NCBI RefSeq assembly: GCF_010119975.1
Contig: NZ_CP048222.1
Location: 2,622,501-2,686,500, forward strand
DNA: 64,000 bases
Direction: 5' to 3'
Source: Rhodocytophaga rosea
Lineage (GTDB): Bacteria; Bacteroidota; Bacteroidia; Cytophagales; 172606-1
Of the stretch, positions 1-64,000 are shown piece after piece. The first letter of the stretch is position 1. Each line of letters opens with the position of its first letter. Below the pieces are notes generated by a model that was not told the DNA's origin, did not search any database, and was given only the letters and a program-made list of their open reading frames with translations. Position numbers and translations under genes: made by a program.

Positions 1-3
1 TTA

Positions 4-11
4 TACCTTTG
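4..11 (+). promoter_or_regulatory. Candidate -7 element (TACCTTTG)
   Basis: TACCTTTG matches the Bacteroidetes primary-sigma -7 consensus TAnnTTTG. It lies about 120 bases upstream of the response regulator at 130. The -33 region is outside the window, so only half of the promoter can be judged. Confidence 0.4.
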
Positions 12-129
12 CACATAACGGTAATACCATATAGCGCATATTTTGTTAGCTCTATCATAAATTTGATCGCCGAAATAACAAAAACACTTATTTTGCAGAT
101 CAACTTGATGCTACTCATTTTCCGCAAGC

Positions 130-828
130 ATGATTGCTAACAAAGCCAAAATATTATTAGTAGAAGACGATGCCAGCCTGGGATTTGTAATTAAGGATAA
201 TCTGGAAATTAACGGGTTTCATGTTACGCTCTGTGGAGATGGAGAAGCAGCCTGGCAAACTTTCCGGCAGGCAGCGTTTGATCTGTGCATATTGGATGTG
301 ATGCTTCCCAAAAGAGATGGATTTACGTTGGCACAGTATATCAGGCAATATAATACTTTAGTGCCTATTATTTTTCTAACTGCCAAATCTATGAAGGAGG
401 ATAAAATAGCAGGTTTTAAAACTGGCGGCGACGATTACATCACTAAACCCTTTAGTATTGAGGAATTGCTGTTGAGAATTGAAGTATTTCTTAAACGCAG
501 CCAGTATACAGTTTCACAGGCAATTCCCATTCCTGTATTTAGTATTGGCAAATATACATTTGATTATAAAAATCTGCTGCTTAGTTACGGAACTGAGAAA
601 AGATATCTCACACAAAAAGAAGCAGATATATTGCAGCTATTTTGTCTGAACCCGGATGTTACCTTAAAACGGGAAGATATTTTGAATAAAGTATGGGGAG
701 ATGATGATTACTTTATGGGTAGAAGCCTGGATGTTTTTATTACAAAACTGCGTAAATATTTAAAAGCAGATTCGAATATAGAAATCGTAAACTTACATGG
801 CGTAGGGTTTAAATTAGAAGTAAAATAA
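130..828 (+). CDS. OmpR/PhoB-family response regulator
   Basis: A cytoplasmic two-component response regulator of 232 residues. The N-terminal receiver domain (about residues 7-120) has the acidic pair D13-D14, the phospho-acceptor D56 in the ILDVMLP segment, the conserved T84 and K106 in the TKP motif, so it should be phosphorylatable. The C-terminal half (about 135-230) is a winged-helix DNA-binding domain with the usual LTQKEADIL start. The ATG at 130 gives a normal-length protein. No histidine kinase is adjacent inside the window; a partner may lie upstream of position 1. The kinase at 58890-60983 is far away and pairing is not supported. The target genes are unknown; the lipoprotein starting at 910 has its own candidate promoter. 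Confidence 0.93.
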   Translation: MIANKAKILLVEDDASLGFVIKDNLEINGFHVTLCGDGEAAWQTFRQAAFDLCILDVMLPKRDGFTLAQYIRQYNTLVPIIFLTAKSMKEDKIAGFKTGGDDYITKPFSIEELLLRIEVFLKRSQYTVSQAIPIPVFSIGKYTFDYKNLLLSYGTEKRYLTQKEADILQLFCLNPDVTLKREDILNKVWGDDDYFMGRSLDVFITKLRKYLKADSNIEIVNLHGVGFKLEVK

Positions 829-849
829 TAGTTGAGTTAGCACTCCTAT

Positions 850-857
850 TAACTTTG
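850..857 (+). promoter_or_regulatory. Candidate -7 element (TAACTTTG) for the lipoprotein gene
   Basis: TAACTTTG fits TAnnTTTG and lies 52 bases before the ATG at 910. A TTG at 832-834 could be the -33 element, but the 15-base spacing is shorter than the usual 19-21. Confidence 0.45.
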
Positions 858-909
858 CTTGTGAAGTTATTATACAACATTTGCTTCTTCTGTTTATCAG
901 ATACATGTT

Positions 910-2061
910 ATGAAAACATTTTTATTCAGCTTTATTTATATAAGCCTATCTATATTATTAATACTAGGTTGTTCCGGACCAGAGCAGAATAATTTAGGAC
1001 AGACAAAAACAGATACCTTACAGGCAAGCACTCCTGGAAACACTACAACACCTGTACAAGAGAATTCAGGTGATTTCTCTAAATCTTACCAAGGCGAAAT
1101 TGCCGGTAAGTATCCTATCCGGATGCAGCTTACAAGAACCGGGAATGAATTAACCGGTAGGTATGCCTATACGAAAGTAGGAAAAGATATACCCTTAGCA
1201 GGCTCTGTAGATAGCGAGGGTAAATTTTCGATACAGGAAACAGATGAACAAGGTAAAGTAACTGGTGTATTTGAAGGGAGATTTGATGCAGCAACAACTC
1301 TGTCAGGCAACTGGCGGAGTCCGGATACAGGAAAAGTACTTTCATTTTCCCTGCAGGAATCAAATCACAATACAACTTCAAAAAGTGTATCCATTGGCCA
1401 GGGTATGGAACTGGCAGAGAATAGTTTTACGCTCGAAGGCAAGAATGGAATTGATGGAGAATATGCTTTTCCAACCATTACCGGAGAAAGCACTGCTGCC
1501 AGTACGATGAATGAAGTACTGGCTCCTAAAAATCTGATGGGTGAAACTATTGAAGAAATGAAAGCTACTTTTAAAGATTGCAGTTGTGGTACCTTAGGAG
1601 TGAGTTATCATGTAAACTACAATGCAAATAACATTCTGGATATGAGTATATTTATTGAGACTTTAGGTGCCTATTCTTCAGGATATGTCAAGCGGTTTAC
1701 ATTTAATACTACAACCGGAGAAAAACTTTCCATTGGCCAACTGTTAAAACCTACCGCACTTTCTCAGTTAGCTGCTGAATGTGATGCATTGTTGCAGGAA
1801 CGGGTTAAAAAAGCGATGGGTGAAGCAGAAGAAGGTGAAGGCGCTGAATGGTTAAAAGAACTCATGCAGGACAAAAAATTTGAAGTAGAACATCTGGAAA
1901 ATTTCTCTATCTCCTCAGAAGGAATTACTTTCTATTATCCCTACGGTTTCCCGCACGCCGCCATAGCTCTGGAGCCAGATGATGCCTTTCTCTATAGCTT
2001 TTTACAATTAAAAGATGATATTGAACCTACCAGCCTATTGGGACCTTTGGTACAGAAATAA
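910..2061 (+). CDS. DUF3298-like lipoprotein
   Basis: A 383-residue predicted lipoprotein. A hydrophobic signal ends in a lipobox (LILGC, Cys21), followed by a low-complexity Thr/Gly/Gln linker. Residues about 60-150 form a repeated beta-strand pattern (GEIAGKYPI...LTGRYAY...GRFDAATTLSGNW). The C-terminal part (about 280-375) resembles the DUF3298/RsiV-type domain, including the FYYPYGFPHAA segment. A Cys pair (CSC) lies near residue 223. The function is unknown; a sensory or cell-envelope role is inference. It starts about 80 bases after the response regulator and is followed 30 bases later by an L,D-transpeptidase gene on the same strand, so these may be co-transcribed and envelope-related. 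Confidence 0.75.
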   Translation: MKTFLFSFIYISLSILLILGCSGPEQNNLGQTKTDTLQASTPGNTTTPVQENSGDFSKSYQGEIAGKYPIRMQLTRTGNELTGRYAYTKVGKDIPLAGSVDSEGKFSIQETDEQGKVTGVFEGRFDAATTLSGNWRSPDTGKVLSFSLQESNHNTTSKSVSIGQGMELAENSFTLEGKNGIDGEYAFPTITGESTAASTMNEVLAPKNLMGETIEEMKATFKDCSCGTLGVSYHVNYNANNILDMSIFIETLGAYSSGYVKRFTFNTTTGEKLSIGQLLKPTALSQLAAECDALLQERVKKAMGEAEEGEGAEWLKELMQDKKFEVEHLENFSISSEGITFYYPYGFPHAAIALEPDDAFLYSFLQLKDDIEPTSLLGPLVQK

Positions 2062-2091
2062 TTTATATCCCCTGTACTTCAATTTCTGGTA

Positions 2092-2595
2092 ATGAAACAT
2101 TTTATACCTGTTTTTCTTTTGATTCTTCTCTTGCCCAGTTGTAAAAACAAAGTAGAAAAAAAGCTACCTGACAGGGCAGATAAAGTAATAGTGTATAAAA
2201 GCAAACGGGAATTGCACCTACTAAAGGATGGAGAAATTATCCGGACGTATAAAATTGCATTGGGTGATAATCCGGTTGGCCACAAACAGCAGGAAGGGGA
2301 TGAGAAAACTCCAGAAGGAACTTATATCTTAGACTGGCGGAACAGTAAAAGTGCCTATCATAAATCTATTCATGTCTCCTACCCCAATGAAAAGGACAGG
2401 GAACATGCAAAACAGTTGGGTATATCTCCGGGAGGTGATATTATGATCCATGGGATGAACAAGCAAACGGCCTGGCTAGGGAGATGGCAAAACCTAAGAG
2501 ATTGGACCAATGGCTGTATGGCCGTATCTAACGACGAAATGGATGAAATATGGGCAATGGTGAAGAATGGCACTCAGATCGAGATTAATCCATAA
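2092..2595 (+). CDS. L,D-transpeptidase (YkuD) lipoprotein
   Basis: A 167-residue lipoprotein with lipobox LLPSC (Cys17). The YkuD catalytic signature is complete: H121 in the IMIHGM segment and the nucleophile C143 in the NGCMAVS segment, spaced as in the family. YkuD enzymes cross-link peptidoglycan stem peptides or attach proteins to them, acting in the periplasm. The protein is short, with no separate LysM or binding domain. It ends four bases before the end of the convergent VWA gene at 2600, so the two genes share almost no intergenic space. Function is assigned by family; the particular substrate is not visible. Confidence 0.9.
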   Translation: MKHFIPVFLLILLLPSCKNKVEKKLPDRADKVIVYKSKRELHLLKDGEIIRTYKIALGDNPVGHKQQEGDEKTPEGTYILDWRNSKSAYHKSIHVSYPNEKDREHAKQLGISPGGDIMIHGMNKQTAWLGRWQNLRDWTNGCMAVSNDEMDEIWAMVKNGTQIEINP

Positions 2596-2599
2596 AATT

Positions 2600-3628
2600 T
2601 TAATCTTCCAGCACATTACTAATAAATGTATTTTTTACCAGCAGCCACAACAGAAAAAATACAATTGCCCAGCGGAGGTACACATAATAATAATCTTTGG
2701 TATCAGTAAATCGTATTTCCCGGATTTCCGCTTTTTCATAGGCATTGATCTGGGTAAAAACTTCCTGCAAGGCCGAATTATTGGATGCTCTGTAAAACCT
2801 CCCCTCCCCTATTCTGGCAATCTCACGCAAGGTTCTTTCATCTATCGTATTCTGCACGGTTTGTGTATTTCCGGTTTCATCCGTATATGACAAGTTTCCT
2901 TCTGTGCCTACTACAATCGTATATAGTTTAATGCTATATACCTGCGCCAGTTGAGCAGCCGTAACCGGATCTATGTTTCCGGCCGTATTATCTCCATCAC
3001 TGATCAGAATCGCTACTTTCGATTTGGAGTCAGATTCACGCATCCGGTTGATGGTAACAGCCAGTGCATCGCCAATGGCGGTACCACTATTGGTAATCAT
3101 ATTGCTGCGGATTTCATCTACATACTGGTGCAACAAGCGGTAATCGGTGGTAAGCGGAGCCATCCCATACGCATTTCCGGCAAACACGACAATGCCCATT
3201 CTATCCTGAAAACGTCCGTTGATAAAGGTGTGTGCTACTTGCTTAGCCGCTTCCAGCCGGGTAGGTTTAAAATCTTCCAGTAGCATAGATTCAGATACAT
3301 CCATTACCAGCATGATATCTATGCCTTCCGATGTTTGTTCTATGCGTTCCTGGTAACGTTGTGGCCGGGCTAAAGCGATTAAAATCAGAATCAGGCATAT
3401 GCTCATCAAAATATCAGGTACAAAACGCAGCAAACTCACTGGCGACCAGCTGATCTGCTGGCTGGGCAAGGCAATAGGCAGACGTTGCCGGAACCTGGAA
3501 TGAATTAACCACCGGACAATAAATAAAAAAGGAACTGCCGGGATAAGCAGGAAAAATAAACGTTGTTCCCAGGCAAATCCCCGGAGGGTGCTGATTGTAA
3601 ACCAGGTAATTGAAAACCATGCATCCAT
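2600..3628 (-). CDS. BatA-like VWA-domain membrane protein
   Basis: A 342-residue inner-membrane protein. Hydrophobic segments lie at about residues 22-40 and 70-88 and near the C-terminus (about 314-333). Between them is a von Willebrand factor A domain with an intact MIDAS metal site: D110-x-S112-x-S114, plus the SGTAIGDAL and LISDGDN segments. This is the BatA layout of the Bacteroides aerotolerance group, which usually works with a MoxR ATPase and BatB/BatD; none of those is next to it here, so it is an orphan copy. It is convergent with the L,D-transpeptidase gene and divergent from egtD. Start chosen at the ATG at 3628. Confidence 0.85.
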   Translation of the reverse strand: MDAWFSITWFTISTLRGFAWEQRLFFLLIPAVPFLFIVRWLIHSRFRQRLPIALPSQQISWSPVSLLRFVPDILMSICLILILIALARPQRYQERIEQTSEGIDIMLVMDVSESMLLEDFKPTRLEAAKQVAHTFINGRFQDRMGIVVFAGNAYGMAPLTTDYRLLHQYVDEIRSNMITNSGTAIGDALAVTINRMRESDSKSKVAILISDGDNTAGNIDPVTAAQLAQVYSIKLYTIVVGTEGNLSYTDETGNTQTVQNTIDERTLREIARIGEGRFYRASNNSALQEVFTQINAYEKAEIREIRFTDTKDYYYVYLRWAIVFFLLWLLVKNTFISNVLED

Positions 3629-3812
3629 GCAAATACTTAAAAATTAAACTTAATCATTTCGGCTGTATTTTCTTTAGCTGAATCTGATTTATTCGCTTGT
3701 TTCAGGCTTTAAACGACATTAAAACTTTTCTAATTTAGGAAACTATTATTTACAAAGGCAGTTTACCATGTTAAGCCTAATCAATCCGTTCCTTAAACCT
3801 ACAGTTTAAATA

Positions 3813-4823
3813 ATGTCAACTTCTTACAGTATCCAGACCACCGTAGACAATGAAAATATAGTTGCGTTTCAACCAGGAACTTTAGCCTATGATGTGCTGG
3901 CAGGGTTAATAAAATATCCAAAAACCTTATCTTCCAAATATTTTTATGATGCCAAAGGCAGCAAAATATTTGAACAGATTATGCAGCTACCGGAATATTA
4001 TCCTACCCGTTGCGAAGCCCAGATCCTGGAAACTCATAAACAAGCTTTACTGGAAATGTGCCGGAAAGACTATTATCATCTGGTAGATTTAGGTGCCGGA
4101 GATGCCGCTAAAACCCGTATCCTGATTGATCATTTTTATAAGAATAACTTACGCTTTGAATATATCCCAGTAGATATTTCCCCAAGTGCGGTACAAGAAC
4201 TAACCGAAAATCTGCATCAAGCGTATCCTTTACTTCCGGTAAGAAGTGTAGCCACAGATTATTTTACAGCACTTCAGTGGATACATAGCCAGGTGCCAGG
4301 ACGGAAACTTGTATTGTTTTTAGGTTCGAATATTGGCAATTTCACTACAGAGGAGTGCAAACAATTTCTTTCTACCATCTGGCAATTACTCGACGAAGAT
4401 GACCGGCTGCTTACTGGCTTTGATCTGAAAAAGAATGCAAACGTTATTCGTAATGCTTATAATGATTCTAGTGGTATTACTGCTGAATTTAACCGGAACC
4501 TGTTGCAACGCATCAATATTGAATTGGGGGGCAATTTTAACCTGGATGCTTTTGAATTTTATGCCAGCTACGATCCGGTTTCGGGGTTTGTAAAAAGCTA
4601 TATGATCAGCACGAAAGCTCAACAGGTATACATTGAAGCATTCAAACGTAGTTTTGCATTTGAGGCCTGGGAAACCATTCACATGGAAAATTCCCGCAAA
4701 TTCGGTATCAGGGAAATCGAAGAATTGGCTTTGGCTTGCCGCTATGAAGTAGAAACCCATTTATTCGACAACCAGCAATATTTTACAGATTCTATCTGGA
4801 AAGTGGCCGGGAAAAATAGGTGA
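3813..4823 (+). CDS. egtD: L-histidine N-alpha-methyltransferase (EgtD)
   Basis: A 336-residue cytosolic SAM-dependent methyltransferase of the EgtD family, which trimethylates histidine to hercynine, the first step of ergothioneine synthesis. The N-terminal region has the family segments SSKYFYDAKGS and LPEYYPTRCE, the SAM-binding loop is VDLGAGDAAKT (about 91-101), and FLGSNIGNF and the C-terminal family fold follow. Length is normal. The usual partner EgtB (sulfoxide synthase) is not in this window, so the pathway cannot be confirmed; hercynine itself may be the product. It stands alone, divergent from the BatA-like gene. Confidence 0.88.
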   Translation: MSTSYSIQTTVDNENIVAFQPGTLAYDVLAGLIKYPKTLSSKYFYDAKGSKIFEQIMQLPEYYPTRCEAQILETHKQALLEMCRKDYYHLVDLGAGDAAKTRILIDHFYKNNLRFEYIPVDISPSAVQELTENLHQAYPLLPVRSVATDYFTALQWIHSQVPGRKLVLFLGSNIGNFTTEECKQFLSTIWQLLDEDDRLLTGFDLKKNANVIRNAYNDSSGITAEFNRNLLQRINIELGGNFNLDAFEFYASYDPVSGFVKSYMISTKAQQVYIEAFKRSFAFEAWETIHMENSRKFGIREIEELALACRYEVETHLFDNQQYFTDSIWKVAGKNR

Positions 4824-4961
4824 ATTTCGTTATTGGTTGTTTGTTATTAGTTATTGGTGCTGTGGTATGTTGAGATTATACATATAGAAAACGCAAAACG
4901 AATTTGAATTCAAAATGTAATTTCCGAACACTACTAACGAACAACCAACAACGATCTTGTG

Positions 4962-5639
4962 TTATTCTGCCAGTAGGTCTGGCCTGCGCTGACGGGTACG
5001 TTCGAGGGATTGCTCATACCGCCATTTTTCAATATTCGCTTTATGGCCGGACAATAACACTTCCGGCACTTTCCACCCCTGGTAATCTGCCGGCCGGGTA
5101 TATACTGGAGGGGCTAGTAAATCGTCCTGGAAAGAGTCGGTAAGTGCCGAGGTTTCATCTGACAATACCCCCGGAATAAGCCGGATCACGGAATCTGCAA
5201 TGACAGCAGCCGCCAGTTCTCCTCCGGATAATACATAATCGCCAATGCTGATTTCTCTGGTTACAAAATGTTCCCGCACCCGTTCATCTACCCCTTTGTA
5301 ATGTCCGCAGAGAATAATCAGGTTTTGTTTGAGCGAAAGTACATTTGCCGTTTTCTGACCAAATAATTCTCCATCTGGCGTTACATATATCACTTCATCA
5401 TAGGTACGCTGCTGCTTGAGCAGATTTATACATTTAGCAATGGGTTCGATCATCAATACCATACCGGCACCACCACCAAAAGCATAATCGTCTACCTGTT
5501 TGTGTTTGTTTATGGCATATTCCCGCAGATCATGCACTTGTACCTCTACGAGTTGTTTATCCTGAGCCCGCTTAAGAATCGAAGCTGCAAAAAAACTATC
5601 TAACAACTGAGGCAGGCAAGTGATAATATCTATGCGCAT
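4962..5639 (-). CDS. trmD: tRNA (guanine(37)-N1)-methyltransferase
   Basis: A 225-residue SPOUT-family enzyme that methylates G37 next to the anticodon using SAM and prevents frameshifting. The start [13 protein letters not shown], the GGGAGMVL segment, the [13 protein letters not shown] motif and the trefoil-knot segment [11 protein letters not shown] are all present and in order. The C-terminal domain ends in QRRPDLL as in homologues. It follows rimM by 35 bases on the same strand, in the conserved rpsP-rimM-trmD order. Confidence 0.97.
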
Positions 5640-5674
5640 ATATAAGTATTAAATTTCCTGTGTCATTCAATTAA

Positions 5675-6241
5675 TTACTCAGTTTCCTCCTCTTTATCCA
5701 CTTCGTCTGAACCAGTATCATTCAAGTAAATTTCCAGCAACCCATCCGGGAGTTCTACATATAATTCTTTTTTTTTGTGGTCGATGCCGGTCACAATCTC
5801 ATCGGTAATAGGAATGAGTACTTCCTTCTCCTGGTATTGCATAGCAATCAGATCCTGGTGGGGCATTTCGTAGACATTACTAATTTTTCCGAGATTACCC
5901 AGCTTTTCATCTACAACCAGATACTCTACAATTTCATGGTAATAAAACTGATCTTCGTCGAGTTCAGGGAGGTTTTCCAGGGGAAGGAATAATCCATTTC
6001 CTACCAGATTCTGGGCTTTCTGAAGGGAGTTCACATCCTCTAGCCTGACTATGGCTTTGTCTTTTTGAACCTGGATAGTATCTATAAAAAAAGGCACAAG
6101 CTTGCCATTAATTTCAACAAACACAGATTCTAAGCCTTTGTAGGTTTCAGGTTCATCTACATCCAGGACAAAGGTAACTTCTCCCTGTACACCATGTGTT
6201 TTCAGCACATATCCCAATTGATAACAAGATTCTATATCCAT
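5675..6241 (-). CDS. rimM: 16S rRNA processing protein RimM
   Basis: A 188-residue ribosome maturation factor that binds S19 and helps mature the 30S head. The N-terminal RimM domain (GYVLKTHGVQGEV) and the C-terminal PRC-barrel (YHEIVEYLVVD...VLIPI) are visible, with an acidic tail. It lies between rpsP and trmD. A hairpin with a T-tract separates it from rpsP (6359-6391), so its expression may be lower than that of rpsP. Confidence 0.95.
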   Translation of the reverse strand: MDIESCYQLGYVLKTHGVQGEVTFVLDVDEPETYKGLESVFVEINGKLVPFFIDTIQVQKDKAIVRLEDVNSLQKAQNLVGNGLFLPLENLPELDEDQFYYHEIVEYLVVDEKLGNLGKISNVYEMPHQDLIAMQYQEKEVLIPITDEIVTGIDHKKKELYVELPDGLLEIYLNDTGSDEVDKEEETE

Positions 6242-6358
6242 AATAGTAATTCTGAATTATAAGATTAAATGAATACAAGATTTAGCCACTCATAGAGCAA
6301 AACATTTCAGATGAAAAATCTGCACCTACGTTTTCTTATCTATATCTATAAAGTAAAA

Positions 6359-6391
6359 AGAGGTAAGAATGCCTGAAAGCTTCTTACCTCT
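6359..6391 (-). terminator. Intrinsic terminator or attenuator between rpsP and rimM
   Basis: Perfect 10-base arms at 6359-6368 and 6382-6391 (AGAGGTAAGA / TCTTACCTCT) with a 13-base loop. On the minus strand a T-rich run follows, as expected for a rho-independent terminator. It lies 22 bases beyond the rpsP stop and about 120 bases before rimM. Confidence 0.75.
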
Positions 6392-6412
6392 GTTATGTAT
6401 ATAAACTAACGT

Positions 6413-6949
6413 TTATTCTGTAGCGGCAGTTGTATCCGTATCAGGTGCATTTTCAACCGGTGCTTCAGCAGCAGGAGCAACTTCAGCAGGCGGTGTTTTC
6501 TTACGCGTGATAGCTTCTGCTCTGGCTTCTTTTACTTTGGCTTCAGCTGCTAAACGGGCTTTGGCAGCATCGGCTTTCTTTTGAGCCAAGGTATCTACTT
6601 TACCAGAAACTTTGCTTTCTTTGCTTTGTTTCCACTCAGCAAATTTAGTATCGGCTTGTTCCTGGGTGATTGCACCTTTAATTACACCAATCTGCAAATG
6701 TTTTCTTAGCAACACTCCTCTGTAAGAAAGCATAGCTTTTACGGTATCGGTAGGTTGAGCTCCATTCAATAACCATTGAAACGCTTTTTCTTCATTGAGA
6801 ATAATGGTTGCCGGATTGCTGTTTGGATTATACGTTCCGATTTTTTCGATAAAGCGGCCATCCCGTGGCGCTCTTGCATCGGCTACTACTACATCGTAGA
6901 GAGCCAGTTTTTTACGACCTCTGCGGGTCAATCTGATTTTTACTGACAT
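6413..6949 (-). CDS. rpsP: 30S ribosomal protein S16 with long C-terminal tail
   Basis: A 178-residue protein. The first 80 or so residues are standard S16 ([14 protein letters not shown]...[13 protein letters not shown]). The remainder is an Ala/Lys/Glu/Pro-rich extension, which is usual for Bacteroidota S16 but nearly doubles the length compared with the proteobacterial protein. It is first gene of the rpsP-rimM-trmD cluster. A TATCTTTG -7 element lies about 50 bases upstream on the minus strand (7000-7007). Confidence 0.97.
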
Positions 6950-6999
6950 TTTAACTTATGTTAAAGAACAACGGAACCCGTCCGTCTTTTTTTGGACTG

Positions 7000-7007
7000 C
7001 AAAGATA
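7000..7007 (-). promoter_or_regulatory. Candidate -7 element (TATCTTTG) for rpsP
   Basis: TATCTTTG read on the minus strand matches TAnnTTTG exactly. It lies 51 bases upstream of the rpsP ATG and 40 bases past the hemL stop. No clear -33 TTG is seen at 19-21 bases. Confidence 0.55.
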
Positions 7008-7047
7008 GGTGTAAAATTTATAATTACATGAAGGTGCTTTATTATTT

Positions 7048-8346
7048 TTACGCTTTTACTAGAATTTCTTCCAAAGATTCGTAATTGGCATGAACAATTT
7101 TCTCAATATGTTCATCCGTTAAGGCTGTAGACAGGAACAAGCTTTCGTATTGGGAAGGAGCCAGATACACACCGCGTTTCAGCATCGCCTGGAAATACTT
7201 GCCAAAAAGCACGGTATCTGAGCTTTTGGCGGTTTCAAAATCGTAAACTTCCTGATCGGTGAAGAAAATGCTAAACATGGAGCCAATGTGATTAATGGTA
7301 TAATTCAATCCTAGTTTTTTCAGATTCTCTTTAAAACCTGCTACGAGCTTTCCGCCAATAGATTCGAGCTGGCTATATACTTCCGGTTGGGTATTGAGGT
7401 GGCGCAGCATGGCTAAACCGGCTGACATAGCAATGGGATTTCCGGATAAAGTGCCTGCCTGGTATACTGGTCCGGCCGGAGAAACAAAATCCATGATTTC
7501 TTTTTTGCCACCATACGCTCCAACAGGCATTCCTCCGCCAATGATTTTACCTAAGGTGGTTAAATCTGGCATAATATCGAAACGTTCCTGTACGCCTCCT
7601 TTTGCCAGACGGAAACCTGTCATTACTTCATCAAAAATTAATAGAATTCCATGCTGCGTACACAAATCACGTAAAACTTCTAGAAAGCCATTTTTTGGCA
7701 ACACCAGTCCCATATTTCCGGCAACAGGCTCTATAATTATAGCTGCAATATTTTTGGGGTTGGCCTCAATTAATGTTTGTACTGCTTCCAGATCATTATA
7801 TGGAGCGGTAAGTGTATCGTTAGCAACACCTTTTGTAACGCCCGGACTATCGGGAACGCCCATGGTTATAGCACCACTTCCGGCTGCAATCAGGAAGGAA
7901 TCACCATGGCCGTGGTAACAACCTTCAAACTTGATAATCTTTTCCCGGCCAGTATATCCCCTGGCCAGCCGTATGGCTGACATACAGGCTTCTGTTCCGG
8001 AATTAACCATGCGCACTTTTTCTACGGATGGCACCATTGAAACAATGAGTTCTGCCATTTCCACTTCTTTGCGGGTAGGTGCACCAAACGATAAGGAACT
8101 GGAAACAGCTTCTTTTACCGCATTTTCAATTAATTCATGTGCATGGCCCAATACCATAGGTCCCCAGGAATTAATGAGTTCAATATAGGAATTGCCATCT
8201 TCATCATATAAATAAGCACCTTTCGCCGATTTAATGAACAAGGGATTCCCTCCTACTGCCCGGAAAGCCCGGACTGGTGAATTTACTCCGCCAGGAATGT
8301 ATTGTTTGGCCTGGTTAAATAAGGTATGGCTATTGGTTGTTTGCAT
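7048..8346 (-). CDS. hemL: Glutamate-1-semialdehyde 2,1-aminomutase
   Basis: A 432-residue class-III PLP aminotransferase-fold enzyme that converts glutamate-1-semialdehyde to 5-aminolevulinate in the C5 route to haem. Evidence: YIPGGVNSPVRAF near the start, the GYTGREKIIKFEGCYHGH segment, the PLP-contacting Asp in IFDEVMTGFR, the catalytic-lysine region TTLGKIIGGGMPVGAYGG and the family signature QAGTLSGNP. Length is normal. No other haem gene is adjacent. It lies upstream of the rpsP cluster on the same strand but with separate promoter evidence. Confidence 0.97.
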   Translation of the reverse strand: MQTTNSHTLFNQAKQYIPGGVNSPVRAFRAVGGNPLFIKSAKGAYLYDEDGNSYIELINSWGPMVLGHAHELIENAVKEAVSSSLSFGAPTRKEVEMAELIVSMVPSVEKVRMVNSGTEACMSAIRLARGYTGREKIIKFEGCYHGHGDSFLIAAGSGAITMGVPDSPGVTKGVANDTLTAPYNDLEAVQTLIEANPKNIAAIIIEPVAGNMGLVLPKNGFLEVLRDLCTQHGILLIFDEVMTGFRLAKGGVQERFDIMPDLTTLGKIIGGGMPVGAYGGKKEIMDFVSPAGPVYQAGTLSGNPIAMSAGLAMLRHLNTQPEVYSQLESIGGKLVAGFKENLKKLGLNYTINHIGSMFSIFFTDQEVYDFETAKSSDTVLFGKYFQAMLKRGVYLAPSQYESLFLSTALTDEHIEKIVHANYESLEEILVKA

Positions 8347-8437
8347 AGCAATTAGTTATTGGTTATCTGTCAATAATCACTTCTATAAAATGAGCAGAGA
8401 AAGATATTGTTTTAAAATTCAGCGTCCGAAATCAGAT

Positions 8438-10120
8438 TTACTCTGCAATGGGATTAATGAGCACCAACTGGGCATTCTGAAATTTAACTAGAGGTACATA
8501 TTGGTTGTCGTTGGCACCAGTATAATTATAGCCTGGCAGAATCACGCCTTTTTGCGGCGCTTGCTGGTGTAAAGCCTGGTGGAAAAATGTACCATGTTCA
8601 CCTAGTAAACGGCCAAAAAACAGCATCATATCATAACCCTGGTAGGAGTATATAGAAGGAATGATACTCTTTTTCGACACATAATTCTTGCGGAAAGATT
8701 TTACAGTTTCGCTGCCATAATCAATGTATTCGGGATAGATAAAATGGATATTCCGCCTTTCAAACTGATCAAAGGAGATCAACTTTAACTCAAGCCAGTT
8801 AGATAAGGTGACTACAGGAACTTTAGAAGAACGCTGTTCGAGGGCATTGGTAAAGTTAACCACAATATTCTGGTTATCAGTTGTAATAAACACATGGCCA
8901 AGGCTGGTTTCCTGCGTTTCAGTAATGGCTTGCGCAATATCTCCTACATTGACCTGGGTAATTTTTTTGATGGCATTTACTTTTCCGCCTTTATCCAGAA
9001 TCTGTTTGCGGTAAGTTACCGCCAGAGAAGAATCCTTAGGCGTAGGGCCAAACAAAATCATGACCGATTTTGGTGCAAATGTATTGAGGGCATATTCAGC
9101 AGCCTTTTGCACCTGTGTTTCCAGCGAAGGCTTTAACAGGTAAGCAGATGGATTATTTTCTATTAACTGGCCATTATTAGAAATCGGATTAATAAGTCCT
9201 ACACTTTTCTGGTTAGCAAACGCTACAGCTACTTTATTTGTAGCTCCATATAAAGGGCCAATTAAGATATCCATTCCGGCAAATTCCGGCAGATTTACTG
9301 TTTCCAGCATCTTATTTCCATCGTTTGCAATATCATATGCAAATACATTCACTTTTGTACCCTGTGTAGTAAGTTCATCGGCCGCTATTCTAATTCCTTC
9401 ATACATATCCAATACAAACTGGTTGTTTCGAGGTTTTCCGGCTTCCATGCCTTCGGGCTGAAATGGAAAAAGAACTGCTATGTTGTATTCAGCCTTCTTA
9501 GAAATCTTTTTCAATTCCTCCATTGCCTTAATTCTGCCCAGCTTAAACTTAGTATCTAACTGTTTGGCAAGGCTGGCATCTTCGTCTCTGGCACTGGCGA
9601 GCAATTTGTCTATTAATACACCTGCAATTACTTCATCTTCCGGATATTTTTTCTGAAGATTTTTCAGCGTATTTAGTTCTTGCTCCTGAGCCAGATAGTG
9701 GCTTTTTAGGTTCTGAACATCTTCCCGGATTTGTTTGCTTTTGCATTTTTCCAGGTAACCTAACGCAGCATCTTCGTTACCTTTTTCAAAAGCGATATTG
9801 GCTAATAAATAGTTAGCTGATTCTGCATCCGAGAAGGAAGGATATTTTTCCAGCAACTGAATGAGTTGCAGGCGGGCAGCATCGTATTTGGCTGTTTTAA
9901 ATAATGCATACGCCTGGTAATAATGACTATAAGCGATATATGGATTATCGGCTGTTTGTTTAGAAAGAGAACTGAAGATTTCCCGGGCTAAATCATATTT
10001 CTCTTGTTTGAGTAGTTGTTTTCCTGATTCATATTTACGCTCCAGGTCTTTATTTGCTTGTGAAAAGGCTACAAACGAAAGGATGAGAAAGCAGAAAGTA
10101 AGCAATGTTTTTTGCATCAT
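8438..10120 (-). CDS. TPR plus periplasmic-binding-protein type 1 (LivJ-like) protein
   Basis: A 560-residue secreted protein with a signal peptide (MMQKTLLTFCFLILSFVAFSQ). Residues about 22-185 are helical TPR-like repeats (YQAYALFKTAKYDAA, ANYLLANIAFEKGNEDAALGYLEKC). Residues about 210-555 form a type-1 periplasmic-binding fold related to branched-chain amino-acid binding proteins and LpoA-like proteins (YNIAVLFPFQ, ILIGPLYGATNKVAVAFA, SYQGYDMMLFFGRLL). The TPR-plus-PBP1 layout resembles the LpoA activator of penicillin-binding proteins, but I cannot show that function. No ABC permease lies nearby, which argues against a simple transporter role. It follows yidC on the same strand and has its own candidate promoter at 10224-10231. 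Confidence 0.8.
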   Translation of the reverse strand: MMQKTLLTFCFLILSFVAFSQANKDLERKYESGKQLLKQEKYDLAREIFSSLSKQTADNPYIAYSHYYQAYALFKTAKYDAARLQLIQLLEKYPSFSDAESANYLLANIAFEKGNEDAALGYLEKCKSKQIREDVQNLKSHYLAQEQELNTLKNLQKKYPEDEVIAGVLIDKLLASARDEDASLAKQLDTKFKLGRIKAMEELKKISKKAEYNIAVLFPFQPEGMEAGKPRNNQFVLDMYEGIRIAADELTTQGTKVNVFAYDIANDGNKMLETVNLPEFAGMDILIGPLYGATNKVAVAFANQKSVGLINPISNNGQLIENNPSAYLLKPSLETQVQKAAEYALNTFAPKSVMILFGPTPKDSSLAVTYRKQILDKGGKVNAIKKITQVNVGDIAQAITETQETSLGHVFITTDNQNIVVNFTNALEQRSSKVPVVTLSNWLELKLISFDQFERRNIHFIYPEYIDYGSETVKSFRKNYVSKKSIIPSIYSYQGYDMMLFFGRLLGEHGTFFHQALHQQAPQKGVILPGYNYTGANDNQYVPLVKFQNAQLVLINPIAE

Positions 10121-10223
10121 AGAAGAATTAAATGGATCACGATAAGTTCAAACTTGGTGCATTCCTCTACACAAGCTTTTCAATATGCACAAATTCACAA
10201 CTGGTACAGCCTCATGAGAACTG

Positions 10224-10231
10224 CAAACATA
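10224..10231 (-). promoter_or_regulatory. Candidate -7 element (TATGTTTG) for the TPR/PBP1 gene
   Basis: TATGTTTG on the minus strand, about 100 bases before the ATG at 10120, matches TAnnTTTG. A -33 element at standard spacing is not evident. Confidence 0.45.
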
Positions 10232-10309
10232 CAAATTTTTGAGCCAACCTGAAGCCTAAAAGCGAGTTTGCAGTTTACTGGGTATGTACGAAAAAACTAT
10301 CTCTTATCG

Positions 10310-12136
10310 TTACTTTTTCTTCTTGGCTTCTTCGGCACTTTTAAGGGCATCTTCCAGCCGCTGGGCAAATTTGGATTTCTTTTTATCCTTATTCTTGAGT
10401 TTGTTCTCGTCCAGTACTCTTCTAATCTTAGCTTCATCCACAAACTTGCGGATCACTACCTGCTGTCCAATGGAGATTACGTTGGATACAAAATAATAGA
10501 AGGTAAGTCCGGCAGGCAGTGAGTTCAGAATAAACATGAACATGATGGGCATAATATATTGCAGCGATTTCATTGGCCCCTGCATGGTAGTCATCTGGTT
10601 GTTGAAATACGCATAGGCTACCGAAGAAATCGTCATCAAAATAGTAAACAAACTGATGTGTGAACCATAGAATGGAATAGCAAAAGGCAGTGTAGCAATG
10701 GAATCATAGGTAGAAAGATCGCTCGACCACAAAAACTCTTTCTGACGCAATTCAATTAAATTAGGGAATAAACTGAATAAGGCCAGTAAAATAGGCATTT
10801 GCAACAATACAGGAATACAGCCACTCAGCGGATTTACGCCTACCTGTTGGTACAGTTTCATCTGTTCCTGCTGTACCTTAGCCATATCATCGCCATTTCT
10901 CGCCTTAATTTCTTCTATTTCCGGTTGTAAAACTTTGGTTTTTGCCAGGGAGATATACGATTTATAAGATAAGGGCAATAACATGACTCGGATTAGCAAT
11001 ACTAGAATAATGATAATAATGCCATAGTTACTGATAAATTTCTCTAGGAAATGGAATACGTTTACAATAAAATACCGGTTAATGATACGTACAATCGGCC
11101 AGCCGAAATACACATTCTCTCCAAAGCCTTCCGTTACATCATTTACTACCCTGTAATCATTAGGACCGAAATAGAAAGAAAAATTGCCTTTTCCACTTTT
11201 TAAATCAGCTATTGGAATGGCTAAACTGGCTTCCAGGGTTTTTACTGTACTGCTGTCTGCCTGGTCTACATTGGTTTTAAAGGTACCAGCAGAAAAAGCA
11301 GTAGTATTGGCGATAATTGCCGATAAAAAGAACTTCTGTTTTAAAGAAACCCATTTTACAGGTGCTTCTGCTTTCTGTTCTTCCAGGCTTTTTGAAGCTT
11401 CTGATACCTGGTCGAAGGTACCATCCTGCGTATAATAATTAATAGTAGATGTAATCCGACTGGCTTCCATATCCAGTTCGAGCCGCTTGAGCTTATCAAT
11501 CCAGTAGAATTGTACTGGTGTATTTTTTATGGCATTATCCAGGCCGGTTAGTTTGAGCTGGTGTCCCAGTTCAAAACCGCTGCCTTTCAGGCTATACGTT
11601 TGCTCGATGTATTGCGTAGGAGAAAGGGATGCACGGAAAGTAACAGCCGTACTATCTCCTGCTTTCACCTGAATATTAGAACTTGTAGTGGTAAAATATA
11701 GATTTTCCAGATTAATGTTGCCAGTGTTTGCAGGTAATGTATAGACCATCTGGCTGGTTTGCTCGTCGAGTAAAATAAGCGGTTTGCGGTCGTAGGTTTT
11801 ATAGTTTTTCAGCAAAACCTCTTTAATTCTGGCTCCTTTGCTTCCAAAAGTCACCTTAATATCCTGGTTTTCTAAAACAAGTTCTTTGTCCTGGCCGGAA
11901 GCCACTGTGGCAAAATCACCAAAGGTTCTGCGGAGGTTTTCATTGACTAAAGAGTCATTGCGAAGAGAATCGGGAAGTTCTACTGGTGTAGTTGCCGCCT
12001 GATTACCAGGTGTCTGGTTTACGCCGCCTGTATCTTTTTTTACTTGTTTAGGTTGCGGACTAGGTGCAAAAAACTGGAAATAAACAAATAACAACAATAA
12101 AATGAGCATAATGCCCGTCGCCTGATTCCTATCCAT
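10310..12136 (-). CDS. yidC: Membrane protein insertase YidC
   Basis: A 608-residue inner-membrane insertase/chaperone. There is an N-terminal membrane anchor (about residues 5-24), a large periplasmic beta-sandwich domain (about 55-350), then the conserved five-helix YidC/Oxa1 core (about 360-560) with QVGVNPLSGCIPVLLQMPILLALF, and a Lys-rich C-terminal tail that would face the ribosome. Length and layout match Bacteroidota YidC. It lies 271 bases downstream of pyrG on the same strand, with a hairpin (12240-12277) and a TAnnTTTG element (12348-12355) between. Confidence 0.97.
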   Translation of the reverse strand: MDRNQATGIMLILLLLFVYFQFFAPSPQPKQVKKDTGGVNQTPGNQAATTPVELPDSLRNDSLVNENLRRTFGDFATVASGQDKELVLENQDIKVTFGSKGARIKEVLLKNYKTYDRKPLILLDEQTSQMVYTLPANTGNINLENLYFTTTSSNIQVKAGDSTAVTFRASLSPTQYIEQTYSLKGSGFELGHQLKLTGLDNAIKNTPVQFYWIDKLKRLELDMEASRITSTINYYTQDGTFDQVSEASKSLEEQKAEAPVKWVSLKQKFFLSAIIANTTAFSAGTFKTNVDQADSSTVKTLEASLAIPIADLKSGKGNFSFYFGPNDYRVVNDVTEGFGENVYFGWPIVRIINRYFIVNVFHFLEKFISNYGIIIIILVLLIRVMLLPLSYKSYISLAKTKVLQPEIEEIKARNGDDMAKVQQEQMKLYQQVGVNPLSGCIPVLLQMPILLALFSLFPNLIELRQKEFLWSSDLSTYDSIATLPFAIPFYGSHISLFTILMTISSVAYAYFNNQMTTMQGPMKSLQYIMPIMFMFILNSLPAGLTFYYFVSNVISIGQQVVIRKFVDEAKIRRVLDENKLKNKDKKKSKFAQRLEDALKSAEEAKKKK

Positions 12137-12239
12137 TAATATTTGTATTTATTCTTAGCGGCAAAACCATATTACTTTGCCTGTTGTACTATTTATGATG
12201 CTACTTATTACCTTCCTGAGAGGTGCTAACTTGAAAAAG

Positions 12240-12277
12240 GAAAACTTTCTGCAATTAATGAATTACAAAAAGTTTTC
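12240..12277 (-). terminator. Probable intrinsic terminator of pyrG
   Basis: Arms GAAAACTTT (12240-12248) and AAAGTTTTC (12269-12277). On the minus strand the hairpin is followed by CTTTTTC. It sits between the pyrG stop and yidC. Confidence 0.55.
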
Positions 12278-12347
12278 TCTTACAGTATAATTATCTGTAC
12301 TAATCCGAATTCTTCTCATTTTCAGCGGTCAAGCTGATTCCGGGCTG

Positions 12348-12355
12348 CAAAATTA
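12348..12355 (-). promoter_or_regulatory. Candidate -7 element (TAATTTTG) upstream of yidC
   Basis: TAATTTTG on the minus strand fits TAnnTTTG and lies just after the pyrG stop, about 210 bases before yidC. No -33 TTG is seen, and the hairpin at 12240-12277 would lie within the leader, so this is weak. Confidence 0.35.
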
Positions 12356-12407
12356 AGGTAAATAATTTATATGTGAACAGCTTTTTGCAGCTTTACGCAC
12401 TTAATTC

Positions 12408-14056
<1,649 letters not shown>

Positions 14057-14066
14057 TTATGGGATA

Positions 14067-14074
14067 CAAAGGTA
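14067..14074 (-). promoter_or_regulatory. Promoter of pyrG (TTTTG, N19, TACCTTTG)
   Basis: TACCTTTG on the minus strand lies 28 bases before the pyrG ATG. A TTTTG (minus strand of 14094-14098) sits exactly 19 bases upstream of it, giving the full Bacteroidetes -33/-7 arrangement. This is the best promoter match in the window. Confidence 0.75.
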
Positions 14075-14169
14075 CATGTAATATTTCAATACCCAAAACC
14101 AAAAATAACATCAGGTCACGAATAAGAATTCTTTTCATAAATGATGTCTCAATAGAACATATAGCCAAT

Positions 14170-14201
14170 AAAAAAGCCCGGCCAAAATATGGCAAGGCTT
14201 T
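14170..14201 (-). terminator. Intrinsic terminator after the YkuD_2-type gene
   Basis: On the minus strand, AAAGCCTTGCC pairs with GGCCGGGCTTT with one mismatch and one wobble, followed by a run of six T. It lies about 20 bases beyond the stop at 14223. Confidence 0.7.
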
Positions 14202-14222
14202 CCAGTTAAAAAGTATATTATA

Positions 14223-15008
14223 TTATAAAGTAGCCATTGTTGCGGATGTTTCAGTAACGGACTGATTCACCAGGAAATAGTCCATGGCTGTATTTTCTGC
14301 CAATAATCTGGATTTTTTCTCATAAGCTGAGTCTGGAAAGTATATGAACAGGCAAGTTTTATCCATTAACGTAGAAATCACTTCCTTATGATTTTTTATA
14401 GGAATAGCCGGGCAACCTAAACTTCTGCCCAACCTGCCGGTTTTGTTTATAAATGATTCAGTTACATAATCGGCGCTGTGCATAACAACCGATCTGGTTC
14501 TGGCATTGCAATTAAATCCTTCGTCAGCACCATCCAGGTACAATGATAAACCGTGCTTACCAATATAAGTATCACCAGTGACATAAAATCCGAAGCTGCT
14601 CATGTTCGATTCCACTTCATTGGAAAAGTTCTTGGCATATTCATCGCCCGTATTTCGTCCATGTGCAACCAGAGATTCATAAACCACCCGCTTTTTATTC
14701 AGATCAATCGTCCACAAGCGGTTTTTAGTAGACGAAAGACGAAAATCAATAATGGTTAATATATTTTTATCAGAAAGTTTACCGGCCGCTTTTAAATTCA
14801 GGTATCCTACATAACTCTTCCGGAATAATTCGAAAGATGGTTTAGATTTTTTGAATAAGATGGTCCGATACAAGGAATGAATGTGATTTTCGAAAAGAAC
14901 AACTTTTGCTTCGGAACCATTGCCGCCGTTGGGAGCCGGTGTAGCGGCGTATATTGATATGGAAATAAATAAAGACAGAATAAATAGAATAATGGCTTTT
15001 CTCTGCAT
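14223..15008 (-). CDS. Murein L,D-transpeptidase-like protein (YkuD_2 family)
   Basis: A 261-residue exported protein with a signal peptide ending near IYAATPAP. The catalytic core has the His in SVVMHSADY and the Cys in GRSLGCPAIP, matching the YkuD_2 (PF13645) pattern. These proteins are predicted to act on peptidoglycan cross-links in the periplasm; biochemical activity is known mainly by analogy with YkuD. It is separate from the smaller YkuD lipoprotein at 2092-2595. It lies upstream of pyrG on the same strand but is isolated from it by the terminator at 14170-14201. Confidence 0.83.
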   Translation of the reverse strand: MQRKAIILFILSLFISISIYAATPAPNGGNGSEAKVVLFENHIHSLYRTILFKKSKPSFELFRKSYVGYLNLKAAGKLSDKNILTIIDFRLSSTKNRLWTIDLNKKRVVYESLVAHGRNTGDEYAKNFSNEVESNMSSFGFYVTGDTYIGKHGLSLYLDGADEGFNCNARTRSVVMHSADYVTESFINKTGRLGRSLGCPAIPIKNHKEVISTLMDKTCLFIYFPDSAYEKKSRLLAENTAMDYFLVNQSVTETSATMATL

Positions 15009-15253
15009 ATCTGCTGGGTTAAGGTTAAAATATTAATTTATCCGGTTCATAATATAACGCTATTCAGGCACTTTTCATTCCCTACACCCTAAAGTTTTTC
15101 TAAAAGTACTGACCAATAGCACAGTAACTATGTAATTTTTGGCCTGAGTTATTCATGCATTTTTCTAAAATTTAACAAAATAACCATTTTCCTTTCCTGA
15201 AAGAAAAACTGCCTGTCAAATAGCTTATCAAGCATATTATAAAATACATTCTT

Positions 15254-15261
15254 TATTTTTG
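15254..15261 (+). promoter_or_regulatory. Candidate -7 element (TATTTTTG) abutting the start codon
   Basis: TATTTTTG fits TAnnTTTG and is only three bases from the ATG at 15265. If used, transcription would begin at or next to the start codon, giving a leaderless mRNA. No clear -33 TTG. Confidence 0.4.
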
Positions 15262-15264
15262 TGC

Positions 15265-16476
15265 ATGAATTACATTCTTTTCGACGATCCGCAGTTCAGA
15301 ACATCTCTGCTGCCTTTCACTTTTACCAGGCCGGTAAGCCAGTTGAGGTCTGGTATTGTAACTATTGCCGAAAAGTGGGAGCATTTTCTCCGTTCATCTG
15401 TTTCTGATCTGACAGAAGAATACCTCCAAACAAAATTTCCACCTGTATTTACAGCTGAAAATACCTATATCAATGCTTCTGTTCTTCCAGTCACAAGCTT
15501 ACTTAAAGCTATTGACAAGTTGAAAACAGGGCAAAAACTCATTCAGCAAGAGGTATTGATTGCATTTAGAACAGATCAATCTTTCAAATCTCTGCAAGAA
15601 TTAATCTCAGCAACACAAACCCAACCAAAAGCAGTTAATTTCCCAGATGAAATTACCATCATCCGTAAACCTTATGATTTGTTTATTCAGAATGGTGCCC
15701 AGATCCGCTTTGACTTTAAATGGCTAACTGAAGGCCGGGAATCTACACCTGTTAGCGATGCACATACCAGCATTTATAATCCTTCTGATGTATTTATAGA
15801 GGAAGGTGCCGTAATTTTATCTGCTGTACTCAATGCGCAGGCTGGACCTATTTATATCGGTAAGAATACGCAAATTCAGGAAGGCAGCCTGATCAGGGGT
15901 GCTTTTGCTATTTGCGAAGGGTCTACGCTTCATATGGGCAGTAAAATGCGTGGCGACAATACCATTGGCCCTAATTGTAAGGTAGGCGGCGAAATTACTA
16001 ATAGCATTATTATGGGGAATAGTAACAAAGCGCATGAAGGATATTTAGGTAATTCAGTAATTGGTGAATGGTGTAACCTGGGTGCTGACAGCAATACCTC
16101 TAATATGAAAAATGACTATGGTACGGTAAAATTGTGGAGTTATGCAGAAAAAAAATTGGTAGACACCGGCCTGCATTTTTGCGGCCTGATGATGGGCGAT
16201 CATTCCAAAGCAGGAATCAATACTATGTTCAATACAGGCACGGTAGTAGGGGTAAGCGCCAATATTTTTGGAGCAGATTTTCCACCTAAATATATCCCTT
16301 CTTTCTCATGGGGTGGCGCCAGAGGGCTCGAAATTTACCAGCTTGAAAAAGCGTTGGAAGTTGCCGACCGTGCCATGCAACGCCGGAATCAGAATTTTCA
16401 GGAAGTGGATAGAAACATTCTGGAATATATCTTCAAACTCACTCATCAACCCAGCAAACGGATAGGGTTTATTTAA
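15265..16476 (+). CDS. GlmU-like putative sugar nucleotidyltransferase
   Basis: A 403-residue protein starting MNYILFDDPQFRTSLLPFTFTRP. The first 180 or so residues are a divergent nucleotidyltransferase-like domain (NTP_transf_4 type). The C-terminal part is a left-handed beta-helix with hexapeptide repeats (about 190-350: PIYIGKNTQIQEGS, IGPNCKVGGEI, IMGNSNKAHEGYLGNSVIGEWC, MMGDHSKAGINTMFNTG), related to GlmU acyltransferase. A role in activated-sugar or cell-wall precursor synthesis is inferred. The reading frame is open to a TTG at 15259, but the ATG at 15265 matches the family start. holB begins 48 bases downstream. Confidence 0.85.
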   Translation: MNYILFDDPQFRTSLLPFTFTRPVSQLRSGIVTIAEKWEHFLRSSVSDLTEEYLQTKFPPVFTAENTYINASVLPVTSLLKAIDKLKTGQKLIQQEVLIAFRTDQSFKSLQELISATQTQPKAVNFPDEITIIRKPYDLFIQNGAQIRFDFKWLTEGRESTPVSDAHTSIYNPSDVFIEEGAVILSAVLNAQAGPIYIGKNTQIQEGSLIRGAFAICEGSTLHMGSKMRGDNTIGPNCKVGGEITNSIIMGNSNKAHEGYLGNSVIGEWCNLGADSNTSNMKNDYGTVKLWSYAEKKLVDTGLHFCGLMMGDHSKAGINTMFNTGTVVGVSANIFGADFPPKYIPSFSWGGARGLEIYQLEKALEVADRAMQRRNQNFQEVDRNILEYIFKLTHQPSKRIGFI

Positions 16477-16523
16477 AATGGATACTATTTTCAACTATCA
16501 ACTTTCCATTTTCAATTTTTACT

Positions 16524-17648
16524 ATGCTCTTTAAAGATATTCCTGGCCTCGATGAAGTAAAGCAATCTTTGCTACAAGCAGTACAGAAAGGCCAGATTGC
16601 ACATGCGCAGCTTTTTTTTGGAAATGAAGGCAGTGCCAATCTCAGCCTGGCGCTGGCATATGCTACGTATATAAATTGCGAAAACCGCCAGCCGGAAGAT
16701 GCCTGCGGACAGTGTGCCGCTTGCAGTAAGATCAATAAATACATACACCCGGACCTGCACTTTGTATTTCCGGTAGCTGCTACCAAAAAGGTAAATAAAG
16801 ATCCGCTCAGCGAAAATTTTCTGCCTGAATGGCGTACGTATTTAAAGGAAAACTTATATGGAAACCTAAGTGACTGGTGCAATTTTATAGGCACCGAAAA
16901 CCGACAGCCTATCATTTCTGCGGAAGAAAGCAGGTCTATTATTCAGAAACTCAGCCTGAAAGCCTATGAAGCTTCTTACAAAGTGCTGCTGATCTGGTTG
17001 CCCGAACACATGAATATCACTTCTGCTAATGCTTTACTGAAAATCCTGGAAGAACCACCTCCTAAAACGGTATTTTTACTGGTAAGCCAGAGTATAGATA
17101 AAATACTTACTACTATTCTCTCCCGTACGCAACTGGTTCGGATCAGGCCCTTTACGAGCCAGGAAATATGGCATATCCTGGTAGATAAGCATGAGATGGA
17201 TGCCAAACGGGCAGTTCAGGTGGCGTATTTATCTGATGGAAGTTTGAGTGAAGCGTTACGGCTATCAAAAGAAAGCCTCAACGATAACCATGTGTGGTTC
17301 CGTGACTGGATGCGCCTCTGTTTCCGGGCTAATTTCACTGACCTGGTAGAGTGGGCTGAAAAGTTTAACAAACTCACCAAAGAAGGACAAAAAAGTGTAT
17401 TGCTCTACGGTACAGAAATAGTCCGTGAAACGCTCATGAACTCCTTTAAGGAAGCTAAACTTAACCGGCTGGAAGGCGAAGAACTTACTTTTGTAGAAGG
17501 TTTTGCCAAAGTAATTACCCCTACAAAAGCTGAATTACTGTATAATCAGTTCAATGATGCCTCTTATCACCTGGAGCGGAATGCCAGCCCTAAGATTGTA
17601 TTTCTGGATACTTCTCTGATTATAAGCGGAATTATCAAATCTGCATAG
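16524..17648 (+). CDS. holB: DNA polymerase III subunit delta prime
   Basis: A 374-residue clamp-loader subunit. The start MLFKDIPGLDEVKQSL and the HAQLFFGNEGSANL segment place it in the DnaX/HolB AAA+ group; the P-loop is degenerate (no GKT), as expected for the non-ATPase delta prime stator. A Cys cluster (about residues 52-69) is a zinc module. The sensor region SNALLKILEEPPP and LSRTQLVRIRP follow. It acts in the cytoplasm, helping load the sliding clamp. It sits 48 bases downstream of the GlmU-like gene and is closed by a hairpin at 17659-17695. Confidence 0.92.
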   Translation: MLFKDIPGLDEVKQSLLQAVQKGQIAHAQLFFGNEGSANLSLALAYATYINCENRQPEDACGQCAACSKINKYIHPDLHFVFPVAATKKVNKDPLSENFLPEWRTYLKENLYGNLSDWCNFIGTENRQPIISAEESRSIIQKLSLKAYEASYKVLLIWLPEHMNITSANALLKILEEPPPKTVFLLVSQSIDKILTTILSRTQLVRIRPFTSQEIWHILVDKHEMDAKRAVQVAYLSDGSLSEALRLSKESLNDNHVWFRDWMRLCFRANFTDLVEWAEKFNKLTKEGQKSVLLYGTEIVRETLMNSFKEAKLNRLEGEELTFVEGFAKVITPTKAELLYNQFNDASYHLERNASPKIVFLDTSLIISGIIKSA

Positions 17649-17658
17649 ACTGTAAATA

Positions 17659-17695
17659 ATAAACCCGCAAGTTTTTAGAAACATTGCGGGTTTAT
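17659..17695 (+). terminator. Terminator hairpin after holB
   Basis: Perfect 12-base arms ATAAACCCGCAA (17659-17670) and TTGCGGGTTTAT (17684-17695) with a 13-base loop. No long T run follows on the plus strand. Confidence 0.65.
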
Positions 17696-17752
17696 GGAAT
17701 ACGTTAACAAACAATACAGTTTTGGTAAAAAGCAGGTATTAACTCTTTCTAG

Positions 17753-17781
17753 TTAACAGGCTCATTGAATGAGCCTGTTAA
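17753..17781 (-). terminator. Terminator hairpin after the susD gene
   Basis: Perfect 13-base arms TTAACAGGCTCAT (17753-17765) and ATGAGCCTGTTAA (17769-17781) with a TGA loop, just past the susD stop at 17792. Symmetrical, so it could also stop transcripts coming from holB. Confidence 0.7.
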
Positions 17782-17791
17782 ACAATACAGA

Positions 17792-19312
17792 TTAATTAAA
17801 TCCCAGATTCTGTACTAAGCTTTTGTTATTATCAATTTCACGTTGAGGAATCGGGAATAACAGTTGATTAGCTGTAAAGGTTTTGTTATATACTGTAGTA
17901 TGACCAACAAAGTCATCCCAGTTTTTAGTAAGGTCATTACGTACTTTGCGGGTTCTTACCATATCAAACCACATTTTATTTTCGAAGGCAAGTTCAAAAT
18001 ACCGCTCAGCCCACACTGCTTTTTCAAAGTCTTCCTGAGAGGTAACTGTGACAGGCCCTAATTTTGCCCGGTCCCGGATCATATTCAAATACATTCTGGC
18101 ATTGGCATTTGGACTACCTTCTGCCCGGTTAGACGCTTCTGCATACATCAGCATTACATCTGCCAAACGATAAACTGTAAAATTCAGACTGGATTTGGCA
18201 TCTACATCAACTGCCTGCTTATCAAAGTATTTGTAGATATAATATCCCCCCAAATTTAAGCTATCTCTTCTGGCATCACCTACCGGGTAATCATTGGGAT
18301 GACCTTTGTAATAGGTATAATAGAACTGCTTTTCCTGCGTCCGTTTATCGCCGGGTTCATAACTTTGAACAAATTCCCGGCGGGGAGTAATTCCACCATA
18401 TTCATCGGCATAAGCGGCAATTCCTCTCAAGGTAGGCAAGGTAGCCGGTGTCAGGTAATTGTGCCGGATATCTTTGGTATATTGTACCTGGAAAATGAAT
18501 TCTCCTTTATTATTATTAGCCGGATTGATCATGTCATTGTATTCCGGGAAAAGAGTGAACACACCGCTGTTGATCACTTCCAGAGAACGCTTGGCTGACT
18601 CCGCATAAGCAGTTGCCCCACCTTCAGCCGGATAGCCAGCATAGGTCAAATATACATCGGCCAGCATGGATTTGATCATGCCCATGGAAACTCTTCCTGA
18701 CTCATCTCTCCAGGGCAAAGTAGATTTTTCAGCCTCCAGCAGATCCGGAATGATAATCTCATCATAGATCTCTTTCAGCGGAGAACGAGGAGTTTGAACC
18801 TGATCTAAAGAAGTAGCCAATTGTGTAACTTTAGGCACATCACCAAACATACGCACCAGGTAGAAATAATAGAGTGCCCGCATGGCTCTAACTTCTGCCA
18901 GCATATTGGTTTTCTCAACATCGGTAATTGTGTTAAACTCACCTAGTTTGGTTAGGGCTAAATTACATCTGGCTATGCCCTGATACATCCCTTCCCACCA
19001 GTTATCAATGTAAAAAGCACGGGCATCGTAGGTGAGTTCTGTGAATTTGAATGCTTCGGACTGGGCATTGCCGTCGGCTTTACCGGTCATATATTCCAGT
19101 AATCCTGGATTGGAACCTCCCCAGCCGCCTGCATTGGTACTTAACCTGTCTATATTAACATATGCTGAATTGGCAAAGGCACGGGCAATATCCGGGCTGG
19201 TTACCGGAGTGTCGGTGGTAAGGGAATTAGTAGGCTTTTCTTCCAGAAAGTCTTTGCAGGAAGTGGCCATTAATAAGAGACCACAAATAGTTATATATCG
19301 TAATTTGACCAT
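17792..19312 (-). CDS. SusD/RagB-family nutrient-binding outer-membrane lipoprotein
   Basis: A 506-residue surface lipoprotein with lipobox MATSC (Cys19) and the usual start KDFLEEKPTNSLT. The N-terminal TPR-like helices (EVRAMRALYYFYLVRMFGDVP) and the C-terminal RagB/SusD domain (VYRLADVMLMYAEASNRA, WAERYFELAFENKMWFDMVRTR) are both present. SusD proteins cap the SusC channel and bind glycans or peptides. It begins 22 bases after susC ends, the last gene of a sigma/FecR/SusC/SusD unit. The ligand cannot be read from sequence. Confidence 0.95.
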   Translation of the reverse strand: MVKLRYITICGLLLMATSCKDFLEEKPTNSLTTDTPVTSPDIARAFANSAYVNIDRLSTNAGGWGGSNPGLLEYMTGKADGNAQSEAFKFTELTYDARAFYIDNWWEGMYQGIARCNLALTKLGEFNTITDVEKTNMLAEVRAMRALYYFYLVRMFGDVPKVTQLATSLDQVQTPRSPLKEIYDEIIIPDLLEAEKSTLPWRDESGRVSMGMIKSMLADVYLTYAGYPAEGGATAYAESAKRSLEVINSGVFTLFPEYNDMINPANNNKGEFIFQVQYTKDIRHNYLTPATLPTLRGIAAYADEYGGITPRREFVQSYEPGDKRTQEKQFYYTYYKGHPNDYPVGDARRDSLNLGGYYIYKYFDKQAVDVDAKSSLNFTVYRLADVMLMYAEASNRAEGSPNANARMYLNMIRDRAKLGPVTVTSQEDFEKAVWAERYFELAFENKMWFDMVRTRKVRNDLTKNWDDFVGHTTVYNKTFTANQLLFPIPQREIDNNKSLVQNLGFN

Positions 19313-19334
19313 AGTCGTAAGGTTTAGATAAAAT

Positions 19335-22300
19335 TTAGAAGGTTAGGTTTAAACCTAAGTTAAATGTTCTTGGCTTGGGATACTGGAAGAATTCGATGTT
19401 CTGAATAAGTTGCCCTCCAAAAGTTTCTGCTTCAGGATCGTATCCGGAATAATCAGAAATCAGGAACAGATTTTGTGCACTGGCATATAGCCGTAGTCTT
19501 TGTAATTTGAGCCGGTCAATAACAGAAGCTGGCAAAGAATATCCCAATACAAAGTTCTGTCCCCGGATAAAAGAACCATCTTCCATCCACCAGTCATCCA
19601 TATGGGTATCATACCCAGCATTGTAATGTCTGATCTGAGCAATATAGGTATTCTGGTTATCTGGTCTCCAGGCGTTCAGCACCGTAGCCATACTATTGGC
19701 AATCGACTGACGGTCTTCTACAGAGTGTTTGGTCGCATTCACAATATCAGCTCCTTGTACAAAACGGATATCAAATGTAAAATCGAAGTTTTTAAAAGTA
19801 AGGGTATTGGAAATGTTCATTGTCCATTTCGGATACATCCGGCCAATGGCTGTTTCATCCTTTCCATCTATAACTCCGTCATTATTCAAATCAGCCCATT
19901 TTAAATCACCGGGGAGCTTACCATATTTGGCTGCCTCGTCTGCTTCAGCCGTACCCCAGGTACCTAAACGCTTATACCCCCAGAATGTACCGATAGGCAA
20001 GCCTACGCGCAAAATGTTAGTCTGGCCTAAGAACCAGGGGCCTGGGAAAATATCATCATTGTTCACACCCAGTTTCAGAATCTTGTTCTGGAAAGTTGAC
20101 CAGTTAATGCTCGTATTCCAGGTGAAATTATCGCTTTGTACATTGACCGTATTCAGGGCAAATTCCAAACCTCTATTTTCTACAGAACCAATATTCTGTG
20201 TAACAGAGCCTAAACCGGTAGACCATGGAATAGGTGCTCCCAGTAACAGATCGTTGGTACGTTTGTAATAAGCATCGGCAGTTAATTCTACCCGGTTATT
20301 AAATAAACCTACTTCCAAACCGATATCAAACTGGTTGGTTACTTCCCATTTCAGGTCCGGGTTACCAAAGCTGGTTCTGGAAATAGCTGTCTGGCGGTTA
20401 CCCCCTAACAATACTTCCTGTGTTCCCAGAAACTGCAGAGACTGGAACAAGCTAATTTCCTGGTTACCAGTGGAACCTGCACTTGCCCTTAATTTCAGGT
20501 TGCTAATCGTGGTATTGCCTTTCAAAAATCCTTCTTCAGAAATACGCCAGGCTACCCCTGCTGATGGGAAAAAAGCATATTTATTATTGGCACCAAATCT
20601 GGATGATCCATCGGCCCGCCCGGTTAATGTAAATAAGTATTTGTCATTTAACGTATAATTAAAACGGGCAAAGTAAGAGTTCAAGGCCCATCTGTCATCA
20701 TAAGAACCAATCCCAGAACGTACGGTTCCTACACCCAGGTTATGCCAACCGAAGAAGTCATCGATGAAGTTTTGAGTCTGGGCAGAATATTCTTCTGTGT
20801 TTTGCTCTTGCCAGGATAAACCTACCATGGCTGTAAAGCGGTTACTTTCGTTAATTTCCTTATTCCAGGTCAAATAATTTTCAGTTTGCCAATAGGATCT
20901 TTGACGAGACCATATATCAGCAATACCTTTCTGATCAGCCGACATTTGAGCCAGATCACGGCCTGAGTAGAAGTTTCTCTTTTCATTGATCAGGTTATAG
21001 CCAAAAGTAGAACGGAATTCCAGGCCTGGAGCGATTTTGAACAAGGCGTATATATCACCTAAGGTTTCTATCCGGTTGTTGGTCCGCTGACGTTCGGTAG
21101 CTAATCTTACCGGGTTTTCACCACCTTCCATACCTGGCCAGTCTCTGTTACGTCCCCAGGTGCCATTCGGAAATTTAATAGGTAGAATCGGCACTGCTTC
21201 AAACACCATCCGGGGTACGTTCAATCCACCATTGGCATCATCTACTTCTATTTGTTTGGTTCTGGTAATGGAGATACTACCACCCATCGTTAACCATTTT
21301 TTCACATCACTATCCATCGTAAATCTGGCAGAATACCGTTTTAAGCCAGAATTCAGCATAATACCATTCTGGTCAGTCATACCCAGAGATAAGCCATATG
21401 TTGATTTTTCTGCACCGCCCTGCAAGTTTAACTGATGATTTTGTGCCCAGGCTGGTTTATACACTTCTTTCTCCCAATCGGTATCATACAAAGGATTACC
21501 ATTGGCATCAAATAAATTCGGAAAATCAAGCGGATTGTTGGGCACATATTTTCCATCAGCAAATCCCTGAGGATCGTATTTGGCAGCGTTGGCAAAAGCC
21601 GTATTATACACATCCATAAATTCTTTTGCATTCAGGCGGTCTACATGGCTGGCTGGTACCGCATACGAGCCCCATCCCTCATAAGAAATAGAACTCCGGT
21701 TACGGGTCCCTCTTTTGGTAGTGATCATAATTACTCCATTGGCACCTCTGGCGCCATAAATAGCTGTAGCTGAAGCATCTTTCAATACTTCCAGAGATTC
21801 AATGTCATTCGGATTGAGTGCATTCGCATTTACTCCTACTACGCCATCTACTACATATAGTGGATCAACGCTCGAGTTGATAGAGTTAATACCCCGGATA
21901 CGTACTTTAGGAAATTTTCCAGGCGCTGCTGTATTCATAGCAACATCCACCCCGGCAATGCGGCCTTGTAATGCCTGGCCTACACTGGTAACATTCCGTT
22001 CCAATAATTTATCAGCTTTAATAGAAGCCACTGATCCGGTAAGATCCGATTTTTTAACCGTACCATATCCAACAACAACCACTTCACTCAAGGACTGTAC
22101 ATCCGGAACAAGTGCCACATCAAGCGTAGAGCGGTTATTAATAGCTACCTCCTCAGTGGTATATCCGATATAAGAGAATACCAGTGTAGCATTTCCATCA
22201 GGTGCAGTTAAAGAATAGCTACCGTCACCACCGGTAGTAGTTCCTACATTACTTCCTTTTACAAGTACGTTTACCCCAGGCATACCATCTCCATTTTCAT

Positions 22301-22796
22301 CACTTACTTTACCTGATACTGCAAAAGCCTTAATGGCATATAGCGAAGTCATACCATTTATTGATACCAAAGAAGTATGGTTAACAGACGTAAAGGCTTC
22401 ATTTTTGGGGTTTAACGAAGCGGTTTCTATCTTTTGAATCTCTTTGTTTTGTTCTGCTTTTGGAAGAATTACATAAAAAGCTTCCCCTGCTTTTTTATGC
22501 GTTAGTTTATGTTTTGATAATATATGGGTTAGATCTTCTTCCAATGTACCATTTGATTTCCGGCGATCTACTTCTGTAAACAGACCTTCAACCAGGCCGG
22601 TTTTATAAAAGAACGTCACCTTGTACTTAGTCTCCAGCATAGTTAGCGCACTCTTCAACGACGGCGCTCCTTTGTGTCCATCTGAATTCCCACCAGTTTC
22701 ATACATAGCCGAAGAGGCCCATGTCTGGCTAAAAACCGGTGAGGTTAAGCAACATATTATAAGAAATACGCTGCAGTGAGATAATTTTCGAATCAT
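19335..22796 (-). CDS. SusC/RagA-family TonB-dependent outer-membrane transporter
   Basis: A 1153-residue TonB-dependent receptor. After the signal peptide comes an STN (secretin/TonB short N-terminal) domain (about residues 45-110), which signals to FecR in transenvelope regulation. Next is a carboxypeptidase-regulatory-like beta domain (about 158-230, VSGKVSDENGDGMPGVNV), then the plug (about 240-355) with LSEVVVVGYGTVKKSDLTGSV, the SusC signature VDPLYVVDGV and DASATAIYGARGANGV. The rest is the 22-strand barrel ending in an aromatic residue (LNLTF). It should import an oligomer, energised by TonB, with the downstream SusD. The STN domain and upstream FecR/sigma genes make it self-inducing by inference. 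Confidence 0.97.
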   Translation of the reverse strand: MIRKLSHCSVFLIICCLTSPVFSQTWASSAMYETGGNSDGHKGAPSLKSALTMLETKYKVTFFYKTGLVEGLFTEVDRRKSNGTLEEDLTHILSKHKLTHKKAGEAFYVILPKAEQNKEIQKIETASLNPKNEAFTSVNHTSLVSINGMTSLYAIKAFAVSGKVSDENGDGMPGVNVLVKGSNVGTTTGGDGSYSLTAPDGNATLVFSYIGYTTEEVAINNRSTLDVALVPDVQSLSEVVVVGYGTVKKSDLTGSVASIKADKLLERNVTSVGQALQGRIAGVDVAMNTAAPGKFPKVRIRGINSINSSVDPLYVVDGVVGVNANALNPNDIESLEVLKDASATAIYGARGANGVIMITTKRGTRNRSSISYEGWGSYAVPASHVDRLNAKEFMDVYNTAFANAAKYDPQGFADGKYVPNNPLDFPNLFDANGNPLYDTDWEKEVYKPAWAQNHQLNLQGGAEKSTYGLSLGMTDQNGIMLNSGLKRYSARFTMDSDVKKWLTMGGSISITRTKQIEVDDANGGLNVPRMVFEAVPILPIKFPNGTWGRNRDWPGMEGGENPVRLATERQRTNNRIETLGDIYALFKIAPGLEFRSTFGYNLINEKRNFYSGRDLAQMSADQKGIADIWSRQRSYWQTENYLTWNKEINESNRFTAMVGLSWQEQNTEEYSAQTQNFIDDFFGWHNLGVGTVRSGIGSYDDRWALNSYFARFNYTLNDKYLFTLTGRADGSSRFGANNKYAFFPSAGVAWRISEEGFLKGNTTISNLKLRASAGSTGNQEISLFQSLQFLGTQEVLLGGNRQTAISRTSFGNPDLKWEVTNQFDIGLEVGLFNNRVELTADAYYKRTNDLLLGAPIPWSTGLGSVTQNIGSVENRGLEFALNTVNVQSDNFTWNTSINWSTFQNKILKLGVNNDDIFPGPWFLGQTNILRVGLPIGTFWGYKRLGTWGTAEADEAAKYGKLPGDLKWADLNNDGVIDGKDETAIGRMYPKWTMNISNTLTFKNFDFTFDIRFVQGADIVNATKHSVEDRQSIANSMATVLNAWRPDNQNTYIAQIRHYNAGYDTHMDDWWMEDGSFIRGQNFVLGYSLPASVIDRLKLQRLRLYASAQNLFLISDYSGYDPEAETFGGQLIQNIEFFQYPKPRTFNLGLNLTF

Positions 22797-22878
22797 AGCG
22801 AAATAGTTTAGGTAAAGAAAAAATGAATAAAGTTTGTGTTGATATGGTTAAAAAATTAAATATTCACTTAAATGTGTT

Positions 22879-23889
22879 TCATTTTGCCTGGAATTTTACT
22901 TGATCTCCTTGTTTTTGAATCGTTAAGTTGAATGATAAGGCTATTGCGTTTAATAACATTCCTGCATTTTCGCAAGGAACTATCCCGGTAAATCTTTCTT
23001 CATACAAAGATTTATCTGGTACCATCACTGACAAACCATAGGTTTCTTCCAGCAGTGAGACGATTTCACGAAAGCTGGTATTATCCAGGATCAGCTTTTT
23101 ATTGATCCAGGAAGAATAAGCTGCTGCGTTTACACCTCTTTTTACAAATTTGGAAGGATTATCTTTAAACTCGACCATTTCACCAGGATTCATGGTGAGA
23201 TGGCTCTGACTGCTTGATTCCTGCATATTCAGGGTAACTTTACCTGAGTTAAGTACAACCCGGGTTTTAGCATTCCGGTTGTATACATTAAATTCTGTTC
23301 CTAATACCTCTACATTAAACTTATCAGAGGTATGTACCTGAAATTTCTGATGGTTATAGGTATGTTTTACCGAAAAGAAAGCTTCTCCTTTTAACCAAAC
23401 CTCTCTGCGCACCTGGCTAGACCAGCCAGAGATATATTGAATAGAGGAATTGCCATTGAGTGTAATAATAGAACTATCGGGCAATACAATTTTGGCTGTC
23501 TGTCCGTAAGCAGTCGCATAGGAAATCACTTTATCCTTTTCATTAAGAAAATAATACGCTATTACTGCGCTAATAATAATACCAGTCAGCATAGCGGCTA
23601 TCCGCCATGGATAAGAGAACATAAACCAGCTGGAACCACCCTGATCAATAGGCTTATTTTTTTCACGGATAGTTTTCCTGATTGCGATATAAATCTCTGC
23701 GGCTTGCTGTTCATCCATCTTCTCCTGTAAAAGAGCGACTTTCTTAATCTCGGTATCAATAATGGAATAGAGTTGTGGGTCAGCTTGTGAAGTACCTAAA
23801 TATTCAAATAACAGATCCAACTCTTCGGAGTTGCATTCGTTATTCACATACTTTTTTAAAAGTGTCTCTTTACTGATGTTGTGCTTCAC
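22879..23889 (-). CDS. FecR-family anti-sigma factor
   Basis: A 336-residue inner-membrane protein. The cytoplasmic N-terminal part (about 1-85) would bind the ECF sigma factor. A membrane helix follows at about 91-111. The periplasmic FecR domain (about 120-220) has TAYGQTAKIVLPDSSIITLNGNS-type and WLKGEAFFSVKH segments, and a DUF4974 domain (about 260-335) is at the C-terminus. It would hold the sigma factor inactive until the SusC STN domain signals. It lies between the sigma gene and susC on the same strand. Confidence 0.94.
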   Translation of the reverse strand: MKHNISKETLLKKYVNNECNSEELDLLFEYLGTSQADPQLYSIIDTEIKKVALLQEKMDEQQAAEIYIAIRKTIREKNKPIDQGGSSWFMFSYPWRIAAMLTGIIISAVIAYYFLNEKDKVISYATAYGQTAKIVLPDSSIITLNGNSSIQYISGWSSQVRREVWLKGEAFFSVKHTYNHQKFQVHTSDKFNVEVLGTEFNVYNRNAKTRVVLNSGKVTLNMQESSSQSHLTMNPGEMVEFKDNPSKFVKRGVNAAAYSSWINKKLILDNTSFREIVSLLEETYGLSVMVPDKSLYEERFTGIVPCENAGMLLNAIALSFNLTIQKQGDQVKFQAK

Positions 23890-24040
23890 AGGGATTGCAG
23901 AATAAGCCTATACTTATAATACAATTCAAGACTTAGGTAGGTCTGCTCTCTCTCAAAAAATATTTTATTTTTTTATAAGATGAGTGATATTATGCTGAAT
24001 GTTAGTGGATAACAAAATCAGGAAAAAGAGATAGGGAAGC

Positions 24041-24625
24041 TTAAAATAAAAATGGCAGGAAGAACAAGAAAGTGGTTTCCGTATGAGCATGCAGGTACTC
24101 TTTAATAAATTTAATGGCTTTTACCATATGATCCCTCACAGTGCTTTTGGAAATGCCAAGTGCATACGATACTTCTTCATACGTTTTACCTTCTAAGCGG
24201 CACAGCTGAAATATCAGTTTACGCTGGGGAGGGAGCTGGTCAATGGCATGTATCGCCAATGATTCATACTCAGCGGCAAAAAATTCATCTTCCGTCTGGT
24301 TGCTGGCAATTTCGGCGGCAGCTATGATTTGCTTCTTGATGGAAACTTCTTTGGAAGCCCGCTTTAGCAGGTTAAAAATATGATTGTGGGCTATTTTGAA
24401 TATAAAAGCGGAAAAAGAAAGATCTTTGTTGATGGTATGCTTATGTTCCCAGACCTTTACAAATATGTCTTGTAATACTTCTTTGGCTAGTTCTTCAGAC
24501 TTTACAAATTTTAAAGCCAGCCTATATATTTTATTATGGTATAATACATATATCGCTTCAAAAGCCTCCTCAGAGCCTTTTATCAATCTTTCCAATAGCT
24601 CGGTTTCATCTGAATATTGTCGCAT
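24041..24625 (-). CDS. ECF RNA polymerase sigma factor (FecI-like, Bacteroidetes type)
   Basis: A 194-residue ECF sigma factor. Region 2 (about 22-90) has YHNKIYRLALKFVKSEELAKEVLQDIF and the core-binding VKVWE; region 4 (about 130-185) has QLPPQRKLIFQLCRLEGKTYEEVSYALGISKSTVRDHM, a helix-turn-helix. The final residues are hydrophobic (FLFFLPFLF), a feature seen in some Bacteroidetes FecI-like factors. It should transcribe the downstream SusC/SusD genes under control of FecR. The ATG at 24625 gives the normal start. Confidence 0.93.
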   Translation of the reverse strand: MRQYSDETELLERLIKGSEEAFEAIYVLYHNKIYRLALKFVKSEELAKEVLQDIFVKVWEHKHTINKDLSFSAFIFKIAHNHIFNLLKRASKEVSIKKQIIAAAEIASNQTEDEFFAAEYESLAIHAIDQLPPQRKLIFQLCRLEGKTYEEVSYALGISKSTVRDHMVKAIKFIKEYLHAHTETTFLFFLPFLF

Positions 24626-25006
24626 TTTGAGTTGTAGTATCTAAAAACAACTTTGCTTAGAAAATCAGTGTATTTAAATATATATTTTATTGCCCTTAAA
24701 ACAAAGCAAAAAAATATAATAATTATGCAAATATGCACAATAGATTGTTTAAATGATAGTGAAAACGATTTTTAGACAACCTGAAAGTAATTTGCAACAA
24801 ATGCAGCAATCATGCTGTAAATGTTCATACATATATACATAGCTCAAAGATACAGAGATTATATAAAAAAATTATGATTTCTTTTAAGTTATCTATGTAT
24901 TTATAGCCAGTGAATAGGTGTAAAATTACGCTTCCATGTGTACTCAAAATTTTATTACGTATTACTCCTTAATAATTTTCTGTTTATTATTACCTTACTT
25001 TTACGC
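24626..25006. other. Non-coding region between the sigma gene and rimB-like gene
   Basis: About 380 AT-rich bases between divergent genes. It must hold both promoters, but I see no exact TAnnTTTG on either strand at good spacing. The reading frame of the downstream gene stays open to a GTG at 24936, which I reject as the start. No RNA gene or repeat recognised. Confidence 0.5.
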
Positions 25007-25462
25007 ATGACTAAAATATCTGTTAAAAATGTTATTGGCAGAAAAGACCTGATAGATTTTCCTCAGCTAGGTCTGGAAAACATAGAAGCAAAAATAGATA
25101 CAGGTGCTTATACGTCGGCTATCCATTGTTCACAAATTAAATTCATCCGCAAAAAAGGAATCCGGAAGATCAGTTTTCATATCCTGGGCACTCATCAGGT
25201 TGGGGTCGGCCACAGGAAATTTACCACAGCTGATTTTAAAGAAAAAAAGATCAGAAGTTCTTTCGGCCATGTAGAAAAAAGATTCGTAATTAAGACTAAA
25301 ATCAAACTGTTTGACCGGGTGATCCGAGCGGAATTTTCATTGTCCGACCGAACAGAAATGAGGTTCCCTGTTTTGCTGGGAAGAAAACTACTGAAAAACA
25401 AGTTTGTCGTGGATGTATCCTTGTACAACTTGTCCTACAATCAAAAAACAAGTCAACTTTAA
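25007..25462 (+). CDS. RimB-like retropepsin-fold peptidase (ATP-dependent zinc protease family)
   Basis: A 151-residue protein of PF05618, once called ATP-dependent zinc protease and now regarded as retropepsin-like. The active-site signature [14 protein letters not shown] is present near residue 30, and [11 protein letters not shown] is the second conserved strand region. In proteobacteria, RimB trims the glutamate tail that RimK adds to ribosomal protein S6. The next gene, four bases later, is the RimK-like ligase, which supports a linked modification/removal pair. I chose the ATG at 25007; the longer frame from a GTG at 24938 adds 23 hydrophobic residues not expected in this family. Confidence 0.85.
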
Positions 25463-25466
25463 TCTA

Positions 25467-26369
25467 ATGCGTATCGCAATATTATCCCGGAATACAAATC
25501 TGTATTCCACCAAACGCCTGGTTGAAGCAGCCAGGCAAAGAGGGCATGATGTGTCTGTACTTGACCATTTGAAATGTTATGTAGTAATAGAAAGAGGCAA
25601 TCCGGTGATTTACTACAATGGAAAGGTAGTACCCAAGATGGATGCTATAATTCCCCGTATCGGCAATTCTGTAACTCTGTATGGAACAGCTATCGTAAGG
25701 CAATTTGAAATTATGCAGGTATTCAGCGCCGTAAAATCCCTGGCCATTGTGCGTTCCAGAGATAAACTGCGCAGCTTACAAATCTTATCCAAAGCCGGCG
25801 TAGGCCTACCTAAAACAGCTTTTGCCAATCATCCCCGTGATATAGATGGCGTATTAAGCCAGGTAGGTGGAACCCCTGTAGTGATTAAACTTCTGGAAGG
25901 CACCCAGGGCATTGGGGTAATGCTGGCAGAATCCAGGAAAGCGGCAAAATCTATTATTGAAGCCTTTTATGGCATGAAAGCCGATATTCTTATTCAGGAA
26001 TTCATTAGGGAATCGGCAGGTGCAGATATCAGGGCTTTTGTGGTAGATGGAAAAGTTGTAGGGGCCATGAAACGGCAAGGCAAAGAAGGAGAATTCCGAT
26101 CTAACCTACATAGAGGTGGTAATGGCGTGGTTATCAAACTTTCTAAGCAAGAAAAAGAAACGGCATTAGCAGCAGCAAATGCCCTGGGATTGTCGGTAGC
26201 TGGTGTTGATATGCTTCAATCTAATCGTGGACCGCTGGTAATGGAAGTAAATTCTTCTCCCGGTTTACAGGGGATAGAAACAGCTACCCAGATAGATATT
26301 GCCGGAAAAATTATTCAATATGTAGAGAAGAACATCCGGGTGAATGTGAAAGACAAAGTAGGCGTATAA
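25467..26369 (+). CDS. rimK: RimK-like ATP-grasp glutamate ligase
   Basis: A 300-residue ATP-grasp enzyme starting [18 protein letters not shown]. The central domain has [12 protein letters not shown] and [29 protein letters not shown] and the metal/ATP site [15 protein letters not shown] follow near residue 270. RimK adds glutamates to the C-terminus of ribosomal protein S6; related members act on other substrates, such as coenzyme F420 or lysine-carrier proteins. It is coupled to the RimB-like gene with a 4-base gap. Length is typical. The frame extends upstream to 25404 over the previous gene, but the ATG at 25467 fits the family. Confidence 0.9.
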
Positions 26370-26380
26370 TTATATCATTG

Positions 26381-26425
26381 GAACTGTATTCATATTTTCT
26401 TATAAATTAAATATGGATACAGTTC
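26381..26425 (+). terminator. Hairpin after rimK
   Basis: Seventeen-base arms at 26381-26397 and 26409-26425 with one mismatch (wobble) and an 11-base loop, 11 bases beyond the rimK stop. It has no strong T-tract, so it may be a 3'-end-stabilising stem or a weak terminator. Confidence 0.5.
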
Positions 26426-26475
26426 ATCTCTCCTATCTACAGTAACTTTCAACCAATTAACTCGTTAATCTTTCT

Positions 26476-26751
26476 ATGAAAAATAATCAAACCGCAATTG
26501 ATAATAGTTTCCGGGAACATATAGAAGCATTATCAGCACAGAAGAAATATATTGGAATCAACTATCTGACAGATATTAATGAACTTCTTTCTGTTACAGC
26601 TATTATTAAAAACATCACTGCCAGGGACGATCATGAATATGCACAATTAAGCAGTGGAGAAGAAATCCGCCTGGATAAGATTGTACGGGCAGATGGCAAA
26701 ACTTCTCCCGACTATCCGGATTATGATTTCAGCTATAATTGCTCCATATAA
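26476..26751 (+). CDS. Small protein, possibly Rho-binding antiterminator (Rof)-like
   Basis: A 91-residue protein with no signal peptide or membrane segment. The stretch from about residue 28 to 75 (short beta strands, then EYAQLSSGEEIRLDKIV) recalls the order of strands in Rof/Rho-binding antiterminators, where an EYL...GE..RLDKI motif closes an SH3-like barrel. That match is by eye and weak. The gene ends six bases before the end of the convergent glpK and starts 106 bases after rimK. If it is not Rof-like, it is simply an unrecognised small cytosolic protein. Confidence 0.55.
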   Translation: MKNNQTAIDNSFREHIEALSAQKKYIGINYLTDINELLSVTAIIKNITARDDHEYAQLSSGEEIRLDKIVRADGKTSPDYPDYDFSYNCSI

Positions 26752-26757
26752 ATATAG

Positions 26758-28332
<1,575 letters not shown>

Positions 28333-28396
28333 CTAAGGAAAATACTATCTGTTTCGTCTTAAAATTAATAGTGAAGCATATAGGGCATAAAACAAA

Positions 28397-28424
28397 AAAT
28401 CCACATTCAGAAGAATATGGATTT
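28397..28424 (-). terminator. Intrinsic terminator after the YbjN-like gene
   Basis: Twelve-base arms AAATCCACATTC and GAATATGGATTT (one wobble, 4-base loop). On the minus strand the stem is followed by a T run, placing it as the terminator of the gene at 28508-28900. Confidence 0.7.
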
Positions 28425-28507
28425 ATAAATTATATAAATAAGTAAAGTTTAATCAAGCAGTCTCAGATAAATGGTGAAACATAGATTTTACTGCTAATAA
28501 AATGCTT

Positions 28508-28900
28508 TTAGTTTACATCGGCACCTACCAGGTGATGTTCCAGATCGTCGGCTACACGGGCAACTTCCAGCACCATATCCTTAATAAGGTCTTCAGTGCA
28601 ATGGTCTAACAGAGCTGCAGCAGCTACTTTCAGGTATCCTTCGTGAATGACTACTTTGCTATAAAACAATTCCTGATTTAATTCAAGCATCGCTTTATGA
28701 TCGATATCATCATTCAGTTCACACACTCTGGACATGAATTCCACTACTTTAGTATTGTTGCGATTTAGTAAATATCCAGTTACGTTCTGATAACGATGAC
28801 GGCTAACGGGTACGGTAATAATTGTATTTTCAGTTGAATACTCCAGAAACTTTCCGTCAATCTCATCGGCTAGTTTCTCCATTGTTACTGATAGATTCAT
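28508..28900 (-). CDS. YbjN/type III-chaperone-fold-like protein
   Basis: A 130-residue soluble protein. The C-terminal two-thirds (LELNQELFYSKVVIHEGYLKVAAAALLDHCTEDLIKDMVLEVARVADDLEHHL) has the pattern L..LN.EL.Y..V.I..GYL.V......E.....I..VA..AD that I associate with YbjN-type domains of the CesT chaperone fold. That is a pattern match, not an alignment. Function in such proteins is largely unknown; a chaperone or adaptor role is possible. It is monocistronic by context: glpK lies downstream beyond a terminator, and priA is divergent upstream. Confidence 0.55.
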   Translation of the reverse strand: MNLSVTMEKLADEIDGKFLEYSTENTIITVPVSRHRYQNVTGYLLNRNNTKVVEFMSRVCELNDDIDHKAMLELNQELFYSKVVIHEGYLKVAAAALLDHCTEDLIKDMVLEVARVADDLEHHLVGADVN

Positions 28901-29364
28901 AGTTGTACAAGTTTATGTGAATAATGAAGATGTTTAATTGTTAGAAAATATTATAATATAAAGTAATCAGATCAAAAAAATCAGCATACAATTTATTAAT
29001 AAATTAGCTATAAAAAGATTTATGTTTAATCGTTTGATAATCAATATATTTTTTGGCAAGATTAGCATGTAATATATAGAGTTATTTGTTACTTTTCAAT
29101 TAAAAAACAAACTATTTTTTGTGTTCTCTCGCCTCAAATTTAAAAACTTTCATTGATTAATACCTTTTGCAAGCGAATTGTAATCAGTATTTTAGCTTTT
29201 TATCAAAAATATTTTACGATTTTTTCCTGAATCTTATGTGGGTATTTTTTGAAAGTGAGATGTAGGCTTTAGTAGGTATGTTTTGCAGCACGGGACAATA
29301 AAACTTAACATTCGTTTTCGCAGATTTATCCTTAAATTGCAAGCCGCTTCAAAATATTACATAC
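28901..29364. other. AT-rich non-coding region before priA
   Basis: About 460 very AT-rich bases between divergent genes. I see no open frame worth reporting, no RNA gene and no exact TAnnTTTG element; TATGTTTTG near 29276 is one base off. It presumably contains both promoters. Confidence 0.5.
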
Positions 29365-31865
29365 TTGCAACACGCATTATTGCCATTCAGCGAAGAGGAT
29401 AAGGTTACCTTTTTTGTAGATGTAATCTTGCCTGTGCCGGTTCCTAACTTATACACTTACCGGTCACCTTTTCACATGAATGGTTTACTGCAGGTTGGAG
29501 CCAGAATAATTGTGGAATTTGGAAAGCAACGGGTAGTTACGGCTGTTATCGCCCGAATTCACCAGAAACCTCCCCAACAATATACAGCCAAATATATTCT
29601 CGAACTGCTCGACGAACGGCCCATTATCACCCCGGCCAGCTTACGCTGTTTGAATGGATGTCTGGCTATTATATGTGTCACATTGGGGAGGTAATGAATG
29701 CTGCCTTACCCTCAGGCATGAAAATAAGCAGCGAATCCAGATTACAGTATAACCAGGAATTTGATATAAATCTTCCCCTTACCGAAGAGGAAGATCTGTT
29801 ATTAGAAACCATAAAAAAACACCAGTCGCTTTCCTATGAAGAAGCAGAAAACCTGCTGGGACAGAAAATTTACAAAGTAGTAAAATCGCTGATCGGAAAA
29901 AGAGCCCTATTGGTATTTGAGGAGGTGAAGGAAAAGTATAAACCGAAAATAGTTAAGAAAGTGCGCCTGATGCGGATTTATGAAAAACGGGACAATATAC
30001 AGGCACTCTTTCAGATTCTGGATAAAAAACCCAAACAATTAGACATCCTGCTTAAATATCTGCAACATGTGCCGGTATTAAGTAAACCTGAGCAGAATGA
30101 ACAAGGCATCGAAAAAAGTCTGCTAACCAAGGATGAGATTTCGGAGTCTTCGCTGAAAACGCTTATCAAGAATCAGATTGTAGAAGAATTTGAAGTAACT
30201 GTTTCCAGGTTCGAGAATACAACGGTTCCCGAAAGCTACAATCTTACCCTAACCGAAACGCAGCAGAAAGCCAGTCACCAGATTATGGAACTGTTTAAAA
30301 CAAAGGAGGCGGTTTTATTATACGGAATCACTGGCAGCGGCAAAACAGAAATATATATTGACCTCATCAGAAAAGTACTTGATAGCGGTTCACAGGTATT
30401 ATATCTGCTACCTGAAATTGCCCTTACCACCCAGATAGTCAGCCGACTCTATAAAATATTCGGAGATGAGATGGGCGTATATCATTCAAAATTCTCAGAC
30501 AACGAACGGGTTGAAGTATGGAAAGGCGTATTATCTGGCAGATTCTCTTTTGTGATCGGTGTCCGTTCGGCTATATTTCTGCCATTTGACAATTTAGGAT
30601 TGATTGTAGTAGATGAGGAACATGAAACTTCGTACAAACAGCAAGATCCTGCCCCCAGGTATAATGCCAGAGATGTTGCCCTGGTCGTGGCACAAAAACA
30701 ACATGCCAAAGTATTGCTTGGCTCTGCAACTCCTTCTTTTGAGTCTTATTATCATGCCCGCCTGGGAAAATATGGTTTTGTTAAGCTGGACAAACGGTTT
30801 GGAGAAGCTCAGTTGCCGGATATTGTGCTGGTAGATACCCGAACGGAGCGTAAGCAAAAAAAAATTAAGAACAATTTCTCAAGCGTATTGCTGGAAGAAC
30901 TAAAAAAGGGGGTAGAGCGAAAAGAACAATCTATCCTTTTTCAGAACCGGCGTGGGTATTCGCCCTATATTTCCTGCGAAGAATGTAACTGGATTGCCCA
31001 ATGCAATAATTGTGCAGTAAGCCTGACGTATCATTTGCATAACCATGAATTGCGTTGTCATTACTGCGGTCATACAGAAAAAACGCCTGCCATTTGTCCG
31101 GCTTGCGGCTCGCCAAAAATTATGACCATGGGATATGGAACGGAGAAAGTAGAAGATGAATTACAGTTGTTGCTTCCCGGTTCGCGTTTAGGCCGTATGG
31201 ACTTAGATACCACACGTAAAAAAAACGCCTATCAACAGATCATTACTGAGTTTGAAGCTGGAAATATGGATGTATTGATTGGTACGCAGATGATCAGCAA
31301 AGGCCTAGATTTTGATAAAGTAAGCCTGGTGGGTATTTTTGATGCTGACCGCCTGATTAATTTTCCAGATTTTCGCTCCCACGAACGTGCATTTCAGCTC
31401 ATTACTCAGGTGAGCGGACGGGCCGGCCGACGGGATAAAAAAGGCAAAGTAATTATCCAGACGGCCGATACGCAGCAGAATATTTTACAGAAAGTTTTAT
31501 CGAGCGATTATGAAGGCTTATATGAGAAAGAAATGGCTGAACGGAAAAAATACAATTATCCGCCTTTTTGCCGTATGATCAAGATTAGTGTAAAGCATGT
31601 ACAATTCAGCATAGCTGAAAAAGCAGCTTATCAACTGGTGAGCCAGCTGACAGAAAAACTGGGAACTGCCCGTGTATTGGGTCCGGAATCTCCCTTAATC
31701 GACCGGATCAGAAACCAGTATCTGAAAGATATACTCATTAAGTTAGAAAAAGAGAATGTGAACCTGAAGGCTGTGAAAGAAATGATCCGCAAAGAAATGC
31801 TGGATATATGCACACAGAAAGAATTTAAGCAAGTGACAATTGTGGCCGACGTTGATCCTTTATAA
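29365..31865 (+). pseudogene. priA: Primosomal helicase PriA, reading frame broken by a one-base deletion
   Basis: PriA restarts collapsed replication forks. The first 91 residues (frame from the TTG at 29365) are its DNA-binding N-terminus (FVDVILPVPVPNLYTYR...YILELLDERPIITPA). The rest continues one frame over: helicase motif I GITGSGKTEIYI, DEEH motif, GSATPS, a zinc-binding region of paired Cys (CEECNWIAQCNNC, HYCGHTEKTPAICPACG), and GTQMISKGLDF and QVSGRAGR. One missing C near 29636-29637 (GGCCAGC instead of GGCCCAGC) restores ...TPAQLTLFEWMSGYYMCHIGEV. Everything else is intact, giving about 834 residues. The start must be TTG, since a stop at 29332 precedes it with no ATG between. Confidence 0.93.
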
Positions 31866-31971
31866 AATTTTCCTTTTCCAGCATGATTGCAGGATTTTTT
31901 GGCAACACTACAGTTTTTTTATCCTCTTTCATATTTCCTGCATTTTAGTTAAAATTTAGTTATTTTAGAAT

Positions 31972-33720
31972 ATGATTATACGCCGTGCTTATAACTCACC
32001 AGATACCTGTAGGATTTTGCTCCTGCTGCTGCTATTTCTGGTAGGTTGTCAGCCTATACCCGATAAAACTTTTGAAGTAAAGGTGCGTTTGCCTCAGGAC
32101 CCTGAAACATTGAATCCGGTAAATTACACCAATGTATATGGCTTGCAGATCATTCACTTGCTCTTTCAAACCCTGCTTAATACTGAAGATCTTGATAGCC
32201 AGCTCCGGCCTTTGCTAGCTTCCGGTTTGCCGGTAGTAGTTCAAAAAGATTCTCTAACCTATATTACCTACCAGATCAGGAAAGAAGCTATATGGGATAA
32301 TGCAGCCCCGGTAACTGCACAGGACGTGGTGTTTTCAATGAAAGTGATTAAATGTCCGCTGGTGAATAATGAAAAACTACAGATGCAATACGAAGCCGTT
32401 CAGGATGTAATTTCGAATAATACCAATCCAGAGGAAGTTACTTTTGTATGCAAGCGTAATTATCCTAACCTTGACCGCCTCACCGGCGATTTATTTATTA
32501 TACCTGCTTATCTGTTTGATCCTACAGGTTTGCTGGCTCAGTTTTCCCTTTCAGATTTAATTATACAGGAAGAGTCCTTAAAAAAGCATACAAACATAAT
32601 TTCTTTTGCAGAATGGTTTAATACCGGAAAGTTCTCACGGGATGAAAATATTCTGAGAGGCAGCGGAGCCTATCAATTATCGGATTGGAAAACCGGCCGC
32701 CAGGTGGTGGTACAAAAAAAACAGCAATGGTGGGCTGAAAAGCTTTCAAATAAACCGGAATACCTAACTGCCAATCCTGCCAGAATTAATTTTCAGATCG
32801 TTCCGGAAAATATGACCGCTGTATTGTCTTTAAAGAGGGAGGCTCTAGACATATATAGCAATGTGCCAGCTACAGAATTCCTTCAACTGACTCAGGATGA
32901 AGCGATGCAGAAAAAATATAATTTTTTTACTCCGGAAACCTATGATTTCACTTACCTGGGGATAAACGGCCGTCTCGAAAAATTTGCCGACAAAAAAACC
33001 CGGCAGGCTATAGCCCATTTACTGGATATAAACAATATGATTAAGGTTACCCAGCAGAGTTTTGCAGTCCGTACCATTGGGCCTGTAAAACCTGGCGATC
33101 CTAATTACAATACCTCTGTAGCTTTATATAATTATAATATAAACAAAGCCATTCAACTGCTGCAAGCAGCAGGATGGCAAAAGGAAAATAACCAATGGGT
33201 GAGAATAGTGGAGGAAGAGAAAATACCACTTACTATTAACCTACAATATAAAGCCGGCAACAATGATTATGAAGATATAGCACTCATTTTTAGACAGGCC
33301 GCCGCCGAAGCTGGTATTCCGGTTGAAATACAAGCTATGGAAGGAAGTACGCTGGGAAGTAATCTGCGGGCACACCATTTTGAGATTTTCATCCGAAGTA
33401 TGTCCGGAGGGCCAGCCGAATATAATTTTAAGTCTATTCTCCATTCAGTGAGTGCTGTGCCCAATGGTTATAATTATACCAATTTTGGAACAGCCGAAAG
33501 TGATACTCTTATCGATGCTATTAATGAAACTTTCAGTCCTGAACTAAAATCCAGATATTTGAAAAAATTTCAGCAAATCCTTTATGAGGAAGCAAACATC
33601 ATTTTCCTTTTCGTGCTCAAAAACCGGATTGCTATTCATAAGCGGCTGCAAAACACAAAAATTACCACCAGTAAAGCTGGTTATGACGTAAGTGCCTTTA
33701 CATTAGGTTCGCCGCAATAA
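31972..33720 (+). CDS. Peptide/nickel-type ABC solute-binding lipoprotein (SBP_bac_5)
   Basis: A 582-residue lipoprotein with lipobox LVGC (Cys26). The mature protein follows the family-5 extracellular solute-binding pattern: VRLPQDPETLNPVNYTN near the start, YQIRKEAIWDNAAPVTAQDVVFSMKV, GSGAYQLSDWKTGRQVVVQKK, and the C-terminal NEKAI..LLQAAGWQ-like region. Such proteins bind oligopeptides or similar ligands for an ABC importer. No permease or ATPase lies adjacent, so it may serve a system elsewhere. It starts 106 bases after priA; the two could be co-transcribed but are functionally unrelated. Confidence 0.88.
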   Translation: MIIRRAYNSPDTCRILLLLLLFLVGCQPIPDKTFEVKVRLPQDPETLNPVNYTNVYGLQIIHLLFQTLLNTEDLDSQLRPLLASGLPVVVQKDSLTYITYQIRKEAIWDNAAPVTAQDVVFSMKVIKCPLVNNEKLQMQYEAVQDVISNNTNPEEVTFVCKRNYPNLDRLTGDLFIIPAYLFDPTGLLAQFSLSDLIIQEESLKKHTNIISFAEWFNTGKFSRDENILRGSGAYQLSDWKTGRQVVVQKKQQWWAEKLSNKPEYLTANPARINFQIVPENMTAVLSLKREALDIYSNVPATEFLQLTQDEAMQKKYNFFTPETYDFTYLGINGRLEKFADKKTRQAIAHLLDINNMIKVTQQSFAVRTIGPVKPGDPNYNTSVALYNYNINKAIQLLQAAGWQKENNQWVRIVEEEKIPLTINLQYKAGNNDYEDIALIFRQAAAEAGIPVEIQAMEGSTLGSNLRAHHFEIFIRSMSGGPAEYNFKSILHSVSAVPNGYNYTNFGTAESDTLIDAINETFSPELKSRYLKKFQQILYEEANIIFLFVLKNRIAIHKRLQNTKITTSKAGYDVSAFTLGSPQ

Positions 33721-33794
33721 TTAGTTGTGGGCATAAATTGCTTTATTCCTTACGCAGAAACTTAGTATTCATTGCATTAATTATTACAAATTTT

Positions 33795-33841
33795 AAAAGC
33801 CTAATAAACCGCTAAAGTTAATACCGGTTTATCAGGCTTTT
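33795..33841. terminator. Bidirectional terminator between solute-binding and SulP genes
   Basis: Sixteen-base arms (33795-33810 and 33826-33841; AAAAGCCTAATAAACC) with one wobble and a 15-base loop, flanked by A on the left and T on the right. It serves the convergent genes ending at 33720 and 33862. Confidence 0.8.
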
Positions 33842-33861
33842 GTCTCAAATATCCCTCTAGT

Positions 33862-36111
33862 TTACTGAAAATCTTTAAACCTGAATATTTCATCATATTC
33901 GGCAAATGTTTTCCGGATATCCACCTCTAGATCTTTAATAGAACCTTCACGCAGGTCGTATACCCAGCCATGTACATGCAATTTGGCATCTTTAAGCCAC
34001 GCTTTTTGTACAATTGAAGTTTTATGCAGGTTATATACTTGCTCAATCACATTTAATTCTACTAGTCGTTTGAACTGCTCATTCGGGTCTTTCATGTACA
34101 TGAGTTCATCTTTATGCAAGCGGTATACATCTTTAATATTGAGCAGCCATTTATTAATTAAACCCAGGTTGTTATCTTCAATAGCCGCTTTTACGCCTCC
34201 ACAACCATAATGACCACATACAATAATATGCTCTACTTTAAGCACTTCCACAGCATATTGTAATACAGACAGCAGGTTAAGATCAGTGCTTACGACCAGA
34301 TTGGCTACGTTCCGATGTACAAACATTTCGCCAGGGTGAGTACCGGTAATTTCTGAGGCAGGTACCCGGCTATCTGAACAACCAATCCACAAGTATTTCG
34401 GGCTTTGCCCCATGGCCAGATTTTCAAAATAGTGAGGATCAAGTTTTAGTTTTTCAGCCACCCATTTGCGGTTATTTTCAAATAATTGATCATAGGCTGT
34501 CTGGTCTACTTGTGGAACTGGAACAGGAGCATAGGTTTTAGCGGTTGGCTGGCCATCATGTCCATTTTTATTAAAAGTGAAGCGTATATTTTTCTGTTTA
34601 GCAGTAGATTTAAAATTCTCTATGGTTTCGAGAATATCATAATCAATATACTGGGATTTGGATCCATCTATTTCCACATAACTGTTTTCCGGCAAGTTTT
34701 CCAGAATATTGTTGATACTTGCTTTGTTCAGAAAAGAAACATGTTCGCCTAAATTGATCTTAACCTTCTCACCTCCTTTAAGCTTTTCCCGCTGAAAGAA
34801 ATAAAAGCTTTTGTAATTGGCACGCAATATAAAGAACAAGCCTACTGCCAGACCTATACTAATGCCAATCAACAGATCGGTAAATAGCACAGCCACAATA
34901 GTAACAACAAAAGGAATAAACTGGCTCAGTCCCAGGCTATACATTTCCTTAAACACTTTTAGTTTAGCGAGTTTATACCCTGTAAGTATCAGAATAGCGG
35001 CTAAGCAAGCCAGGGGAATACGGTTGAGCAAACTTGGAATGCTAATTACACATACCAGTAGCAGGATGCCATGGATTACAGCCGACATCTTACTTCTGGC
35101 TCCAGTATTAATGTTTACTGAACTACGCACAATAACCGAGGTAAGAGGTAAGCCCCCAATAAGTCCGCTAATTAGATTTCCAACACCCTGTGCTTTGAGT
35201 TCCCGGTTAGGGGGTGTATTTCGTTTCAGGGGATCGAGTTTATCTGTAGCTTCTACGTTGAGCAGGGTTTCCAGACTAGCAACTATAGCTAAGGTAGCAG
35301 CAGTAATATATACCTGTGGATTTCCAATCTGAGAGAAATCCGGCAGGGTGAATAGTCCCAGAAACTCGTTAAAGTTATTCGCCTTAGGCAACGATACCAG
35401 GTGATTACCGGACAGTGAAAGAAACGAGATATAATTATATAAATAGTTAATCAGAATACTGATTAACACCACCACCAGAGGCGCTGGAATCCCATTAAAG
35501 AAACTATATTTTTTTAAAGCAGGCCTTTCCCATAATAAAAGTATTGCTACGGATATTAATGTAATAATAATCGCAGCAGCATTCGGATTTTGAAAAGCAC
35601 GTAAAATCTCTGTAAATGTATTTTCTCCATCCAGCTGTTCAAAAGCAAACTCGCCTTCTGCATCCTCATCATAACCAAGCGCATGTGGAATCTGCTTCAA
35701 AATCAGGGTAAGCCCAATAGCAGCCAGCATCCCTTTAATAACGGCTGATGGAAAGAAATATCCGATAGAACCAGCTCTTATATACCCTAATATAATTTGC
35801 AATACACCTGCCAGCATCACAGCCAGCAGAAAAGCATTAAATTGACCATTAAATTTTTCAATGGCACTGAATACGATTACAGTTAAGCCAGCTGCCGGAC
35901 CGCTCACACTCAGCGAAGAACCACTCAACGATCCTACTATGATACCTCCTATAATGCCGGCAATTATACCGGAAAACAAGGGAGCACCAGAAGCCAGAGC
36001 AATACCTAAGCAAAGGGGCAATGCTACCAGAAACACGACCAATCCCGAACGGAAATCGTACCGGAAGTTTGTAACCATGCTTTGTATAATATTATTTTTG
36101 TTGTCTTTCAT
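33862..36111 (-). CDS. SulP-family anion transporter fused to beta-carbonic anhydrase
   Basis: A 749-residue inner-membrane fusion. Residues about 20-430 are a SulP permease with multiple membrane helices (GLVVFLVALPLCLGIALASGAP, SVSGPAAGLTVIV). About 450-530 is a STAS-like domain (VEIDGSKSQYIDYDILETI). About 540-749 is a beta-class carbonic anhydrase with the zinc ligands in WIGCSDSRVPASEI (Cys, Asp) and VCGHYGCGGVKAA (His, Cys). The combination suggests bicarbonate uptake coupled to interconversion of CO2 and bicarbonate next to the pore; the transported ion is inferred. Complete, no truncation. It is monocistronic, with a terminator at 33795-33841. Confidence 0.93.
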   Translation of the reverse strand: MKDNKNNIIQSMVTNFRYDFRSGLVVFLVALPLCLGIALASGAPLFSGIIAGIIGGIIVGSLSGSSLSVSGPAAGLTVIVFSAIEKFNGQFNAFLLAVMLAGVLQIILGYIRAGSIGYFFPSAVIKGMLAAIGLTLILKQIPHALGYDEDAEGEFAFEQLDGENTFTEILRAFQNPNAAAIIITLISVAILLLWERPALKKYSFFNGIPAPLVVVLISILINYLYNYISFLSLSGNHLVSLPKANNFNEFLGLFTLPDFSQIGNPQVYITAATLAIVASLETLLNVEATDKLDPLKRNTPPNRELKAQGVGNLISGLIGGLPLTSVIVRSSVNINTGARSKMSAVIHGILLLVCVISIPSLLNRIPLACLAAILILTGYKLAKLKVFKEMYSLGLSQFIPFVVTIVAVLFTDLLIGISIGLAVGLFFILRANYKSFYFFQREKLKGGEKVKINLGEHVSFLNKASINNILENLPENSYVEIDGSKSQYIDYDILETIENFKSTAKQKNIRFTFNKNGHDGQPTAKTYAPVPVPQVDQTAYDQLFENNRKWVAEKLKLDPHYFENLAMGQSPKYLWIGCSDSRVPASEITGTHPGEMFVHRNVANLVVSTDLNLLSVLQYAVEVLKVEHIIVCGHYGCGGVKAAIEDNNLGLINKWLLNIKDVYRLHKDELMYMKDPNEQFKRLVELNVIEQVYNLHKTSIVQKAWLKDAKLHVHGWVYDLREGSIKDLEVDIRKTFAEYDEIFRFKDFQ

Positions 36112-36463
36112 AAGTGTGAATTTATTTTAAGGACCTGATAGAGAGAAATCTCTGAACAGTAAAGTATTTGTATCCAAAGTGCAAATACCAGACACATCAA
36201 TCATTTAATGAATGGCGAATACCAAGGACTAATCCGGTGAAAAATTTGAAATAATAAACAGATGATATTTAATAGGTAGTACGTAAAAAGAAAATGATGC
36301 AGGATTTATAAACACCTGTGCATATATTTTCCAAAATAGCCATTCCCTCTACAACCAGTATCAGTCTTTAAGTAGGTCTTCCGTATTTGTTTGTGCTTAT
36401 TAATATAGCATTCATATGGCATCACAAAAGAATAGGCAACAGCAACCTGAACTAGTAATAAAG
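36112..36463. other. Non-coding region upstream of the SulP gene
   Basis: About 350 AT-rich bases between the SulP start and the end of the next minus-strand gene. I see no gene, RNA or clear promoter consensus in it. Confidence 0.5.
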
Positions 36464-36880
36464 CTATGCTTCGGGCGGAGGAGTAGTTTGAGTCAGATAA
36501 GAATTAAAGAGGCGGTAATCTTCAAAAATATTGTAAATAGGTTCTACCTGAATGGGTTCATCAAATAAAACAATACCATTGTGGTGTATAAAATCAACAT
36601 CTTCCAGAGACATTTCCATATCATACACATCTGTATCTTGTGCATCTGCAGCAGGATTTGTTATATCTAAATAGTCCTCTACGATATATTCAACAAGATT
36701 AGCATTTGAGGGAGAAGTGCATTGCAAAGAAGCGGATTTCACATAATAGTGAACAATAGAATGAGTGGGAAAGACCATTGTATTGATAAAACCGATCAGC
36801 AGTATAAAGCCGATACATCTTCTTAGCAGAGGTATGGTTTCTTTATGCGGACGGTTAGTATTTACAACTCTTTTCAACAT
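36464..36880 (-). CDS. Hypothetical single-membrane-span protein
   Basis: A 138-residue protein I do not recognise. A hydrophobic segment lies at about residues 25-44 (IGFILLIGFINTMVFPT), after a basic N-terminus, so it is probably anchored with its acidic C-terminal part (many Asp/Glu, about 65-120) outside the cytoplasm. It ends in TPPPEA. A candidate promoter sits 54 bases upstream (36934-36941). No neighbour suggests a role. Coding status is supported by length, plausible topology and the promoter, but not by homology I can name. Confidence 0.6.
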   Translation of the reverse strand: MLKRVVNTNRPHKETIPLLRRCIGFILLIGFINTMVFPTHSIVHYYVKSASLQCTSPSNANLVEYIVEDYLDITNPAADAQDTDVYDMEMSLEDVDFIHHNGIVLFDEPIQVEPIYNIFEDYRLFNSYLTQTTPPPEA

Positions 36881-37201
36881 CCTATTGATAGCTTCATAGG
36901 GTTATAGCAACCTGCTTAAATACAAAAGCTTTACAAAAATAGCATAATTAATGGTTTTTGTGCAACGTATGCTGCAATCTTTTGGTTTCTGCCCATGTAT
37001 CATTTACAAGAATAATAGTTGTTTATTAGCTTAAAATATACTTATGTTCCAAATCAAATGGCTCTTATAACCCAATTGTAGGTAAAGGAATACCTTGCAT
37101 TATAGTTTTTATTTTTTCTTTTTATTGATAAATAATTTTACTTTTTAAAGAAATGTCTAATTTGTGAGTCATCTGTATTTTAACCTACAACCTATACTAA
37201 A
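36881..37201. other. Intergenic region with divergent promoters
   Basis: About 320 AT-rich bases between the hypothetical protein at 36464-36880 and the VCBS gene at 37202. It holds the minus-strand -7 candidate at 36934-36941; nothing else is seen. Confidence 0.5.
36934..36941 (-). promoter_or_regulatory. Candidate promoter (TTG, N21, TATTTTTG)
   Basis: TATTTTTG on the minus strand, with a TTG (minus of 36963-36965) 21 bases upstream, fits the Bacteroidetes promoter for the gene starting at 36880. Confidence 0.5.
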
Positions 37202-38344
37202 GTGAAAAGGTTTTTTTTATTCTTCGCAACAATTGCTTGTTATGTAGCCTGCATGGGGCAATCAACTTCTACCCTGAAATTTTCCAAACAAATGATTGCT
37301 GCAGAAAGCTATGAATCTGTAGATGTATTTGATGTAAATGGCGACAAACAGGCAGATCTTGTTTCGGGTGCTTTCTGGTACGAAGGTCCGGATTTTTTTA
37401 AGCGGCACTATATAGGCGAAGTAAAGCGGCATGAAGAATATTATGATGATTTTTCAACCATACCTATGGATGTAAATGGCGACAATCTGACTGATTTTGT
37501 AACTGGTGGTTGGTTTGGAGGTACGATTGTGTGGCGGCAAAATCCCGGCAATGATAAACAATGGACAGAACATGTGATTGCCGAATGCGGAAATGTAGAA
37601 ACTACCCGTTCCTGGGATGTAGATGGAGATGGATTTCCTGAAATTATACCCAATACACCTAATAAACCTCTGGTCATTTACCAATTGCAAAAAGATGCTG
37701 GTGGGAAACCTTTAGGTATGTTTTCGAAAACACAAATTTATGATAAGCAAGGACATGGTCTTGGCTTTGGAGACGTTAATAAAGATGGCCGGGGTGATTT
37801 TATTCTGCCCACCGGCTGGCTTGAAGCACCAAAGAACTGGAAAACTGAAAAATGGATATTTCACCCGGAATTTGATTTGGGAACAGCCAGTGTACCTGTT
37901 ATTATAACCGATGTAAACAAAGATGGATTAGCCGATATGATTGTAGGCCAGGGACATGGATATGGTTTACACTGGTATCAGCAGGTGCTGGAGAAGAAGA
38001 ACCGCAGCTGGAAAAAATATACCATTGATTCTTTGAATTCTCAGTATCATGCCATGATATGGACTGATATAACCGGCGATGGTAAAGAAGAGCTGGTTAC
38101 AGGCAAACGGTACCGGGCACATAATCATAACGATCCTGGTGCAAACGACCCCATAGGTTTGTATTATTTTACCTGGAATGGCAACTCATTTGTTAAAAAT
38201 ATTATCAATTATGGCAAGTTGGGTGAAGCGGTAGGCACAGGTATTTACTTCAGCCTAACTGATTTGCGTGGTACCGGGCGAAAAGATATCATAGTTGCAG
38301 GCAAGCAAGGGTTATATATACTCTATAATGATGGGCAGAAATAA
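37202..38344 (+). CDS. Secreted FG-GAP/VCBS-repeat protein
   Basis: A 380-residue exported protein with a signal peptide (residues about 1-20, ending near CMGQS). It contains repeated Ca-binding-type FG-GAP/VCBS segments: VFDVNGDKQADLVSG, PMDVNGDNLTDFVTGG, SWDVDGDGFPEIIP, GDVNKDGRGDFILP, ITDVNKDGLADMIVG and DITGDGKEELVTG, which build a beta-propeller. No catalytic domain or T9SS sorting domain is visible. The start is a GTG at 37202; no nearer ATG keeps the signal peptide. Likely a periplasmic or secreted binding protein; the ligand is unknown. Confidence 0.8.
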   Translation: MKRFFLFFATIACYVACMGQSTSTLKFSKQMIAAESYESVDVFDVNGDKQADLVSGAFWYEGPDFFKRHYIGEVKRHEEYYDDFSTIPMDVNGDNLTDFVTGGWFGGTIVWRQNPGNDKQWTEHVIAECGNVETTRSWDVDGDGFPEIIPNTPNKPLVIYQLQKDAGGKPLGMFSKTQIYDKQGHGLGFGDVNKDGRGDFILPTGWLEAPKNWKTEKWIFHPEFDLGTASVPVIITDVNKDGLADMIVGQGHGYGLHWYQQVLEKKNRSWKKYTIDSLNSQYHAMIWTDITGDGKEELVTGKRYRAHNHNDPGANDPIGLYYFTWNGNSFVKNIINYGKLGEAVGTGIYFSLTDLRGTGRKDIIVAGKQGLYILYNDGQK

Positions 38345-38402
38345 ATTACTAAGATTTCTACCTTCTACCAATTCCCACTAATTAGCGGCACTTAACTCCT
38401 AT

Positions 38403-39566
38403 TTAATATACGAACTCTCCATATTCACTTCGGATGGTAAGCTTTTTCTGGTCAGATGATTCTACATGTCCGACAATCTGCGCTGGTACATTAAACGATG
38501 TTGAAATGGCTATCAAATCCTGGGCATATTTTTCTTCGATATAAATTTCCATCCGGTGGCCCATATTGAATACTTTGTACATTTCCTGCCAGGGTGTTAG
38601 GCTCTCCTGCTGGATCAACTTGAAAAGCGGAGGAGTTTCGAACAAATTATCTTTTACAATGTGCAAATCTTCTACAAAATGTAGCACCTTAGTTTGGGCA
38701 CCACCACTGCAATGTACCATGCCATGAATAGGTTGCCGGTATAGCTGTAGTATTTCTTTTACAATAGGTGCATACGTTCTGGTGGGAGATAATACAAGTT
38801 TTCCGGCATCCAGAGCAACACCATGTACAGGTTCTGTCAGGTTACGGGTACCTGCATACACCAGATGTTCCGGAACCATAGGATCGTAGCTTTCCGGATA
38901 TTTCTGTGCCAATATTTTACGGAATACATCGTGCCGGGCGGAAGTAAGTCCATTGCTGCCCATGCCTCCATTGTATTCATTCTCGTAAGTTGCTTGTCCG
39001 GAAGAAGCAAACCCCACAATTACATCTCCGGGCTGGATACGGTCATTGCTTATTACATCAGTACGTTTCATTCGGGCAGTTACCGTACTATCTACAATAA
39101 TGGTACGCACCAGGTCACCCACATCTGCCGTTTCACCGCCAGTACTGTAAATACCAATGCCATGCTCCCGTAATAGTTGTAATACTTCCTCCGTACCATT
39201 AATAATAGCTGCAATCACATCTCCGGGAATTAAATTTTTATTGCGTCCAATTGTAGAAGAAAGCAGAATATTATCAATAGCGCCTACGCAAAGCAGGTCA
39301 TCAACATTCATGATAATAGCATCCTGAGCGATTCCCTTCCAGACAGATACATCTCCGGTTTCTTTCCAGTACATGTAGGCTAACGATGACTTGGTACCGG
39401 CTCCATCGGCATGCATAATGTTGCAATATTCCGGATCGCCTCCCAGAAGGTCGGGCACAATCTTGCAGAATGCTTTGGGAAATAGTCCTTTGTCTAAGGT
39501 GCGGATGGCCTGATGTACGTCTTCTTTAGAAGCAGAGACACCCCGCTTCATATATCGGTCTTGCAT
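38403..39566 (-). CDS. purM: Phosphoribosylformylglycinamidine cyclo-ligase (AIR synthetase)
   Basis: A 387-residue cytosolic enzyme forming 5-aminoimidazole ribonucleotide in purine synthesis. The start MQDRYMKRGVSASKEDVHQAIRTLDKG matches Bacteroidota PurM proteins, followed by MHADGAGTKSSLA, the CVGAIDNILLS segment, STGGETADVGD, PGDVIVGFASSG and the C-terminal domain (MVHCSGGAQTKVLHF, FNMGHRMEIY). Longer than E. coli PurM, as in relatives. A TAnnTTTG element ends four bases before the ATG, suggesting leaderless transcription. No other pur gene is adjacent. Confidence 0.94.
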   Translation of the reverse strand: MQDRYMKRGVSASKEDVHQAIRTLDKGLFPKAFCKIVPDLLGGDPEYCNIMHADGAGTKSSLAYMYWKETGDVSVWKGIAQDAIIMNVDDLLCVGAIDNILLSSTIGRNKNLIPGDVIAAIINGTEEVLQLLREHGIGIYSTGGETADVGDLVRTIIVDSTVTARMKRTDVISNDRIQPGDVIVGFASSGQATYENEYNGGMGSNGLTSARHDVFRKILAQKYPESYDPMVPEHLVYAGTRNLTEPVHGVALDAGKLVLSPTRTYAPIVKEILQLYRQPIHGMVHCSGGAQTKVLHFVEDLHIVKDNLFETPPLFKLIQQESLTPWQEMYKVFNMGHRMEIYIEEKYAQDLIAISTSFNVPAQIVGHVESSDQKKLTIRSEYGEFVY

Positions 39567-39570
39567 GGCT

Positions 39571-39578
39571 CAAAAGTA
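39571..39578 (-). promoter_or_regulatory. purM promoter (TTG, N20, TACTTTTG)
   Basis: TACTTTTG on the minus strand with a TTG (minus of 39599-39601) 20 bases upstream. Only four bases separate it from the purM ATG, so transcripts would be leaderless or nearly so. Confidence 0.65.
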
Positions 39579-39674
39579 AGGAAAGCCCTGTGGATTGACA
39601 ACATAAAATGTAAGGCTGCTTTCAAAAGTGGCTGCTTAGTGAGCGAATTAGCGCATTACGGATTGAAATAGGAA

Positions 39675-40142
39675 TTATTTTTTTACCACAAATGCATGTT
39701 TGGAAATAAGTTTATGCATGACAATTCCGGAACCCGGGCAGGTTTTACTGAATTGTGTGGTTTGCTGAATAAGTTCAGGAACCTGCTCTCTGGCTATTAC
39801 TTCAAACCCTTTTTCACCAAAATAGGCTTGAGCTGTAGTAGTAATCAAAAAAACCTCCTGTATTTGTTTTTCTACAGCTAACTCCATCACTTTCTCATAT
39901 AATTGTTTGCCTACTTGCAGATTTCGGTATCTGTCTTCTACCACCATAGAACGAAGTAAAGCAACAGAGCCCATCACTTGCAGACCAATACTTCCAATAA
40001 TTCGCCCATTAAGATAGGCCGCAAAAAAATAAGTATTCTCCAGATTTACATCGCTTACAGGTAAGCCATTATCCTGCAGCAGTTTCCGGATAACGTCCAT
40101 ATCAGTATTACTGGCAGAAATTATTTCGCTCAGGTCCGTCAT
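39675..40142 (-). CDS. ArsN2-like GNAT acetyltransferase
   Basis: A 155-residue GNAT-fold protein. The acetyl-CoA-binding region is VVEDRYRNLQVGKQLYEKVME (about 70-90), and the YFGEKGFEVIAREQVPELIQQT plus FSKTCPGSGIVMHK tail is the pattern seen in ArsN2-type acetyltransferases linked to arsenic resistance. No arsenic gene (arsR, arsC, acr3) lies nearby, so arsenic function is not supported by context and general small-molecule acetylation is equally possible. Confidence 0.78.
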   Translation of the reverse strand: MTDLSEIISASNTDMDVIRKLLQDNGLPVSDVNLENTYFFAAYLNGRIIGSIGLQVMGSVALLRSMVVEDRYRNLQVGKQLYEKVMELAVEKQIQEVFLITTTAQAYFGEKGFEVIAREQVPELIQQTTQFSKTCPGSGIVMHKLISKHAFVVKK

Positions 40143-40212
40143 AACAGGTGAGATTTAATGGTGGCTGTGTATTAATAATATACTTATTAATTTAACATAA
40201 AAAATCAAAAAC

Positions 40213-40554
40213 TCATTTCTTGGCATTATTTCCTTTTACTTTAGTAAAGGGCATTTCTTCTATGCCTAGCGTAGTTAATGCCGGATTTAATTCTTTTGCT
40301 GAAATAAGTACCTTAAACACCTTATTCCCTCCAATTTCAAAATCTTTGGTGAACTTTCCCCGGTTCTGCAAACTTCGGTATACTGAAGAATAATTAATGG
40401 CAACTGGCCAGCCGTTCATCGCCAATACCGAAGTAAGGCATTCTATTGTTTTTTTCAGGTTTGAGAAATACGCAAAATGGGGTTCTTTTTTGCGGATGGT
40501 GTTTAAAGTTCCAATCGGAATAACCGATAGTTCATAGATGTATCGTGTTTTCAT
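40213..40554 (-). CDS. Hypothetical protein
   Basis: A 113-residue soluble protein that I do not recognise. It starts MKTRYIYELSVIPIG and is moderately basic, with no signal peptide, membrane segment or Cys/His metal motif. It lies 70 bases upstream of the ArsN2-like gene on the same strand and could be co-transcribed with it. Codon use looks like its neighbours. Confidence 0.55.
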   Translation of the reverse strand: MKTRYIYELSVIPIGTLNTIRKKEPHFAYFSNLKKTIECLTSVLAMNGWPVAINYSSVYRSLQNRGKFTKDFEIGGNKVFKVLISAKELNPALTTLGIEEMPFTKVKGNNAKK

Positions 40555-40660
40555 AAATTGAAAGTAAAATAATCTGGAAAATTATCAAACTATTTTTCAA
40601 GCATGCAATATTCTGGCTTTGCTGGTTGTTATACATACATAACTCTCAAGTTAGAAAAAA

Positions 40661-40694
40661 AGAAAGCCACAGCAATTATTTACTGTGGCTTTCT
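40661..40694 (-). terminator. Intrinsic terminator after the 40719-41525 gene
   Basis: Twelve-base perfect arms AGAAAGCCACAG / CTGTGGCTTTCT with a 10-base loop, followed on the minus strand by a run of T. Strong rho-independent form. Confidence 0.85.
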
Positions 40695-40718
40695 TCATTT
40701 ATTGTAATTCACTTCTAT

Positions 40719-41525
40719 TTACTGCACTACAAAATTCAGGAACGCTTTCTTTTTATCGTATTCTGCTTGTAATACTTTCTTCAACGATTCACTTTTCGCC
40801 ATATACGCATTTACTCCTTTGCGCACAGCAACTAAAGTTGTATCAGCTACACTACCAGCTACTACTTTTTGTTCACCTTGCACCTGGGCAGCCCCTGTGT
40901 TAAAGTCATTCTGAATGCCAGTAGCTGCTTTCGGATAATTCTCCACAACGGCTGTATAACAGAAAGCTTCAGCAATCGGGTGTTTTACTTCCTGCATTTC
41001 AGCCATTCCAGTGATACCAGAACCTATCTTCCAGCCAATATTTCCATCCGGACGAACGGCATCAGCATGGAAGAATTTAGAGGCAATACCAGTCAGCTGG
41101 TCCAGGGTGACAGTGTCTTTTTCAAGCGTTACACCTTTGATCTCGCTTTTTTTAGAAGCCAGATAATGAGCAACCAGTTCTACAAAGACATTGGTAAAGG
41201 TAGAATCCTTTTTCAGGGCTTCTACATAAAACTTATCCAATGCAGCAGGATCTGCAGTTAGTTCATTCAACTTGGTTTCATCAATGGCAGTAGCATTTTC
41301 TGCCAGGTAAGCTACCATCCTGGGATTCGTATTCACCAGTTCGGCTAAAAAATGAGTATCAGGTAATTTCTTCAAACTCTTTTTTACAACTTTTTGCTCA
41401 CCAGTTGCTGCTACTTTGGCCGTAAACATTTTACCGTAATCTTTTACAATGTCCTCTTTCGTATACACGGCAAGGCCTCCTGCGAATAATAATCCAGCAA
41501 GAAAAGTTATCAAAGCTAATTTCAT
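40719..41525 (-). CDS. Hypothetical periplasmic protein
   Basis: A 268-residue protein with an N-terminal hydrophobic signal/anchor (MKLALITFLAGLLFAGGLAVY). The mature part is Lys/Ala-rich and predicted helical, with no Cys motif beyond a single Cys (about 194) and no catalytic pattern I recognise. A strong terminator follows it. It has no functional neighbours: ArsN2-like and hypothetical genes downstream, an MBL-fold hydrolase upstream. A secreted or periplasmic location is inferred from the signal only. Confidence 0.6.
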   Translation of the reverse strand: MKLALITFLAGLLFAGGLAVYTKEDIVKDYGKMFTAKVAATGEQKVVKKSLKKLPDTHFLAELVNTNPRMVAYLAENATAIDETKLNELTADPAALDKFYVEALKKDSTFTNVFVELVAHYLASKKSEIKGVTLEKDTVTLDQLTGIASKFFHADAVRPDGNIGWKIGSGITGMAEMQEVKHPIAEAFCYTAVVENYPKAATGIQNDFNTGAAQVQGEQKVVAGSVADTTLVAVRKGVNAYMAKSESLKKVLQAEYDKKKAFLNFVVQ

Positions 41526-41694
41526 AAAAGTTTTAAGTTGGTTTTAAGGGTTGTACATGTAACAATTTTAACCACTGCTGTTACCTGGCAGATGGCTTTA
41601 AAGCAAACTCTGAAATTAAAAAATTATTGTATAAAAATCAAAACTGCTTTGGTTTAATAGGGACTTTACGAAAACACCGTTAAAAAGTTCGCAA

Positions 41695-42675
41695 TCATCT
41701 GTATGCCTGTTTATTAAAAGATTGATGCTGCAACTGTAAATAAGTAATTAAAGCTGCACCTGCCAAAGCAGCCAGACCCACGCCCAATAACATTTTTGGC
41801 AACCTGCCTACTACCGGAGCAGGCAAAGATACAATACCATTTTCGTCTGTTTCTGCCGGAACCGGAACATATCTTCCTTGAGAAGGTACAGCCAGCCGGC
41901 CAAAATTTCTTGCCAGAGTTTCCAGTTCCAGTTGCAACAACCTGCCTTGCATGGGTACTCCATGCCCAGTAGCTGCAACTGCTGGTTGCAGACTTGCTAA
42001 CTTTTCAACAGTCCATTGGGCAGCACGCCAGTCGCTAGTAAAATAGGCTGGTGGTCCATGCACTTCTTGCTTGTCTGTAATGAGTGCCAGTGCAGATTCA
42101 GATTTTCTGGTAACGAAAGCATCTCCGGCAATAAGCATCCTATCGCTTTCACGGAAAAAAGAAACATGTCCTGCTGTATGTCCGGGTGTATGGATTAACC
42201 GCCAGCCAGGCAAGCCAGGTACAGAGCCATCTTCCGGATAGGGATGGATTCTGCTACTGATATCAATCGGGCCTTTGGGATACATCCATGATAAAAAAGC
42301 CATAGCACCGCCTCCTACTGTTGGATCTGGTGGCGGATAGGATGACAGCCCGGTAAGATAAGGCATTTCGAGTGGATGTGCATATACCGGAACATCCCAT
42401 TCTTCGGCGAGTTCGATCAAAGCGCCTACATGGTCGAAATGTCCATGGGTTAACAGAATAGCTTCAGGGCGGCTACCTGCACCAAACTGGGCTTCTGCTG
42501 CCTTTTTAATTCTACCTGCCGACCCTTTGAGTCCGGCGTCTATCAGTACCCATGAGTTACTGCCTGGTTCACTTGCCAGATATACATTTACAAATACGAT
42601 TTTCAAACCTGTGACTCCCGGAGCTACATGATAATCTTGGTATACATATTTAGTTAGTTCTTTTGATTGTAACAT
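41695..42675 (-). CDS. MBL-fold metallo-hydrolase with C-terminal membrane segment
   Basis: A 326-residue metallo-beta-lactamase-fold protein. The zinc motif HGHFDHVG (about residue 77-84), later HTPGHTAGHV, AGDAF and GHG supply the remaining metal ligands, so the site is complete. After about residue 255 a linker leads to a hydrophobic segment (MLLGVGLAALAGAALITYL, about 295-315), unusual for a simple soluble hydrolase and suggesting membrane tethering. The substrate (thioester, lactone, lactam, or other) cannot be read from sequence. Confidence 0.85.
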   Translation of the reverse strand: MLQSKELTKYVYQDYHVAPGVTGLKIVFVNVYLASEPGSNSWVLIDAGLKGSAGRIKKAAEAQFGAGSRPEAILLTHGHFDHVGALIELAEEWDVPVYAHPLEMPYLTGLSSYPPPDPTVGGGAMAFLSWMYPKGPIDISSRIHPYPEDGSVPGLPGWRLIHTPGHTAGHVSFFRESDRMLIAGDAFVTRKSESALALITDKQEVHGPPAYFTSDWRAAQWTVEKLASLQPAVAATGHGVPMQGRLLQLELETLARNFGRLAVPSQGRYVPVPAETDENGIVSLPAPVVGRLPKMLLGVGLAALAGAALITYLQLQHQSFNKQAYR

Positions 42676-43009
42676 TGTTTTTCCTCCAGTTTCTAAAGCG
42701 CCATCAGTAAGCGCTGAAAGGTGTATAATAATCAGTTATACGCAGTAAAAGTCCATCAGTTGGCAAGTATTACTGATTTCAAAATTTTACAGATTGATAG
42801 GAAGATATCAGGTATATAATAAATCAAGGAAAGAGTTAAATATTCAGAATCAATCTTCCTGGCAGTTCCAATATTTTCCGCTTACTCTGTTAAAGTTATA
42901 ATTTCATCGATCGCTATAATAATAAGGTCATAATCCAGAAACCCCAGACCATAGATTCCGTTAAACAGAACACATTAAAGAATAATTGACATTTAACCAA
43001 AAACAAGTT
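42676..43009. other. Non-coding region
   Basis: About 330 AT-rich bases between divergent genes (MBL hydrolase and the small membrane protein at 43010). I see no gene, RNA or exact promoter consensus. Confidence 0.5.
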
Positions 43010-43357
43010 ATGAACGATTTTCAGAACGGAGGATTGAATATCAATCCACAAGACATATCTAAAACTTTCGAAAATGCACTTCATTTATATCGTGGCAATC
43101 ACGAAAAACTTCCTGAACTATTAAGAGATGCCGGTACTTTGCTGCTGAAATTCAGCAAAAAATTAAGTACACCGCAACTTATTCTGGCAGTAGGTATTGT
43201 CGCCTGTGGCGTAGCTCTGGTAGCCGTGAATATAGCCAAGCAGCAGGAAGAGGAAGAAAATCAACACAGCCAGTCTGGTGGACAAACCATAGATATTTCA
43301 AGTCCGGGCAAGCCAACAGGAAACCGTACTTCTCCAGGTCGGAGCAATGCAGAATAG
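43010..43357 (+). CDS. Small membrane-anchored hypothetical protein
   Basis: A 115-residue protein, start chosen at the ATG at 43010 (MNDFQNGGLNINPQDIS); a TTG at 42986 would add eight residues. The first part is helical and charged, then one hydrophobic helix (about 65-83, LILAVGIVACGVALVAVNIA) and a polar, Glu/Gln/Ser-rich tail. I do not recognise a family. The perfect palindrome at 43371-43424 begins 14 bases after its stop and would end its transcript; the IS630 element lies beyond. Confidence 0.6.
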   Translation: MNDFQNGGLNINPQDISKTFENALHLYRGNHEKLPELLRDAGTLLLKFSKKLSTPQLILAVGIVACGVALVAVNIAKQQEEEENQHSQSGGQTIDISSPGKPTGNRTSPGRSNAE

Positions 43358-43370
43358 CATATAGTATCTT

Positions 43371-43424
43371 TTTACACAAACAAAAGCCCCTAAATTTAAA
43401 TTTAGGGGCTTTTGTTTGTGTAAA
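43371..43424. terminator. Perfect 54-bp palindrome, probable bidirectional terminator
   Basis: Left arm 43371-43397 is exactly the reverse complement of right arm 43398-43424, with no loop bases. The core AAAAGCCCCTAAATTT with T-rich outer ends has terminator form in both directions. It lies between the small membrane gene (stop 43357) and the left end of the IS630 element (43445). Confidence 0.75.
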
Positions 43425-43463
43425 CTTTATATACTTAACTAGTTATACCAAATAGGGCGAAGG

Positions 43464-44060
43464 CTATTCCATAGAGGTTGTAATCTTGCTGATGGCTTCT
43501 AAAATGTAAGGGTATCCGGTTAGAGAGGCGATCTGTCTTTGCCCATAACTTTTAGCCGTATTAGTGATCCAGGCTTCCAGTTCTTGTTCATGGCTGAAGT
43601 TGTGAAAAGCTACTTTGTTTTTCATATCCCCCCACAGCCTTTCGACCGGATTGAGTTCAGGGTTGGAAGAAGGTAAATACACCAGGCGGATATTTTGGGG
43701 CACTTGCAAGGCTTTTGCCCGGTGATAGCCTGCTTTGTCTACAAAGATAAACTTGAACACTTGCGGTTGATGGCGGCTAAACTCCTCAAGCATATACTCA
43801 AAGTAAAGCGTGTTAACCTGTGGGGCAGTAATAAAGAAGTGATCTCCTGTCAGCGGTTCTACCAATCCATAGCAGTAGCGGTAGATGAAGCGGTGCTGAT
43901 AGGCTCCTACCGGTTTTATGCCGGCAAGGGTGATGGCTCTTCTCAAAACAGTCATCAAACCAAAGCGGCTCTCATCCTGATAGTACACCTTCCAATGGCT
44001 GACTACCCCTTTGGCAGCCAAAGGAGCATAGTAGCGCTGTAAGAGGAAAGTGAGCACCAA
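43464..44060 (-). CDS. IS630-family transposase, catalytic (DDE) half, orfB
   Basis: About 198 residues in the frame -1 to orfA. The catalytic acidic residues are in YYQDESRFGL (D), FIFVDKAGYH (D) and LNPVERLWGDMK (E), the DDE_3 pattern. The nominal start is a TTG, and no good start exists, so I expect it to be made only as a fusion with orfA by -1 slippage on the run of eight A at 44069-44076 (minus strand). Its stop lies inside the left inverted repeat. Confidence 0.88.
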   Translation of the reverse strand: MVLTFLLQRYYAPLAAKGVVSHWKVYYQDESRFGLMTVLRRAITLAGIKPVGAYQHRFIYRYCYGLVEPLTGDHFFITAPQVNTLYFEYMLEEFSRHQPQVFKFIFVDKAGYHRAKALQVPQNIRLVYLPSSNPELNPVERLWGDMKNKVAFHNFSHEQELEAWITNTAKSYGQRQIASLTGYPYILEAISKITTSME

Positions 44061-44062
44061 GT

Positions 44063-44557
44063 TTAGTTTTTTTTATACTTCTGCTCATAGGCTAGATCCT
44101 TTTTCAGGTTGCTCTTTCTAACCACTTTCAGCTTTGCCCCCAGCTGTCGGTGGACAAACCAATGTACATGCTCATAGCTCAGATCAATGCCATGCGCCGT
44201 GTGCAACCACTCATGGATTTGCTTATAAGAAGTAAAATAGTTGTTTGGATCAGCAAGCTTTGCCTTCAACTGCTCAAGTACTTTACCTGCAATCTGTGAT
44301 GCCCTTTTGTGGCCGCCCGGATCTATCTGAAGACAGGCTTGCAGCCCTTTCTGTTTGTAAAGCCGGAACCACTGGCCCACTGCATGACGCTCATAGCCTA
44401 CGGCAGCAGCTATTTGTCCATACGCTTTAGCCTGCCCACTCTTGTAGAGGTAAAAAGCCCGCAGTCTGGCTCCGGCTAGCGGATGGGCTATTTTTTTGCT
44501 CATCTTCAGCAACTGCTCGGCACTCTCGATGAGCTCAGTTTTGGTTACTCTTCCCAT
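44063..44557 (-). CDS. IS630-family transposase, N-terminal helix-turn-helix half, orfA
   Basis: A 164-residue protein. The N-terminal two-thirds is the tandem helix-turn-helix/winged-helix DNA-binding region (GQIAAAVGYERHAVGQWFRLYKQKGL, and SYEHVHWFVHRQLGAKLKV). It ends YEQKYKKN* right at the eight-A run; a -1 shift there joins it to orfB, giving a full transposase of about 360 residues. The zero-frame A_AAA_AAC heptamer precedes the stop. This arrangement is typical of active IS630 elements. Confidence 0.88.
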   Translation of the reverse strand: MGRVTKTELIESAEQLLKMSKKIAHPLAGARLRAFYLYKSGQAKAYGQIAAAVGYERHAVGQWFRLYKQKGLQACLQIDPGGHKRASQIAGKVLEQLKAKLADPNNYFTSYKQIHEWLHTAHGIDLSYEHVHWFVHRQLGAKLKVVRKSNLKKDLAYEQKYKKN

Positions 44558-44635
44558 ACTTGATCAACATATAACATCTATGGAAGGTTCTTTATACTAT
44601 TCGGTATTAGATATAAGGGTGAATTGAAGGTTGCC

Positions 44636-45307
44636 TTAAAATTTCAATCCAATTTCTATGGATACATAGCTATTTCTTACCGACAAGTCATTATTAACTT
44701 TACTCCCATTGTATTCCACCCCACCAATAGAATTAACAAGTCCCCGGTTGTAATTAAGACCTCCAAAAACAGTGGTATTTTCGCCCATAATCAGTTCTAC
44801 TCCTGCGCCTAATAAAATGCCTGCATCTATTGGTTTAAACACTTTTTTGTCGCTGATTACTGAATATTTATACAAAAAATTATCATTCTCTTCCTTATAT
44901 TTTTCTGCGATTTTAAAATCCAGTGTACCGCCCAGTTGAAAATACACCCGTGTATCCACCGCCACTTCATTGGTATATAGCTTAAGGCTCACAGGCACTT
45001 GTAAATATTGTATATTATATAAACTATTAGAAGGTTCGCCAGTAAAAGCAAAACCACTCAATCCTACCCTTTTCACCGTATACCACAAACCGGTACTAAA
45101 AGCATAATTATCAGCAAAATAAAAATCAGCAATCGGGCCGGCACTAAATCGTAAACCAGAACCTTCATTGGTAACATTGTTATAACTGCCTTCGCTATTT
45201 ACACCATTAAAGGAGATATTAGGGGCAAGGCGTAAGCCCAATTTTACCTGAGAAAAGCCTGCGAATGACAGGCCGCAGAATAAAGCAAGTAATGCGATTT
45301 TTTTCAT
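44636..45307 (-). CDS. Outer-membrane beta-barrel (porin-like) protein
   Basis: A 223-residue protein with a signal peptide (MKKIALLALFCGLSFAGFSQ). The mature part is alternating beta strands (KLGLRLAPNISFNG, FYFADNYAFSTGLWYTVKRVG, LQVPVSLKLYT, GGLNYNRGLVN), ending in the strand VSIEIGLKF with a terminal aromatic, as in PorT/OmpA-like small barrels. The frame extends eight codons upstream, but the ATG at 45307 begins the signal peptide. Divergent from gldB, 43 bases away. The IS630 element ends about 28 bases beyond its stop. Confidence 0.88.
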   Translation of the reverse strand: MKKIALLALFCGLSFAGFSQVKLGLRLAPNISFNGVNSEGSYNNVTNEGSGLRFSAGPIADFYFADNYAFSTGLWYTVKRVGLSGFAFTGEPSNSLYNIQYLQVPVSLKLYTNEVAVDTRVYFQLGGTLDFKIAEKYKEENDNFLYKYSVISDKKVFKPIDAGILLGAGVELIMGENTTVFGGLNYNRGLVNSIGGVEYNGSKVNNDLSVRNSYVSIEIGLKF

Positions 45308-45350
45308 AGTTTTGTAATTTATTGCGCCCAAGTTAAGTTAAACGGTTGAA

Positions 45351-46334
45351 ATGAAACAATTGATTTATATTTTTTTTGTAATTACCCTGTTTTCAGCCTG
45401 TACAAGCAGATCTGACAAGGAAATTGACACATCAGCAATTGATGTGAAAGTAAAAATTAAACGCCTGGAACAGGAATTGTTTTCGTTACAATCTAAAGAA
45501 TCAGTCAAAAATTTTCTAGACAATAACCAGGTTTTCACTAAACAGTTTTTGCAAGCTGAGCAGTACCCACACGATTCGTTACTAGTAAATAGCGTATATC
45601 AACTGGTTACTGATACAAGCATTCATGTATTACTCAACGAAACCCGGGAGGAGTTTGCCGACTTGCGTTATCTGGAACAAGAATTTACCGATGCCTTTAA
45701 ACACATTAAGTACTACTATCCTGATTTCAAAGTCCCTCAAATTCAGACAGTCGTCACTGGCCTGGCGAATGATATGTATGTATCAGATAGCCTGATCATC
45801 ATTAGTCTGGATTTTTTTCTGGGTGACAGTGCCACTTACCGTCCTCAATTTCCACAGTATGTACTGAAACGCTATCGCAAAGAATACATTGTTCCCTCAG
45901 TTATTCTATTATTATCAAAAAAATATAATCTGATTAATCCTGCTGACCGTACACTACTGGGAGAAATGATATTTTATGGAAAGGCATTCGAATTCACTAA
46001 ATATATGATGCCATCCAAACATGATAGTTTAATTATTGGTTATACAGGCGATCAACTGGCTGAATCTGATACCAACCGGAACGTGATATGGGGACATTTT
46101 ATTGAAAAGAAGCTATTATATGAGACCAGTCATTTTATAAAGATTAAATATGTAGATGAACGGCCTTATACAGCAGAAATTGGGTCGAAAGCGCCAGGAG
46201 CTATTGGTAGGTGGTTAGGCTGGGAAATTGTGAAAGCATATATGCAGGAAGAAAAACCTAATTTGCAGAATTTAATGAAGAATCAGGATGCCCAGCGTAT
46301 CTTTACGCAATCAAAATATAAAGGAAAAAGTTAA
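45351..46334 (+). CDS. gldB: Gliding motility lipoprotein GldB-like
   Basis: A 327-residue lipoprotein with lipobox LFSAC (Cys17). The mature protein matches GldB: KIKRLEQELFSL, FLDNNQVFTKQFLQ, YYPDFKVPQIQTVVTGLANDMYVSDSLIIISLDFFLG, RYRKEYIVPSVILLLSKKYNLINPADRTLLGEMIFYGKA and IGRWLGWEIVKAYM. GldB is a cell-envelope protein needed for gliding in Flavobacterium; its mechanism is unresolved. It supports the presence of the gliding/T9SS machinery suggested by the large secreted protein further on. Confidence 0.9.
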   Translation: MKQLIYIFFVITLFSACTSRSDKEIDTSAIDVKVKIKRLEQELFSLQSKESVKNFLDNNQVFTKQFLQAEQYPHDSLLVNSVYQLVTDTSIHVLLNETREEFADLRYLEQEFTDAFKHIKYYYPDFKVPQIQTVVTGLANDMYVSDSLIIISLDFFLGDSATYRPQFPQYVLKRYRKEYIVPSVILLLSKKYNLINPADRTLLGEMIFYGKAFEFTKYMMPSKHDSLIIGYTGDQLAESDTNRNVIWGHFIEKKLLYETSHFIKIKYVDERPYTAEIGSKAPGAIGRWLGWEIVKAYMQEEKPNLQNLMKNQDAQRIFTQSKYKGKS

Positions 46335-46447
46335 TAAATGATGGGTAGATACATGCTAAAATATTCTGCTTACAAAGTCGACTATCAGAGAAGCAGATGA
46401 TTGGCGGAGTTACTCATCTATTTTTATAATACAATCAATACATTTTT

Positions 46448-48262
46448 ATGGCGAGAAGGCAATCCGGTTACCGGCAGCAAAGCGGGGACGAAGAATCAAA
46501 AAAAGTAAAAATCACCAAAAAGTCGTTACAAGAGGCATTAGAAATTTTCCGGTTTGTACTCCCTTACAAAACGTTATTCATTGCCGGACTTATTCTATTA
46601 ATACTTTCTTCACTTACCACTTTAATATTTCCCAGATTTGCAGGTATGCTGATTGATGCAGCTGAGGGAAAAATTAATTATTCTATCGGGCAGATTGCCG
46701 GGGCATTGGCTATTGTATTTGTTGTGCAAAGTATATTTTCTTTCTGCCGGGTATTGCTTTTCTCTAAAGTCAGTGAACGGGCCATGCGGGATATACGTAT
46801 TGCCGTGTATAGTAAAATTGTAACCCTGCCCTTATCCTTCTTCGAGCAACGCCGGGTTGGAGAACTTACCAGCCGGCTTACTTCCGATATTACTCAGTTA
46901 CAGGATGTGCTTTCTTTTACTTTGGCTGAATTAGTACGCCAGTTAATTACGCTGGTTGTGGGTATCACCATTATTTTCGCGCTATTTCCCAGTCTCACCA
47001 TTTTTATGCTATCCACTTTTCCTGTACTGGTTATTGGAGCTGTATTATTTGGCAGGTTTATCCGCAAACTCTCACGCAAAGCACAAGATGAATTAGCGAA
47101 TGCCAATGTAGTAGTGGAAGAAACTTTGCAATCTATTCATGTAGTGAAAGCTTTTACGAATGAGTACCTCGAAATTAAACGCTATGACAATGCCTTACAG
47201 AAAGTCATTTTTAATGCATTAAGGGCAGCAAAATATAGAGGGGGTTTTACTTCATTTATAATCTTGGCCATTTTTGGAGGTATTATAGGTGTATTGTGGT
47301 ATGGCGCTACCTTGCTTGAACAAAACCTGATTACTTCCGGTGAACTTACAGCTTTCGTTATTTATACAGCTTTTATTGGCGGTGCTGTAGGTGGAATGGG
47401 TGATTTATATGCGCAGTTGCAAAAATCCATTGGGGCCTCTGAACGCATTAGGGATATTTTAAAAGAAGGTTCTGAAGTTGTAAATCCTCAGCCAGTAGTA
47501 GAAAGGGCGCCATTGAATATTTACGGCGACATTACTTTTCATGATATTACGTTCGCCTACCCTACCCGGCAAGATATAGATGTATTGAAAAGCATCTCAT
47601 TCCATATAGGAGCCGGACAAAAAATAGCTTTGGTAGGTTATAGCGGTGCTGGCAAATCTACAATTGTACAGTTATTATTGAGATACTATGCCACTGATAG
47701 AGGCTACATCAGTGTAGATGGAAAAGATATTCGTCAATACGATATTTTATCTTACCGCCAGAATATTGGGATTGTACCGCAGGATGTCATTTTATTTGGT
47801 GGTACGATCCGGGAAAATATTGCATATGGCAAACCCAGCGCTACCGATGAAGAAATTATACAAGCCGCCCGTAAAGCAAATGCCCTGGATTTTATTATGT
47901 CTTTTCCGGAAGGGATGGAAACGCTTGTTGGAGAAAGAGGTGTAAAACTTTCCGGCGGACAAAGACAACGAATTGCCATTGCCAGAGCCATTCTAAAAGA
48001 CCCTGCTATTCTGATTCTGGATGAAGCTACCAGTTCATTAGATGCCGAGTCTGAAAAACTTGTACAAGAAGCATTAGATACACTAATGGCCGGGCGAACT
48101 ACTATCATTATTGCACACCGGTTAGCTACCATCCGTAAGGTAGATCATATTTATGTTATCAGTGAAGGAAAAATTATAGAATCAGGTACGCATGAAGAAC
48201 TGGTGAAAGTGGAAGAAGGATTGTATCACAACCTGGTGAAATTACAGTTTGAACTCGAGTAA
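46448..48262 (+). CDS. ABC exporter (MsbA/multidrug type), permease fused to ATPase
   Basis: A 604-residue half-transporter. The N-terminal part (about 40-330) is a six-helix exporter membrane domain (LFIAGLILLILSSLTTLIFPRF and others). The ATPase domain (about 355-590) has Walker A GYSGAGKST, signature LSGGQRQR, Walker B AILILDEATSSLD and the switch His in IIAHRL, all intact. It should export lipids, peptides or drugs as a homodimer; the substrate is unknown. It lies 113 bases after gldB on the same strand and 14 bases before the convergent nnrD gene. Confidence 0.94.
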   Translation: MARRQSGYRQQSGDEESKKVKITKKSLQEALEIFRFVLPYKTLFIAGLILLILSSLTTLIFPRFAGMLIDAAEGKINYSIGQIAGALAIVFVVQSIFSFCRVLLFSKVSERAMRDIRIAVYSKIVTLPLSFFEQRRVGELTSRLTSDITQLQDVLSFTLAELVRQLITLVVGITIIFALFPSLTIFMLSTFPVLVIGAVLFGRFIRKLSRKAQDELANANVVVEETLQSIHVVKAFTNEYLEIKRYDNALQKVIFNALRAAKYRGGFTSFIILAIFGGIIGVLWYGATLLEQNLITSGELTAFVIYTAFIGGAVGGMGDLYAQLQKSIGASERIRDILKEGSEVVNPQPVVERAPLNIYGDITFHDITFAYPTRQDIDVLKSISFHIGAGQKIALVGYSGAGKSTIVQLLLRYYATDRGYISVDGKDIRQYDILSYRQNIGIVPQDVILFGGTIRENIAYGKPSATDEEIIQAARKANALDFIMSFPEGMETLVGERGVKLSGGQRQRIAIARAILKDPAILILDEATSSLDAESEKLVQEALDTLMAGRTTIIIAHRLATIRKVDHIYVISEGKIIESGTHEELVKVEEGLYHNLVKLQFELE

Positions 48263-48276
48263 ACTGTTCACAAAAG

Positions 48277-49782
48277 CTATAATCCGAACTCGATAAAAGC
48301 TTGCGGTAAACAATCTATAATATCAGAGGCAATTAAGGCAGTATATCCTTTGCTGGCAGCCGCTTTATCTCCAGCCAGTCCATGAAAATATACACCTAAA
48401 ACTGCTGCTTTAAAAGGCTGATAGCTTTGTGCTACTAAGGAAGTAATAATACCTGTTAACACATCACCAGAACCACCAGTAGCCATTCCAGGATTGCCAG
48501 TAGAATTAAAATAAATATCTCCTACAGCATTTGCTACTGCCGTGTGCGCTCCTTTCAGTACAACATTAACTTTATAATCTGAACAAAATTTCTTCAACAC
48601 ATCTAGCCTTTCGTATTCGTTAGCCGTTTTACCAGCTAGCCGTTCGAATTCTTTTGGATGTGGTGTGAGAATACTCTCTTCCGGAAGAAGCGTTAGCCAT
48701 TCTTTATGTTCAGAAAGCAGGTTAAGTCCATCCGCATCTATAACTAGTGGTTTACTGGCTTGTTCCAATAACCTTTTAAATCCCTCTGCTGTTTGAGATG
48801 CGGTTCCAATTCCTGGGCCAATTCCAATAGCCGTATATTTAGTAAGATCCGGAATATCTATATCACTAATCAGTTTCTCTTCTTTGTCCACCATAGCCAT
48901 GGCTTCAGGCGCCGAAGTTTGCAGAATTTCATATCCACAGGCAGGAATATGAATACTTAGCAAACCTATCCCGCTCCGCAAACAAGATCTTGTAGCTAGT
49001 ATGGCAGCTCCCATTTTACCATAACTTCCTCCAACAAGTAAAGCATGGCCGAATGTGCCTTTGTGTGAAAATTTATCTCTTTTTTTAACCAAAGATTTGA
49101 CAATCGAGGCATCCGTATAATAATAAGAAGTCCGTGCTTTTTCGATAGCGTCGGCATGTAGACCAATATCTGTTATATGCCATTCGCCAACATACCTAGC
49201 ATTTTGAGGGAGCAAAAACGATAACTTAGGCAGTTGAAAAGACACCGTAAAATCTGCCTCAATAATAGTAGTATTCGGGTTATAAGTATCTACATACAAG
49301 CCAGAAGGTATATCAACCGCTACAACTGTTGCCTTTGACTGATTTATAGAATGTACTACCTGAGCAGCAATCCCAGTTATTGGCCGGCTTAATCCCGAAC
49401 CAAATATGGCATCAATCACAATTGAATCCGAATCAATATCAGGAATATCAGTTTCATTATAAATATCCTGAACTAAGATAATTTTTTTTAAGCGTTTGAG
49501 ATTAATTTCAACATCTGTAGGGTTACTTTTTGCATCGTGCAAAATAAAGGTTTGTACCTGATATTCTCTTTCTAAAAGCAACCTGGAGATGGCAAGCCCA
49601 TCTCCCCCATTATTTCCTATAGCGCAGAATACAATTGTTTTATTAATTTTATCAAACTTATTTATAAGCCACTCTACAAAAGATAAAGAGGCTCGCTCCA
49701 TCAATTCTAAAGAAGATATAGGTTCATTCTGAATGGTATACTTATCTAAGTCTCTAATGTGACTGGCAGAAAGAATTTTCAT
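48277..49782 (-). CDS. nnr: Bifunctional NAD(P)H-hydrate epimerase / ADP-dependent dehydratase
   Basis: A 501-residue metabolite-repair enzyme. The N-terminal YjeF_N domain (about 1-215) has AIGNNGGDGLAISRLL and VVAVDIPSGLYVDT, the epimerase. The C-terminal ribokinase-like dehydratase domain (about 225-500) has HKGTFGHALLVGGSYGKMGAA, IGIGPGIGT, LTPHPKEFERL and GNPGMATGGSGDVLTGII. It repairs damaged (hydrated) NADH/NADPH. Full length, normal. Convergent with the ABC exporter. Confidence 0.96.
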   Translation of the reverse strand: MKILSASHIRDLDKYTIQNEPISSLELMERASLSFVEWLINKFDKINKTIVFCAIGNNGGDGLAISRLLLEREYQVQTFILHDAKSNPTDVEINLKRLKKIILVQDIYNETDIPDIDSDSIVIDAIFGSGLSRPITGIAAQVVHSINQSKATVVAVDIPSGLYVDTYNPNTTIIEADFTVSFQLPKLSFLLPQNARYVGEWHITDIGLHADAIEKARTSYYYTDASIVKSLVKKRDKFSHKGTFGHALLVGGSYGKMGAAILATRSCLRSGIGLLSIHIPACGYEILQTSAPEAMAMVDKEEKLISDIDIPDLTKYTAIGIGPGIGTASQTAEGFKRLLEQASKPLVIDADGLNLLSEHKEWLTLLPEESILTPHPKEFERLAGKTANEYERLDVLKKFCSDYKVNVVLKGAHTAVANAVGDIYFNSTGNPGMATGGSGDVLTGIITSLVAQSYQPFKAAVLGVYFHGLAGDKAAASKGYTALIASDIIDCLPQAFIEFGL

Positions 49783-50638
49783 ATTAATTAAGCTAACTAA
49801 ATATTATTGAACAGGTAAAGACAACCGTCAGTTTCTTCGAAGCTATTCTTTGACTTTCTTTATCATATATATCTAAATACTATCTGCCAAATTGAGCAAA
49901 CATTATTTAATAAACCAATAAAATTAATATAGAAATCGAAGAAAGCTGGCTTAACATTTGTAGCTAAAAATGATACTATTTTACGAAAACTACCCTGTAA
50001 GTTTAATTAATATATATACCTTTATTTTGGTAGCGTACTTCTGGAATGATAGTCATTTCAAGTAAATATAAATAACTCAGTCATATTAAAATATGCTGTT
50101 AACTAATGGTTTTATATTATTAGAGGTATAAATTTTATTTGTCTTTTTCGATAATTTAGTATTCAATATGCTAATAATAGTACAATAAAGTTTTTATAAA
50201 TTTTTACTCCATACTAACTTTAATTTTATAAATTTGCATACCACGTAATTCAATTAATGACATTTATACGAATAATATACAACAATCTACATATTATTTA
50301 AGCTACTTGACATATATAAGTATGCTTTATTACTTCAATAAAATATAAAAAAAGTTATATTTAAATCCCCTCTTAAATAATTACCCATTTTTAGTACTAT
50401 TCTTCATCGCTTTATGGTTACGTTATTCCTATTATAAATATTAATGTTTTTATCTAGTATGTAAGATTTAATTAAAAAATAATGATATATCAATAAAAAC
50501 TAATTTATATATTAAAGTAAACATTTTACAGAAAATACGTTAGTATATTAATTACAAAACCATTACAACCAACTTAATTATAATGCAGATTACATTAAGT
50601 TTTTCTTTCGGAACATCAATGAAAAAATTTTAACCTCT
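49783..50638. other. Long AT-rich non-coding region before the giant gene
   Basis: About 855 bases, very AT-rich, between divergent nnrD and the giant T9SS protein gene. I find no convincing frame, RNA or exact TAnnTTTG element near the downstream start. Several A/T runs and TTATTTA-like segments. It may carry the regulation of the giant gene. Confidence 0.5.
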
Positions 50639-53600
50639 ATGAAGCTTCACTTTACCAATTTGATTGTAAAATCTTTTGTACCCAGGAAATCCAGCCAAGG
50701 GTATGATACAAACGTAATTTATCATAAGTCTACACCTTCGATTTGGAAAAATATATTCGTAACTCTTTTATTTTTATGGAGTGTAAACAATATTTATTCA
50801 TCTCAGAGCTTGGCTCAAGGTACTGGTTTACCCACAGGCTTTACAGACCAATTGGTATCGGGTAGTTGGAATGCGGCAGTAGGTTTTACCTTCAATCCGG
50901 CCGGTACTCGTATGTATGTCTGGGAAAAAGGAGGTAAGGTCTGGATAGTAGAGAATGGTGTAAAATTATCTACCCCTCTTATTGATATAAGTGATGAAGT
51001 AGGTGACTGGAAAGACCATGGTTTATTAGGTTTCGCCTTACATCCCAATTTTGAGTCTAATGGGTATTTTTACCTGCTATATGTAGTTGACAGGCATCAT
51101 TTAATTAATAGTGGCACTGTAAACTATGACCCAACTGTTAATGAATATAATCGCGCCACTATTGGCCGGATTACACGTTATAGAGCAAATCCACTAAACG
51201 CTTTTAAAACAGCAGATTTAAGCAGCCGAACAATCTTATTGGGTGCTACAGCATCAACAGGGCTTCCTATTCTTCAGGTTACTCATGGAGTAGGTTCAAT
51301 TGTATTTGGTACAGACCAGACTTTACTAGTTTCTTTAGGAGATGGTTCTAGTCCGCTTTCCGGAAAACCCGATGTAGGAAGTTCTGGAGAAAGCTACTTC
51401 CTTGATGCTCTAGCAGATGGCATTATTACACCTGAGCAAAATGTAGGTGCTTTCCGCTCCCAGCAGTTGGAGTCACTTAATGGAAAGATTATAAGAATAG
51501 ACCCTGAAACAGGTAATGGTGTACCTAGTAATCCATTTTACGATCCTGCAAATCCCGGCTCAAATAAATCTAAGGCTTGGGCGCTCGGGCTTCGTAATCC
51601 AAGTCGAATGAGCCTAAAGCCAGGCACAGGTAGCCATAATCCCAGTGAAGGCAACCCAGGCGTATTGTATCTAGGAGATGTAGGTTGGGATACATGGGAA
51701 GAAATGGATGTAGTACCAGGCCCAGGACTTAACTTTGGCTGGCCAATATATGAAGGGTACGAAGCAAGTCTGTACTCTACTAAAACTACACAAAATCAAT
51801 ATTCACTTAATCCACTCTATGGTGTTGGGGGCTGTACCCAAAGATATTTTAGTTTTATAGATTTACTTAAGCAACCTACTGCGAATGGGCAAGTATCTTT
51901 TCCAAACCCATGTAATACTAGTCAACAGATTCCTGCCAGCGTGCCTCATTTTGTTCATACAAGGCCAGTGCTGGACTGGAAGCATGGAACCAGTCCTTCA
52001 CGCACTGGTACATTCAATGGTAATGATGCTTCTGTCGTTAATCTAGGAAGTGCAGGTTCAGTTCCAGGGCCACAGTTTGGCGGTAGTTCGGCTATAGGCG
52101 GCGTATGGTATACAGGCGATAAATTTCCCGCAGAGTACCAAAACAAATATTTTCTTGGAGATTATGGTGCTAAATGGATACGTAGTTTATCCTTTGATAA
52201 TACTCATAATTTACAGCAGGTAGAGAATTTTATAAATGGTAATGCAATAGTAGTTTATATGAATACCCATCCAACAGATGGTGCATTGTATTATATTAAC
52301 TATGCTTCCCAGATTCGGAAAGTAACTTATATACCTAGTGGCAACCAACCCCCAACAGCCATTGCTTCAATGGATAAATATTATGGAATTAGTCCATTAA
52401 CAATTCAGTTTACCGGCAGTAATTCTACAGATCCAGAAGCATTACCTTTGGCCTACGAATGGAATTTTGGTGATGGTTCACCTGTAAGTAATTTGCCTAA
52501 TCCTTCCAAAATATTCAATGCTCCTGCAGGTGTGCCAACAAAATATAATATAACTTTAAAAGTAACTGATAATCAAGGTTTAACTAATGAAACATCTTTG
52601 TTCGTATCTGTAAATAATACACCGCCTGTTGTAAATATTACTTCGCCTGTTAATAACAGCAAATACACAATGACACAGGAGAGTACAGTTAATTTAACAG
52701 CAAACGTTACAGATACAGAACATAGTAGCGCAGGGCTTACATATCAATGGCAGACTATTCTATATCATAATGATCATAACCATCCCGAACCATATGATAA
52801 TGATCCAAGCACAACAGCTACTATCATTCCAATAGGCTGCGATGGAAATCTATACTATTTTGAATTTGTATTAATTGTAACAGATGGTGCTGGATTATCA
52901 GATACAGCAAGTGTCAGGATGGACCCAGATTGTGCAAGTTTACCGTCAAATATAACGGCCTTATCAGCTACAGCCAGTGATACAAAAGTTAATTTAAGCT
53001 GGACTAATCCATCTAATACTTTTGATGAGTTAATGATTGTTGCAAAAGAAGCGCTAAGTGTTACCGCTGATCCTGCCGGAGATGGCAGTGCTTATCAAGC
53101 TGATTTGAACTTTTTAGGAATAGGTTCTACCTTTGATGGAGGTAAAGTTGTATATAAGGGTAACGTTTCCCCCAAAACAATTACTGGCTTAACCAATAAC
53201 AACCGGTATTATTTTAAAGTGTTTACAAGAAAAGGGTCCATTTGGTCAATCGGTGCAGAAACTAGTGCAGTACCTCGGTCGGCATCAAATATAGCTCCAG
53301 TGGTTAGTTTAACATCTCCGGTTAATAATATTTCTTATACACAGGGAGCAGACGTAACTATTCAAGCCACGGCTTCAGACTCAGATGGAAATATAGCAAA
53401 GGTAGAATTCTACGCTGGTACTGCTAAGCTGGGGGAAGACCTGACTAGTCCTTATAGTTTTACCTGGAAAAATACGCCTGCCGGAAGTTATGCCATTACT
53501 ACGAAAGCTTATGACAATCTGGACGCCGTTACCACTTCTGGAGCTATTACCATAAATATTAATAGTTTCAGTAATACCAGTTTTTATAGGGCAATTAACT

Positions 53601-56600
53601 TAAATGGTACGGCATTAACGATTGATGGGAATGCCTGGGAGGCTAGTACAGCACCTAATTACACCTTAACCGGTACAGATGGTGTATTAAATAAAAATGG
53701 AACTTCGGTATTTCCTTCTACTGATGCAAACAGGACATTGATGCTTACAACAGCCATATCAGGAAAGAGTGTTGGTGTATCAATAAATAATGTTCCCAAT
53801 GGAGAATACGATGTGTATGTATATGTTTGGGAAGATAACCGTGCTATTCTTGTTAATTTTTCTGTAGAAGGACAGCCAGCACTTCAGGGATACAATACTG
53901 GATATGCCGGATATTGGGAGAAACTTGGCCCTTGGAGAGCTACTATTACAGATGGAAACATAAATTTAGGTATAAATGGAGGTTCAGAATCGATCTTGCT
54001 TTCCGGTATTGAAATCAGGAAAATAGAAACAGGAGGCAATAATGCTCTTCCTACAGCAAACCTTACTTCACCTGCTAACAATTCAACTTTCACAGCCAGC
54101 AGTAATATCACCCTAACTGCGACGGCCGCCGATACGGATGGAAGTATTAGCAAAGTGGAATTCTATCAGGGTCTAACCAAATTAGGTGAAGATTTAGCTA
54201 GTCCTTATGAGTTTATTTGGAATCATGTAGCAGCTGGAAGTTATCAACTCACTGCAAAAGCTATAGATAATTTAAATGGTACTGGTATCTCTACGGTTAA
54301 GACTATTACAGTAACACAATCTAACCAGCCTCCTGTTGTCAATCTGACTTCACCTATTAATAACCAAGCTTTCACTGCTCCTGCTTCTATCAATATTATT
54401 GCTCAAGCCTCAGATGGAGATGGTAATATTAGTAAAGTGGAATTTTATAGAGGTACTACGAAGTTGGGAGAAGACTTGACGAGTCCATATGAATATTCAT
54501 GGGCAAATATTGCAGCGGGAAGCTATCAGCTTACTGCTAAGGCTTTTGATAATCTAAATGCAACAGGCACCTCTTCAATTGTAAATATTACAGTAAGTCA
54601 AGGTAACCAGGCGCCCATTGTAAGTTTAACAGCGCCTGCGAACAATTCAACATTCACAGCCGGTAGTAATATCACTCTAACTGCAACTGCCTCAGATAAT
54701 GATGGCAGTGTGAGCAAGGTGGAGTTCTATCAAGGCACTACCAAGCTAGGAGAAGATTTGACAAGTCCTTATGAATATGTGTGGACCAATGTAAGTGCTG
54801 GCTCCTATCAACTCACGGCCAAAGCTACAGATAACCAGAATATAAGCACTATTTCTTCTAATATATCTATTGCTGTTACCTCTTCAAATCAAAATCAACC
54901 GCCGATAGTAAGTCTGTCAACACCAAATGGCAGTCCTGGTTATTCCTCTGGAGATAATATTACATTTGTTGCAGCTGCTTCGGATGCAGATGGAAGTGTG
55001 AGTAAAGTGGAGTTCTATCAGGGTTCAACCAAGCTAGGAGAAGACTTAACTAGCCCCTATGAGTTTACCTGGAGTAATGTAGCAGCAGGCAGCTATCAAA
55101 TCACGGCTATTGCTACCGATAATCTGAATGCTGTTACTACTTCCTCCGTGATTAGCATCACAGTCAGTCCGGCGGCAGCGGTGAGCTTTTACAGAGCCCT
55201 CAATCTGAATGGAGGAACGCTAACCATTGATACCCGCACTTTTGAAGCCAGTGCTACTGCCCCAGGATTCACTTACAGTGGCAGAGTGTTTGCCAATCAG
55301 AATATCACCCTTTCTCCGGCAACCGATGCCGCCAGAGCTTCCATGATCCGATCTTCAATCTATTCCCTGGCTTCTGCACCGGCTAGTCTTGCTTTGAGTG
55401 GGGTGAGCAATGGAGAATATGATCTGTACTTGTATGTATGGGAAGATTCTGCTCCTGAACCCTATTCACTCACCCTGGAAGGACAGGTGATCCTCAGCAA
55501 TTATTCCACCGGCGGAAAGGGAAGCTGGGCAAAGCTAGGTCCGTACCGCACTACCATTGCCGATGGCATTCTCAACATAGGCGCCAGTGGAGGAGCCGCT
55601 AACCTGTCAGGTTTGGAACTTTGGAAAGTAAATCAGCCAAATCAATTGCCAACAGTGGCTTTAACATCTCCTGCCAACAATGCGAGTTTCACTGCCGGTA
55701 ATAATATTACTCTAACTGCCACTGCTTCGGATGCAGATGGGACTGTAAGTAAAGTAGAATTCTACCAAGGCACTACTAAAATTGGTGAAGACTTAACTAG
55801 CCCCTATGAGTTTGCATGGACAAATGTAGCAGCAGGCAGCTATCAACTCACGGCTAAAGCCATTGATAATGTAGGTGATTCTTCTACCTCTGCTGTGGTA
55901 AATACTACTGTAAGTCAAGCTAACCAGGCACCCACTGTCACTCTGACTTCTCCTGTCAACAATACTAGTTTCATGGCGCCGGCTTCCGTTACCTTAGCCG
56001 CTGCTGCTTCGGATGCAGATGGAAGTGTGAGTAAAGTGGAGTTCTATCAGGGTTCAACCAAGCTAGGAGAAGACTTAACTAGCCCCTATGAGTTTACCTG
56101 GAGTAATGTAGCAGCAGGCAGCTATCAAATCACGGCTATTGCTACCGATAATCTGAATGCTGTTACTACTTCCTCCGTGATTAGCATCACAGTCAGTCCG
56201 GCGGCAGCGGTGAGCTTTTACAGAGCCCTCAATCTGAATGGAGGAACGCTAACCATTGATACCCGCACTTTTGAAGCCAGTGCTACTGCCCCAGGATTCA
56301 CTTACAGTGGCAGAGTGTTTGCCAATCAGAATATCACCCTTTCTCCGGCAACCGATGCCGCCAGAGCTTCCATGATCCGATCTTCAATCTATTCCCTGGC
56401 TTCTGCACCGGCTAGTCTTGCTTTGAGTGGGGTGAGCAATGGAGAATATGATCTGTACTTGTATGTATGGGAAGATTCTGCTCCTGAACCCTATTCACTC
56501 ACCCTGGAAGGACAGGTGATCCTCAGCAATTATTCCACCGGCGGAAAGGGAAGCTGGGCAAAGCTAGGTCCGTACCGCACTACCATTGCCGATGGCATTC

Positions 56601-57718
56601 TCAACATAGGCGCCAGTGGAGGAGCCGCTAACCTGTCAGGTTTGGAACTTTGGAAAGTAAATCAGCCAAATCAATTGCCAACAGTGGCTTTAACATCTCC
56701 TGCCAACAATGCGAGTTTCACTGCCGGTAATAATATTACTCTAACTGCCACTGCTTCGGATGCAGATGGGACTGTAAGTAAAGTAGAATTCTACCAAGGC
56801 ACTACTAAAATTGGTGAAGACTTAACTAGCCCCTATGAGTTTGCATGGACAAATGTAGCAGCAGGCAGCTATCAACTCACGGCTAAAGCCATTGATAATG
56901 TAGGTGATTCTTCTACCTCTGCAACTACTACTTTGATTGTAAACGCTGCTCCTACTATAAGCTTTTACAGAGCCCTCAATCTGAATGGAGGAACGCTAAC
57001 CATTGATACCCGCACTTTTGAAGCCAGTGCTACTGCCCCAGGATTCACTTACAGTGGCAGAGTGTTTGCCAATCAGAATATCACCCTTTCTCCGGCAACC
57101 GATGCCGCCAGAGCTTCCATGATCCGATCTTCAATCTATTCCCTGGCTTCTGCACCGGCTAGTCTTGCTTTGAGTGGGGTGAGCAATGGAGAATATGATC
57201 TGTACTTGTATGTATGGGAAGATTCTGCTCCTGAACCCTATTCACTCACCCTGGAAGGACAGGTGATCCTCAGCAATTATTCCACCGGCGGAAAGGGAAG
57301 CTGGGCAAAGCTAGGTCCGTACCGCACTACCATTGCCGATGGCATTCTCAACATAGGCGCCAGTGGAGGAGCCGCTAACCTGTCAGGTTTGGAACTTTGG
57401 AAAGTTTCCAGCAACAGCCGAGTAGGTGACGAATTGGAAGAAGTACAAGGAACAAGTACAGAACTGTTAGCGTATCCGGTACCTGCCTCTAAAGAGATCA
57501 GCTTTGAATTTAGCTTCCCTGAGCAGCAACAAGTAACTATGCAGCTATTTGATACGAGAGGAAATTTGGTTGCAAACTTATTTGATCAACAAGTGGAAGC
57601 AGCTCATAAGCATTGGGTAGTTTATCAGGTAGGCAACTTAGCAAATGGAGTATACTTAGTCAGACTTGCAGGCAAGCATACAGTCAAGCATCAGAAGATC
57701 ATTATTGATAAACACTAA
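50639..57718 (+). CDS. Giant modular secreted protein: PQQ-sugar-dehydrogenase-like domain, PKD, Ig repeats, malectin-like repeats, T9SS sorting domain
   Basis: A 2359-residue exported protein. The signal/anchor is at about residues 37-60. Residues about 62-565 are a glucose/sorbosone-dehydrogenase beta-propeller (GLLGFALHPNF, HGVGSIVFG, ALGLRNPSRM, GDVGWDTWEE). A PKD domain (about 570-660), an Ig-like region and an FN3-like region (about 768-880) follow. Then come eight Ig repeats (SKVEFYQG.TKLGEDLTSPYEF core), interleaved with four carbohydrate-binding, malectin-like modules (SFYRALNLNGG...GLELWKV), the first divergent, the other three identical. Residues about 2275-2359 are a Por-type T9SS C-terminal sorting domain (YPVPASKEISFEF, LANGVYLVRLAG, QKIIIDKH). 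Likely cell-surface polysaccharide-associated oxidation or adhesion; inferred. Repeat detail is in separate entries. Confidence 0.9.
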   Translation: MKLHFTNLIVKSFVPRKSSQGYDTNVIYHKSTPSIWKNIFVTLLFLWSVNNIYSSQSLAQGTGLPTGFTDQLVSGSWNAAVGFTFNPAGTRMYVWEKGGKVWIVENGVKLSTPLIDISDEVGDWKDHGLLGFALHPNFESNGYFYLLYVVDRHHLINSGTVNYDPTVNEYNRATIGRITRYRANPLNAFKTADLSSRTILLGATASTGLPILQVTHGVGSIVFGTDQTLLVSLGDGSSPLSGKPDVGSSGESYFLDALADGIITPEQNVGAFRSQQLESLNGKIIRIDPETGNGVPSNPFYDPANPGSNKSKAWALGLRNPSRMSLKPGTGSHNPSEGNPGVLYLGDVGWDTWEEMDVVPGPGLNFGWPIYEGYEASLYSTKTTQNQYSLNPLYGVGGCTQRYFSFIDLLKQPTANGQVSFPNPCNTSQQIPASVPHFVHTRPVLDWKHGTSPSRTGTFNGNDASVVNLGSAGSVPGPQFGGSSAIGGVWYTGDKFPAEYQNKYFLGDYGAKWIRSLSFDNTHNLQQVENFINGNAIVVYMNTHPTDGALYYINYASQIRKVTYIPSGNQPPTAIASMDKYYGISPLTIQFTGSNSTDPEALPLAYEWNFGDGSPVSNLPNPSKIFNAPAGVPTKYNITLKVTDNQGLTNETSLFVSVNNTPPVVNITSPVNNSKYTMTQESTVNLTANVTDTEHSSAGLTYQWQTILYHNDHNHPEPYDNDPSTTATIIPIGCDGNLYYFEFVLIVTDGAGLSDTASVRMDPDCASLPSNITALSATASDTKVNLSWTNPSNTFDELMIVAKEALSVTADPAGDGSAYQADLNFLGIGSTFDGGKVVYKGNVSPKTITGLTNNNRYYFKVFTRKGSIWSIGAETSAVPRSASNIAPVVSLTSPVNNISYTQGADVTIQATASDSDGNIAKVEFYAGTAKLGEDLTSPYSFTWKNTPAGSYAITTKAYDNLDAVTTSGAITININSFSNTSFYRAINLNGTALTIDGNAWEASTAPNYTLTGTDGVLNKNGTSVFPSTDANRTLMLTTAISGKSVGVSINNVPNGEYDVYVYVWEDNRAILVNFSVEGQPALQGYNTGYAGYWEKLGPWRATITDGNINLGINGGSESILLSGIEIRKIETGGNNALPTANLTSPANNSTFTASSNITLTATAADTDGSISKVEFYQGLTKLGEDLASPYEFIWNHVAAGSYQLTAKAIDNLNGTGISTVKTITVTQSNQPPVVNLTSPINNQAFTAPASINIIAQASDGDGNISKVEFYRGTTKLGEDLTSPYEYSWANIAAGSYQLTAKAFDNLNATGTSSIVNITVSQGNQAPIVSLTAPANNSTFTAGSNITLTATASDNDGSVSKVEFYQGTTKLGEDLTSPYEYVWTNVSAGSYQLTAKATDNQNISTISSNISIAVTSSNQNQPPIVSLSTPNGSPGYSSGDNITFVAAASDADGSVSKVEFYQGSTKLGEDLTSPYEFTWSNVAAGSYQITAIATDNLNAVTTSSVISITVSPAAAVSFYRALNLNGGTLTIDTRTFEASATAPGFTYSGRVFANQNITLSPATDAARASMIRSSIYSLASAPASLALSGVSNGEYDLYLYVWEDSAPEPYSLTLEGQVILSNYSTGGKGSWAKLGPYRTTIADGILNIGASGGAANLSGLELWKVNQPNQLPTVALTSPANNASFTAGNNITLTATASDADGTVSKVEFYQGTTKIGEDLTSPYEFAWTNVAAGSYQLTAKAIDNVGDSSTSAVVNTTVSQANQAPTVTLTSPVNNTSFMAPASVTLAAAASDADGSVSKVEFYQGSTKLGEDLTSPYEFTWSNVAAGSYQITAIATDNLNAVTTSSVISITVSPAAAVSFYRALNLNGGTLTIDTRTFEASATAPGFTYSGRVFANQNITLSPATDAARASMIRSSIYSLASAPASLALSGVSNGEYDLYLYVWEDSAPEPYSLTLEGQVILSNYSTGGKGSWAKLGPYRTTIADGILNIGASGGAANLSGLELWKVNQPNQLPTVALTSPANNASFTAGNNITLTATASDADGTVSKVEFYQGTTKIGEDLTSPYEFAWTNVAAGSYQLTAKAIDNVGDSSTSATTTLIVNAAPTISFYRALNLNGGTLTIDTRTFEASATAPGFTYSGRVFANQNITLSPATDAARASMIRSSIYSLASAPASLALSGVSNGEYDLYLYVWEDSAPEPYSLTLEGQVILSNYSTGGKGSWAKLGPYRTTIADGILNIGASGGAANLSGLELWKVSSNSRVGDELEEVQGTSTELLAYPVPASKEISFEFSFPEQQQVTMQLFDTRGNLVANLFDQQVEAAHKHWVVYQVGNLANGVYLVRLAGKHTVKHQKIIIDKH
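54974..55893 (+). repeat. 920-bp direct repeat, copy 1
   Basis: Identical as far as I can compare by eye to 56003-56922 (offset 1029). It spans the end of Ig repeat 5, malectin-like module 2 and most of Ig repeat 6. Both boundaries fall within Ig modules, as expected for recombination between homologous repeats. Confidence 0.88.
55184..55629 (+). repeat. 446-bp malectin-like module, copy 1 of 3
   Basis: The same 446 bases recur at 56213-56658 and 56960-57405 without visible difference, from AGCTTTTACAGAGCC to TTTGGAAAGT. Identity includes third codon positions. Confidence 0.88.
56003..56922 (+). repeat. 920-bp direct repeat, copy 2
   Basis: Second copy of 54974-55893; diverges at its right end into a different linker (AACTACTACT instead of TGTGGTAAAT). 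Confidence 0.88.
56213..56658 (+). repeat. 446-bp malectin-like module, copy 2 of 3
   Basis: Internal to the second 920-bp copy. Confidence 0.88.
56960..57405 (+). repeat. 446-bp malectin-like module, copy 3 of 3
   Basis: Third copy, offset 747 from the second. It is followed by the sorting-domain linker rather than by another Ig repeat. Confidence 0.88.
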
Positions 57719-57729
57719 AAAACTATCCC

Positions 57730-57785
57730 CTGCCCATCAACACAAAACCCGGTAAATATTTACCGAGTTTTGTGTTGATGGGCAG
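57730..57785. terminator. Bidirectional terminator after the giant gene
   Basis: Twenty-eight-base arms (57730-57757 and 57758-57785) with one mismatch and no loop bases beyond the central ATTT/AAAT. It sits between the stop at 57718 and the convergent GNAT stop at 57795. Confidence 0.85.
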
Positions 57786-57794
57786 AAAAGGGTA

Positions 57795-58337
57795 TTAAAC
57801 CAGTGATTTTTTCATTAAAAAATCTGTCTGATCATCACTTCCTAATTTGAATAAGTAGGAATCAAATATTTCAAAACCCCATTTTTTATAAAATTCAATG
57901 GCATGTGTATTATGTTCCCATACACCAAGCCAGATTACCTCAAAACCTTGCTGAGAAGCTAATTGCAAGCACATTTCCATCAGCGCTTTTCCAATCTTTT
58001 TGCCAATCATAGATTTAAGAACATATAACCTATGTATCTCTACCGCTTTAGCCTTTTGTAATTGTGTATGAGTGGCATATTTTCGGAGTTTTGCATACCC
58101 AACACCTTCTCCTTGGTAAAACGCAAGAAAAAAAACGGAATTTGTTTCTTTCAACTCCTTAACTAATTGTTCCCTGGTAAAAGCAGAAGTCATATAGGCA
58201 GCCATATTAGATGAAGAGTTCTGAGGAGCAAAAGCCTGGTAAAAGGTATGAGTACTCAAATCTAGCAATAGGTCCGCATCAGCAACGCTAGCTTGTCTGA
58301 TTTCTACTTCAATTGAATGTGCTGCCCCTGCTTTCAT
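57795..58337 (-). CDS. GNAT-family N-acetyltransferase
   Basis: A 180-residue GNAT acetyltransferase. It starts with IEVEIRQASVADADLLLDLSTHTF; the acetyl-CoA loop is LYVLKSMIGKKIGKALMEMCLQLA (about 110-130) and the C-terminal strand/helix is WLGVWEHNTHAIEFYKKWGFEIF. It resembles PaiA-like enzymes that acetylate polyamines; the substrate is not certain. It is convergent with the giant gene across a terminator. Start taken as the ATG at 58337. Confidence 0.85.
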   Translation of the reverse strand: MKAGAAHSIEVEIRQASVADADLLLDLSTHTFYQAFAPQNSSSNMAAYMTSAFTREQLVKELKETNSVFFLAFYQGEGVGYAKLRKYATHTQLQKAKAVEIHRLYVLKSMIGKKIGKALMEMCLQLASQQGFEVIWLGVWEHNTHAIEFYKKWGFEIFDSYLFKLGSDDQTDFLMKKSLV

Positions 58338-58612
58338 AATACCTCAATTATATAAAATTGTATAGACAGATTTCTTACAAACTTTATGTTGCTAAGCCCT
58401 ATGATGATACTAAGTAATATAAGCTCTTTTAATCATAATTTAACAATAATCTGTAGCGTTTTCAATTTCCAATGATCTAGCTTATTAAAGAATAATACTA
58501 GATTTGTTAAAGATCATTATTGGAGACTTACGGGAAATAAGTGAAAAAGATAAAATTTTGATAAAGTAATTTTAAGTTAAACGTTACCTTCCGACTAACT
58601 CCTACTTACGAT

Positions 58613-58750
58613 ATGAAAAAAATAATTGCATACTTCATTTTGATACTATTTCTGGCAACTTCTTGTTACCGGCCTGGTACACAGCCCTGGCAACCTAAGC
58701 AACATGGTCCTATTAAAAGCAGCAAAAAACCCAGAGCTTACAAGAGCTAA
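58613..58750 (+). CDS. Small lipoprotein (45 residues)
   Basis: A short frame with a hydrophobic core ending in lipobox LATSC (Cys18), then a polar, Lys/Pro/Gln-rich tail of about 27 residues ending RAYKS. Acylated small lipoproteins of this kind are common in Bacteroidota envelopes. It begins about 275 bases after the divergent GNAT gene and lies upstream of the convergent kinase gene. Function unknown; coding is supported by the lipobox but not by a homologue I can name. Confidence 0.6.
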   Translation: MKKIIAYFILILFLATSCYRPGTQPWQPKQHGPIKSSKKPRAYKS

Positions 58751-58889
58751 GTCATCTAATTTTAACGCTGTCTCCAAATTTACAGATTCAGCAATACACC
58801 TATTAGCTACAGTGAAAGAAGTATTCATAACAAGAAAATTTTTGCTTGTTAAAGCATATACTTGCTAAAAAATTAGGATAATGCTATTT

Positions 58890-60983
58890 TCAACTCATTG
58901 CTGAAATAGTTATCAGGGCTTTTCTAAACGTAAGTGTAAACGAGGCACCCTGTCCGGGATTACTGTGGCAAGCAACTTCACCTTGCATGGCTTCCATGTA
59001 TTTTTTTACAATAGATAAACCTAGTCCGGTAGAGTCTTCACCGGCAGTAGGTTGGGCACTCAGTTTCTGGAACCTGCCGAATAGTTTGGGCATATCTTCA
59101 GGTACAAAACCCGGGCCCTGGTCTTTGATTTCTATTTCAATGGTATCTTGAACTTCTTGTAGAGAGATGAAAACACTTTTATTGGCTGGTGAAAATTTAA
59201 TTGCATTGGAGATCAGATTTTCTAAAACCTGTGTAGCATACACCCAGTCTAGCTTAGCCTGATGTTCTCCCGGAGCGTAGTGGCAGATGAACTTAATATT
59301 TTTCTTACTGGCGGCCTCTTCAAAATTATTTACTGTCTCCTGCAAAAGTCGTGAGACATTTACCAGTTGCATTTCCAGATTTATTTTTTTTGCATCAATG
59401 GCATTTATATCCAATATTTTGGCAATCATCTCATTAAGATGTCCCGCAGTTTTTCCTATTAATTTTATATATTCTTTCTGAGAAGAATTTAAATTATCTG
59501 ACTCCAGTTGCATCACGTTTGCTAGTCCGAAAATGCGGCTCAGCGGACTACGCAAATCATGTGCAACTACACCCATAAGATCATTTTTTTCTTCGCTCAG
59601 ACGGGTTAATTCCTGATTTTTTAAATCAAGAGTATCTTTCTGGTGTAATATAGCGGCATTCTGGTAAGCCAGTATGCGGTTTAACTGCTTCCGGTTGTGA
59701 TTATTCCGGTATACAATGCCAAATAATATGAGAATGAAAACAAGACCAATTACTAAAGCAATGGTAAGTATGCGCTGATTTCGAAGCTGGTCTTCCTTTA
59801 TATATTTTTCAGTCTCTAGCAAGTTGATTTGGGCTTCTTTTTGTTCAATATCAAATAAGGATTGCATACGGGCAATAGTCTCCTGGTTATGTTCATTCAG
59901 CAAACTGTCTTTATATGCGGCGGCTTTATGATTGTAAAATAAAGCCATTTTATAATCACCCGATAAAGAGTAGGTTTCCGAAAGACTGGCATATGCATCC
60001 TGAATTTCTTCTTTAGCACCGATATGCAAAGCCATATCCAGGCCTTTTTTCAAATTTATATATGCCTGGTTATATTCTCTGTTAGCTTTGTAGGCTAATC
60101 CCAGGTTGATATAGTTGGCAGACAGGTATTTTTTATCTCCTATCTTCTCATTCATATTTCGTGCGGCTTTATAAAATTTAAGGGCCAGTGCGGTATTATT
60201 CATTTTAAGATGTACCGTTCCCAAGTCATTAAAACATATAGCTATACCTTTCGTATTGCCAAGTGCCTGGTTAATTGTAAGAGATTCGGTATAATGGGTC
60301 AGGGCTTTTGTATACTCACCTAAACTTTCATAAACACCGCCTATATTATTGAGATTAATTGCAATCCCCACAGAATTTTGCATTTCTTTTGCCTGTTCCA
60401 GCCCCTTGGCAAAATAATTCAGTGCTTTACTGTATTCTTTCATGGAAAAATAAATGTTTCCGATACTATTCACAGCGGTTGAAATATTATATTTATCCTG
60501 GATTTTCTCAGCGATTTTTAGTGCTTCCAGGTGATGATAGAGCGCGTTCTGGTAATCGTTGAAACGTCTGTATACAACGCCTATATTATTATGAGTAATT
60601 GCTTTTAACTTCTCATTATTAATATCTTGGGCAATTTTTAATGCCTTTTTGTGAAAAGAGAGCGCCTCTCCATACTCACTGATATTACGGGCACGGACCC
60701 CACGGAGATCCAGGCAATATGCGTTTCCTAAGGGATAATTAAGTGTTTGAGACAGCGAACAAAGCTGGTCTATATAGTGATTGGCTGTTTCAGGATTACC
60801 CCCGGATAAAGAGTGCTGCCAGACAATTTTATACAGCAACTCTACTTTGAGTGTATCATCTGCAGTACTTCTTAATACATTCTCCAGACTATCAATCTTA
60901 CTTTTCTGACCGTTAGCAACTTGTATCCAGAAAAAAAAGAACAGAACTGATATATATCTGAGCAGGGTCCGGATTAATTTCAT
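58890..60983 (-). CDS. TPR-containing sensor histidine kinase
   Basis: A 697-residue membrane sensor kinase. The signal peptide is at about 1-25. A periplasmic TPR array runs about 35-370 (repeats such as ALSFHKKALKIAQDINNEKLKAITHNNIGVVY). A membrane helix follows (about 400-420), then a coiled region, HisKA with the phospho-acceptor His in VVAHDLRSPLSRIFGLA, and a complete HATPase_c domain (NLISNAIKFSP, IKDQGPGFVPEDM, TGLGLSIVKKYMEAM). No response regulator lies beside it and no output domain is present, so its partner is elsewhere. A candidate promoter overlaps a large inverted repeat upstream (61050-61099). Confidence 0.93.
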   Translation of the reverse strand: MKLIRTLLRYISVLFFFFWIQVANGQKSKIDSLENVLRSTADDTLKVELLYKIVWQHSLSGGNPETANHYIDQLCSLSQTLNYPLGNAYCLDLRGVRARNISEYGEALSFHKKALKIAQDINNEKLKAITHNNIGVVYRRFNDYQNALYHHLEALKIAEKIQDKYNISTAVNSIGNIYFSMKEYSKALNYFAKGLEQAKEMQNSVGIAINLNNIGGVYESLGEYTKALTHYTESLTINQALGNTKGIAICFNDLGTVHLKMNNTALALKFYKAARNMNEKIGDKKYLSANYINLGLAYKANREYNQAYINLKKGLDMALHIGAKEEIQDAYASLSETYSLSGDYKMALFYNHKAAAYKDSLLNEHNQETIARMQSLFDIEQKEAQINLLETEKYIKEDQLRNQRILTIALVIGLVFILILFGIVYRNNHNRKQLNRILAYQNAAILHQKDTLDLKNQELTRLSEEKNDLMGVVAHDLRSPLSRIFGLANVMQLESDNLNSSQKEYIKLIGKTAGHLNEMIAKILDINAIDAKKINLEMQLVNVSRLLQETVNNFEEAASKKNIKFICHYAPGEHQAKLDWVYATQVLENLISNAIKFSPANKSVFISLQEVQDTIEIEIKDQGPGFVPEDMPKLFGRFQKLSAQPTAGEDSTGLGLSIVKKYMEAMQGEVACHSNPGQGASFTLTFRKALITISAMS

Positions 60984-61049
60984 ACAGGCAAGCTGGTATA
61001 GGATCTGAGTCTAACATTCATACTTTGTCTGGTAATTTGCTTGCAGTAA

Positions 61050-61099
61050 ATTTGTATCATGTATCTATCTTGTACCAAATATAGATACATGATACAAAT
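61050..61099. promoter_or_regulatory. Perfect 19-bp inverted repeat at the kinase promoter, candidate operator
   Basis: Left arm 61050-61068 (ATTTGTATCATGTATCTAT) and right arm 61081-61099 are exact reverse complements with a 12-base spacer. Each arm contains two GTATC pentamers. A TAnnTTTG candidate (TATATTTG, minus strand, 61076-61083) falls in the spacer and right-arm edge, about 93 bases before the kinase ATG. No T-tract follows, so this is more like an operator than a terminator. Confidence 0.6.
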
Positions 61100-61229
61100 C
61101 AATTTAATTAGTTTAATGTAAAAGCATTGTATTGGTAATCTATTCAAGTATACTGACCCATATTATAAATCTTAAAATAATTAGGATGAACGGTAGTATT
61201 TATGTATAAATTTCGATGCGTCAGCATGG

Positions 61230-62561
61230 CTATCTTTTATGCATTAATTCTAAAACTGCTGCCGACATCGCTTTTATACCCGTCTTGATAGCAGGTTCAG
61301 GCAGAGGAAGAAATAATCCGGAATGTAAAGAAGGCAACTCCTGGTTATTTTTGCGGTTTTTATCTATTTGTTCAGGATCTACAGCACCCAGCCAGAACAT
61401 ACAAGTGGGAATTTTAGCCTCCTGGCGGCTATAAAATGAGAAATCTTCTCCTACCATAGAAGCAGGTGTATCTACTACATTTTCTTTCCCGATAGTTTCG
61501 GCAAATATATTGGTAAGGCGGCGGGTAAGTGGAATATCATTAATAGTTGGAGGCGTATACTGGTCACGAATGGTTACAATAGGCAAACGGTCTTGAGAAA
61601 CACCTGCCGCCTCTGCAATTCCCTTGCAAATACGATTGATGGCAGCAATAGTCTGGTTACGCACCGCATCAGAGTAAGAACGTAAGGTAAGCTGGAGCTT
61701 TACTTCATCGGGAATAATATTATACTGGGTTCCTCCCTGAATAGAGCCTACCGTTACTACGGCGGGCTCAAAAGGAGAAATTTCACGGCTCACAATAGTT
61801 TGTAAAGCAATTACAATCTGAGAAGCAAGCACAATAGGATCTTTGGTATTTTGTGGAATAGCACCATGTCCTCCTATACCTCTCACTGTAATATCCACTG
61901 CATCTACACTAGCCATAATACCACCCTCCGTATATCCTACTTTCCCGGCGGCCAAAAAAGCATTCATATGTAAAGCGAGGGCATAATCTGGTTTGGGAAA
62001 TTTAGTAAATAAGCCTTGCTGGAGCATCGCTTTGGCTCCCCCGCTCCGTTCTTCAGCTGGTTGCCCGATCATCAGCAAGGTTCCTTTCCACCGATTTTTA
62101 AATTGTACCATCGTTTTGGCTACGCCTGTAAAAACGGTCATATGCACATCATGTCCGCAGGCATGCATAGTGGGTACATCTTTTCCAGTTTCATCTTTGG
62201 TTCGTGTTTTACTGGCGTATGGCGCATTCGTTTTTTCCTCTACAGGCAATCCATCCAGGTCGGTGCGTACCATTACACAAGGACCAGTACCATTTTTAAG
62301 TATACCCACTATGCCATATCCCCCAAAGTTTTCGGTAACCTCAAAACCAAGCGATTTTAGCTGTGCAGCAATTTTTGCTGCTGTATTTTTTTCCTGGAAA
62401 GAAATTTCCGGATGTGCATGTAAATCTTTATATAAATCAAAAAGCGCCTGATAAGATTGATCTGTATAGGCTGCGATATCTTGAGTAAGTGAAGAGGGCT
62501 GAGCAGAAACAATAGTTAAGGTTAAAAGAATTATAAAGCAGGTAGTTAGCAGTTTTCCCAT
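61230..62561 (-). CDS. M20-family amidohydrolase (carboxypeptidase/aminoacylase-like)
   Basis: A 443-residue exported metallo-hydrolase with a signal peptide (ending near TIVSAQPSS). The M20D signature is intact: MVRTDLDGLPVEEKT, MHACGHDVHMTV, GQPAEERSGGAKAMLQQG, HGAIPQNTKDPI and GEDFSFYSRQE, which supply the two-metal site and the lid. Substrates of relatives are N-acyl amino acids or peptides; this one cannot be assigned further. Convergent with nothing; divergent from the DUF5916 gene at 62823. Length is normal. Confidence 0.92.
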   Translation of the reverse strand: MGKLLTTCFIILLTLTIVSAQPSSLTQDIAAYTDQSYQALFDLYKDLHAHPEISFQEKNTAAKIAAQLKSLGFEVTENFGGYGIVGILKNGTGPCVMVRTDLDGLPVEEKTNAPYASKTRTKDETGKDVPTMHACGHDVHMTVFTGVAKTMVQFKNRWKGTLLMIGQPAEERSGGAKAMLQQGLFTKFPKPDYALALHMNAFLAAGKVGYTEGGIMASVDAVDITVRGIGGHGAIPQNTKDPIVLASQIVIALQTIVSREISPFEPAVVTVGSIQGGTQYNIIPDEVKLQLTLRSYSDAVRNQTIAAINRICKGIAEAAGVSQDRLPIVTIRDQYTPPTINDIPLTRRLTNIFAETIGKENVVDTPASMVGEDFSFYSRQEAKIPTCMFWLGAVDPEQIDKNRKNNQELPSLHSGLFLPLPEPAIKTGIKAMSAAVLELMHKR

Positions 62562-62822
62562 ACTGGCAAGGTATAAAATTTAGATTAAGTTTTAAACGGT
62601 TTGCGTTTCTGACACGGTTTTTGCTCTCCATTTTCTCTTCAAAGAAATACCTTTACATTAAAATAATTCTATTCTATCTTATAAAAATTAAAATATTACT
62701 GCGTATGTACTATTTACTTTATAACTAAAATATTGAAACAAATACATTAGAATATATTTATTATTAAAATTTTTATCGTTTACAGTTGTTTTTCAGACCT
62801 ATAATATAACCTGTATTTACTG

Positions 62823-64000
62823 ATGCACCGGATACTTCTACTTACTTTTTTCACATTTTTGTCTGAAGGTTTAGTATTTGCACAAGCCCGCCAATACAGG
62901 GCTTTACGCACTTCAGAAGCAATTAAGGTAGATGGAGTATTAGATGAATCAATCTGGCAACAAAGCCCGGAAGCTAGTCAGTTTGTCCAAAACTGGCCTA
63001 GATATGGGCAACCGGAAACCCAGAAAACCAAAGTTAGGATTGTATATGATGATATAGCCGTTTATGTAGCAGCTATGATGTATGAAAGTTCGGCGGACAG
63101 CATTTTAAGGCAACTAACTGTTAGGGATAATATTGGTAACTCAGATTATTTCGCAATCTACCTGGATACCTATCTGGACAAAATTAATGGCTATGGTTTT
63201 ATGGTAACAGCCGCTGGTGTACAATCAGATGCCCGCTATTCCTCTAATGGCGAGGACCGGGCCTGGAATGCCGTATGGGAAAGTAAAGTAAAAATCAATG
63301 CTGATAGCTGGGTGGTTGAGATGAAAATTCCTTATTCAGCCATCCGTTTTTCTAACCGGGAAGAACAAGTATGGGGGCTCAACTTCAGGCGACAGGTCCG
63401 CCGGAACAATGAGTCTTTTTTCTGGAACCCGGTAAATCCGGCTGTAAGCGGCTTTCTCAACCAGTTTGGCCAGCTTACCGGTATCGAACACATCAAATCT
63501 CCCTTGCGTCTGGCTTTATTGCCCTATATTTCAAGTTATGCCAACCATTATCCGCATAATACACCTGACAAGCGAAATGCTACTTTTAATTTAAATGGGG
63601 GAATGGATGTAAAATATGGCATTAATGAGAGTTTTACGCTGGATATGACCCTAGTTCCGGATTTTGGTCAGGTACAGTCAGATAATCAGGTATTAAATTT
63701 ATCGCCTTTTGAAGTGCGGTTTAACGAGAACAGGCAATTTTTTACAGAAGGCACCGAGTTGTTTAACAAAGGGGGGTTCTTTTATTCCCGAAGAGTAGGC
63801 GGCACTCCTCTTAAATATGGCGATGTGGAAGGACAATTACAGGAAGGTGAAGAAATTGTAGAAAATCCTACCACCAGCCGGCTGGTAAATGCCAGTAAAA
63901 TTTCCGGACGAACCAAAGGCGGATTAGGGATTGGTATTTTTAATGCAGTTTCACCCAATATATATGCAACCGTAGAGAATGAGGAAGGCGAACAGCGCAA
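62823..64000 (+). CDS. DUF5916 / CBM9-like secreted protein (partial, cut by window end)
   Basis: The frame opens with ATG at 62823 and stays open to the end of the window, giving at least 392 residues. The signal peptide (HRILLLTFFTFLSEGLVFAQ) precedes YRALRTSEAIKVDGVLDESIWQQSPEA, the start of a carbohydrate-binding family 9-like domain (VRIVYDDIAVYVAAMMYES, FYLD-type acidic segments). Then FTLDMTLVPDFGQVQSDNQVLNLSPFEVRFNENRQFFTEGTELF, a DUF5916 hallmark, follows. These proteins are exported outer-membrane or surface proteins of unknown function. It is missing its C-terminus and would continue beyond 64000. Confidence 0.85.
   Translation, partial: MHRILLLTFFTFLSEGLVFAQARQYRALRTSEAIKVDGVLDESIWQQSPEASQFVQNWPRYGQPETQKTKVRIVYDDIAVYVAAMMYESSADSILRQLTVRDNIGNSDYFAIYLDTYLDKINGYGFMVTAAGVQSDARYSSNGEDRAWNAVWESKVKINADSWVVEMKIPYSAIRFSNREEQVWGLNFRRQVRRNNESFFWNPVNPAVSGFLNQFGQLTGIEHIKSPLRLALLPYISSYANHYPHNTPDKRNATFNLNGGMDVKYGINESFTLDMTLVPDFGQVQSDNQVLNLSPFEVRFNENRQFFTEGTELFNKGGFFYSRRVGGTPLKYGDVEGQLQEGEEIVENPTTSRLVNASKISGRTKGGLGIGIFNAVSPNIYATVENEEGEQR

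Follow-up and report, generated by a model that had tools for sequence, protein, structure and literature searches.

Identical malectin-like modules within one exported multidomain protein of Rhodocytophaga rosea and their probable homogenisation by within-gene recombination

A protein-coding gene that carries long stretches of its own sequence two or three times over, without a single base difference, raises the question of how the copies became identical. Such a gene, here called gene 1, is located in a 64-kb stretch of DNA (the window) of the Rhodocytophaga rosea genome, which consists of one contig of 8,983,451 bases. The repeats of gene 1 are probably modules of one exported protein that were homogenised by recombination within the gene, a form of concerted evolution. 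Gene 1 is described in no paper found, and the Rhodocytophaga papers among the matches listed are, by their titles, mostly community surveys.

Gene 1 is an open frame of 7,080 bp (50639–57718, on the forward strand like all features given below) and encodes a multidomain protein of 2359 aa, whose domains were assigned with Pfam and NCBIfam. The order is a glucose/sorbosone dehydrogenase-type (GSDH) domain, a PKD domain, nine Big_7 Ig stretches interleaved with four modules, and a T9SS type A sorting tail. The best-matching stretch of the GSDH domain (50882–51778, residues 82–380) fits PF07995 with an E-value of 4.1e-22 and a score of 79.3 bits against a cut-off of 25. Its top relative of solved structure is 2ism, followed by the hedgehog-interacting protein. 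The PKD domain (PF00801) occupies 52397–52597, residues 587–653. The modules measure about 148 aa each and are set between Ig repeats, of which a, b and c are diverged copies of repeat-finding family D1 (54028–54270, 54310–54552 and 54592–54834; together 54028–54834). The Por_Secre_tail domain at 57473–57706 (residues 2279–2356) is matched by both PF18962 (33.5 bits, cut-off 27) and TIGR04183 (31.1 bits, cut-off 23), which classes the protein as T9SS cargo. Judged by its sequence, the product would be a surface-held or secreted protein of the sugar dehydrogenase type, with several putative sugar-binding-like modules and an Ig stalk that may act as a spacer.

The repeats were delimited as exact maximal matches. 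A 920-bp block occurs at 54974–55893 and again at 56003–56922, with zero mismatches and an offset of 1029 bp, and is bounded by mismatches at 54973 and 55894. Its first copy comprises the 3' half of Ig d, module M1 and most of Ig e, and its second copy the 3' half of Ig f, module M2 and most of Ig g. The modules M1 (55184–55629) and M2 (56213–56658) recur a third time as M3 (56960–57405), which adjoins the sorting tail; all three are identical over 446 bp. Between the two block copies lies an unshared spacer of 109 bp (55894–56002, the end of Ig e and the 5' half of Ig f), and another of 37 bp (56923–56959) precedes M3. The spacers differ in length and sequence, yet the reading frame is unbroken. 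The first module, M0 (53579–54022), was located by tblastn and nucleotide alignment. It has escaped homogenisation: it shares 68% nucleotide identity with the identical modules over 408 aligned bases, its protein identity to them is 44.7–46.5%, and synonymous sites are saturated. The exact 920-bp duplication, the three identical modules and the strongly different first module had all been noticed in a preliminary description of this locus, and computation bears them out. The same description placed the breakpoints inside Ig repeats. This is correct for the edges of the 920-bp block; the third 446-bp copy starts and ends with the module itself.

Within the window, every forward-strand 24-mer that is repeated falls into 54974–55893, 56003–56922 or 56960–57405. 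Internal repeats were further scanned, at offsets of at least 100 bp, in open frames of at least 600 aa from the window and from 20 evenly spaced 20-kb stretches of the genome (400 kb), two of which overlap regions chosen for paralogue or Ig genes. Among the resulting 49 open frames, gene 1 ranks first with 920 bp, followed by a GSDH paralogue with 137 bp and a third frame with 35 bp. Since the runner-up reaches just 137 bp, a chance origin of the gene 1 repeats is excluded. Elsewhere in the genome (L096, at about 5211 and 10309), there are two stretches of tandem repeats with a period of 8 bp and exact runs of 110 bp.

The identity of the module itself was approached through its predicted structure. 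Prediction from 34 aligned module sequences gave a model with a mean pLDDT of 97.6, whose best match is residues 718–884 of 6d8g, the beta-glucuronidase 2 of Bacteroides uniformis (Z 17.7, rmsd 2.2, 139 aligned residues). Human malectin (9ikp) follows with Z 15.5, rmsd 2.5 and 141 aligned residues, and the ectodomains of plant FERONIA and ANX2 match with Z 15.4–15.6. The model thus supports a malectin-type beta-sandwich that would span the whole module. At the sequence level, the Pfam Malectin profile matches five of the 34 module sequences at E-values up to 1 (best 2.2e-4) and leaves the window module unmatched, and a sequence-based profile search of solved structures yielded no relative of the module at E-values up to 0.1. 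The label "malectin-like", used from the beginning, is upheld by the predicted fold. With a Hymenobacter module as query, relatives were found in 37 of the 390 genomes of the order at E-values up to 1e-30. Literature combining malectin, Bacteroidetes, carbohydrate-binding and T9SS was not found.

Part of the history of the modules can be read from the paralogues of gene 1. The R. rosea genome holds six GSDH genes of this kind, gene 1 and five others at 56–63% protein identity, plus three weak matches. At E-values up to 1e-60, R. aerolata and genome G002 have one such gene each, and the remaining five genomes of the family have none. The enzyme parts of the six R. rosea genes (the window gene, L024, L025, L075, L076 and L077) are conserved and their C-terminal tails differ. 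The tail of gene 1 carries modules and Ig repeats; that of gene 2 (L024) carries Ig repeats, modules and PA14; that of gene 3 (L025:1924-6495) combines a DUF1349 match (PF07081) with Ig repeats; and the tails of the three further paralogues consist of other sequence. Gene 3 has duplicated a domain of its own kind, the PF07081 match, with 96.9% nucleotide identity over 540 bp at an offset of 1119 bp.

Gene 2 is located 5.1 Mb from gene 1. Its two modules are identical to each other (0 of 444 positions differ) and differ from the gene 1 modules at 10 of 444 positions, and they recur with a period of 1032 bp, similar to the offset in gene 1. The ten differences are not clustered (P 0.56). Between the two genes, dS is 0.085 for the module, as opposed to 2.76 for the GSDH domain, which is near synonymous saturation, and 1.46 for the tail; pS for the PKD domain is 0.79. 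Upstream of the module, the identity drops to about 55%. The old divergence of the GSDH, PKD and tail parts, set against the low dS of the module, implies that the module moved between the two genes long after these had separated. A length of 444 bp contains about 112 synonymous sites, and the absence of any difference in 920 bp limits dS within gene 1 to below roughly 0.013. On this reckoning, the identity within gene 1 would be younger than the exchange between genes 1 and 2 by a factor of roughly six.

Relatives in other genomes retain the differences that gene 1 has lost. The gene of R. aerolata KACC 12507 possesses two modules with 12 differences over 444 bp, of which six lie in positions 1–84, none in 85–338 and six in 339–444. 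When the differences were placed at random at third positions, an undisturbed stretch as long as this identical core of 254 bp arose in 0.03% of cases (P about 0.0003). Gene conversion leaves bounded tracts of identity, and the tracts found in the relatives therefore point to this process. The differences between copies are almost all synonymous, namely nine of ten between the R. rosea paralogues and 11 of 12 in R. aerolata, and dN/dS is about 0.03 in two comparisons; the module sequence is thus under purifying selection. The modules of the two species share 64% protein identity. The sorting tail of the R. aerolata gene is only 26% identical to that of gene 1, and orthology is unproven. In a tree of the modules, the Rhodocytophaga copies group by species and gene, M0 excepted, and the window module groups with the R. 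aerolata modules (support 96/89).

A wider survey covered 39 multi-module genes, which were hand-picked from match lists and are maybe not exhaustive; L159 was left out because it and L051 of the Hymenobacter trio discussed below seem to be one gene, and L063 lacks any one frame containing two complete modules. A pair of modules at least 95% identical is present in four of these genes: genes 1 and 2, the R. aerolata gene and a gene of G151, whose modules are 99.1% identical and whose protein looks, by eye, to be of the GSDH kind. The lack of such a pair in the other 35 implies that homogenisation is not constant. Fourteen within-gene pairs with 80–99% nucleotide identity and at least one difference were compared with a null weighted by per-column divergence. 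The longest identical run exceeds this constraint-weighted expectation in eight of them (P<0.01), and P ranges from 0.025 to 0.24 in the remaining six. In L069, a relative from the family, a 731-bp exact repeat (8296–9026 and 9809–10539, offset 1513) lies partly outside the GSDH frame, and inside this frame no exact repeat of at least 30 bp was detected.

The behaviour of repeats over time is seen most clearly in Hymenobacter. One gene with the domain order Ig, Ma, Ig, Mb, tail is common to strain BT188 (L050), H. roseosalivarius (L051) and H. qilianensis (L052, a complete chromosome). Compared by position, the modules Ma and Mb are 80–94% identical across the species; across positions, they are 56–59% identical. 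The longest exact runs common to the two Ig copies measure 335, 289 and 301 bp in the three species. Having been picked for their length, they have zero within-species differences by construction; between species, the same stretches differ at 27–52 bases. A fairer, wider stretch of Ig and linker gives 91.1–94.5% identity within species versus 77.7–89.0% between them. That the layout predates the species is evident from the interleaved modules, and the Ig copies were consequently made uniform later and separately in each line. Going by these comparisons, the trio is the clearest case of concerted evolution, for which intragenic gene conversion, accompanied by some duplication, is the simplest route. 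Two other species sets follow the pattern less clearly. In L152/L157/L158, the Ig copies are not grouped by species, and modules are 92–94% identical within species, as against 87–94% for modules of the same position in different species. For L129/L138/L133, module identity is 84–91% within and 72–84% between species.

In gene 1, M1–M3 have no differences and hence no tract edges, so that duplication and conversion are inseparable within this gene itself. Homogenisation by within-gene recombination, the favoured explanation, would proceed as follows. Diverged module copies and Ig domains would pair through their homology, and one copy would overwrite another by gene conversion. Occasionally, a segment may also be duplicated, or exchanged with a paralogous gene. 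On this view, sharing of the module between gene 1 and gene 2 came first, and each gene acquired its own identical copies afterwards. Conversion through RecA-type homologous recombination was presumably the main route in gene 1, and conversion with some segmental duplication or exchange is the most economical source of the identity observed.

Could segmental duplication have sufficed? If Ig repeats underwent very recent unequal crossing-over and the bare module was additionally copied to a place before the tail, the observed state would arise without any conversion. The 920 identical base pairs at a constant offset do resemble a tandem duplication, as does the similar period of gene 2. However, a single crossover predicts matching junctions, and the 5' half of Ig d, which precedes the first block copy, is unlike the 5' half of Ig f, which precedes the second. 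When the 5' half of Ig d was compared with genes 1–3, no ungapped match exceeded 60%; spacer B has its best match in gene 2. Because these Ig halves flanking the blocks are unmatched, one unequal crossover between Ig repeats cannot by itself account for the layout. Furthermore, M3 is a bare module whose flanks are unlike those of M1 and M2, and the relatives display mosaics like those left by conversion, as well as Ig copies that evolve in concert within an unchanged architecture. Duplication alone is therefore regarded as improbable. The preliminary description had proposed recent unequal recombination or gene conversion. Recent recombination or conversion stands, with the relatives favouring conversion, but one simple unequal crossover does not.

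Two further explanations concern the origin of the sequence as such. Assembly or polishing may collapse copies to one consensus or expand them wrongly, gene 1 is known here from the assembly alone, and the repeats of hagA, rgpA and kgp are described in PMC5266723 as having defeated automated assembly. On the other hand, the genome was assembled as one 8.98-Mb contig, unique spacers separate the copies, and a single open frame is kept. Like behaviour is also found at an independent locus, gene 2, and in several other genomes, including the complete chromosome of H. qilianensis, which makes an artefact very unlikely. Repeated insertion of a cassette, whether mobile or horizontally imported, has even less to recommend it and is considered extremely unlikely. 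The module does occur in differing protein contexts, and its GC content at fourfold sites, 0.51, stands out from the gene 1 backbone at 0.24–0.26. However, this value is near the genome mean of 0.48, and the tree places the window module with those of R. aerolata. Moreover, the module protein has no relative among plasmids or in IMG/VR, where three stretches matched the pattern and none was confirmed, and the 920-bp block has none among phages, so that nothing suggests a mobile origin. M3 and its edges (56940–57430) contain no inverted repeat of at least 12 nt; in 54950–55920, there are two 12-nt pairs, which look like chance.

Homogenisation by within-gene recombination raises the further question of base composition. 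Intragenic conversion in these Cytophagales proteins could be continuous and GC-biased, copy-editing chosen domains to an identical, GC-rich state while the rest drifts; this idea is tentative and, on present evidence, doubtful. It derives from the Hymenobacter trio, in which GC at fourfold sites is 0.85–0.91 in the homogenised Ig copies versus 0.28–0.44 in the interleaved modules, 0.33–0.43 in the N-terminal part and 0.47–0.55 as the averages of flanking genes. Polarised changes, which are few, give a substitution equilibrium of 0.92–0.95 for the Ig copies and 0.45 for the rest. The Ig copies show a lower rate of GC-to-AT changes (3 of 70 site-branches versus 23 of 126, P 0.007), and the ratio of change directions alone is not significant (P 0.29). 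The composition of these Ig copies would fit GC-biased conversion. Over the 39 genes, module identity and GC excess are weakly and not significantly correlated (rho 0.26, P 0.10), and the correlation of raw module GC with identity (rho 0.47, P 0.002) is confounded by genome GC. Module GC exceeds that of the N-terminal part in 24 of the 39 genes, with a median excess of 0.02 (Wilcoxon P 0.03). GC-biased conversion is thus not established, given the P of 0.10 across the 39 genes and a window module close to the genome average. Separately, the gene 1 backbone (50816–54022) is unusually AT-rich, and the fourfold GC of M0, 0.19, is below that of all 983 sampled genome windows. Whether such bias exists in bacteria is disputed: PMC4450053 argues for it, going by its title, and PMC8153448 states that it has not been observed. 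If the idea were true, these genes would provide an internally controlled test of the matter.

The gingipain and HagA proteins of Porphyromonas gingivalis are exported by the T9SS. They are also the nearest precedent: according to PMC5266723, adhesin-domain repeats are identical within and between rgpA, kgp and hagA of one genome. Gene 1 differs from them by its malectin-like and Big_7 Ig modules, its GSDH enzyme part and its Cytophagales host, and concerted behaviour has been traced across species in its relatives. The Periscope Proteins (Sgo_0707/SHIRT, SasG, Rib) likewise have highly similar DNA repeats, for which intragenic recombination and stalk-length change are proposed in PMC8201768. 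Their repeats form a stalk head to tail, and variation of its length between strains is reported, whereas those of gene 1, known from one strain, alternate with other domains. The eight genomes of the family that were searched include no second strain of R. rosea. For duplicated prokaryotic genes, long-lasting concerted evolution, in which copies of the same species are more alike than orthologues, is reported in PMC6053082; the R. rosea case concerns modules within one gene.

Gene 1 thus adds a clear example to a known kind of repeat evolution, and the evidence for the process is unusually good. Genes of this type are easily mis-assembled, which should serve as a warning. The module system is of use in telling conversion and duplication apart, and biased conversion in bacteria could be tested on it. 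With both homogenised modules and modules that escaped homogenisation in one gene, and in several species, it constitutes a clean natural experiment on how large exported proteins maintain or change their binding modules.
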